Part shown: piece by piece, positions 1 to 38,625 of the stretch
Layout: the number at the start of each line of letters is the position of its first letter
How positions within the stretch are numbered: position 1 is the first letter of the stretch
Assembly (NCBI GenBank): GCA_020629005.1
Contig: JAHDEE010000012.1
Location: 17,828-56,452 of the forward strand
Length of the DNA: 38,625 nucleotides
Direction: 5' to 3'
From: Chitinophagales bacterium
GTDB taxonomy: Bacteria > Bacteroidota > Bacteroidia > Chitinophagales > UBA2359
The notes under the pieces: model-generated
Told to the model about the DNA's origin: nothing
Database searches by the model: none
The model's input: the letters and a program-made list of their open reading frames with translations, nothing else
Position numbers and translations under genes: made by a program

Positions 1-1
1 T

Positions 2-406
2 TACAGACTGTTCTCGGTTGATTTCCGGAGCACAATTGCAGGCTCGTACACCTCCAGCCGAAAGCGATCAAGAAGCGGTCCATTTGATCTTTCCTACAAC
101 AGGCAGGTGATTTATACACCTTTGTACCAGGGTTCAATCACTCAGCACTTGACCTGGAACAATTGGAGCGTGAAACTCCAGTATCTTGCGAATTCGCGCC
201 GCTACCTAAATCCGGAAAACACTGCTTCGATTCCTGCATTTTTGATTGGAGAAATGCAAATGGTGCGTGCCTTCAAGCTGGATCGAAATCAGGTGCAACT
301 CTGGATGTCTGTTCGGAACCTCCACAACAGCAAATACGAGCTGGTTTCGCTTCGTCCAATGCCGGCAAGAAACTTCGAGATGGGTATTTCCCTGGGAAGT
401 CTCTAG
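2..406 (+). CDS. TonB-dependent outer membrane receptor, C-terminal fragment
   Basis: The reading frame is open from the window edge to the TAG at 404-406, so only the last 134 residues are present. The sequence alternates polar and hydrophobic residues in short strands, as a beta-barrel does. It ends with a stretch of the form VRNLHNSKYELVSLRPMPAR, then FEMGISLGSL, which closely resembles the last strands of TonB-dependent receptors (N-L-x-N-x-x-Y, P-M-P-x-R, final hydrophobic strand). Such receptors import siderophores, cobalamin or glycans across the outer membrane using TonB energy. The plug and most of the barrel lie outside the window, so the substrate cannot be named. A GTG at 107 is not the real start because the frame continues upstream without a stop. 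Confidence 0.75.
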   Translation, partial: YRLFSVDFRSTIAGSYTSSRKRSRSGPFDLSYNRQVIYTPLYQGSITQHLTWNNWSVKLQYLANSRRYLNPENTASIPAFLIGEMQMVRAFKLDRNQVQLWMSVRNLHNSKYELVSLRPMPARNFEMGISLGSL

Positions 407-479
407 AGATGCCTGCCAGACAACAGGTAAGTTCATTTTGCGAGTTCATTGCTTGTTCCAAACACCACTAGAACAACTC

Positions 480-666
480 ACGGTGCAAGATAGCCCTGAT
501 GGAAGAGGAAAGATGGCTTGCAGCCAGGCGACTGAGTGTGCCACTAGACATGGCTCGGAGCTTGCCGGAGAGACATGGATAGTGGATACACGAAGCGCCT
601 GGATGTGAGCCAGCTTGTAACGGACAGCAGGCAAGCCGGTTCTTAAGTCGAACAAGCTAACGCTTC
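480..666 (-). repeat. Structured dispersed repeat, copy E4 (most diverged)
   Basis: Read on the minus strand, it starts 35 nt after the stop of the MATE gene with a T-run followed by GAAGCG. It then carries the family blocks ATGTCTCTCCGGC, AGCTCCGAGCC and TTTCCTCTTC followed by AGGGCTAT. Seven-base arms GCAAGCC (631-637) and GGCTTGC (515-521) pair perfectly and can be extended by AAGA/TCTT across a small internal loop. The conserved blocks occur in the same order as in the copies at 12830, 25504 and 33043. The rest of the 407-701 intergenic stretch holds nothing else I can recognise. Confidence 0.65.
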
Positions 667-701
667 AAAAAAAAAATGCATTTTTGATATGGAAAGTGTG
701 A

Positions 702-2099
702 TCAGACTTTTAGTCCTTTCCATCTCCCTGAGCTAAGGTACCATAAGGCGGGAGCCGCAAGGACCAACCAATAGACCATTTCCAGGGACCAGGCGGCTAG
801 TAGTCCGATACCCCAAAAGTTGATGCCAAAATAGGCCAGGGACAGATAGAATACCACTGCGAGAATAGCCATGACGAGCGATTGTCTTACCGCACCCGTG
901 CCGACAACTGCATTGAAAAGGACATTGGAGACTGCTGCGGCTAAAACGATAACCGTAAGCAGTTGGACCAATGGAACTCCTGCTTGAATGACCTCGGCGT
1001 CTTTGGTGATGATGCCGAGCAGATAATCGGGAATCAAGAGCAGGAATATGCAGGTGGCAGCAGAAAGAAGCAGGCTTAAATTGCAGGACCTTTGCACTGC
1101 CGGCTTTAGGTTGGCGTACTCCTCGTTGCCTAGCACATTGCTAACCAGCGCATTAGCGGTGGAGCCAATAGCCCAGGAGGGGATGGTGAAAAAGGTATAA
1201 ATCCACTTGACAACCGAAGATATGGCCAAGGCTCTCACGCCTAATTTTTGTATGAAGGTGAAAAACACGAACCAGCCTCCCAATCCGATGAGGAAGTTGA
1301 GCACCACCGGAGAAGCGATGTTGAGGATTTTTTTCATGTTTTCCCAATTGAGGCCAGAGAAGCGGAAAATGCCGTAGGGTTTGAGTTTTTTGTCGACCAT
1401 GACGTAGGACAAACCGACGATTCCTGCGCAGACCTCGGCAAGAGAAGAAGCCAAGCCTGCACCTGCAATGCCCATTTCGGGGAAACCGAATTTTCCGAAG
1501 ATCAAACTGTAGTTGAGCAGTATGTTGGTGGTCAGTATTGTTACGGTGATAAAGCTCAATACCCTGGTTTGGCCGATACCAGTGTAGAGGGACAGTAAGG
1601 CAAAGCCAATCAGGCTGAAAAAGATACCAAAGGAGCGATAGAATAGGTATTCATAAGCGGCGTCATAAACTGCTGGATCTGTGATGAAATACCAGAGGAT
1701 ATGCGAGGAAGTCAGTTGCAGGAAGAGAAACAGGACCATGGCCAGCACGAGTTCTGCCACCAGCAGATTGTCGAAAACTTCTCCAATGCCCAGATATCTC
1801 TTTTCTCCTGCTCTTCTGGCGATCAGGATTTGGGCGCCACGACTCAATCCAAATCCTATCATCATGAAAACCAGGTAATAAATGCCCATAATGCCGCAGG
1901 CTGCCAGGGCCGTTTCGCCTGCACTGCTTGCCGCTTCAGCGGTTTGGCTGAGTGCTGCCACACCTGATACCGGCTCTTTATCCTCCAATCGACCCAGAAA
2001 GACCATGTCGGTTACACCGATAATATTCTGGGCAAGATTGAACAGCATAAGGGGATAGGAAATGCGCCAGATTTCCTTGTAACTGAGGTCGATTTTCAT
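702..2099 (-). CDS. MATE-family multidrug/sodium antiporter
   Basis: A 465-residue protein with about twelve hydrophobic segments arranged as two similar halves, the usual length and layout of MATE exporters. The N-terminus (IWRISYPLMLFNLAQNIIG, then TDMVFLGRL) matches the first MATE helix, and the loop GFGLSRGAQILIARRAGE is the typical region after helix 2. These inner-membrane proteins expel cationic drugs or metabolites in exchange for Na+ or H+; the substrate cannot be read from sequence. An extra Glu/Ser/Ala-rich insertion (about residues 38-62) lies between helices 1 and 2. No neighbour is cotranscribed. A copy of the structured repeat (E4) lies 35 nt after its stop codon. I see no clear promoter box in the 230 bp upstream. 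Confidence 0.9.
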   Translation of the reverse strand: MKIDLSYKEIWRISYPLMLFNLAQNIIGVTDMVFLGRLEDKEPVSGVAALSQTAEAASSAGETALAACGIMGIYYLVFMMIGFGLSRGAQILIARRAGEKRYLGIGEVFDNLLVAELVLAMVLFLFLQLTSSHILWYFITDPAVYDAAYEYLFYRSFGIFFSLIGFALLSLYTGIGQTRVLSFITVTILTTNILLNYSLIFGKFGFPEMGIAGAGLASSLAEVCAGIVGLSYVMVDKKLKPYGIFRFSGLNWENMKKILNIASPVVLNFLIGLGGWFVFFTFIQKLGVRALAISSVVKWIYTFFTIPSWAIGSTANALVSNVLGNEEYANLKPAVQRSCNLSLLLSAATCIFLLLIPDYLLGIITKDAEVIQAGVPLVQLLTVIVLAAAVSNVLFNAVVGTGAVRQSLVMAILAVVFYLSLAYFGINFWGIGLLAAWSLEMVYWLVLAAPALWYLSSGRWKGLKV

Positions 2100-2330
2100 G
2101 GTGAAGGAGCTAGCGATGCTATATCGCGCTGTAGGCCAAATTTGACAATAAAAGGGTCATAAAAAAGAACAATAATAGGCTAAGTTCATTAGATTTGTCT
2201 ATCAGGATGCGATTAAGCCGGAAATTTTTCTTCAGGCTCCGGGAATGCTGTGATTTAGCTGATGGTAAGTTATTTCTTTTTGAAAAAAATCTTAATTTGC
2301 GTCGTTGCTACTTTGAAAATTTGATCCACT

Positions 2331-2936
2331 ATGACTGCAATTCGATTGATCTTAAATCTATTATTGGCTCTGTTGGCTGGATATCTTTCTTACCAGCTTT
2401 ATGAAACGATAAAAGAACCGATAGACTTTAATAATGCCAAGGTTGAAAGAGATGCGGCAGTGATATCGAAGCTAAAGGATATCCGGAGATCGCAAGTCAC
2501 TTACAAATCTCTAAACGGAAAGTTCGCCGCTTCGTTCGATTCGCTGAAATTATGCATGAAGAACGACAGCATTGAGTTTATTAAGATCATTGGGGATCCT
2601 GATGATACAACGCAGGTTGTAGAACGGATCACCACTAAGATTGCTATTCGCGATTCTATATTCAAAGGAAACATGCAGCGCATTGATTCTCTGTCTTACT
2701 TGCCTTCATTTGCCCAGCGTGGTAAGGAATTTGACTTGCAGGCAAAGATGATCACGAAGAACGAAATCGAGATTCCTGCATTTGAAGCTTCTGTACCATA
2801 CGAAGTCCTATACGATGGTCTGGTAGAAAAGTACTATGCAGACAAAGTTGGCGAAGTAATGCGCGTAGGTAGTCTCAAAGATGGTTCCGTATCTGGAAAT
2901 TGGGACGATGCTTCTGATCTAAAAGACAAAAAATAA
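2331..2936 (+). CDS. Membrane-anchored protein with pilin-like N-terminal half
   Basis: A 201-residue protein with one hydrophobic helix at residues 5-22, then a long charged helix. The segment around residues 46-72 (KLKDIRRSQVTYKSLNGKFA, then ASFDSL) resembles the end of the long helix and first turn of type IV pilin-like proteins, in which a Tyr, a Gly-Lys/Arg-Tyr/Phe and a Ser-x-x-x-Leu follow one another. The usual prepilin peptidase site (G before F/M-E) is absent, so I do not call it a true pilin. The remaining 130 residues are soluble and unfamiliar. A TACTTTG box at 2309-2315 could be its -7 element. It lies 143 bp upstream of the DUF3822 gene on the same strand, and the two may be functionally linked. 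Confidence 0.6.
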   Translation: MTAIRLILNLLLALLAGYLSYQLYETIKEPIDFNNAKVERDAAVISKLKDIRRSQVTYKSLNGKFAASFDSLKLCMKNDSIEFIKIIGDPDDTTQVVERITTKIAIRDSIFKGNMQRIDSLSYLPSFAQRGKEFDLQAKMITKNEIEIPAFEASVPYEVLYDGLVEKYYADKVGEVMRVGSLKDGSVSGNWDDASDLKDKK

Positions 2937-3079
2937 GCTAGAAATACCCCCTACAAGCACTTAAGCTCTTACTGCCCCTACAAGGAAACATGCCGGTTTC
3001 TTAGGTTTGGCCTTGGCCAGACTGCTTAAAACACCAAAGACAATGCTGTTATGTATTGTCCTGTGTTTCATTGTAGTGT

Positions 3080-3934
3080 ATGACAGTATCCGATCGAAAT
3101 TTTGCTAAGGAAGTGTGTTTTGTAGATGATTCTTATTCCAGCAGTGAGTCTGGGGTTCTGTATCTGTTTTTAGCTCGGGATGAGATACAATTGGCCATAC
3201 TTGTGCAAGGTGCCTTGGTTCGGCTCAGTCGTTTTCCTGTGCCAGAAGCAAATTCCTTGCTACAATTTCGTCTAGCCTTGAAAGCGTTTTTGCAGCATGA
3301 GCCGATGTTGCAAAGAAATTACGAGCATGTACATTTGTTATTTGCCTTTCCGATTGCGCATCTGATACCAGAGTCCTTTTTTGAAGAGCATCTATTGGAG
3401 AGCTATATCAGGTACTCATCCAATGTAGAGCAACCTGTCTGCTACCATCAACATATTCCAGCAGTTTCCTGCGAGCTGGCTTTTGCTATTCAACGGCCGT
3501 TTGTAGATTTGATTAGGAGTCATTTTCCTCGTTTCAGTATCAGACATGCATTTGCTGCATTTATCCAGCAGAGCCTGCAAAAAGTAACTGCCACTCCGCA
3601 GTATCTCGTTCATTTGCGTCCACCGATGGCCGATCTGCTGGTGTACAATGCGGCAGGGTTGGAACACTATAATCAGATATATTATCAAAGTCCGGAAGAT
3701 TTACTGTACTTCACCCTCAATCACATGACGCGTTCAGGATTGGTATGGGGTGAAACGCCAATATCGATACTGGGCGCCTCCAATACAGACGAGGAGCTTA
3801 AGGTATTGCGGGACAATGGTGCAAAGTTGCAGCCCTTTGACTACAGACCCGATATTGCCAGAGATAAAGATGCCATACAAACCGAAGCACTCAATAACTT
3901 TGCTGTATTGCTGGCTAATCTTGGATTGGAGTAG
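3080..3934 (+). CDS. DUF3822 family protein, probable actin-like ATPase fold
   Basis: A 284-residue soluble protein that I recognise as a Bacteroidota DUF3822 member from its overall pattern: an N-terminal strand-rich half, a central segment FPIAHLIPESFFEE, a Y-x-Q-S-x-E-D-L-L-Y-F-x-L-N-H block near residue 212, and a PISILGASNTDEEL block near residue 243. It also sits directly upstream of rsmD and coaD, where this family is normally found. From memory, a solved structure of the family has an actin/Hsp70-like ATPase fold, related to type IV pilus PilM and FtsA, but its function is unknown. The 147 bp to rsmD contains an independent promoter box. The start ATG has no Shine-Dalgarno sequence, which is normal for the phylum. 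Confidence 0.75.
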   Translation: MTVSDRNFAKEVCFVDDSYSSSESGVLYLFLARDEIQLAILVQGALVRLSRFPVPEANSLLQFRLALKAFLQHEPMLQRNYEHVHLLFAFPIAHLIPESFFEEHLLESYIRYSSNVEQPVCYHQHIPAVSCELAFAIQRPFVDLIRSHFPRFSIRHAFAAFIQQSLQKVTATPQYLVHLRPPMADLLVYNAAGLEHYNQIYYQSPEDLLYFTLNHMTRSGLVWGETPISILGASNTDEELKVLRDNGAKLQPFDYRPDIARDKDAIQTEALNNFAVLLANLGLE

Positions 3935-4059
3935 CATTTGCTGTGGATTTGTACATTGTTCCACAAGCAGAACCGTCAGTATTACATACAGCCTACGATT
4001 GTCGGTTCCTAGTTTGCAAAAAATCGTGGAGACTACAAGCAAGCCTGCCATCAAAAGCC

Positions 4060-4067
4060 TACCTTTG
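4060..4067 (+). promoter_or_regulatory. Bacteroidota -7 promoter box for rsmD-coaD
   Basis: TACCTTTG is an exact match to the TAnnTTTG -7 consensus and lies 14 bp before the TTG start of rsmD. Transcription would begin about 5-8 nt before the start codon, giving a very short leader. I see no convincing -33 TTTG at the usual spacing. Confidence 0.55.
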
Positions 4068-4081
4068 TAAAAAATTAGAAT

Positions 4082-4627
4082 TTGCGCATAATTGGAGGCA
4101 GATACGGAGGTCGAAGAGTACAACCGCCGAAGAGAATACCTGCAAGACCGACTACGGATATTGCCAAAGAGGGACTGTTTAATATCTTGAACAATCACCT
4201 GGATTACGAAGAGATCAAAATGCTGGATTTGTTTGGCGGGACTGGTTGTATCAGCTACGAGTTCGCCTCGCGAGGTTGTCCTGATATTACTTTGATCGAG
4301 TTGGATGGTCGCAGCATTAAGTTCATTCAGGCGACAGCAAGCACATTCGAATTTCCCATACGAGTGTTGAAAATGGATGTGTTTCGTTTTATGGAAACCA
4401 CCCATGAGACCTTTGATTTCATTTTTGCAGGACCTCCTTATGCACTATCCAATCTGCGGGAAATTCCTGATATCGTGCAGACCCAAGGACTGCTAAAGCC
4501 AGATGGTTGGTTTATCATGGAGCACAATCCTAACCACAACTTTGATGAACATGCCCATTTCTTCCGTAAGAGGAATTATGGATCCACCATTTTCAGCTTC
4601 TTTAGCCATGAAAAACAAGAAAAATGA
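4082..4627 (+). CDS. rsmD: 16S rRNA (guanine966-N2)-methyltransferase RsmD, TTG start
   Basis: A 181-residue SAM-dependent methyltransferase expected to methylate G966 of 16S rRNA in the small subunit. The N-terminus RIIGGRYGGRRVQPPKRIPA followed by RPTTDIAKEGLFNIL is the RsmD signature. The SAM-binding glycine loop is LDLFGGTG (residues 48-55), and the acidic residue of motif II lies in TLIELDGRS. The start is TTG at 4082, fixed by alignment of MRIIGG to the family and by the lack of an in-frame ATG nearby. Oddity: catalytic motif IV, normally D/N-P-P-Y, reads G117-P-P-Y here (codons GGA CCT CCT TAT from 4430). The stop overlaps the coaD start (ATGA), which implies translational coupling. 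Confidence 0.9.
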   Translation: MRIIGGRYGGRRVQPPKRIPARPTTDIAKEGLFNILNNHLDYEEIKMLDLFGGTGCISYEFASRGCPDITLIELDGRSIKFIQATASTFEFPIRVLKMDVFRFMETTHETFDFIFAGPPYALSNLREIPDIVQTQGLLKPDGWFIMEHNPNHNFDEHAHFFRKRNYGSTIFSFFSHEKQEK

Positions 4628-5085
4628 GGAAAGCGGTTTTTCCAGGTTCATTCGATCCAATTACTTTAGGACATGTCGATATAATTCGCAGAGGCTTGCC
4701 GCTCTTCGATGAATTGGTAGTTGCAATAGGTGTTAACTCGGCCAAAAAGTATCACTTCTCGCTGGAAAAGCGATTGGAGTTTATATCGTCGATTTTCGAA
4801 AATGACGATAAACTACATGTACAAACTTATGAGGGTTTGACAGTTGACTATTGCAGGTCCATTAATGCTGGGTTTATCCTGCGAGGTATACGATCTTCTA
4901 GCGATTTTGAGTTTGAGCGCAATATTGCACAGCTCAACTCAACGTTGAACGGAGGCGTAGAAAGCGTCTTTCTTATCTCAGCTCCACAATTCAGCCATAT
5001 AAGCAGCACCATTGTTCGGGAAATCCTGAAGTACGGAGGGGATGTCTCTGATTTTCTTCCGGGAAATGTGGTGCAAGAATTGTAA
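4624..5085 (+). CDS. coaD: Phosphopantetheine adenylyltransferase
   Basis: A 153-residue enzyme that transfers AMP from ATP to 4'-phosphopantetheine, the penultimate step of coenzyme A synthesis in the cytoplasm. Family hallmarks are all visible: the nucleotide-binding FPGSFDPITLGH (residues 6-17, with T-x-G-H), RGIRSSSDFEFE (residues 88-99) and the second ATP motif ISSTIVRE (residues 126-133). The length matches the family. Its ATG overlaps the rsmD TGA by four bases (ATGA at 4624-4627), so it is probably translated by re-initiation after rsmD. The cysteine desulfurase gene follows after 37 bp and may be in the same transcript. Confidence 0.95.
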   Translation: MRKAVFPGSFDPITLGHVDIIRRGLPLFDELVVAIGVNSAKKYHFSLEKRLEFISSIFENDDKLHVQTYEGLTVDYCRSINAGFILRGIRSSSDFEFERNIAQLNSTLNGGVESVFLISAPQFSHISSTIVREILKYGGDVSDFLPGNVVQEL

Positions 5086-5122
5086 ATTACGGATCTAACA
5101 AAGAGACAAAAAAGCTACTATT

Positions 5123-6250
5123 ATGGCCATCTATTTTGATAATGCAGCCACAACCCAGCTCGATCCCCGAGTTCTCGAAAGCATGTTACCCTACTTCTCT
5201 GAACATTTTGGAAATCCTTCTTCGATTCATTCAATGGGTAGAAAAACCCGGACCGCGATCGAAGGTGCAAGAAAGTTCGTCGCGAATACATTGAATGCCA
5301 GCACAGCAGAGATTTTCTTTACCTCCGGAGGCACAGAATCGAATAATCTCGTGCTGACGACTGCCACGAGAGATATGGGTGTCACCAGAATCATATCCTC
5401 AAAGATCGAGCATCATTGCGTAATGCACACGATCGAACATTTATGCCATTGTCACGAGGTACAAATTGACTTTGTTTCGTTGGACGAAAAGGGTAGAATC
5501 GATCCTGCCGAAGTGGAAAAGATGCTGAAGTCATCTTCTGAAAAAACGCTGGTCTCCTTGATGCATGCCAACAATGAGATTGGAAATATCACTGATTTAC
5601 AGAGTATCTCTGCGATTTGTAAAGAGAACGGGGCATTGTTGCATTCGGACACAGTGCAGACATTTGCACATTACCCGATCGATGTACAAGAACTCCAGCT
5701 GGACTTTCTGACGGGATCTGCACATAAATTTCACGGCCCGAAAGGTATCGGAATCCTCTATTGCAACGGTGATAATCCGGCAAAACCGCTCTTGCACGGT
5801 GGTGCGCAGGAGCGCAATATGAGGGCTGGCACCGAGAATTTATACGGAATAGTCGGTCTGGAAGCTGCCTTGCGTATAGCGATTGAGGAAATGGACAAGG
5901 ATCGTGAATTCATCCAGGGACTGAAAGATTATGCTGCTGAGCAATTGCTGGCGAACATTCCTGGACTTACCTTTAACGGTGATTATCAAGGAAATAGTCT
6001 TTACACAGTGCTGAATGTTGCCTTTCCGGGAGATAATCCATATTTGCTCTTTAATCTGGATATTGCAGGGATTTGTGCTTCCGGAGGATCAGCATGCAGC
6101 AGTGGTTCTGATGCTGGTTCACATGTGCTACGTGCCCTGCACAGAGGCTCAAGTCCCACCTCCGTTCGATTTAGTTTCTCCCGTTTTAACAAACGTGAGG
6201 AAGTTGATATATTAGTTGCAAAGTTACAGGAGATGGTCTTGGTTAAGTAG
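5123..6250 (+). CDS. Cysteine desulfurase, NifS/IscS type
   Basis: A 375-residue PLP enzyme that removes sulfur from cysteine as an enzyme persulfide for Fe-S clusters or tRNA thiolation. Visible elements are the N-terminal FDNAATTQLDP, the cofactor contacts SGGTESNN (68-75) and EHHCV (96-100), the substrate-binding NNEIG (150-154), the PLP lysine in GSAHKFHGPKG (Lys202), the segment GGAQERNMRAGTEN (226-239), and the active-site Cys325 in GGSACSSGS. The position matches HSDTVQ (174-179) where most homologues have H-x-D-A-V/A-Q. The subtype (IscS, NifS or an MnmA-dedicated enzyme) cannot be decided, as no iscU, mnmA or scaffold gene is nearby. It follows coaD closely on the same strand. Confidence 0.92.
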   Translation: MAIYFDNAATTQLDPRVLESMLPYFSEHFGNPSSIHSMGRKTRTAIEGARKFVANTLNASTAEIFFTSGGTESNNLVLTTATRDMGVTRIISSKIEHHCVMHTIEHLCHCHEVQIDFVSLDEKGRIDPAEVEKMLKSSSEKTLVSLMHANNEIGNITDLQSISAICKENGALLHSDTVQTFAHYPIDVQELQLDFLTGSAHKFHGPKGIGILYCNGDNPAKPLLHGGAQERNMRAGTENLYGIVGLEAALRIAIEEMDKDREFIQGLKDYAAEQLLANIPGLTFNGDYQGNSLYTVLNVAFPGDNPYLLFNLDIAGICASGGSACSSGSDAGSHVLRALHRGSSPTSVRFSFSRFNKREEVDILVAKLQEMVLVK

Positions 6251-6312
6251 TTAATTGTCATTAAGTTTGTGTATTTGAGAGTGGCGTTTTTTCGGCACTT
6301 TGAGCGGCCTCA

Positions 6313-6342
6313 TTTGCTCACCATTCATGGCTAATACACTTG
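6313..6342 (+). promoter_or_regulatory. Promoter abutting the start of the 2150-residue protein
   Basis: TTTG at 6313-6316 (-33 element), 18 bp spacer, TACACTTG at 6335-6342 (-7 element, one mismatch to TAnnTTTG). Only four bases (tact) separate the -7 box from the ATG at 6347, so the transcript should be leaderless or nearly so. Confidence 0.5.
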
Positions 6343-6346
6343 TACT

Positions 6347-9300
6347 ATGATTAATGACCGACTACCCCTGGGTCTTATTGCTGCTCTGCTACTTTTGCTG
6401 GCAGCTACAGCAGGCCAACTACAAGCGCAAAACCTGGTTCCGAATCCGGGATTCGAAGACCTGATAGACTGTCCGGTCCAAGCTGGGCAAATTGATCTTG
6501 CGGAGCCCTGGACCACACCAAATGGCGGCTCAGCTGATTTGTACAGCACCTGTGCCAGCGGTCCGGTAGGAGTTCCAAACAATGCCTACGGTAGCCAGGA
6601 AGTCTATGAAGGCCAAAGCTACGCGGGCATCAAAGTCTTTGATCTAGACAATCAACGTGAATACCTCACCGTCGAATTGCCGTCTCCTCTTAACACTGGT
6701 AATCAATACTGTGTTAGCTTTCAAACCAGCCTGGCCGCTACGGCAGCCATTGCCGAGATTGGCACCTACTTTTCGTTGACAGAGCCAAGCGCAACCAACG
6801 GCTTGGTAATGGATTTTGTGCCACAAGTTGTCAACCAAACAGGAATTCTAGATGAAGCAGAGGAATGGGCGCAGATATCGGGGGTCTTTACTGCTGAGGC
6901 AGATTACAACTACCTAACACTGGGTAACTTCCTCAGCAACAGTCAAACCAGCATTTTTAACACAGACCCTGGAGCCCCTTTTGACAGTCTGGGCTACTAT
7001 TTCATCGATCAGGTATCTGTAGTTCAAATTGCACCCTTTTTGGTTAATTATGAAGATAATCTTTGCGTAGGACAAACCAGCACGATTGAAGTCTTTGGCG
7101 GAGAGTCCTATTTCTGGTATGACGTGCAGAATCCAACAGTGGTGTTTAACAGTTCCGCATCTTATACTTTCACTGCTACAGAATCAAGAGATATTAGGAT
7201 CGTGGCGATCACAGGGGACTGTGCGAGATCGGAAACCATACATATTGAAGTTGCTCCTTACCCGGAGCTCCATCTGGATGTAGGGCAATTCTGTCTAGGT
7301 CAGCTCTTGGAATTCACTGATCAATCCACCAATGTAACTAGTGATGCCACCTATGAGTGGGATTTTGGAAATGACGGCATCGTCGACGAAATCACGTACG
7401 GAGGTGCAGCTTACTCTTTCGATCAAAGCGGGGTAAATCAGGTTTTGCTAAGCATAAGCAATGGTGGGAACTGCTTCAGCTCTCAGCTCTTCTCTTTTGA
7501 AGTCATTACAGACTGTAACAGTTGCGAAAGCCCAGTCAACCTCGTTCCCAATGGTAGTTTTGAAATTCTCAATGCCTGTCCCGATGGGCTCAACGACATG
7601 GAGCAATTAACGGGGTGGATTGCTCCAAGCCAGGGTACTCCAGATGCCTTCCACAATTGTTTCGAAGAAGAAGACAATGACGACAGCAACAATGTAGGGG
7701 TGCCGGAGAACACTTTTGGGCAGCAGCTACCCTTCAGGGGCAATGCATATGCAGGAATATACGGAGCGAAGGAGTCCGATAATTATCGGGAATACATTTC
7801 AGCAAAGCTACAACAAGCAATGATCCCTGGGCGCAACTATTGCGTTTCGTTCCAGGTAAGTCCTGGCGATTATACAGCCCTTAGAATTGATAAAATCGGC
7901 GCGCACTTTTCTGTAGATGCGATCAATTCATTAACACAAAATACCTTGACAGAACAGCCACAGATCGAGTATGTAGGGGATGTCATCGATAATGAAACAG
8001 GTTGGGTGGAGATACAAGGAACTTTTGAAGCTACAGAGGCCTTTGAGTGGATCACGATCGGAAACTTCAAGCCAATTAGTCAAACAACAATCGAAGATCA
8101 GGAGGATAATCAAACGGTGTACAATGCCATTGCTTATCTATATGTTGATGCGGTCGAAGTTGTAGAAATTCCAGCCCTAAGTCTTGACGGTAACCTCGAA
8201 GCATGTACTGGTGATCAAATCAACGTCTGTGCCAATGATGACTTCTGCGATTATCAATGGTTTGCCGATGAAAACCTAACTATAGAAGTCAGCAACACCG
8301 CTTGCCTTAATGTATCGGGATTGCTACCAGGATTTTACACTTATCACTTGTTAGCTGGCAATGGAGACTGCGCGATTCGCCAATCTGTGATTATCACTGT
8401 GGCTGATTTTCCCGAAGTGCAATTTACCGGTGTTCCAAACTGTGTCGGTAATGTCACCACCTTCAGTGACGAATCTTCTGGTATCGTGGAAGGCGCAACT
8501 TATGCCTGGGATTTCAATACTGATGGCACCATCGACGCAGGCTTGTCTGGTAATATTGGACACATCTTTACAGAATCGGGACTACAGTCTGTTACACTTA
8601 CCGTCACAAACCCAGGCGGCTGTTCAGATAATTACACCTTTGTAATCGATATTCCCGAAACCTGCGATCCCTGTCTTCCTACCAATCTTGCGCCCAATGG
8701 AGGATTCGAGATCAGCACCGGCTGTCCCTCCGAAAATGGGCAAATTGATCTTGCCAATCTCTGGTACAGTCCAACATCCGGAACGCCCGATTACTTTAGC
8801 AGTTGTGCCACCGACAATGACTTTGGCGTCCCATCAAACTACTTCGGATTTCAAAACGATAGTGACGGAGCAGCATATGCAGGCATCTTTGCCTATGATG
8901 GTAACATAAATAATCTAAGAGAATATATCTCAACACCGCTCTTAGCCAATTTGGAGGCAGGTGCTCAATATTGTTTGAGCTTTAACGTCAGTCTGGGTGA
9001 GGAATCAGATTACGCAGTTGGCTCCCTGGGAGCTTATTTTTCCACAGACTCCATCGGCTTTAACCAGCCAGTAGTAATTGCAGGAATCCCACAGGTGTCC
9101 TACGAATCGGTGGTAGCACTTGGAGAACAAGTCGGCTGGCAGCAGGTGACGGGCACCTTTACGGCAAGCGATGACTTCCGATTCCTTACCATAGGAAACT
9201 TCAACACGGATCTGGAATCCTTTGTGCTTCCTGTAGGTGATGCCAATCCAGATGGAAAGGCATTCTATTATATCGACGATGTTTCCCTGGTGAAGATTGA

Positions 9301-12300
9301 TCTTGAATTCAGCGGAAACCTTGAAATATGTGAAGGAGAGCCAGCCACGGTAGTAGCAAGTAGCAATTTCTGTGACTATTACTGGACCACAGCCAATGAG
9401 CCCGATATCCTCATCGACAGTGACAGCATACTTGTGGTCAGCCCCGCGGCTTCTACGACCTATCTGTTCCACGGAGAAAATGATCTTTGCCAGGTAGTAA
9501 CGCCTGTATCAATCAATGTAAATAATACAAGTCAAATGACCGCAGGCGCCGACATCTCACTTTGCGAGGGTTCCCAGGTGCAACTCTCTGCTTTTGGAGG
9601 CAATCAATACCAATGGGACCCGCACCCCTCCTTTGTGAGCGAATTGACGGTGGCCAACCCAACTGTGGCTCCGACCGTTAGCACCACCTACCAGGTACTG
9701 ATAAGCGATACAAATACAGGCTGTGAAGCGCTAAGAAACATCAATGTTTTTGTGCTCGGCTACCCGGACGGGGAGGCTGGAGACGATGTATTGATCTGCA
9801 ATGGTGAATTTACCCAGCTCGGTGCATTTGGAGGAGATACCTACCAGTGGCAGGCTGCTCCAGGGATATTGAACCTGGATGTACCAAATCCGGTGGTCAA
9901 TCCATCCAGCACGACTACTTACTCGGTTACAATCACAGATAGCGAAACAGGCTGCTCAGTCCAGGATCAGGTTACGGTAACCGTCAAAAATCCAGATAAC
10001 CCAGTGCTGCTAGAACCTGCGCAACAGGCAATATGCGTGCCTTCAAATACTCCGGAAGAAGTTTGCCTCCAGCTTGAATATGATGGATGTGAATCCCTAA
10101 GCCTTTCTGTCAACAATAACGACAATATCAATATCCTCGGAGACAATTGTTTTGTGTACCAAAGCTCTTTAATTACAGACACCATCCAGGTAAGCATCTG
10201 CACCGAAAGCAGCCAGCCAAGTTGTGCAACCACTTCAGTAGTGTTCAACATGGATTGTGATATGGCCCCTTCCTGGGTCGATAATGGCACAACTGTAAAT
10301 GTAGATACTCTGTATATCAACACTTTGCAGAATCTCGAATTAGATTTCCTTATCCCAGATCAATTCGATCCAGATCCCAATGACGATCTCGAAATCACTA
10401 CAACAAATGGTGCAAATGGCTCTGTGTTTATCCTCGGCGAGTATGCCACCTACAATCCAAATTACAATTTTGTTGGCGAAGACATATTCTACATGACACT
10501 GTGCGATTCCCTACCTCCGGTAGACTGTGATGTGCTCACTGTAATTGTGAATGTTGAACCCATCGAATGTCCAACCGCTGTTGTGCTCGAATGCATTGAC
10601 ATCAACGAAACAGTTCAGGTATGCCTGGAGTATGACTGTCTTGCACAGCCTGTGGTCAATCCAGCTCTATCTGGTACCCAACAGAATGGACAGATTAGTT
10701 TTGCATCAGCGAATTGCATTTCTTATACACCTCCTACGGATTTTGAAGGCGTAGACACGGCTTTTGTGTATGCGCTAGGCCTCTATGGACAGAATGATAC
10801 CTCTTTGGCAGTCATCAATGTGGGTTGTGCAACACCTCAGGCAGAAAATGATTTCTATGTAGTAAATAATGATGAATCCAGTCCGGCTGACGTGCTGGCG
10901 AACGATACAGAACCCTGCGAAGATGAGCTTGGGCTTAGCGCCGTGGATCAAGGGCCTTCAAATGGTACCGCAGAGATAATTGGCGACGAGATTGTATACA
11001 CCCCAAATGAGTTTTTCCTGGGCAATGACACTTTGGTCTACACAACTTGCAACGGTTGTTTCCCTAATCCCCTGTGCGATATGGCGATGGCTATTTTCTC
11101 AGTGGTTCCTGGCATCAATACGGCTCCAATGATCGGAGAAAGTGATACAGTATTCTTGTCCACTTATCCCGACTCTACAATCACAGAATGCTTCCAAATA
11201 TTAGACGCACAACTAAACGATTTTGATTTTCTGGTTGAAGACCAACCCAATGAGGGCATTGCCTTTACAGTGGATACCTGTATGACTTATGTTGCCGACG
11301 AAACCTTTTTAGGCACAGATGAACTCCTGCTTGTTTCCTGCGATGAACTGGATTCCTGCTCTTATGTGACCGTCTTTGTCGACATTGAGCTGCCAAATCT
11401 ACCTCCGGTTGCTGAAGACGTCTACCTGCAAATCATGCAGGCCGATTCCGCTCTTGTTTGTATCGAAGCATTTGATCCCAACGACGACGAAGTGGAGGCT
11501 ACCGTGACCTACACCAGCCCCTTTATAGCTGAAGTATTTAATCAGGACTCCTGTTTGCTCTATATTCCCGAACCACTCTATGTGGGCATCGATTCATTTC
11601 AGGTAGCACTTTGCGATCCAGAGCCGCTTTGCGACACCGCATGGGTCTATATAGAAATTCTCGATGGACTCATCGCCCAAGACGACTATTACAATGCGCT
11701 GAACGGGGAGACCATTGAGCTCGATATACTCGACAATGATACTTATCCCGATCTCTCACTCTTGTCAATCAATGTAATCCAAAATCCAAATCACGGAGAT
11801 CTCAATCCTGTATTCACAGACTCCACATTCCTTTACATCCCAAACCCAGGCTATGAAGGTCCGGATTCAATGGTTTACTTTATCTGCGATCCGGTACTCG
11901 GCTGCGACACGGCAACAGTATACCTCAATCTGGACTATATCGTGCAAGCCAATCCGGACACCATTTATGTAGATCAAGACAGCAGCATCAATTACAATAT
12001 TCTGGCCAATGATATTACACCAACAGTGTCCGATCTGAGTATCTTGCAGTCTCCTTTATTTGGCACTGCAAGCCTTGGCCCCGATAATTTCCTCAATTAT
12101 ACCCCTAATCCGGGTTTCAATGGTGCAGACAACCTTACCTACATCCTTTGTGGAGATCCCTATGGCTGCGATACCACTACCGTTGTCATCTACGTAGGAG
12201 CGGGAATCGTACCGCCTACAGCAGTCAACGATTTTGCCAACACGGGAATGGATGAGTGCATAGATATCCCCATTTTGGCTAATGATTTCGACCCAAACGA

Positions 12301-12799
12301 CGAACCGATCTATATCTCAGACATCGGCTTGCCGAGCCTGGTTGATGAGGCTGGATTCGCAGGGACTGTGGTACTCAATTCTGACTCAACACTGCAGTAC
12401 TGCCCTCCATCAGGCACAATCGGTGTAGATACAATTCAATACTACATTTGCAATCAGTATTCTAACCTGTGCAGTTGGGCTTTGGTCCTCATAACCATCG
12501 ATGAGGAATGCAATATCTTCATCCCCGATGCAATTTCTCCAAATGGTGACGGAAAGAATGACATGCTTCAGATTAGTGGCCTGGCATGTCAAGATTACCA
12601 GCAGAACGAGCTCATCATTTTTAATCGCTATGGAGATGAGGTCTACAAGCAAGACGATTATCCTTCAGAAGAATATTGGTACGGTCAGTGGGACAATAAT
12701 GGCGATGTCTTACCAGATGGAACCTACTATTACCTACTAAAACTTGACAATCGAAGCCAGGAAGATTACCTGTCCGGTTTTATTGAGTTGAACCGATAA
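6347..12799 (+). CDS. Giant secreted protein, triplicated module, type IX sorting domain (CHU_C)
   Basis: A 2150-residue surface or secreted protein. A signal peptide (hydrophobic core about 9-22, cleavage after AQA near 27) is followed by three copies of one unit of about 370-380 residues, starting near residues 29, 398 and 780. Each unit has a domain opening N-L-x-P-N-x-G/S-F-E and containing YAGI, REYI and QYC-x-SF motifs (jelly-roll, carbohydrate-binding-like by appearance) followed by an Ig-like domain. The first two units also carry a PKD domain (YEWDFGNDG, YAWDFNTDG). After about 1065 come two further Ig-like repeats and a series of cadherin-like/Big_9 repeats (VLANDTEP, LDILDNDTYP, YNILANDITP). 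The last 95 residues (IPDAISPNGDGKND to DGTYYYLLKLDN) are the gliding-motility-associated C-terminal domain used for type IX secretion. It is rich in Asp and Cys. The role is probably adhesion or polysaccharide binding; no catalytic domain is seen. Confidence 0.9.
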   Translation: MINDRLPLGLIAALLLLLAATAGQLQAQNLVPNPGFEDLIDCPVQAGQIDLAEPWTTPNGGSADLYSTCASGPVGVPNNAYGSQEVYEGQSYAGIKVFDLDNQREYLTVELPSPLNTGNQYCVSFQTSLAATAAIAEIGTYFSLTEPSATNGLVMDFVPQVVNQTGILDEAEEWAQISGVFTAEADYNYLTLGNFLSNSQTSIFNTDPGAPFDSLGYYFIDQVSVVQIAPFLVNYEDNLCVGQTSTIEVFGGESYFWYDVQNPTVVFNSSASYTFTATESRDIRIVAITGDCARSETIHIEVAPYPELHLDVGQFCLGQLLEFTDQSTNVTSDATYEWDFGNDGIVDEITYGGAAYSFDQSGVNQVLLSISNGGNCFSSQLFSFEVITDCNSCESPVNLVPNGSFEILNACPDGLNDMEQLTGWIAPSQGTPDAFHNCFEEEDNDDSNNVGVPENTFGQQLPFRGNAYAGIYGAKESDNYREYISAKLQQAMIPGRNYCVSFQVSPGDYTALRIDKIGAHFSVDAINSLTQNTLTEQPQIEYVGDVIDNETGWVEIQGTFEATEAFEWITIGNFKPISQTTIEDQEDNQTVYNAIAYLYVDAVEVVEIPALSLDGNLEACTGDQINVCANDDFCDYQWFADENLTIEVSNTACLNVSGLLPGFYTYHLLAGNGDCAIRQSVIITVADFPEVQFTGVPNCVGNVTTFSDESSGIVEGATYAWDFNTDGTIDAGLSGNIGHIFTESGLQSVTLTVTNPGGCSDNYTFVIDIPETCDPCLPTNLAPNGGFEISTGCPSENGQIDLANLWYSPTSGTPDYFSSCATDNDFGVPSNYFGFQNDSDGAAYAGIFAYDGNINNLREYISTPLLANLEAGAQYCLSFNVSLGEESDYAVGSLGAYFSTDSIGFNQPVVIAGIPQVSYESVVALGEQVGWQQVTGTFTASDDFRFLTIGNFNTDLESFVLPVGDANPDGKAFYYIDDVSLVKIDLEFSGNLEICEGEPATVVASSNFCDYYWTTANEPDILIDSDSILVVSPAASTTYLFHGENDLCQVVTPVSINVNNTSQMTAGADISLCEGSQVQLSAFGGNQYQWDPHPSFVSELTVANPTVAPTVSTTYQVLISDTNTGCEALRNINVFVLGYPDGEAGDDVLICNGEFTQLGAFGGDTYQWQAAPGILNLDVPNPVVNPSSTTTYSVTITDSETGCSVQDQVTVTVKNPDNPVLLEPAQQAICVPSNTPEEVCLQLEYDGCESLSLSVNNNDNINILGDNCFVYQSSLITDTIQVSICTESSQPSCATTSVVFNMDCDMAPSWVDNGTTVNVDTLYINTLQNLELDFLIPDQFDPDPNDDLEITTTNGANGSVFILGEYATYNPNYNFVGEDIFYMTLCDSLPPVDCDVLTVIVNVEPIECPTAVVLECIDINETVQVCLEYDCLAQPVVNPALSGTQQNGQISFASANCISYTPPTDFEGVDTAFVYALGLYGQNDTSLAVINVGCATPQAENDFYVVNNDESSPADVLANDTEPCEDELGLSAVDQGPSNGTAEIIGDEIVYTPNEFFLGNDTLVYTTCNGCFPNPLCDMAMAIFSVVPGINTAPMIGESDTVFLSTYPDSTITECFQILDAQLNDFDFLVEDQPNEGIAFTVDTCMTYVADETFLGTDELLLVSCDELDSCSYVTVFVDIELPNLPPVAEDVYLQIMQADSALVCIEAFDPNDDEVEATVTYTSPFIAEVFNQDSCLLYIPEPLYVGIDSFQVALCDPEPLCDTAWVYIEILDGLIAQDDYYNALNGETIELDILDNDTYPDLSLLSINVIQNPNHGDLNPVFTDSTFLYIPNPGYEGPDSMVYFICDPVLGCDTATVYLNLDYIVQANPDTIYVDQDSSINYNILANDITPTVSDLSILQSPLFGTASLGPDNFLNYTPNPGFNGADNLTYILCGDPYGCDTTTVVIYVGAGIVPPTAVNDFANTGMDECIDIPILANDFDPNDEPIYISDIGLPSLVDEAGFAGTVVLNSDSTLQYCPPSGTIGVDTIQYYICNQYSNLCSWALVLITIDEECNIFIPDAISPNGDGKNDMLQISGLACQDYQQNELIIFNRYGDEVYKQDDYPSEEYWYGQWDNNGDVLPDGTYYYLLKLDNRSQEDYLSGFIELNR

Positions 12800-12829
12800 A
12801 AGATAACAATCGATTTTTTGGAGCGAAAG

Positions 12830-13003
12830 GGGTGTCCAGCGCTTAAATTTCTGTCCCGTGCTCCGCTCTTATGAGACAGCTGCTTGCCTGTTCATGCACT
12901 TGCTATGTGGTCTCTCCGCAGGCTCCGAGCCCCCACAGCAAGGCATTCACCACGGCAAGCAGCTGTCTCATACCGCTTCGCCCGGGGCTATTTTGCACTG
13001 TTC
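12830..13003 (+). repeat. Structured dispersed repeat, copy E1 (perfect 18-bp arms)
   Basis: It starts with TTTTTT then GGAGCGAAAG, 30 nt after the stop of the giant gene and in the same orientation. The conserved blocks, in order, are CCCGTGCTCCGCT, TGTGGTCTCTCCGC, GGCTCCGAGCCCCCAC, CATTCACCAC and CGCCCGGGGCTATT. An 18-bp perfect inverted repeat, ATGAGACAGCTGCTTGCC at 12871-12888 and its complement at 12954-12971, encloses the central blocks. The remaining 140 bp up to the next gene (13004-13144) shows nothing I recognise. Confidence 0.8.
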
Positions 13004-13144
13004 ATACACGCAGCCTTTATCTTGTCTTTGAAGCCATCAGATGGCCTAAGGTTACATCGCACATAAGACGTAACCAAGCAGTGAGTATAGCCGAAATGCA
13101 AAACTGTATACACCGCTTGAGATAGCAAGTAGCATCGAGGAAAA

Positions 13145-13675
13145 CTACTGATTTGTGCTTTCAAAGGCCTCCGACAAACTATTCATTTCCTGCTTAAGTG
13201 TAGCATCACGACCTGTGATGGCCATCACACTTCGAACCATGATGTTATCTACAAAGCTCTCTTCAGATATGCGTAGGTTGAAGGCTGTGCTAGACCTTGC
13301 ATTTAGCTCGTAAATCCACTTTCCACTCATGTCAAAGTTACTGCCTTCCAATTGCACCACGTAGCGCCCAGGCTCTTGGAATTCGATGGCATCGAACTTA
13401 AGTTCACCGCCGGTGGGGGTAAGTTCTAGCCAACTTTCAAAGCCGTACCGATTTTTGCCCAGTCGTTCCACTTCCAGTACATCCTCCCTGCGATCTGGGA
13501 TTTTATCTATGTCTGTTAAGATGTTCCACATTTTTTCTCTACTGCCGGTAAAGTCTTTTTCAATACTGTTGCTGTAGTTCTTGTCAGTAAAGAATCCAAG
13601 GCCAAGGAAAACAAAATAGATCAAACAAATCAGAAGAGAAAAGAAAAGCAGAAATTGAAGTAGTCGTTTATTCAT
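13145..13675 (-). CDS. Membrane-anchored SRPBCC (START/Bet v1-like) protein
   Basis: A 176-residue protein with an N-terminal hydrophobic helix (residues 6-29) followed by an SRPBCC-type domain. The hallmark is the opening helix of the ligand-binding fold, of the form SREKMWNILTDIDKIPDRRE (about residues 45-64), where SRPBCC proteins typically have a charged residue, W, then D-x-x-x-x-P. This superfamily binds hydrophobic ligands, and members of this shape are often annotated polyketide cyclase/dehydrase without proof of enzymatic activity. The ligand is unknown. The protein is probably held in the inner membrane with its domain outside the cytoplasm (inference from charge distribution). It stands alone, and its 3' end faces the 3' end of the giant gene. 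Confidence 0.7.
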   Translation of the reverse strand: MNKRLLQFLLFFSLLICLIYFVFLGLGFFTDKNYSNSIEKDFTGSREKMWNILTDIDKIPDRREDVLEVERLGKNRYGFESWLELTPTGGELKFDAIEFQEPGRYVVQLEGSNFDMSGKWIYELNARSSTAFNLRISEESFVDNIMVRSVMAITGRDATLKQEMNSLSEAFESTNQ

Positions 13676-13788
13676 GCTAGATTACCTTTGGCTTTATATT
13701 GCTAACTTTACCGTGATTTGATGCCATTTACAGATTTAAATGCAGACTGCAGTTGAGCCACGAATGATTGCAATGCTTGGAAACCGGT

Positions 13789-13817
13789 CATTCAAGCTAA
13801 TCGAAGCCATTCAAGCT
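13789..13817. repeat. 10-bp direct repeat pair upstream of the YeaQ-like gene
   Basis: CATTCAAGCT occurs at 13789-13798 and 13808-13817, a period of 19 bp, in the 280-bp gap between two divergently transcribed genes. It could be a binding site for a regulator, but no promoter box is clearly associated with it. Confidence 0.3.
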
Positions 13818-13955
13818 GTACGTTTATTCATTGCCGAGGCACACTTTCCGTCTAACTGTGCAAAAGTATCTAAATCTCTTTCTAAATTGGGCACTGTTGA
13901 TTGAAAATGACGCCGACAAGCAGCACAAAGAACCAGAATTTAACTAGCTAAAGAT

Positions 13956-14201
13956 ATGGAAGGCTTAATCTACATTGCAGGAATTGGAATCTTGGCTGGC
14001 ATGATTGCAAGCACAGTCATGCGCACTGGAAGAGCTTCTCTGCTAAAGAATTTCGTCCTCGGGGTTTTGGGCTCCTTTGTGGGTAATTACTTGTTTAGTT
14101 GGCTTGGCTTCGGAGGTACTTCAGATTTTGTAGGCTCCATATTAACGGCTACGCTGGGAGCAATACTGTTAATATATGCAGCAAGGTTCATCTCCAGATA
14201 A
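13956..14201 (+). CDS. GlsB/YeaQ/YmgE-family small membrane protein
   Basis: An 81-residue, almost wholly hydrophobic protein with three predicted membrane helices (about 3-22, 30-50 and 58-76). Glycine-rich helix ends, the loop after a first helix containing GIGILAGMIAS and the LGVLGSFVGNYLFSWLG segment match the transglycosylase-associated / YeaQ family. Members are small inner-membrane proteins often induced by general stress; their biochemical role is unknown. It is followed after 9 bp by a lipoprotein gene, so the two are probably cotranscribed. Length and topology agree with the family. Confidence 0.8.
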   Translation: MEGLIYIAGIGILAGMIASTVMRTGRASLLKNFVLGVLGSFVGNYLFSWLGFGGTSDFVGSILTATLGAILLIYAARFISR

Positions 14202-14210
14202 CTTCTCATT

Positions 14211-14627
14211 ATGAAAGAAATAATCCCACTGTTATTGCTACTGCTGATCGCAGCCTGCCAAGGCCCTGAAACTGAAAGGGAATCAATAGCGGAACTGTCA
14301 CAGCGAGGAGGAGACCTCAGTAAAAGCAAGGAGGTGCAGGGACTGACAGATATCACCTGTCTATGCTTTCAACAAATGGCTGGATCGTATACGACTGATC
14401 AAGAGGACAAAAACAATGGTAGACTGAATGATGATTCCATGAATGGACTAAAACGGATGTTTAGTTGTATGGATAGTCTTTCAGCACAGGTAAAAGCATA
14501 TGAGCAGGAACTATTGAAGTCTCATGAACGCGAGAAAATGACTGAGATCGTAATGGGAAATTTGAAGCAAAGCTGTCCAGATGTTCATGCTGTAATGGTC
14601 GATATGCAGAAGCAGGCCAATCAGTGA
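14211..14627 (+). CDS. Small hypothetical lipoprotein
   Basis: A 138-residue protein with a lipoprotein signal peptide: hydrophobic residues 5-14 and a lipobox LIAAC with the lipidated Cys at 16. The mature part is helical and charged, with four further cysteines (CLC near 50-52, one near 82, one near 120) that could form disulfides in the periplasm. I do not recognise the family. It lies 9 bp after the YeaQ-like gene, suggesting an operon of two envelope proteins. The next gene has its own promoter box and so is probably a separate unit. Confidence 0.6.
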   Translation: MKEIIPLLLLLLIAACQGPETERESIAELSQRGGDLSKSKEVQGLTDITCLCFQQMAGSYTTDQEDKNNGRLNDDSMNGLKRMFSCMDSLSAQVKAYEQELLKSHEREKMTEIVMGNLKQSCPDVHAVMVDMQKQANQ

Positions 14628-14646
14628 TTCTAATTTTTTTTTGTAG

Positions 14647-14654
14647 TACCTTTG
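14647..14654 (+). promoter_or_regulatory. -7 promoter box for the lipocalin-like lipoprotein
   Basis: TACCTTTG is an exact TAnnTTTG match, 40 bp before the ATG at 14695 and just after an uninterrupted T-run. No clear -33 TTG is found at the normal spacing. Confidence 0.5.
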
Positions 14655-14694
14655 CAGCACAAAATCATTATTCCATATAAAAACAGACTTAACA

Positions 14695-15153
14695 ATGCAG
14701 AAAGTTAAATTATTGTTTCTGTTGCTCGCCATGGTGGCAGTAGTATCCTCTTGTAAGAAAGACAAATCGAAGACAGACCACCTGACTGATGGCCCCTGGA
14801 AAATTCTTTCCATGACACTTGATCCGCCACTAACTACAGAGACAGGAGTCCAGATCACTGATTTCCTGGCTCAGCTAAATGATTGTACCAAGGATGATTT
14901 GGTAATTTTTAACTCTAATGGAAATGTCAGCTTTGACGAAGGACCAACCAAGTGCGATAGTGCTGATCCTCAGTCATATATTGCAGACTGGACCTTCAAT
15001 TCAGACGAGACTATTATCTCAATCACTTTTCCAGGTGGAGATGCAGAAAGCTGGACAGTTACAGAACTGAACGAAGATAATCTCACAACAACTTCAATAC
15101 TTGATTTGGGAGATGGAATCAATTATACCGCTACCGCTCGCTACAATCATTAA
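14695..15153 (+). CDS. Lipocalin-like lipoprotein
   Basis: A 152-residue lipoprotein: hydrophobic segment 5-17, lipobox VVSSC with Cys20, then a KKDK stretch. The mature domain has the pattern of the small Bacteroidota lipocalin-like / DUF5004 proteins: an early GPWKILSM strand, an internal DLVIFNSNGNVSFDEGP turn, and a late DWTFNSDETIISI strand pair. In this family the D-x-x-x-F-x-x-x-G-x-x-x-x-x-E pattern forms the first hairpin of a beta-barrel. Ligand and role are unknown; attachment to a membrane facing the periplasm or the surface is inferred from the lipobox. It has its own promoter box 40 bp upstream and no obvious operon partner. Confidence 0.65.
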   Translation: MQKVKLLFLLLAMVAVVSSCKKDKSKTDHLTDGPWKILSMTLDPPLTTETGVQITDFLAQLNDCTKDDLVIFNSNGNVSFDEGPTKCDSADPQSYIADWTFNSDETIISITFPGGDAESWTVTELNEDNLTTTSILDLGDGINYTATARYNH

Positions 15154-15204
15154 CAAGCAAACACCGTATGTGCAACATCGGTGAAATGAAGGAAAATTAC
15201 AGTA

Positions 15205-15675
15205 ATGGGAAAAGGAAAATTTCTTGACTTCCTGGTCAAGCATGCAGACAAAGTAAAAGAGCAGAACAAGAAAAGTTCAAGGCAGGAAACTGCTCAAGCC
15301 GAGGTCTTCAAGTCAATGAAGCAGAAGATCAAAGACGCTAGAGACGGCATTCGCGACCAGGTAGACTCCAAAGGAAAGCCAATCGGACTTAAAGAGCGCA
15401 TTCGTCAAAAGATGCAGGAAGCCAGACGTGAAAATGAAGAAGACCCAAAGGTGAAAACTGCACCCTCCTCGGTCTACGATTCAATGGACAATCGAATTGA
15501 ACAGTTGGACCGACAAAGGAGGGCGAGAATCTTTAAGCAGATTGCTGAGGAATATGTCTTGGACCTTTCCGAAGTGCCTCCAAGAGAGATGGCAAAGATT
15601 AAGTCATCTTTCACCAAAGACTTCGACAATTTGATGAAAAATTACGCTTATAAATTCAAGAAGGCGGGAGCTTAA
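15205..15675 (+). CDS. Basic, highly charged protein of unknown function
   Basis: A 156-residue soluble protein with no signal peptide or membrane segment, very rich in Lys, Arg, Glu and Asp. The first 90 residues look helical and partly coiled coil (KSMKQKIKDARDGIRDQVDS, KERIRQKMQEARRENEEDP). The last 55 residues form a second helical block (RRARIFKQIAEEYVLDLSEV, REMAKIKSSFTKDFDNLMKN). I do not recognise a family; basic helical proteins of this size may bind nucleic acid or act as chaperone-like adaptors, but nothing here proves it. The gene ends 24 bp before a strong terminator hairpin and so is probably the last of its unit. Confidence 0.6.
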   Translation: MGKGKFLDFLVKHADKVKEQNKKSSRQETAQAEVFKSMKQKIKDARDGIRDQVDSKGKPIGLKERIRQKMQEARRENEEDPKVKTAPSSVYDSMDNRIEQLDRQRRARIFKQIAEEYVLDLSEVPPREMAKIKSSFTKDFDNLMKNYAYKFKKAGA

Positions 15676-15698
15676 TTCAGCCACTTTTGAAGCGAAAG

Positions 15699-15732
15699 AG
15701 CCCTGTTGCCATCTGGTAGCAGGGCTTTTTTT
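15699..15732 (+). terminator. Intrinsic terminator
   Basis: A 12-bp stem, AGCCCTGTTGCC with GGTAGCAGGGCT (two G-U pairs), loop ATCT, followed by seven T. It lies 24 bp after the stop of the basic protein gene. Confidence 0.85.
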
Positions 15733-15740
15733 GTTACTGG

Positions 15741-15770
15741 TTGCCAGTACTGCCAAATTCTACTATCTTG
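15741..15770 (+). promoter_or_regulatory. Promoter abutting the TPR lipoprotein start
   Basis: TTG at 15741-15743, 20 bp spacer, TATCTTG at 15764-15770, then ttaa and the ATG at 15775. The -7 box ends four bases before the start codon, which implies a leaderless mRNA. Confidence 0.5.
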
Positions 15771-15774
15771 TTAA

Positions 15775-16953
15775 ATGAACAAATGGACAATGTTACTCAT
15801 TGCCTCGATATTTACGCTTGTTGCATGCAGAGAGGAGCAGCCAGCAAGCAAAGAACCAGCTGATTTTGAAGCATTTGCATTGAAACTGGAAGAGAAGTTG
15901 AATAACAGCGATGCAAGTTTCTTTAACAAGAATTTTATGCTGGATCGGCTGCTTGTCAACGCTACTGGAAGGGCAGAAGCCCCTGAAGAATATGTGGAAG
16001 GGTTTATTGCCGGAGTCGCAGGGACACTAGATGTCGGCGCAGAAATTGTCTCTTCACTAGGATTTAGCGGCTACTATAATTTTCTGCACCTGGAGGATCA
16101 AACAGACGATTCTGCAACTGCGGTGTATCGCCTGGTAGAAGACAAGGGCTTGAACTACCACAAGGTATATCTGACCGTGAGACATAATGGCGAAATTGGC
16201 ATTCGTGACTTGTATGTGGTTATGGGAGGTGAGGTGTTTGGTAAAACCCTGGAGCGATTGTTTCTAGCCGGCCTAACTGATACAGACGCCAACTACGAGT
16301 ACAAGATTCAGGATAAGGCCGGGGAGGAGTTTCTGGCAAGTCTGCCCGTATTGGCTAGAGTCGAAGAATTTCTCGCTGAAGGACATTATGATGAAGCTGA
16401 TCAGGCTATGAAAGACATTTCTGATCGAATGCAAAAAGATAAGTTGGTTTTGTTGCGTCGTTTAAATATTGCTCATGGTTTTGGAGCTGAAGAATATGCT
16501 GCTGTGGTCGAAGATTTCGCAAGATATCACCCTAAAGATCCGGCGCTGGAATTGCTGCAGATAGATTATTTTTTGCATCACAAAGATTACAAATCTGCGG
16601 AAGAAGCCATTGACAGACTGGACGCTAAAATTGGAGGCGATCCCTACCTCTTGATCATGAAGGCTCAGTTATTAAAAGATCAAGGTAAACCATCGGAGGC
16701 CCTGGCAGAACTGGAGAACTCAATTCTGCAAGAGCCGGACAATGATGAGGCCTATTGGGCTATAGCAGATATGCACCTTGAAAATGATGATTTCGATCAA
16801 TTGCTAAGCGTATTTGACCGAATGAAACGGCAATTTGGGGTCAATCCTGCTGAATTTTATGACAGCAGCTCCTACCCGAGTCTGTTTGCAGCTGAAGAAT
16901 TCCAAAGGTGGCTGGTGGAAAACCCAATAGACCATCACGACCATGTACACTAA
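15775..16953 (+). CDS. TPR-containing lipoprotein
   Basis: A 392-residue protein with a lipoprotein signal (lipobox LVAC, Cys18). Residues 20-200 form a mixed alpha/beta domain I do not recognise. Residues about 205-375 contain helical hairpins of tetratricopeptide type, clearest at EEFLAEGHYDEADQAMKDIS, AQLLKDQGKPSEALAELENS and AIADMHLENDDFDQLLSVFD, where the TPR consensus G/A-x-Y-x-x-A and A-x-x-x-x-x-P is visible. TPR proteins mediate protein contacts, so a scaffold role at the inner face of the outer membrane is likely. The C-terminus DHHDHVH is histidine-rich and could bind metal. The PAS regulator gene starts 32 bp downstream on the same strand. Confidence 0.75.
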   Translation: MNKWTMLLIASIFTLVACREEQPASKEPADFEAFALKLEEKLNNSDASFFNKNFMLDRLLVNATGRAEAPEEYVEGFIAGVAGTLDVGAEIVSSLGFSGYYNFLHLEDQTDDSATAVYRLVEDKGLNYHKVYLTVRHNGEIGIRDLYVVMGGEVFGKTLERLFLAGLTDTDANYEYKIQDKAGEEFLASLPVLARVEEFLAEGHYDEADQAMKDISDRMQKDKLVLLRRLNIAHGFGAEEYAAVVEDFARYHPKDPALELLQIDYFLHHKDYKSAEEAIDRLDAKIGGDPYLLIMKAQLLKDQGKPSEALAELENSILQEPDNDEAYWAIADMHLENDDFDQLLSVFDRMKRQFGVNPAEFYDSSSYPSLFAAEEFQRWLVENPIDHHDHVH

Positions 16954-16974
16954 GACATTAATTGGTTGATTGCG

Positions 16975-16981
16975 TATTTTG
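16975..16981 (+). promoter_or_regulatory. -7 box abutting the PAS-regulator start
   Basis: TATTTTG followed by tagc and the ATG at 16986, the same four-base spacing as at 6335-6347 and 15764-15775. No good -33 element is seen, so this is weaker than the other two. Confidence 0.35.
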
Positions 16982-16985
16982 TAGC

Positions 16986-18860
16986 ATGAAGTTAAACCCT
17001 GAACCCGATAGCTCAAGTCAATTGACAAAGGAATTGCAATTCCTGACCCTTGATGACTATAAGAGACTACTTAACCTAAATCAGCTTTGTGTTGTCGTTG
17101 TAACCACAAGGTGCAAACTGCTTTATGCCAATGAAGCGTTCCTTCGCTTTATAGGACAAGATCAGCAGTCGGTGATAGGAAAGTCAATGTCCTGGCTGTT
17201 CGAATCCGCGGGTGAATCAGGTAGAATGTTTCTTGAACTCTTGCAGCAGTCCAATCAAGAATTCCGGCTTGATTTGCAACTCTTTCCCGGCACAGACTTA
17301 CCCAGTAGGCACTTTTCTGCAATTGTAACCCAGATTGGAGGACAGCTAAAGACGAAGGCCCTGTTGGTTAGTCTTCGGCCCGAAAGTGATTTGGTTATTG
17401 CCGAGCTGGAACTGAGAACAGTACAAAGCAGGTGTCGATCGCTCATGGAGAACTCTTTTGATGGAATCATCATGAGAGACCTTGAGGAAGGAAAGAACCT
17501 CTATTGCAATCAGAAATTCGTAGACCTGCTGCGAGTTAAAGATGCGCAAGAAATTCTTGATGCCGGTCCGCTAGACTTCAGCCCTGAATTCCAACCAGAC
17601 GGTAGAAAATCCAAAGAAGTTATCGCTGAAAATCTTCGTTTGCTTAGGGTGAAAAACAGTGCAGAATTTGAGTACACCCATACACGCAAGGACGGCGAAC
17701 CCTTGCATGTCCAGGTCATTGCATTTAAAATGCAGCCACCAAACCACTCTCAACTGATGTTCGTTCTTCGCGATATTTCTCAACAAAAGCAAATTGAGCA
17801 GGACCTCGTGGAAAAGGGCGAATTATATAAGTTGATCGCTGATAATGTCGATGACATCATATTGACCTCAGATCAAGATTTTTTGATTACCTATGTATCC
17901 CCCAGTGCCGGAAGAATTTTGGGCTACAAAGTAGAAGAATTGATTGGCCGAACAGTACAGAGCATTGGTCATCCTGAGGAATTTGCGGAGTTTGTCGAAA
18001 TTTTGGAATCTAATCCTGTCCGTTTTCGCAAGGAATTTAGATTGATTTCGGCTTCGAAGGAGGAACTTTGGTTCGAGGGAGTATTCAAGTTGTACTATGA
18101 TAGCGAAGGTTCTTTGATTCAAACTATCAACGTGCTGCGCGATATTACCGAACGAAAGCAGATGCGAAGTCAAAAGGTGGAAGTGGAGCAGGCTTATCGG
18201 GCACTAGCGAATCATGTCAATCACGGTCTTGCTACGATCGACATGCAAGGTAAGTTCATTTATGTGAATACCTTTCTCGCCAATCTCATCGGCAAAGCTA
18301 AGCAGGAGATTATTGGCACTCGTTGGAGAGATCTCACTCTATACAGCCGGCCGGAAGCAGCGCACAGTTGGCTAAACAAAGGGAATCCCACGACCAGGTA
18401 CAATCAATCCTTGCTAACCGCTGGAGGAACAATTGAAGTGGAGGTCACAATAGTTTCCCATTTTTCGCAGCAGGGAGAAATGCAGAAGTCAATTCTGTTG
18501 ATCAAACTTCTTGAAGAACAATGTAAGAACGTTAACATTAAGACCGGGAAAGCTCCTGCTGCTGCTGCAAAGCAGCTTGTGTCGACAGTAAAGTCAAAGA
18601 GCGAGATTGAGTCTCAATTTGTCTCCAAGCTCAAGCGCAAATTTCCCGAGCTAAATGAAAGAGAGGTGACGCACTGCTTGTATGTAATCAAAGGCCTTTC
18701 TGCTAAAGAAGTAGCTGAAAAGCACGAAATTGGTGTGAAATCAGTGGAAATGGCTCGCTACAGGCTAAGAAAGAAACTAAAACTAAAAAGTACCGTGCGC
18801 CTGAGCGTGTTTCTCAGAAAGTTAGAAAACATTGACTCTGTGAGCGATACTCCCGAATAA
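16986..18860 (+). CDS. Four-PAS transcriptional regulator with LuxR-type HTH
   Basis: A 624-residue cytoplasmic protein. I start it at ATG 16986 rather than the TTG at 16962, because the upstream eight residues (VDCVFCS) are out of character and a -7 box lies at 16975. Four PAS domains follow: about 20-130, 148-280 (ending MFVLRDISQQKQ), 279-400 (YVSPSAGRILGYKVEELIGR, ending VLRDITERKQ) and 402-515 (YVNTFLANLIGKAKQEIIG). There is no histidine kinase domain. The C-terminus (about 548-612) is a LuxR/GerE-type HTH: LNEREVTHCLYVIKGLSAKE, VAEKHEIGVKSVEMARYRLR. It therefore probably senses a small ligand or redox state and binds DNA directly. The targets are unknown; the neighbouring lipoprotein and Bax-inhibitor genes are candidates only by proximity. 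Confidence 0.8.
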   Translation: MKLNPEPDSSSQLTKELQFLTLDDYKRLLNLNQLCVVVVTTRCKLLYANEAFLRFIGQDQQSVIGKSMSWLFESAGESGRMFLELLQQSNQEFRLDLQLFPGTDLPSRHFSAIVTQIGGQLKTKALLVSLRPESDLVIAELELRTVQSRCRSLMENSFDGIIMRDLEEGKNLYCNQKFVDLLRVKDAQEILDAGPLDFSPEFQPDGRKSKEVIAENLRLLRVKNSAEFEYTHTRKDGEPLHVQVIAFKMQPPNHSQLMFVLRDISQQKQIEQDLVEKGELYKLIADNVDDIILTSDQDFLITYVSPSAGRILGYKVEELIGRTVQSIGHPEEFAEFVEILESNPVRFRKEFRLISASKEELWFEGVFKLYYDSEGSLIQTINVLRDITERKQMRSQKVEVEQAYRALANHVNHGLATIDMQGKFIYVNTFLANLIGKAKQEIIGTRWRDLTLYSRPEAAHSWLNKGNPTTRYNQSLLTAGGTIEVEVTIVSHFSQQGEMQKSILLIKLLEEQCKNVNIKTGKAPAAAAKQLVSTVKSKSEIESQFVSKLKRKFPELNEREVTHCLYVIKGLSAKEVAEKHEIGVKSVEMARYRLRKKLKLKSTVRLSVFLRKLENIDSVSDTPE

Positions 18861-18864
18861 TGTT

Positions 18865-18884
18865 ATCGTTTTGAACGATTTTTG
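18865..18884 (+). terminator. Weak terminator hairpin
   Basis: ATCGTT-TTG-AACGAT followed by TTTTTG, directly after the stop of the PAS regulator. The stem is only 6 bp and AT-rich, so the call is tentative. Confidence 0.35.
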
Positions 18885-18942
18885 ATAATCAAGGGTTAAA
18901 ACAATATATTGCCTACTAGTTTTTGATAGAAATCATAAAAGA

Positions 18943-19665
18943 ATGTCTCAGAATAATCCCTCGCAGTCTTATGCTGCACTTCCGGCAAGTCACGCCGGAT
19001 CGCTCGAAAGAGCAACTTTCATTAAGAAGACCTACCTACACCTGGCACTTGCAATTCTAGGTATGGTGGCCGTAGAATCAGTCCTTTTTAGCATTCCTGG
19101 TATTGTTGAGTTTGCTCAAAAAATGACACAGGGCTGGACCTGGCTGGCTGTCCTCGGCGGTTTCATGTTTGTTACCTCAATGGCAGACAATTGGGCTAGA
19201 ACATCTACAAAGAAATCCGTCCAATACGCTGCGCTTGGCGTTTATATTATTGCCCAGGCAATCATATTTGTTCCGCTATTGGTGGTCGCACAGGCTATGG
19301 CTGGTGGTAATGATCTTATTATGCAAGCCGGACTGATCACAATGGCACTGTTCACTGGTCTGAGTGCCGTGGTATTCCTTACGGGAAAGGACTTTAGTTT
19401 TCTCCGGAGTGCTTTGATGATCGGAGGAATGGTGGCACTTGGCTTGATTGTATGCAGTATCCTCTTTGGATTCTCGCTTGGCCTGGTATTCAGTGCTGCA
19501 ATGGTGGTATTGGCTGCAATGTCCATTCTCTACACAACTTCAGGAATCATGCACCACTACAACACGGAGCAGTATGTTGCTGCTTCACTTTCGTTGTTTG
19601 CCTCATTCATGATGATGATGTGGTATGTTCTTCGAATTGTGATGAGCATGGCTTCTAGTGATTAA
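18943..19665 (+). CDS. Bax inhibitor-1/YccA-family membrane protein
   Basis: A 240-residue protein with seven hydrophobic segments and a short polar N-terminus, as in bacterial YccA/BI-1 (UPF0005). Typical features are the opening RATFIKKTYLHLALAILG, the central KDFSFLRSALMIGG, and the helix ending ILYTTSGIMHHYNTEQYVAA near residues 190-209, where the family has an Asp/Ser-rich segment. Homologues are inner-membrane proteins that modulate FtsH proteolysis (YccA) or conduct Ca2+ or protons (BsYetJ). I cannot tell which applies. A TAGTTTTTG stretch 18 bp before the ATG resembles a -7 box with one extra T. It ends at a strong bidirectional terminator. Confidence 0.85.
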   Translation: MSQNNPSQSYAALPASHAGSLERATFIKKTYLHLALAILGMVAVESVLFSIPGIVEFAQKMTQGWTWLAVLGGFMFVTSMADNWARTSTKKSVQYAALGVYIIAQAIIFVPLLVVAQAMAGGNDLIMQAGLITMALFTGLSAVVFLTGKDFSFLRSALMIGGMVALGLIVCSILFGFSLGLVFSAAMVVLAAMSILYTTSGIMHHYNTEQYVAASLSLFASFMMMMWYVLRIVMSMASSD

Positions 19666-19690
19666 TCCAAGCGCTTAATTAATTACTGCA

Positions 19691-19738
19691 TAACAACAAA
19701 AAGGGCTGGTCCAAATAGACCAGCCCTTTTTGTTGTTA
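19691..19738. terminator. Bidirectional intrinsic terminator, perfect 21-bp stem
   Basis: TAACAACAAAAAGGGCTGGTC (21 bp, 19691-19711) pairs perfectly with 19718-19738 around a six-base loop CAAATA. Each arm gives a GC-rich core (GGGCTGGTC) and a T-run on one strand. It lies between the convergent Bax-inhibitor and penicillin-binding protein genes and should stop both transcripts. Confidence 0.9.
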
Positions 19739-19743
19739 TAACA

Positions 19744-22227
19744 CTACCAGAATTTCCATTTACGCTTCTTCTTTTTCTTCTTTACCGGTTTTGGTTCGGG
19801 TTTAATTGGTTGGGTCTTCTTTCCAGCTGGTTTTGTTGGCTTTATGCCTGATTGGCCGGTATTCGTTCCTTTCTTTTTGCCAAACACACCATCAAAGGCA
19901 TTAGGATTTGGCATCTGCATCAGGCTGTCTGGTCCTTCTCGCCAATACTGACACACCATGGAAGCCCTGACCTCCGCGCCTGGTTCTCTGAAGTTTCTCT
20001 GCGCTGTGTACTTGAAATTTGGATCGTCATAGAGACTGCGGAAGAATTCCCCAAAGATTGGCAGGGCCATATTTGCTCCCTGTCCCAAAGAGATACTGCG
20101 GAAACGTATAGAATTGGTTTGGCCGCCCGTCCAGGCCCCTGCGACATAGCGAGGGCTGATTCCAATAAACCATCCGTCAGTATGATTTTGAGTCGTGCCT
20201 GTTTTGCCCCCAAACTGCTGATGCAAATTGTAGCGAAATCGAAGTCTTCGTCCAGTGCCACTGTCTACCACTGCTTCCAGTAATTTGACCATGATTTCAG
20301 AGGTGGTTTGAGTCAAGACTTGCTCCTTCTTGCCCTTTTCCGCAAAATTTGCCAGCACGTTTCCGCTTCCATCCTCAATACGCAGCAAAAAAGTAGGTTC
20401 TACCTTGTAGCCCCCATTTGCGAATGGTGCATAGGACTGGACCATTTCCTGCAGCGACAGAGAGGCAGCTCCTAAAGCGATCGAGGGAACCTCTGGGATG
20501 TCGCTCTTGATTCCTAGTTTTTTTGCCAGCTTAATCACATTCTGCATTCCTGCATCAAAGAGAATCTGAACAGAAATTGTATTCACGGAGTTGGCCAAAC
20601 CACCCATGAGCGAATATTCTCCTTCATAGTCTCCATCCGAATTCTCAGGTGTCCAATTCTGAAAGTCATTATATTGTCTTAGCTCATTCTTATAGAATTG
20701 ACAAGGCCGTGTACCTCTTTCCAAGGCTGCTGCGTATACAATTGGTTTGAAAGTAGACCCCACCTGCCTTTGAGCACGTGTATGATCATAAGGGAAGTGC
20801 TCGTGATCAATGCTGCCTACCCAGGATTTGATATGCCCAGTTTCATGATCCATCACCAGAAACCCTGTGTTCAGATATCTGAGGTAATGCTTAATGGAGT
20901 CAACCGGGGTCAGATTTCTCTCGACTTCACCGTCTTCTGTATAGACAGTCATTTTTCTGGGCAGATTGAAGTCTTTTTCGATCTGCAGTGCCGTTTTACC
21001 TGATTTCATCGCATTCTTGTATCGCCGGGAATTCTTTTTTGCGTTGATCAGTATACCATAAGCATCTCCCCAGGGGTTTTGTCCCTTCCAATGTGCATTG
21101 AAGTCACTCTGGAGCTGCTTCATATGGGTAGCGACTGCCTCTTCTGCATAGGTCTGCATCTTACTATCGATACTGGTGTAGATCCTCAGGCCATCGGTAT
21201 TAACATTCGGAATTGATCCATCAGTCCTGGGGTTATCTTTGGCCCATTGCGAAATTTCATTCTTCAAATGCTGCCTGAAATGTGGAGCCAAACCATCACT
21301 CATCGAAGTTCGATTATAGGCAAGTCCCAAAGGGAAAGACTTGAGTGCAGCAGCTTTATCGGCATTCAAATACTGATTCTTTACCATCAGATCTAGCACG
21401 ACATTTCTTCTTCCCAATGCGCGTTCCGGATTTCTTCTTGGGCTGAAGTAAGTAGTTGCTTTCAACATACCGATCAATGTGGCGGCTTGTTCCGTCTTGA
21501 TTAGACTTGCGTTGGTGCTAAAAAATCGTTTACATGCCATATCCACACCATAAACTCGCTCACCAAAAGGAACCGTATTTAAGTAGAGCGTGAGTATGTC
21601 TTCCTTCGAATACAGCTTCTCCATACGACTGGCAATGATCGCCTCGCGTATCTTGTTGACTGGCATCGTTAGCAGTCCATGAGATTTTCTTGGAAAGAGA
21701 TTCTTGGTCAATTGCTGGCTGATGGTACTGCCGCCTCCAGAAGTCCCGTCCCCAAGCAAAATTGATTTGATCAGTACTCGGAAATAAGACCTGGTATCGA
21801 CACCCTTATGCTTGAAGAAGCGAGCGTCCTCCGTCGCCACAAGCGCATTGATGAGATCTTTACTGATCTTATCATACGAAACATTCGTCCTGTTTTCGCG
21901 ATAATATCGACCTAGTAGTACACCATCCGAAGAGTACACTTCGGAGGCAATGGGATTTTTAATGGCCATCAATTCCCTTTGCTGGGGGAGGTCACCAAAG
22001 TATCCGCCGCGAACCGCCAGATACAATCCCGCAAAGCTTAATATTCCAAGGAAGAAGGCCAGAACTCCCAGAACTGCGGCCCACCTCAAATATTTTTTCC
22101 AGCTCTTTTGTTTGCCTTTCTTTGAAGGTTCGGCTTCCACAGCTGCTGCAACTTCAGATTTCGTGAGGATTTTTGTTTTGACTGGCTTCTTCTTTCTTGA
22201 AAACCATCGGCTGAGCTTCTTCTTCAT
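19744..22227 (-). CDS. Class A penicillin-binding protein (PBP1A-type)
   Basis: An 827-residue bifunctional peptidoglycan synthase anchored in the inner membrane. It has a basic cytoplasmic N-terminus, one membrane helix (about 49-72), a GT51 glycosyltransferase domain with catalytic Glu133 in ATEDARFFKHKGVD and the STISQQLTKNL motif (167-177), a linker, and a transpeptidase domain with STFK (491-494), SVN (547-549) and KTGTTQ (675-680). All three penicillin-binding motifs are intact. The C-terminus is an unusual basic tail rich in Lys and Pro that ends KKKKKKRKWKFW. The stop lies six bases after the shared terminator. A perfect -7 box (TATTTTTG) is found about 70 bp upstream of its start, after the terminator of the preceding gene, so it is transcribed alone. 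Confidence 0.95.
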   Translation of the reverse strand: MKKKLSRWFSRKKKPVKTKILTKSEVAAAVEAEPSKKGKQKSWKKYLRWAAVLGVLAFFLGILSFAGLYLAVRGGYFGDLPQQRELMAIKNPIASEVYSSDGVLLGRYYRENRTNVSYDKISKDLINALVATEDARFFKHKGVDTRSYFRVLIKSILLGDGTSGGGSTISQQLTKNLFPRKSHGLLTMPVNKIREAIIASRMEKLYSKEDILTLYLNTVPFGERVYGVDMACKRFFSTNASLIKTEQAATLIGMLKATTYFSPRRNPERALGRRNVVLDLMVKNQYLNADKAAALKSFPLGLAYNRTSMSDGLAPHFRQHLKNEISQWAKDNPRTDGSIPNVNTDGLRIYTSIDSKMQTYAEEAVATHMKQLQSDFNAHWKGQNPWGDAYGILINAKKNSRRYKNAMKSGKTALQIEKDFNLPRKMTVYTEDGEVERNLTPVDSIKHYLRYLNTGFLVMDHETGHIKSWVGSIDHEHFPYDHTRAQRQVGSTFKPIVYAAALERGTRPCQFYKNELRQYNDFQNWTPENSDGDYEGEYSLMGGLANSVNTISVQILFDAGMQNVIKLAKKLGIKSDIPEVPSIALGAASLSLQEMVQSYAPFANGGYKVEPTFLLRIEDGSGNVLANFAEKGKKEQVLTQTTSEIMVKLLEAVVDSGTGRRLRFRYNLHQQFGGKTGTTQNHTDGWFIGISPRYVAGAWTGGQTNSIRFRSISLGQGANMALPIFGEFFRSLYDDPNFKYTAQRNFREPGAEVRASMVCQYWREGPDSLMQMPNPNAFDGVFGKKKGTNTGQSGIKPTKPAGKKTQPIKPEPKPVKKKKKKRKWKFW

Positions 22228-22295
22228 AGATTGGATAGGCTAAAGGGTAGTTTGAGCTTCAGGATAACGGATTTGCAACCCAAAGAATTATGTGT

Positions 22296-22303
22296 CAAAA
22301 ATA
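22296..22303 (-). promoter_or_regulatory. -7 promoter box for the PBP gene
   Basis: On the minus strand it reads TATTTTTG, an exact TAnnTTTG match 68 bp before the PBP start. The -33 element is not clear. Confidence 0.5.
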
Positions 22304-22335
22304 CGGTGAATCCCTGGCTTCTTGTCCATGCGCAC

Positions 22336-22369
22336 AAAAAAAGGGTTCGCGTTAAATACGCAAACCCTT
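22336..22369 (-). terminator. Intrinsic terminator of the YegP-like gene
   Basis: On the minus strand AAGGGTTTGCG pairs with CGCGAACCCTT (11 bp, one U-G) around loop TATTTAA, followed by a T-run. It lies 27 bp after the stop at 22397. Confidence 0.85.
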
Positions 22370-22396
22370 GAAGCTCTTTCTGTTATGTTGTGATTC

Positions 22397-23395
22397 CTAA
22401 TTCCAAAGAATCGCTTGAACTTTCGCGCCCTCAATGGCACTTTGATCCAGGTTTTGCCCCAATAAATACGATATATTTGATCCCGCGGAGGTCATCAAAG
22501 TCTGCCCTTTGTTATTTGTGTCTATACTCATGCCTTCACGAATAATGTTGACTAACTTATACGGCATGTTGATTCGGACTCCATAGGTATCCCTGATTTC
22601 CTTGTTCTTTAGAATCATGCTTCGATTTGTACAGTCAATCAGCCCAGTGTCTTTCCCATCTTTATCCTTTAGATTTAGTTTTCCGACTTCCAGAGCAGCA
22701 ATCGATCCTTTTTTCATTTGAGCATTGAAATCTTGCTTTTCCCAATCTCGTTTAAGGTCGACTTCTCCGAAGTTTGACTCCCCTAATTCGACGAAAGTCG
22801 CTTTCAGCAAGGCTTCGCGCTTGAGCGACTCTTCCGTTTGCTTGGCCTTTGCAATGGCTCCTCCACTGGCAAGCGCTGTCTGAATAGTCTTTGCAGCAAT
22901 CGGTTCTCTTGCAGTTTCCTGCGATTGCAATTCGGTCGTGGATTGTTTTTCAACAGCCGAGGCGTGCCCTTCTGAGGTGGCATTGCCAGACCTAAGCATT
23001 GCTAGCGCAATAATGCCAAGAAAAGCAAGGAAGCAAGCCGCCCCAAGTACTTTCCAAATAGAGCCATTTGATTTTGCCTCGGCATCATTCTCCGTAGTGC
23101 TTCGAAGTCTAGAAAGCACGGTATCGAGATTTTGTGATCCCGCAAAGGCGAGGCTACGTCCCAGCGAAGCACCGGACTTGTCAAGCAGTTCAAAGTAGCA
23201 CTGACCGCTTTTGGTATAGGATTGTGTTATCTTGTAATCCCCGGTGTGCTTTAGCGCAAAGGCTTTTTGAGCAGCTTCACAGTCGGCAAGACTGTCAAAG
23301 CCTACACTGGTGAATATCTGCCTGGAGCTGTCTGTATCGGTGATATGGAAATAATATCTTCCATCCTTTGGGTTCTGATAGGACTGAATTTTCAT
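22397..23395 (-). CDS. Membrane protein with two N-terminal YegP-like (DUF1508) repeats
   Basis: A 332-residue protein. Residues 1-50 and 52-100 are two copies of the YegP/DUF1508 fold: K-I-x-x-Y-x-x-x-x-G-x-Y-Y-F-x-I-x-D and K-I-x-Q-S-Y-T-K-S-G-Q-C-Y-F-E-L-L-D, each followed by G-F/A-x-S-x-x-x-x-x-x-x-x. One membrane helix (about 112-134, VLGAACFLAFLGIIALAML) follows, then an Ala/Glu/Lys-rich linker and a C-terminal domain (about 200-332) that I do not recognise, containing ATFVELGESNFGEVDL and VRINMPYKLVNIIREG. YegP-like domains are small beta-alpha folds of unknown function, usually soluble and free-standing. Fusion to a membrane helix and an outside domain is unusual. The gene is monocistronic, with its own terminator. 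Confidence 0.65.
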   Translation of the reverse strand: MKIQSYQNPKDGRYYFHITDTDSSRQIFTSVGFDSLADCEAAQKAFALKHTGDYKITQSYTKSGQCYFELLDKSGASLGRSLAFAGSQNLDTVLSRLRSTTENDAEAKSNGSIWKVLGAACFLAFLGIIALAMLRSGNATSEGHASAVEKQSTTELQSQETAREPIAAKTIQTALASGGAIAKAKQTEESLKREALLKATFVELGESNFGEVDLKRDWEKQDFNAQMKKGSIAALEVGKLNLKDKDGKDTGLIDCTNRSMILKNKEIRDTYGVRINMPYKLVNIIREGMSIDTNNKGQTLMTSAGSNISYLLGQNLDQSAIEGAKVQAILWN

Positions 23396-23684
23396 TGGTC
23401 TTGAATTTTGACATTTGTATTCAAAAAGAGTACCAGAATAGCCAGTGCCGCAGAGGAGTTTGATCAGAACAAATTGTGGACAATGTTAAGCTGATAGCCG
23501 ACAGATTCATGGGTCCGTTGAAGGACATACCTCTTTAGCTATTGCACTTAATATTGTACAGCAAGATCAACTCTGGCAAGATGTGCTACCTTTATTCATT
23601 TTTGCATTCACAAGCATTGCCAGCAATTCAGGCGACCAGCTTGGTTTTGAGGCAATTAGGTAAACATTATTAAATTAGTAGAAT

Positions 23685-24029
23685 ATGAAAAAGTCTGAAA
23701 AGACCTATTTCGATCCGGAAGACCTTAAGAAGTTTGGGAACATTACCGAGTTCCAGGAATCTATGGGCAGGAAGTTTTTCGATTGGTATGGTGAAGTTTT
23801 TGCGGAAGGAGCACTTACAGTAAGGGAAAAGGCACTAATAGCTCTTTCTGTAGCTCATGTAGTTCAATGCCCGTATTGCATTGATGCCTACTCATCGGAT
23901 TGTCTAAAACAAGGAGCAGACGAGGAACAGATGATGGAAGCTGTGCATGTCGGTGCTGCAATCAGTGCTGGTGCAAAGCTGGTCAACTCGGTTCAAATGA
24001 TGAATCACGTTAAGAAATTGAGCATGTGA
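23685..24029 (+). CDS. AhpD/CMD-like protein of the arsenosugar pair
   Basis: A 114-residue carboxymuconolactone-decarboxylase/alkylhydroperoxidase fold protein. The redox pair is Cys62-P-Y-Cys65 in VVQCPYCIDAYSSDCLKQG, with Tyr69 where AhpD has the conserved His; a third Cys73 follows. This is the form I know from the family always encoded beside the ArsS radical SAM protein (arsenosugar-biosynthesis-associated peroxidase-like). The ArsS gene follows after 95 bp on the same strand. It probably has a redox or arsenic-handling role in arsenosugar formation, but no reaction has been firmly assigned to my knowledge. The 284 bp upstream shows no clear promoter. Confidence 0.85.
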   Translation: MKKSEKTYFDPEDLKKFGNITEFQESMGRKFFDWYGEVFAEGALTVREKALIALSVAHVVQCPYCIDAYSSDCLKQGADEEQMMEAVHVGAAISAGAKLVNSVQMMNHVKKLSM

Positions 24030-24124
24030 TGATGCAGCCAGGATCGCAAATCTGCAAGTCAATCAATTGAAGCTGCAAGAGACATCGCGCCTGGCATATA
24101 GAGTCACTAAGCAATAAAATCAAT

Positions 24125-25192
24125 ATGGCAATAAAGCAAAAGGGAAAGTCGCTACAGTCGAGAGGCAAAGAACTCTCTGACACTTTTTTTCAATTGAAGG
24201 TGCTAAACAGCAAAGAACTGGTGGACGTGAAATTTCCGGCTTTTGCTGAAAAGATTGCGGATTCGCAGTATGCTCCTCTGAAACCCGAAAAGGTAGAGAT
24301 TTTCCAGATTAACGTAGGAAAAATGTGCAATCAAACCTGTAGTCACTGTCATGTGGATGCGGGGCCGGATCGCAAAGAGATCATGACAAGGGAGACAATG
24401 CAGCTTTGTCTTGACATCCTGAAGCGGAGTAATATCAAGATTGTTGATCTCACTGGTGGCGCACCTGAGATGAACCCTCATTTTAGATGGTTTGTTGAGC
24501 AATGTAGCGCTCTTGGATTGCAAATCATAGATCGCTGTAATCTTACCATTATAAGAGCCAATAAGAAATATCACGACTTGCCTGAATTTCTTGCAAAACA
24601 CAACGTTCAGGTGGTCTCGTCTCTGCCTTATTTCAGTAAATCGCGAACCGACAGTCAGCGTGGCGATGGTGTTTTTGAAGACTCCATTCAGGCTTTGCAA
24701 ATGTTGAATTCCGTCGGTTATGGCCAAGAAGGCAGTGGCCTGGAGCTTAACCTGGTATACAATCCCTCAGGTGCATTTCTTCCAGGAGACCAGAGTACCC
24801 TGGAGGCAGAATTCAAGCGACAGCTGAAGCGCAAATATGACATTGTGTTTAACAATCTTTTTGCCATCACTAACCTGCCGATCAGTCGGTTCCTGGAGTA
24901 TTTACTGGAGTCCGGTAACTATGAAGACTATATGACGGCCCTTGTGGAAGCCTATAATCCGGGAACACTGCCAGGTCTGATGTGTCGAAATACCATTTCG
25001 GTGGGTTGGGATGGATACCTTTATGACTGCGACTTTAATCAAATGCTGGATTTAAAAGTAGCGGTGCCCAAATCACAGCATCTCAGAGACTTCGATCTAG
25101 AGTTGCTGGAACATAGAAAGATCATCGTAAACCAGCACTGCTACGGCTGCACAGCAGGAGCGGGATCAAGCTGTGGAGGAGAAATCTCCTAA
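24125..25192 (+). CDS. arsS: Arsenosugar biosynthesis radical SAM protein ArsS
   Basis: A 355-residue radical SAM enzyme. The iron-sulfur motif is Cys68-N-Q-T-Cys72-S-H-Cys75 in GKMCNQTCSHCHVDAGPDR, followed by the GG-x-x-E-like segment DLTGGAPEMNP. The C-terminal Cys-rich tail has Cys339, Cys342 and Cys350 in NQHCYGCTAGAGSSCGGEIS, typical of this family, some members of which carry selenocysteine there; no in-frame TGA is used here. ArsS uses SAM to attach a 5'-deoxyadenosyl group to dimethylarsenite, giving the precursor of oxo-arsenosugars. The ArsM methyltransferase that supplies the substrate is not in this window. The preceding AhpD-like gene is its usual partner. Confidence 0.9.
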   Translation: MAIKQKGKSLQSRGKELSDTFFQLKVLNSKELVDVKFPAFAEKIADSQYAPLKPEKVEIFQINVGKMCNQTCSHCHVDAGPDRKEIMTRETMQLCLDILKRSNIKIVDLTGGAPEMNPHFRWFVEQCSALGLQIIDRCNLTIIRANKKYHDLPEFLAKHNVQVVSSLPYFSKSRTDSQRGDGVFEDSIQALQMLNSVGYGQEGSGLELNLVYNPSGAFLPGDQSTLEAEFKRQLKRKYDIVFNNLFAITNLPISRFLEYLLESGNYEDYMTALVEAYNPGTLPGLMCRNTISVGWDGYLYDCDFNQMLDLKVAVPKSQHLRDFDLELLEHRKIIVNQHCYGCTAGAGSSCGGEIS

Positions 25193-25320
25193 TCTGCGGC
25201 TGATAATGCCCTCAACTTATAAATACTAATCAATTCATCCTGAAATATTTGCCAGGGAGAGAAGGGTAAACTTTGCACTCTCTTTTCACAAGAAGAGCCA
25301 ATTTTATGGTGCCTGAGGGT

Positions 25321-25504
25321 GGAGGTGTCCCAATAGCCCCGGGCGTCGCGGAAATGCATGCCGATGATGCTGTGGCGAATGGCAGCCAGTGGGGGCTGGG
25401 AGCTTTGCGAGCAGACCACAATGGCTGACCATGAGCAAGCAGCAGCGGTATGCATTGCAGCAGAGCACGGGAAGGTCTTTTCCTGAGCGTATACGCTTCG
25501 CTCC
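25321..25504 (-). repeat. Structured dispersed repeat, copy E2
   Basis: On the minus strand it starts with a T-run then GGAGCGAAG, 83 nt after the stop of the queuosine-precursor transporter gene. Blocks in order: TTCCCGTGCTCTGCT, TTGTGGTCTGCTCGC, AGCTCCCAGCCCCCAC, CATTCGCCACAG and CGCCCGGGGCTATT. The enclosing arms ATGCATACCGCTGCTGC (25455-25439) and GCATCATCGGCATGCAT (25370-25354) pair at 14 of 17 positions. Apart from this element, the 395-bp gap between the two convergent genes shows nothing recognisable. Confidence 0.8.
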
Positions 25505-25587
25505 AAAAAAGAAAAAGAGTTTGAAGCTCAATTATCGTCGGCTTAGCAAAGCGCTTTCACCAAACCGATGCGGGCTTGGGATAGAGA

Positions 25588-26367
25588 CTAACTGGCCATC
25601 GCTTCTTTCTTGAGTTGTGTAGCCAGCTGGGGACCAAGAAAGTAATGGTCGATGAGATAGTGGAGTAGATAGATGAGTGGAGTGAGCAAGATCGCGACAA
25701 GGAATTTGTAGATGTAGTTGACGGTACCAATCGCCAGGAAGAGCTTGAACGGCCATTGTTGCGGGCCAAGCACGAAGGCAATGTAGAGCACGACATAACT
25801 ATCCAGGAATTGTGAAATAAAAGTGGAGCCAGTTGCTCTCAGCCATACTTTTCCCTCCCCTGTAAAAGTCTTGATTTTTCGAAAGCTGAAGGCATCGACC
25901 AGCTGTCCGATCAGGAAAGCAATCACCGAGCCTATGATAATCCACATCCCTTGACCAAAAATTGAAGCAAATGCCTTTTGCATGTCGGGAACTCCCTGTT
26001 CTTCGGCAGTGCCGATCCAGAATCCTGCGGGAGCAAGAGCGATAGAAGCGAAGATCATAAAAAAGGCATACACGATCATTGCGATCGCCAGCAAAGAAAG
26101 GAAGCGTACTCCTCGCTGCCCGAAATACTCATTGATGATGTCTGTGAGTACAAACACAACGGGCCATAGAAGTACCCCGGCAGTGAAGTTTAGACTGCCC
26201 GTCTGCCCGAATAAATTCCAATTGAAATCCTCGATTCCAAGGGTCTTTTCCAGGGCAAAAATCTTAATGCCCACTATTTCGGCGAGCAGGCCGTTGGTTA
26301 TTAGCACAGCCGCCAATACGGTAAACAAGATACTGCCTGGACTGAGTGTGCTGTAAGGAGATTTCAT
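25588..26367 (-). CDS. Queuosine-precursor transporter (VUT/YhhQ family)
   Basis: A 259-residue inner-membrane protein with six or seven hydrophobic segments. Family signatures are VFVLTDIINEYFGQRGVR (about residues 72-90) and RATGSTFISQFLDSYVVLYI (about 178-197), both diagnostic of the VUT/YhhQ family that takes up preQ0/preQ1 or queuine for tRNA queuosine. The N-terminus of the form LAAVLITNGLLAEIVGIKIF matches the first helix. No preQ1 riboswitch is evident in the 325 bp upstream, only a -7 box about 55 bp before the start. The structured repeat E2 lies 83 nt past its stop. Confidence 0.9.
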   Translation of the reverse strand: MKSPYSTLSPGSILFTVLAAVLITNGLLAEIVGIKIFALEKTLGIEDFNWNLFGQTGSLNFTAGVLLWPVVFVLTDIINEYFGQRGVRFLSLLAIAMIVYAFFMIFASIALAPAGFWIGTAEEQGVPDMQKAFASIFGQGMWIIIGSVIAFLIGQLVDAFSFRKIKTFTGEGKVWLRATGSTFISQFLDSYVVLYIAFVLGPQQWPFKLFLAIGTVNYIYKFLVAILLTPLIYLLHYLIDHYFLGPQLATQLKKEAMAS

Positions 26368-26419
26368 TGTTAGATTTGCTTCATGCTAAGATAGACACAA
26401 ATCAGCAAATGCTCAAGTG

Positions 26420-26427
26420 CAAAAATA
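26420..26427 (-). promoter_or_regulatory. -7 promoter box for the VUT-family gene
   Basis: On the minus strand TATTTTTG is an exact TAnnTTTG match, 53 bp before the ATG. A TTG lies 15 bp farther upstream, a little closer than the usual -33 spacing. Confidence 0.5.
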
Positions 26428-26520
26428 ATCTTTACTTTATGACAAAAATTATGTGTAGTTGCTTTTGCAGGGCAGCAATGTATTGAGCATTTTTCCAGAT
26501 AAAAGAGAGCGCTCTACTAC

Positions 26521-26574
26521 AAAAAGAAAAGCCCCCCACCATATTTCAGGCGGAGAGCTCTTCAAGGCGGCTTT
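26521..26574 (-). terminator. Probable terminator after the C10 protease gene
   Basis: On the minus strand AAAGCC (26574-26569) pairs with GGCTTT (26533-26528), followed by TTCTTTTT; an inner AGAGCTCT palindrome lies in the loop. It is about 120 bp after the protease stop, and the pairing is modest. The rest of 26368-26692 holds only the VUT promoter. Confidence 0.4.
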
Positions 26575-26692
26575 CTTCCAATTTTGATATGTTCGAGTTA
26601 GATCACCGCATCAATTCATCCTAACTCTGGCGCAATCTACGTATTTAGTTTTAATACACCAAAAACTACTTAAAGAATTGATTAACAATTTT

Positions 26693-29329
26693 TTATTCGG
26701 TCTCAAATAATGCAGAATTTGAATACTCTGTCCAGCCTGAATCACATTGCAACCTTACTTGTACCTGATACAGTGTGCCTGACTGCAAATTGTTGATATA
26801 TCTGTAGTAGTTGCTGGAGACTTCCCCTTCTATCCAATTCGTGGAATTGAAGGCTCGGTACCGGAATTGGTTGTTCGCACCTGCCGGAGTGTTGAAATAA
26901 TACATATAGGCAGAAGTTGCTCCTAATACTTCGGCGCTAAGTGCCGTATCATCTGGAGCATCGCAGGCCGAAGGAGGGATGATCCCTCCTGTGGTAACAA
27001 AAGTTTGACTATCACTGTAACTTCCAAGTCCTCCAGTACAGGAGAATCGAACCTGGAACTCGTAAGTAGTGCCTCCTGACAAGTTGGATAGATATCGGTA
27101 GTAGTTGCTACCGAGATTGGTCTCTGTCCATTCTCCGCTGCCCTGGACTCTGTATCGGAATTGATTACCTGTGGTACCCGAAGGGGTAGGGGTGTATATA
27201 TAGGCGCCGCTGGCCGTAACGGAACTTGTGTAAAGACTTGCTCCGGATACAACTGCGCATTCTCCTTCCTCTTCTCCTGGTCCTTCTCCAGTGGTTGTGA
27301 AAGTAGCTGAGGCGGAGAAATCCGAAAAGCCAGAGCCACATGCTACCCTTGCCTGGAATTCATAAGTGGTGCCTGACATCAGGCCAGACAAATAACGGTA
27401 GTAGCTGCTTGTAACATCGCTGTTGGTCCATGTACTTCCGTCGACCGGCTTATATCTAAACTCGTTGGATACTCCGCTGCTAGCGCCTTGTAAATACACG
27501 TAGGTAGCATTGTCGCCCGTGCTGCTTGTAGTCAATTGAGAAACACTTGGGGCGCTGCAAGTCCCCACTTGCTCGCCCAGTGTGGTAATGCTCAAAGAAG
27601 AGCCGTATGTAGCCCAGTTTCCATTGGAACACATTACCCGGACTTGTATTTCATAGCTTGTGCCTGGCTCCAGCCCTGTAAGATAGGTGTAGTAGTTATT
27701 TCCAATGGAAGTCTCGGTCCATGTGCTGCTTCCTTGCGCCCTATATCTGAACTGGTTGTCTACCGCTCCATTTGGCTGAGGAACATACACGTAACCGGTG
27801 GTATAGCCGATAGAGCTGGTACTGAGCGCAGAGCCCGCCGGAGAATCGCAATTAGGGGTGTTATTCTCTTCACCTGAGGTATTGAAATTGATCAGATTCG
27901 ACCAATCTGACCAGTCGATTTTGGAACAAAGCACCCGAGCTTGGTATTCGTATTCGGTATCCGGACTCAGTCCGCCAAGGTATTGATAGTAATTTTCAGA
28001 CGGGTCAGTGCTGATCCATGCATCGTTGCTGCCTGCTACTCTGTAGCGGAACTGATTCATCACCGGGCCGGCAGCCTGATCGATATAAACATAATTATAG
28101 GTTTCATTTGGAGCGTCATGTCGGATGTGATCCGTTTTTGGTGCCTGGCAGCCATAGGCTGGCACTATACCGTAGACCATGGCTTGCTCATCATAGTAAT
28201 AGACGTCGCTACCAGTGATCTCACCTTCCCAGAAGGTTCCGTTGTCTGTAAACCATCCGTTGTAAGAGCCTCCCCAACCCCAGTTCATGTGCATCAAACC
28301 ATCATCATCGTAACCATCGCAAACCCATTGGTGCCCAGTATTGCCGGTAATTGCCCGTAGTAGCACAGGCTGACCTAAATCCAGCTCGCTACGCAGCTTG
28401 TTAAAATACCATTCGTCGTTGGTATTGACTCTGTACACCCAATCCATGTTGCAATCGTATTTGAGCTTGTTGATCATCATAGAATCAATGACAGAAAGGA
28501 AAGTGGCGGTGTAGAAATCGCTGTAGGCAGTATTGAGGGTAGCACCTGTGTAGTAGAGCAAATCTGCCACAGCCTGATTTGGACCGTTGAGGGTATCCTC
28601 CATTGTACTGTAATCAAAAGTGATCTCGGACAAATCGATGTTAACAGGTCCAAACTGCGGGTCTTCGTAGTCAACATAGCCATTGCCTACCTCCGGGTAT
28701 TGCCAGTAGTAAAGTAACTGACCGACAGCTACCGGTACACAGCCAACAAAAGCATGTCCATTTGGACCGCTGGCGATGGCAGGGCAGGAGCTGTTATAGT
28801 GATCATTTTGGTTCCATCCACTTGTGAGCAAAGGACCAACAGGGGTCTGACGGTAAATACTTGAAGGGTTGAAGTCTTCAGCTGCCAGCTGTGTCCAGCT
28901 CTGCGATACCTTTTTGCCTGCCTTCAGATTCTCTTCGCGGATATGTCTAAGTTTTCGCTTTGTACCTTCCATGTAGATATTGATTCCGTCGTGCAGCTCA
29001 TCCAAATTAACTTCTCCTTCGAAGCCATAAGCCAGCACAGGTGTCATGCGGTCATCGGCGGCAATTAATATGAAGCCTTTGTTATCAAGCTTGAACAAAT
29101 GGGCAACGGCTTCCCCGGAATCGGTAAAAGTGTGTGTATCACTGAAATGGACCTGATCACGGGTCTGCAGCTCACTATTCTTAGTTAATGTGTAGTTTTT
29201 GGCCACCATTGTGGCTTCTTCTAGTCCTATCGATTCTGCCTTCAACGCGGTATTTTGCGTGAAAAGCAATGCTAGTACAAACAGTAATGGCACAAATAGA
29301 ATTCTAGAAGTCTGGGAAAGACATTTCAT
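26693..29329 (-). CDS. C10 (streptopain-like) cysteine protease with five FN3-like repeats
   Basis: An 878-residue exported protein. I start it at ATG 29329, since MKCLSQ plus a hydrophobic stretch makes a normal signal peptide; an in-frame TTG at 29386 would add 19 atypical residues. A propeptide-like region follows, with KGFILIAADDRMTPVLAYGF typical of C10 proteases. The catalytic domain has Cys197 in HAFVGCVPVAVGQLLYYWQY and His333 in GHQWVCDGY, then MNWGWGG. From about residue 394 there are five repeats of 90-100 residues, each starting near a Cys and containing NQFRYR or NEFRYK, YYRYL and T-x-Y-E-x-Q-x-R-x-x-C. These are FN3-like. No type IX sorting domain follows the last repeat. It probably degrades host or environmental protein, or binds surfaces through the repeats. 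Confidence 0.85.
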   Translation of the reverse strand: MKCLSQTSRILFVPLLFVLALLFTQNTALKAESIGLEEATMVAKNYTLTKNSELQTRDQVHFSDTHTFTDSGEAVAHLFKLDNKGFILIAADDRMTPVLAYGFEGEVNLDELHDGINIYMEGTKRKLRHIREENLKAGKKVSQSWTQLAAEDFNPSSIYRQTPVGPLLTSGWNQNDHYNSSCPAIASGPNGHAFVGCVPVAVGQLLYYWQYPEVGNGYVDYEDPQFGPVNIDLSEITFDYSTMEDTLNGPNQAVADLLYYTGATLNTAYSDFYTATFLSVIDSMMINKLKYDCNMDWVYRVNTNDEWYFNKLRSELDLGQPVLLRAITGNTGHQWVCDGYDDDGLMHMNWGWGGSYNGWFTDNGTFWEGEITGSDVYYYDEQAMVYGIVPAYGCQAPKTDHIRHDAPNETYNYVYIDQAAGPVMNQFRYRVAGSNDAWISTDPSENYYQYLGGLSPDTEYEYQARVLCSKIDWSDWSNLINFNTSGEENNTPNCDSPAGSALSTSSIGYTTGYVYVPQPNGAVDNQFRYRAQGSSTWTETSIGNNYYTYLTGLEPGTSYEIQVRVMCSNGNWATYGSSLSITTLGEQVGTCSAPSVSQLTTSSTGDNATYVYLQGASSGVSNEFRYKPVDGSTWTNSDVTSSYYRYLSGLMSGTTYEFQARVACGSGFSDFSASATFTTTGEGPGEEEGECAVVSGASLYTSSVTASGAYIYTPTPSGTTGNQFRYRVQGSGEWTETNLGSNYYRYLSNLSGGTTYEFQVRFSCTGGLGSYSDSQTFVTTGGIIPPSACDAPDDTALSAEVLGATSAYMYYFNTPAGANNQFRYRAFNSTNWIEGEVSSNYYRYINNLQSGTLYQVQVRLQCDSGWTEYSNSALFETE

Positions 29330-29534
29330 GTTCGTAGGTTTGAGTTTGATAAAAGCCGTGGGAGCTTCAACTAGTGAGGTTCGCAATTTCTTTTCTCCCG
29401 AATTTGGCCCATGCGGGCTATTTCAGACGATATTCGACACAGTGCGTAACGCATAATGTTGTCTCAATGTCAGCTCGCATTCATTGTTTCATAGATCATG
29501 GACGATAGTCATGGACATTTAGGAAAGTATAGAC

Positions 29535-29570
29535 AAAAAAAATACCGCAAAAGGCTTCTTTTGCGGTATT
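29535..29570 (-). terminator. Intrinsic terminator, perfect 13-bp stem
   Basis: AATACCGCAAAAG (29541-29553) pairs perfectly with CTTTTGCGGTATT (29558-29570) around GCTT. On the minus strand it is followed by eight or more T. It ends the transcript of the Lys-tailed exported protein. Confidence 0.9.
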
Positions 29571-29615
29571 TCTCGTGATTAGCAATGTACAGCCTTTGAG
29601 ACTGCCTAACATCGT

Positions 29616-30605
29616 CTATTTTCTCTTCTTTTTTTTCTTTTTCTTCTTCTTGCGCTTGCTCTTTCGCTCTCCTCCTGGCTTTGTCGGATTTTCTACGATG
29701 TCCGAATTTTGGACAGTATACACTTTTTCTACATAATTCCACATTCCACCCGAAAACTCGAATCCTTCATAGGTGCCATCCGGTAAATAAGCATGATACA
29801 TGCCTTTTCCTTCCGGTTGAGCCGGAGCAACATGATCATAGATAATCATGTCTTTATCATCATGATAATTCAGGCTAACTGCCCCTTTATTGCTGTATTC
29901 GAGAATAAAGCGATTTTTGATTCCCCGGGTGTCATCTTCAGGTCGCACGACGTCAATAATCGGAGCCCCAAATGTGGGTACCCCATTTTCAAAGTGCAGA
30001 ATATCCATCACCTTTTTTGTACTGATAGGGGTACTGTTCTTCCAGCCGAAGAGGGTGTAAAACTTTTTGCCTCGATGCTCCTTTTCGGTAATTCCGTAGT
30101 ACACGGAGCCGTACCAGTTCTCATTGGTCAACACCTTGTCCTCAGGAAAAGTGATGAGATTGGTGGAATCGCGTAGTGGGTATAGTTCCAGCTTATCAGG
30201 GTTGTTTACCTGAATTGCCCCGTTATAGAGGTAATGGCTTTTGCTGGTGATTTTTTCGGATGGTACATTATCACCCGTGATTTTGTCCTGTTCCCCTGTT
30301 TTTATTAGCCAGGTGATGATTCTAAAAGTACTGTCTGGCGGATAAAGAATAGAAACGTTTTCCTGAATGCCCTTAAAGTTGTAAGCGAAGGAATTCTCCT
30401 TGCGTAAGCCCTGGACAAGTACAGGAATCACTTTGCCGTTCAATTCCAGCTTTTCATCACCAGAAGGCGAGTTGCTGATCTGCTTCCACAGGACCTTTAG
30501 CGAATCTTCGATTTCCGGAAGACTACTTTCACTCAAACTTGATTGACCAAAGGCCAAGGGGGATAACATTGCTATAAGAGCACATAGCAGCAAATGCTTT
30601 TTCAT
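29616..30605 (-). CDS. Exported protein of unknown function with poly-lysine tail
   Basis: A 329-residue protein starting at ATG 30605; the frame extends 33 residues upstream, but the signal peptide MKKHLLLCALIAMLSPLAFG fixes this start (cleavage after AFGQ about residue 21). The mature part has alternating strands and loops (SILYPPDSTFRIITWLIKTG, YHAYLPDGTYEGFEFSGGMW) and no recognised catalytic motif. The sequence ends in 15 residues, nearly all Lys and Arg (KRKKKKKKKKKRK). I do not recognise the family, though similar sequences without a named function occur in Bacteroidota to my memory. A basic tail is also present on the PBP encoded at 19744-22227. It has its own terminator, and upstream lies a divergent 281-bp gap to the PgpH-like gene with no clear promoter. 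Confidence 0.65.
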   Translation of the reverse strand: MKKHLLLCALIAMLSPLAFGQSSLSESSLPEIEDSLKVLWKQISNSPSGDEKLELNGKVIPVLVQGLRKENSFAYNFKGIQENVSILYPPDSTFRIITWLIKTGEQDKITGDNVPSEKITSKSHYLYNGAIQVNNPDKLELYPLRDSTNLITFPEDKVLTNENWYGSVYYGITEKEHRGKKFYTLFGWKNSTPISTKKVMDILHFENGVPTFGAPIIDVVRPEDDTRGIKNRFILEYSNKGAVSLNYHDDKDMIIYDHVAPAQPEGKGMYHAYLPDGTYEGFEFSGGMWNYVEKVYTVQNSDIVENPTKPGGERKSKRKKKKKKKKKRK

Positions 30606-30886
30606 TATATCTATTTTGATTTTCCCAAAAACGAAGCGAAGAGCTCGATTATTATGACTCGAAAGTACAAAGATTTCAAGTATTCTTGCGTCGTAGCCCA
30701 GCACCTCGGCACTTTGCTATGATTGCTTAGCTTGCACTTGGTTTATCCTTGTTTGCTAAAGATTTCGCACGATAATTGATTAATTTGCCGCGCAGTATGT
30801 ATAGGACAAAGGATTTCCAGTCTGGATACAGCCCCAATGATCTTTGAGTAAAAGTAATTTACGGGCAATAAAGAAGAATTCTACCA

Positions 30887-33004
30887 TTGATAAAGCTAGC
30901 CAATACCGTCATTAACAGACACCTTGATATCTTTCGATATCTGCTGGTGGGTGCAGTCATTGTGCTGCTTACCTATATCTATCCTCGCAACAATTTTAAG
31001 TTCGATTACGAGAAAGACAAGCCCTGGCTGCACGAAACCATGTATGCGCCATTTAGCTTTAGTATCAAAAAACCGGTGGAAGAGTTTGAGCGAGAGCAAA
31101 AGGAAGCCACCGAGTCTGTACTGCCGTACTACGACTTTAATCCGGCTGTGATCGTACAAGTCCAGGAGACTTTCAAATCGACCTTGCAAAAGGCGGTTGT
31201 GGAGTATAATCAGATAATCGCTGCTGATACGACCATTGCTGAGCAGAGAGACAGCTTGCTGATCGATCAGCTGAGCTATCTGGAGAAAGGCCAAATGATA
31301 CTGGATGCAATTTATGAGGTAGGTATCCTTGAAAGAGCAGAAGAACACCAGAAGCTGGAATCTGACGCATTGGTAAATATACTTTCCGACACCAATGTTG
31401 GAAGCCTCAAAACCTTTGGCGATTTCTACTCTCTACCCACTGCCTATCAATTTATCGTAGATGAAGTCAGTAAGGAAGATGAAATTCGCAACGCCTTTTT
31501 AGTCTCCCTGGTGGAAAATGTCATACAGCCCAACATTCGTTACAACGAAAAGACCACTAATCAATTTCGAGAAGAAAAAGTACAGGCTATACTTCCTACC
31601 AAGGGAGTAATACAGGAATCCGAAAAAATCATCGATCAGGGTACCAAGGTCACCGAAGAGAAATTTCAGGTTCTGAATTCACTCAGAGAAGAGTATCAAA
31701 AAGGGGAGGAGACCTTTGCTAGCTGGTACAAGACGATGGGTTACTTCCTGATGACCAGCCTGATCATGCTCATCTTCTACTACTACATAAGAACCAGCCA
31801 GTCTCCGGTGTACAAAAGTCTACGAAAGATCACCTTTATCTTTGTCATCATCTTGGTTTTTCAATACCTCATCAGTCTATTGGTTGGTAGTGTAGCGGCC
31901 TCCGATAGAACCTTGCTATATGCCATTCCTTTCTGCATGGTACCGATCATCTTCCGGACCTTTTTTGGTGTACGTCTGGCGCTTTATGGTCATATGATCA
32001 ATACCATGATTTCCACCTTCATCTTGCCCGTTGGGTCCGACTACTTTATCCTGCAACTGCTGGTTGGCTTTGTTGCCATCCTGGCCAATCGAAAGGCCTT
32101 TTATTGGTCCCAGTTTTTCAGGGCAACACTCTATGTGTTCATTGCCTATGGGCTGGGCTATCTGGCCATCTTTCTGATACGTGAAGGCTCGCCCTCCGAA
32201 TTGCAGTTCCTTCCCTTCGGTTGGCTGATGGTCAATGCTTTTCTCGTATTGCTTACCTTCCCCTTGATCCCATTTTTTGAAAAGCTTTTCGGTTTCGTCT
32301 CACATATCACTCTGGTTGAATTGAGCGATCTGAATAACCCGCTACTCAAGGAACTTTCGGTCAAGGCTCCTGGCACCTTTTGGCATTCCATACAAGTTGC
32401 AAATCTGGCTGAAGCCGCCGCTTACGAAGTGGGCGCCGATACGTTGATCACTAAAGTGGGGGCTCTTTACCATGATGTAGGCAAGATGAAAAATCCCATG
32501 TATTTCATCGAAAATCAAAAATCCCAAATTAATCTGCATGATGGTTTGGACTACAAAGACAGCGCTAAAATTATCATTGGCCACGTGATCGATGGTATCG
32601 AAACTGCCAAGACTCAAGGCCTGCCAAATGATATTGTCGATTTTGTCAGAACGCATCACGGTACCACACTAACAGACTACTTCTACAGAAAAGAAGTACA
32701 GGCAAATCCTGATCAAGAGGTCGATCCCAAGCTCTTTCAGTATCCAGGACCCATTCCTTACAGTAAAGAGACAGCACTAGTAATGATTGCAGATTCTTTG
32801 GAAGCTGCCAGCCGTAGTCTCAACAATCCTACACAAGATGATATCGATAACTTGGTCGACGGCATTATACAGCATAAAATTCGGCAACAGCAGTTCGAAA
32901 ATTGCGACCTCTCCTTCAAAGATCTTAAGTTGATTCGCAAGAAGTTCAAGCATCTGCTCAAATCCAATTTCCATGTACGAGTCAAATATCCGGGTTTAAA
33001 TTAG
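30887..33004 (+). CDS. 7TM-HD membrane phosphodiesterase (PgpH-type), TTG start
   Basis: A 705-residue protein with one N-terminal helix (about 18-34), a large extracytoplasmic domain (about 45-275, containing VLPYYDFNPAVI and IIDQGTKVTEEKF, the 7TMR-HDED signature), about seven helices between 283 and 475, and a cytoplasmic HD domain. Metal ligands are His500 in GTFWHSIQVANLAEAAAYEV and His529-Asp530 in ALYHDVGKMKNP. Later motifs are THHGTTLTDYFY and ALVMIADSLEAASRSL. Members such as Listeria PgpH degrade c-di-AMP. Only TTG (30887) can start it, because a TAA lies 18 bp upstream and the first ATG falls at residue 51 after the first helix. The structured repeat E3 starts 38 nt past its stop. 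Confidence 0.92.
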   Translation: MIKLANTVINRHLDIFRYLLVGAVIVLLTYIYPRNNFKFDYEKDKPWLHETMYAPFSFSIKKPVEEFEREQKEATESVLPYYDFNPAVIVQVQETFKSTLQKAVVEYNQIIAADTTIAEQRDSLLIDQLSYLEKGQMILDAIYEVGILERAEEHQKLESDALVNILSDTNVGSLKTFGDFYSLPTAYQFIVDEVSKEDEIRNAFLVSLVENVIQPNIRYNEKTTNQFREEKVQAILPTKGVIQESEKIIDQGTKVTEEKFQVLNSLREEYQKGEETFASWYKTMGYFLMTSLIMLIFYYYIRTSQSPVYKSLRKITFIFVIILVFQYLISLLVGSVAASDRTLLYAIPFCMVPIIFRTFFGVRLALYGHMINTMISTFILPVGSDYFILQLLVGFVAILANRKAFYWSQFFRATLYVFIAYGLGYLAIFLIREGSPSELQFLPFGWLMVNAFLVLLTFPLIPFFEKLFGFVSHITLVELSDLNNPLLKELSVKAPGTFWHSIQVANLAEAAAYEVGADTLITKVGALYHDVGKMKNPMYFIENQKSQINLHDGLDYKDSAKIIIGHVIDGIETAKTQGLPNDIVDFVRTHHGTTLTDYFYRKEVQANPDQEVDPKLFQYPGPIPYSKETALVMIADSLEAASRSLNNPTQDDIDNLVDGIIQHKIRQQQFENCDLSFKDLKLIRKKFKHLLKSNFHVRVKYPGLN

Positions 33005-33042
33005 CAGAGCCCCTTGAAAGAAAACATAATGCTCAATTATTA

Positions 33043-33230
33043 GGAGCGAAATGTTCCTCCACCAATCACTGCCCTTCCCGCTCTTCGTTCCAATTCGCTA
33101 CTGTGCAGCCTGCTACAGCACAGCCACTGCCGTCTCGCCTTTAAGGGCGAGCCAGCATTGGCTGGCTTCCGCCACGGCTGCTCAGCAGCTCATTTCCTCT
33201 TCGATCGGGGCTATTCTGCCACTTTCGTCC
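33043..33230 (+). repeat. Structured dispersed repeat, copy E3
   Basis: It starts TTAGGAGCGAAATG, 38 nt after the PgpH-type gene stop and in the same orientation. Blocks in order: CTTCCCGCTCTTCG, CCGTCTCGCC, GGCGAGCCAGC, CTTCCGCCACGG and GATCGGGGCTATT. Arms GCTACTGTGCAGCC (33097-33110) and GGCTGCTCAGCAGC (33176-33189) pair at 12 of 14 positions, with an inner GCCAGC-ATTG-GCTGGC hairpin (33151-33166). The following 500 bp to the next gene holds only the small repeats listed below. Confidence 0.8.
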
Positions 33231-33499
33231 CTCCTGCAATTTTCGGCAAATTGCAAAGATCAAGGCTTAAATATGCAACAGAGATTAGGATTCGTAGTGT
33301 CGGTTTTTCAATCCCTTTGGAACCAGGGCATCGCTCGCTAAGGTGCAAACGAGATGTTTGGACCTCTAGCTCCCTGCACGAGCTCTTCAAAGCTGCGTGT
33401 GTACATAGTTAAGCTAAAACAGAACAATTTTTTTTAAATTTACGCCTGTAACAAAGTGAAAACGTGGATTTGGGAGCAAATAAATACTACATTAGACAT

Positions 33500-33557
33500 A
33501 TCCGAAAGTGATTACATTGTTAGATAAGGCAGTATTCTAATAAAGCAGTATTCGGAT
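33500..33557. repeat. Direct and inverted repeats upstream of the acyltransferase/oxidase pair
   Basis: GCAGTATTC occurs twice, at 33529-33537 and 33545-33553 (period 16 bp). Flanking these, ATCCGAA (33500-33506) and TTCGGAT (33551-33557) form a 7-bp inverted pair. They lie about 200-260 bp before the acyltransferase start. They may be operator sites; no promoter box is clear. Confidence 0.35.
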
Positions 33558-33759
33558 TTGTGAACTACCCAATAGACTAAACTATCTGGTGACGCCCACT
33601 TACCCTGGGAAAGTTTTACGGTATGTTTATGGTCTCAAGCCAATGGCTGGAAATTTTCTTCGCCAATTTGGTGCACCCATTAGGAAGGGAGAGATCTCGA
33701 CAAGTCCGCTCGACTGTATACGGTTTGAGGAGCAAGACCAGACTTAACCATATCAAGCT

Positions 33760-34410
33760 ATGAGGTATCAGGTGAGCTGTGTCAGGAGCGATGCTGACAT
33801 GGAGCGGGCGCATGCGCTTGCCTCAAGAGTCTACAGGTCATTTGGACTGCTCGGACGTGCACTACCGTTCATCAAAAGTCCTTATGTCACTGTTAGCAAA
33901 CCAGGCGGTGAGATGATCGCATCTATGTCCCTGCAACACAGCCGTAAAATGCTCAATTGTGAGCGAATAATGAAAATAGACCTGCGAGATCATCTCCCGG
34001 TCAACTATTCCCGAGATCGCATCATCGAAGCAGGTCGACTAGGATTGTGCAACTATCAACCGAGAGCACTTCGTCACCTGGCCTGGTACGCTCTGCAATT
34101 AGGTAATTGCTGCTACCAGGAAGCTGCAGGTATGCAAGGTTGGGTCTGCATTAGTGCCGGTGGCTCTCTCGTTGCTCTTCGTAGGCTCGGTCTACAATTG
34201 CATGAGCTGAAGATCCAACTAAAGCCTGAGGTGCATGATGAACTCGAAGTGCTTTCACCGGTATTTTTCGACAGAAATAACTTTCCATCACTATATCTAA
34301 TCGATTGCAAGCAAATGAGATCTGCACTCAATCAGAGAGCGGACTATCTCAGTAAACTGGATATCGACTATGATTCACTGACAGATAGCAATGTACAAGA
34401 ACAGTATTGA
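33760..34410 (+). CDS. GNAT-type acyltransferase, related to autoinducer/N-acyl amino acid synthases
   Basis: A 216-residue protein whose pattern fits the branch of the GNAT fold that includes LuxI, FeeM and the thermostable-hemolysin (T_hemolysin) family. Residues 1-30 look like the opening (DADMERAHALASRVYRSFG); the E-x-x-R/N-like motif IIEAGRLGLCNYQPRAL lies near residues 88-104; helix LAWYALQLGNC follows; and GGSLVALRRLGLQLHEL (about 133-150) matches the RLGL motif after the acyl-CoA-binding beta-bulge. Such enzymes transfer an acyl chain to an amino group. Substrates are unknown. The last 20 bases overlap the flavin oxidase gene, so the two products are probably made together. No acyl carrier protein or ligase is adjacent. 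The family link is from pattern only. Confidence 0.5.
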   Translation: MRYQVSCVRSDADMERAHALASRVYRSFGLLGRALPFIKSPYVTVSKPGGEMIASMSLQHSRKMLNCERIMKIDLRDHLPVNYSRDRIIEAGRLGLCNYQPRALRHLAWYALQLGNCCYQEAAGMQGWVCISAGGSLVALRRLGLQLHELKIQLKPEVHDELEVLSPVFFDRNNFPSLYLIDCKQMRSALNQRADYLSKLDIDYDSLTDSNVQEQY

Positions 34411-36046
34411 TACAAAACTAAAGGCATTGCTCCACGAAGGGTATGTCATAGAGCCTGCGAAACTTGCATCCTATTTGGCTAAAGAAGTTGATGCTGAAGT
34501 CAGAGCAGTTGCCATTCCACAAACACGTGAACAAGTGCCAGAGATTCTTGCGCTTGCCAGAGAACATAAACAAGCGCTTTACCCAATTAGTACAGGAAAG
34601 AATTGGGGGCTGGGAGCAAAGCAACCTGTGGCGGGACCGGTCATTCTACTGGACTTATCAGCCTTGAGAAAAATCATCCACCTTAATCTTCGGTATGGTT
34701 ATGCGGTGGTGGAGCCAGGAGTTACACAAGGGCAGTTAGCAAAGCATTTGGAAGACATAGACGCACCTTATATCATAAATGTGACGGGGTCTGCAAGCGA
34801 GACTAGTCTGCTGGGAAACTGTCTGGAGCGAGGAGATGGATACTACAATCTTAGAGCAAATGATGTGTTGGGTATGGAAGTATTGCTCGGAAACGGACAA
34901 GTGATCAAGACGGGTTTTGGACAAGTCGCAAACAGTCGATCAGAGTATCTTTATCCGATGGGGCTTGGCCCAGATCTACAGGGTTTGTTTTTCCAATCAA
35001 ACTTTGGGGTGATTTTGTCAATTGGCTTTAGACTGATTCCGAAGCAAGAAGTGCATAGCATAGTGGTTTGCCGTTTGGAGCAAGAGAAACATTTGCCAGC
35101 TTTTCTTGAAGCGATTTTTCGATTGAAACGCTTGCGAATTTGGGATACTGAAATTCATGTAGCCGACGCAGAGCGTTCCAAATCTTCGGCTTTGCCCTTG
35201 TTGTGCGATTACTATCTGCAAACAGGCTTATCAAAGAAGAGTGCCAGGAAGAAGGCGGAAGATTGCTTTCGAACAGAGGCTACGCATTCCTGGAGTGCGC
35301 TCGGTGCACTTTCAGGAAACAAAGAAGACGTTCAACGCAGCTTCGCCAGGATCAGGAAGTTGATGAAGCCCTTTGGCAAAGCAAGCTTGCTATCTAGAAG
35401 CAGTTGGAAGAAGGCAAAGAAAATTACTGAGCTTCTGAGCTCCCTGGAAAGTATGCGAAGAAAAGACGCCATGCTCTATACAGTGGCTCCGCTCCTGGGT
35501 GTGGTGGAGGGAAAGCCCACTGATGCCGCAGTCAAAAGTGTACATTGGAACATTAAGTATCCGCACAAGCATTCCGCAGACCTTGGGCGCACCAATACGG
35601 AGGTGCTTTTTACCTGTCCGCTACTTCCCTTTGAGGGTCTGTTTCTAGAAGAGATGGTAGCACAAACAAGAAGTATCTTCAAAGATAAAGGCTTCGATTG
35701 CGCGATCACCTTGAATACCTTTAATGCGAACAGCATCGGTGCTGTCATAAATATTGTGTTCGACAGAAGAGACGAGGTGCAGCGTTCAAAAGCTCTTAAA
35801 GCCCTCAAGGCCGTCAACGCTAACTTCCAGAAGCAATCGATACCAATGTACCGTCTCGGTGTGGCTAGCATGGGAGATTGGATCGATTCCGAGAGTGCTC
35901 ATTGGCAATTGATCGGAAAACTAAAGCGTCTGTTGGACCCTGACAATGTGATTGCTCCTGGTAGATACAGTCTGTTGGTAACCGACTCTCCGACAAATGT
36001 TGACGCTGTTGCTGTGAATGATGCACCAGGACCTCAGTCCTCATAA
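34391..36046 (+). CDS. FAD-dependent oxidase, VAO/4-cresol dehydrogenase type
   Basis: A 551-residue flavoprotein of the VAO/PCMH family. The N-terminal FAD-binding domain contains ALYPISTGKNWGLGAKQP (about 64-81), GYAVVEPGVTQGQL and SLLGNCLERGDGYYNL (about 139-154), followed by LGMEVLLGNGQVIKTGFG and GPDLQGLFFQSNFGVI, and the C-terminal RLLDPDNVIAPGRYSL, all as in 4-cresol dehydrogenase and vanillyl alcohol oxidase. Those enzymes oxidise para-hydroxybenzylic carbons with FAD, often covalently bound. The substrate here is unknown; a tyrosine-derived or acylated phenol is suggested by the neighbour. Its start overlaps the preceding gene by 20 bases and its end overlaps the convergent yehS gene by 13 bases. 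Confidence 0.85.
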   Translation: MYKNSIDTKLKALLHEGYVIEPAKLASYLAKEVDAEVRAVAIPQTREQVPEILALAREHKQALYPISTGKNWGLGAKQPVAGPVILLDLSALRKIIHLNLRYGYAVVEPGVTQGQLAKHLEDIDAPYIINVTGSASETSLLGNCLERGDGYYNLRANDVLGMEVLLGNGQVIKTGFGQVANSRSEYLYPMGLGPDLQGLFFQSNFGVILSIGFRLIPKQEVHSIVVCRLEQEKHLPAFLEAIFRLKRLRIWDTEIHVADAERSKSSALPLLCDYYLQTGLSKKSARKKAEDCFRTEATHSWSALGALSGNKEDVQRSFARIRKLMKPFGKASLLSRSSWKKAKKITELLSSLESMRRKDAMLYTVAPLLGVVEGKPTDAAVKSVHWNIKYPHKHSADLGRTNTEVLFTCPLLPFEGLFLEEMVAQTRSIFKDKGFDCAITLNTFNANSIGAVINIVFDRRDEVQRSKALKALKAVNANFQKQSIPMYRLGVASMGDWIDSESAHWQLIGKLKRLLDPDNVIAPGRYSLLVTDSPTNVDAVAVNDAPGPQSS

Positions 36047-36504
36047 CCATGCCGGTATTTGATTTGCAGTCCATAGATGAACTTGCGCAGGATTTGATCT
36101 TTGCAGTGTCGATACTGGCTTTGCCCTCTTTTGCGAAAAAAGGCGCTGAGCTCATGCTTGCTGATTTGCATGTCCATATTCTCTAGGATTTCCAGTATGT
36201 CGTCATCTTTCAGGGACAAGGCAATTCGCAGTTTTCTGAAGATTTGATTGTTGTTCAGTTCTTTTTCTGGTGGAATTTGAGGGCCAGCACGTTTGCCTCT
36301 TTTGAGGTTGATAAATCCGTTGAGGAAAATAGCAAGTTCTTCATCTTTGATGGCTTCGAAGCCTTCGTCTTCTTCCCTTTTGGTCCAGGCAGCAACTTGC
36401 GTTCGGCTCACCTTGTGGTCGGCAAGCGCAAATATTTCCACCATTTGAGAATCTTTGATGTCAAATGAATAGCGCAGTCGACGCAGGATATCGCTTTTAT
36501 TCAT
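36034..36504 (-). CDS. yehS: DUF1456 / YehS family protein
   Basis: A 156-residue cytoplasmic protein made of two DUF1456 repeats (about 1-70 and 84-152). The first repeat has ILRRLRYSFDIKDSQMVEIF, ALADHKVSRTQVAAWTKRE and FLNGFINLKRGKR; the second has IFRKLRIALSLKDDDILEIL, then ISKHELSAFFRKRGQSQYRH and LRKFIYGLQIKYR. This is very close to the E. coli YehS pattern, so the family is clear, but the function is unknown. Its 3' end overlaps the flavin oxidase gene by 13 bp in convergent orientation. A perfect -7 box lies 30 bp before its ATG, at the very end of galM. Confidence 0.92.
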   Translation of the reverse strand: MNKSDILRRLRYSFDIKDSQMVEIFALADHKVSRTQVAAWTKREEDEGFEAIKDEELAIFLNGFINLKRGKRAGPQIPPEKELNNNQIFRKLRIALSLKDDDILEILENMDMQISKHELSAFFRKRGQSQYRHCKDQILRKFIYGLQIKYRHGYED

Positions 36505-36530
36505 GGATTTTGTTGGTCTTTTGACGCAAG

Positions 36531-37601
36531 CTACAAAGCTACGTCAACAACAGAAAATCGGTACTCCGATTTTGCTTGATAAAGTTGGCCAGGCTTCAGA
36601 ATTGCACTGGGAAAATCGGCATGTGCTTCGCTATCCGGGTACCATTGAGGCTCCAGGCAAAATGCAGATCTTTTAGGATAAGCTCGATCACCTTTACCTA
36701 CGATATTTGCATTTAGAAAATTGCCGGAGTAGAATTGCAGGCAAGGTTGGTCTGTCCACAGTTCCATGCTTCGACCAGACTTCGGCTCAATGACCAGTGC
36801 AGATTTGCTCAATGCTGTACTATCATCTAGTAGTACATAATTGTGGTCGTATCCTTGAGCATGGTGCATTTGCTTGTGTGCAGCTTCGATCTCCTGTCCG
36901 ATAGACTTCATAGCTCTAAAATCCAGGGGAGTGTTATCTAGCGTCACGAAACCTCCTGTCAGCGTTTGATCAGAGGCGATTTCCGTTATTTTGTCGGCAA
37001 ATATCTGGAGCCGATGATGGCCGATTTCAGGACACCCGGCACCTTGTAGATTGAAAAAGGAGTGATGTGTCATGGCTACCACTGTATCTTGGTCAGTTGT
37101 AGCGGCATAGCTTATTATAAGTCTGTCTTGATCGACCAATTCGTAACTAACGGTGGCTTCGACTCTACCAGGATAACCTTCATCGAGATGATCGCTAACA
37201 TGTTCAAAACGAACTGAGTTAGCTCGCAGCGAACTGATACGCCAAATAGCATCATCGAATCCATGAATTCCTCCATGCAAGTGATGTTTGCCATGATTTC
37301 TTGTCAAGCTATATTGCTTTTCTGCAATTTTCAGTGTCGCTCCAGATATACGATTGCAGGTACGCCCAATAGTTGCACCGAAGTATTTTTCTCTGGCACT
37401 TAGATATTCTTCTATCGTGTCATATCCAAGCACGATATCCTGGAAATGACCATTACCATCTTGGACAAACAGACTGACTATTCGAGCACCAAAATTGCTA
37501 AGCTGACAACTGGTGCCTCTGCTATTTTGCAGAGTCACCAGTTGCAGGGTTTTTCCATCGATTACCTTTTCAAAATTTTCGGGAAGAAGCAGCTTTGGCA
37601 T
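36531..37601 (-). CDS. galM: Aldose 1-epimerase (galactose mutarotase)
   Basis: A 356-residue enzyme that interconverts the alpha and beta anomers of galactose or related aldoses. Family motifs are LSNFGARIVSLFVQD (35-49), VLGYDTIEEYL, GATIGRTCNRISGA (75-88), HLHGG (107-111), THHSFFNLQG (178-187, catalytic His180), GYDHNYVL (250-257) and FCLEPQWYPDS with the catalytic Glu317. The usual T-N-H-S/A-Y-F-N-L reads T-H-H-S-F-F-N-L, but the catalytic His is in place. No galK, galT or galE is nearby. It starts 23 bp after the stop of the peptidase-like gene, on the same strand, so they are probably cotranscribed. The signal-less N-terminus suggests a cytoplasmic location. Confidence 0.92.
   Translation of the reverse strand: MPKLLLPENFEKVIDGKTLQLVTLQNSRGTSCQLSNFGARIVSLFVQDGNGHFQDIVLGYDTIEEYLSAREKYFGATIGRTCNRISGATLKIAEKQYSLTRNHGKHHLHGGIHGFDDAIWRISSLRANSVRFEHVSDHLDEGYPGRVEATVSYELVDQDRLIISYAATTDQDTVVAMTHHSFFNLQGAGCPEIGHHRLQIFADKITEIASDQTLTGGFVTLDNTPLDFRAMKSIGQEIEAAHKQMHHAQGYDHNYVLLDDSTALSKSALVIEPKSGRSMELWTDQPCLQFYSGNFLNANIVGKGDRAYPKRSAFCLEPQWYPDSEAHADFPSAILKPGQLYQAKSEYRFSVVDVAL
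36534..36541 (-). promoter_or_regulatory. -7 promoter box for yehS inside the galM 3' end
   Basis: On the minus strand TAGCTTTG is an exact TAnnTTTG match, 30 bp before the yehS ATG and overlapping the last codons of galM. Confidence 0.45.
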
Positions 37602-37624
37602 TCGGAAAGATGCAAATTTTCCGG

Positions 37625-38536
37625 CTAATATCCACTATCATTGACCAGCTTGCTGACACGTTCATTGAAGTTCTCGCGATCGATGTCCAACATCTCTCCG
37701 ATGGCTTTGAAGTAATTATCGGACTCTTTACTGGATCGACCACAGTTGATCATCTTGTCTACACCTACTTTGCCATGCTGTCTCTCAACCTCATCGCAGA
37801 TGATTGCTGAAATAGTGGATTTTGCTGAAGCCTCCGGAGCTAAGTCTGTGAAAATCTTTGCATTAGCCTGGAAAAGACTGTAATAGCTTTCTTCAGGATG
37901 CCGCTTGAGGTAAGATTGCAATGCCGGAACTAGATGTTCCATAGTAATCATGTCGCCATTAGGGTCTGTCCAGTAGGCATTTCCCCAACTGTAGGCGAGA
38001 CCCTCTTCTGTGATCCAGTTTCGGTTTTCTCGTTTATTGATTTTACCAGAGTAGTAATGGAACACATCGTGCGAAAAATCTTCGTTGTTCATGATCGAGA
38101 AAATGTGTCCCTCATCAACTCCGTGTCCGTTGCGAAACTTGCTGGTTTCCTTAGCATCGAAAACAAATCCGAGCAACTGAATGAGCTCCTGGTAATGATC
38201 ACATAAGTAGAATTGAAAACCTTCAGCCTCAAGTCCAAACTTCTCCGCCATTGCCTTGTTCTTTCTTGCAAAGGTTTGTGCTCTTTCGCGGTTGAAGTCT
38301 TCTTTGAAGTAATAGGTTGTCAGACCCACGGTCTCCGTTTTCCAGTGTCTTGTCTTGTGGTCTAGAGGGCAAGCAAAGCTGAAGTTGCCATCTTCATCAT
38401 TAGTCGCTATTAGCTCATATATGAGGTGTAGTTCGGGTTCATCTTGCTCAGCTCCGAGCCAGGCGATTGTAAGGTTAAACTGGGTGTTTGAAATAGGGTA
38501 AAGGTTAATAAGTTGGGGAGCGTAAAAATTGTCCAT
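37625..38536 (-). CDS. Gluzincin-like protein with HDxxH motif, function unknown
   Basis: A 303-residue protein with no signal peptide. The most striking region is FSHDVFHYYSGKINKRENRN (His156, Asp157, His160) followed by EEGLAYSWGNAYWTD (Glu177/Glu178), which mirrors the HExxH plus downstream E-E-G-x-A/T arrangement of MA-clan metallopeptidases, but with Asp instead of the catalytic Glu. The C-terminus (ERQHGKVGVDKMINCGRSSK, ESDNYFKAIGEMLDIDRENF) also follows the helical tail of such peptidase-like proteins. A protease, an inactive homologue or an unrelated fold are all possible. It is the first gene of a probable two-gene unit with galM. The 89 bp upstream contain TACTTTG about 50 bp before the start as a possible -7 box, one base shorter than consensus. 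Confidence 0.55.
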   Translation of the reverse strand: MDNFYAPQLINLYPISNTQFNLTIAWLGAEQDEPELHLIYELIATNDEDGNFSFACPLDHKTRHWKTETVGLTTYYFKEDFNRERAQTFARKNKAMAEKFGLEAEGFQFYLCDHYQELIQLLGFVFDAKETSKFRNGHGVDEGHIFSIMNNEDFSHDVFHYYSGKINKRENRNWITEEGLAYSWGNAYWTDPNGDMITMEHLVPALQSYLKRHPEESYYSLFQANAKIFTDLAPEASAKSTISAIICDEVERQHGKVGVDKMINCGRSSKESDNYFKAIGEMLDIDRENFNERVSKLVNDSGY

Positions 38537-38625
38537 TTCTTTTGATAATTAGTTAAGTGTCAATCTATAGACTAGTGCTGCGTAAACAAAGTATGTGACA
38601 CCATTAAGGAGCTTATCTTTTTGTC

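Follow-up and report, generated by a model that had tools for sequence, protein, structure and literature searches.

A long branch of the Flavo-1 superfamily in a Chitinophagales bacterium may be a dispersed DNA hairpin element with exchangeable stems

The window analysed here, a stretch of 38,625 nucleotides from a Chitinophagales bacterium, contains four intergenic copies of a structured repeat (E1 to E4). On balance, and with modest confidence, the family is best explained as a DNA hairpin element scattered over the genome, in which stems are swapped as cassettes and one arm is corrected against the other, rather than as a dedicated RNA gene. This explanation is favoured because the arms are joined almost wholly by Watson-Crick pairs, the stems are mosaic, and, among the closest copies, stem changes are as often compensated in pairs as they are single. 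The preliminary description of the window had taken pairing kept through changing sequence as the mark of a selected structure. The family was indeed found to be multi-copy and structured, with arms that compensate each other's changes, and two checks proposed in that description, further copies in the genome and covariation over background, came out in its favour. The step from pairing to selection needs qualification, as much of the arm variation is whole-stem exchange together with apparent arm-to-arm correction; these two processes would give rise to covariation even without selection on each copy.

The four copies were present as described, with their blocks in the claimed order: E1 and E3 on the plus strand, E2 and E4 on the minus strand (together, the described strand). 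E1 (12814-13003, +) starts with a T-run and GGAGCGA box (12814..12826), identified by reading and with the box conserved in a 32-copy alignment. It continues with a linker of variable sequence and near-constant length, delimited from the alignment of copies (12827..12853), and a hairpin with a GGGGCTATTTT tail (12854..12994). The order within this hairpin is outer stem, proximal arms, distal stem, apical core, and GGGGCTATTTT tail; the proximal arms are perfectly complementary (18/18), as had been stated. E2 (about 25511 to 25330, -) contains a T-run and GGAGCGAA box, also found by reading (25498..25511), and a hairpin with its tail (25330..25472). E3 (33040-33217, +) has TTA and a GGAGCGAA box (33040..33050, by reading), followed by the hairpin and tail (33076..33217). 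Of the four copies, E4 (about 674 to 487, -) diverges most; it has a T-run and GAAGCG box (661..680, by reading), with the hairpin and tail at 487..632. A covariance model built from 32 copies of the genome picked exactly E1 to E4 in the window, with scores of 157.5, 125.4, 120.6, and 94.9 bits, respectively. E1, E3, and E4 fold better than 200/200 dinucleotide shuffles (z -7.9, -6.1, and -4.7), and E2 better than 197/200 (z -2.7).

A copy is about 217 nt long, of which the hairpin part takes up about 141 nt. The element consists of a T-run, GGAGCGA, a linker of about 30 nt, the outer stem CCCGTGC/GCCCGGGG, the proximal stem, the distal stem, and the apical core GGTCTCTCCGCAGGCTCCGAGCC; 3' of the core follow GGGGCTATTTTGCAC and a loose TCCnnCGCG motif. 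The hairpin terminates in GGGGCTATTTT, which together with GGAGCGA forms the conserved boxes. Alignment of the copies showed that the proximal and distal stems are both variable in sequence. The linker is private to each site, near-constant in length and variable in sequence. Pairing of the linker with the downstream TCCnnCGCG motif was considered and rejected, as covariation was absent. Short tandem arrays such as GGGATCTGGGATCT, CCAAATCCGAAATC, GTAGAGAGTAGAGA, and CCTCTACCCTCTAC often lie downstream of the element in the genome of the window (L036, L044, L101, L119, L144, L147).

Many more copies exist in the genome of the window (G000), a draft of 6.9 Mb in 456 contigs that is 97% complete. 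The covariance model found at least 150 full-length copies, every listed one with E < 1e-22. On arbitrarily chosen contigs amounting to 214 kb, the same model found 19 copies, which suggests about 600 in the 6.9 Mb. The 22-nt apical core gave 159 matches in the genome, versus 0 for a reversed control pattern, and E1 as query against its own genome gave at least about 40 matches. Several copies are truncated where a contig ends (L485, L484, L493, and L489 in this genome, and others); therefore, the repeat probably breaks short-read assembly. Relatives were also found in 8 of 20 genomes of the same bacterial family, with 8 to at least 150 matches apiece, and in few genomes of the wider order. 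Most of these genomes share the ends alone (GGAGCnA ... TCCCGCTATCCGTT, a variable hairpin, ACCACTTCTATCGGGGCTATTTT). A sister subfamily in G006, G011, and G015 (L155, L160, L152, L162) has a reversed outer stem, CGGG...CCC versus CCCG...CGGG, and is without the GGGGCTATTTT tail; it was also seen at L448 and L472 in G001. The core-pattern matches in G040 and G056 (L061, L063) were discarded, as these loci have no match to the covariance model; other loci of G040 do match it.

The preliminary description recognised no known kin, which was not borne out. Four loci of related genomes (L154, L153, L164, L170), picked up by the covariance model, score 44-54 bits against Flavo-1 (RF01705), above its gathering score of 42 bits. 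E3 (32.5 bits; minus strand, 33216-33070) and E4 (32.0 bits; plus strand, 488-638) match below this score and cover model positions 1-76 of 76; E1 and E2 are absent from the matches at E up to 5. All matches to RF01705 fall on the strand opposite to the described one. On that strand, E3 and E4 show UAGCCC(C/U)GAU and the ends AGCGGGA or AGCAGGC, which correspond to the end boxes and internal loops of Flavo-1. Since the relatives exceed the gathering score and E3 and E4 match below it, the family is, as judged by these matches, a long, previously unrecognised and divergent branch of the Flavo-1 superfamily, and is not new in kind.

Covariation, first noticed in the four copies, was far above both controls in 99 copies. 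Standard pairs occupy 95.4% of the paired cells (72.1% when shuffled), and double compensatory changes occur in 812 cells versus 232 when shuffled (0/500 shuffles); the signal was lost when the partner was slid by 1 to 3 columns. Watson-Crick pairs account for 3544 of 3741 paired cells. On the described strand, G-U and C-A contribute 24 and 74 of these cells, or 7 and 45 if three doubtful columns are excluded. Because a C-A cell reads as G-U on the opposite strand, the complement is the likelier folding strand. The pair statistics and the Flavo-1 matches agree: the strand that folds is most likely the complement of the described strand. Wobble is rare on either strand, and on the complement it makes up just 1-2% of the pairs, which would be low for an RNA.

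Flavo-1 has been reported as a probable non-coding RNA of which the function is not known (Weinberg et al. 2010, PMC2864571), and is classed as an sRNA in Rfam (RF01705). The family might accordingly be a true structured RNA, either an sRNA or an mRNA element, with the folding strand transcribed and each copy selected for its fold. The covariation far beyond the shuffles, the excess of folding-strand wobble over the reverse mismatch, the symmetric purine-rich internal loops on the folding strand, and the Rfam class of Flavo-1 are consistent with this. However, wobble pairs are scarce, about 600 copies lie in every orientation to genes, and the stems exchange independently of their flanks. Moreover, in the transcriptome of F. 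psychrophilum neither the strand nor the expression of Flavo-1 is consistent: matches are sense or antisense of transcripts indistinctly, and many are untranscribed (PMC9723704). A dedicated RNA is thus rather unlikely.

Comparison of the copies showed that the hairpin behaves as an exchangeable cassette, with similar stems at unrelated sites and different stems at one orthologous site. In the genome of the window, 18 pairs of copies have proximal arms that are at least 93% identical, where 0 would be expected if the paired positions were independent. In some pairs with near-identical arms, the distal stems and linkers are at background identity, and near-identical hairpins adjoin unrelated linkers and flanks. 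Arm similarity is uncorrelated with linker similarity (r = -0.01), and its correlation with distal stem similarity is r = 0.11. Between the copies L123 and L125, the hairpin differs at three positions, of which two make up a single compensated pair, whereas the linkers share 29% identity. Among 14 nearest-neighbour pairs of at least 93% identity, there were 13 compensated double versus 11 single stem changes, small counts in which pairs inside one subgroup are not independent. Compensation in two steps would be expected to leave a majority of single changes at such short distances; we therefore infer from these counts that the stems are corrected from arm to arm. Purging of uncompensated changes by strong selection on every copy might mimic this correction.

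Different stems at one site were observed in the gap between argE and argH, which was read in 80 mostly Flavobacterium genomes. With a strict pattern, Flavo-1 was found in this gap at 35 of 81 loci (query included); the remaining gaps are nearly empty, or hold other repeats or Flavo-1 variants missed by the strict pattern. Between matching flanks (e.g. L389, L406), one species carries the stem GTGCCG...CGGCAC and another ATTTTTT...AAAAAAAT; further stems (CCTGGC, GTGGCG, GAGGCG) occur in others. The stems of related species differ wholly yet stay self-complementary. In some species and not in others, a further repeat, about 46-50 bp long (AAACGAAGTTCACTGAACTCC...AAGTGAAGTAATC), was seen within the Flavo-1 element, in either arm (Flavobacterium loci L364, L370, L382, L388, and L428). 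An insert of about 46 bp inside the element is present in L428 and absent from L437. Across species, the gaps L362-L441 also hold at least five other repeats (GACAAGTCGCGACTTGTC, CCGCCACGAATTCACGAATT, ACAGGTTTTTAAAACCTGT, TCCTGAGCGAAGTCGAAGGA, CTAAAAATCTAAAAATC runs). The argE-argH gap gives the impression of a hot spot for small repeats.

The genome of the window was also compared with that of G001. One copy (L126/L451) occupies the same place and orientation in both, with 81% identity versus a random 95th percentile of 76%; in one of its pairs both sides have changed, T-A to C-G. Such conservation in place and orientation between two species could reflect a local function. The G001 copies corresponding to L102 and L083 are differently oriented. 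Beside the genes of G001 matching L057 and L096 no copy was found; there, the flanks have diverged too far for an insertion point to be placed, and the L096 comparison also lies too close to a contig end. No clean empty site that would define a target-site duplication was found between the two genomes.

These observations could be accommodated by the following model. The resident intergenic site comprises the T-run and GGAGCGA box, the private linker, and the hairpin of about 141 nt. When one arm mutates, the change would soon be copied into the other, so that the arms stay Watson-Crick complementary; template switching or gene conversion within the hairpin or a cruciform might be the simplest route. 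The family would spread and be homogenised as DNA, by ectopic conversion and/or a recombinase.

One possible mobiliser is a REP-associated tyrosine transposase (RAYT), acting on a REP-like element as a single-stranded hairpin. In the genome of the window, two genes match the RAYT model NF047646 at 101-108 bits (cut-off 80), and an IS200-type transposase gene is also present; these three genes lie at L195 1396-1941, L189 1365-1913, and L178 339-884, and a copy lies within 200-630 bp of each. However, the search for RAYT gave no match in four genomes: G001, with at least 150 copies, G006, G017, and G326, with at least 32 Flavo-1 copies. Nor does Flavo-1 lie near the RAYT loci that were examined in Flavo-1 genomes. 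Of 118 Bacteroidota genomes, 94 carry RAYT genes, and most of these 94 are without Flavo-1. A lagging-strand bias was absent from two complete genomes, in which origin and terminus were placed from GC skew and strands were tallied by hand (G344, 4+/6- and 6+/6-; G300, 11+/9- and 6+/4-). In addition, the linkers are not carried along with the hairpins. The link to these transposases is therefore weak and suggestive in the genome of the window only, and mobilisation by RAYT is considered improbable.

The copies might also be dispersed transcription terminators, or mRNA-end hairpins retained 3' of genes. On the described strand, all four window copies (4/4) lie downstream of a gene, and the GC-rich stem is followed by TATTTTG. 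Among 75 copies, with gene orientations from simple ORF calling, 27 lie in convergent, 31 in tandem, and 17 in divergent gaps. Convergent gaps are the commonest single class (27/75). However, the divergent gaps hold 17/75 copies, a further 17/75 lie behind minus/minus pairs, and the opposite strand is the likelier folding strand, so that this role is very unlikely. A retron-like or other reverse-transcribed element, suggested by the unit of about 200 nt, the long hairpin of variable sequence, and the A-run that ends the folding strand, is highly implausible, as no reverse transcriptase domain (PF00078) was found in the 97% complete genome.

A DNA hairpin with exchanged stems may have wider implications. 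Tentatively, Flavo-1 and its long branch together might be a new kind of genome element and not sRNAs: a site-resident cassette whose stem is exchanged independently of its flanks, with templated arm repair and covariation without RNA function. A functional RNA is conventionally proven by covariation. If DNA exchange and arm correction can yield near-perfect Watson-Crick covariation in hundreds of copies, some of the RNA families among dispersed repeats would need re-examination, Flavo-1 first; near-absent G-U pairs and mosaic stem inheritance would then serve as simple flags. The family would also offer an extensive natural archive for studying how hairpins are repaired and how ectopic exchange proceeds in Bacteroidota.

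The family shares features with several known classes of elements. Integron attC sites are defined by R' (GTTRRRY) and R'' (RYYYAAC) boxes and a cassette-array context. As in attC sites, structure is more conserved than sequence, one strand folds, and a variable stem lies between conserved boxes. However, reading of the alignment revealed no R' or R'' boxes, and the copies stand singly between ordinary genes. MITEs are characterised by terminal inverted repeats and a target-site duplication; in the family, the ends GGAGCGA and GGGGCTA look, by reading, like direct rather than inverted repeats. REP elements are palindromes of 20-40 bp with a GTAG or CGTC tag (PMC3733652, PMC2817692, PMC3116915). 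The family resembles REPs and REPINs in its hundreds of intergenic palindromes per genome, its genome-specific consensus, and the RAYT genes in the genome of the window. It differs in that the unit of about 141 nt is five to ten times the length of a REP, no GTAG or CGTC tag was seen in the family, the stems exchange as cassettes, and several copy-rich genomes have no RAYT. Flavo-1 differs from the window copies in length (76 versus about 141 nt); the window copies have an additional GC-rich distal stem with a conserved apical core, carry a linker of about 30 nt between the GGAGCGA box and the stem, and score under the gathering score. Nevertheless, the two share the conserved ends UAGCCCCGAU..AAGnGG / CGGAnAGCGGGA with a variable stem in between on the same strand, and both reach high copy number in Bacteroidota.
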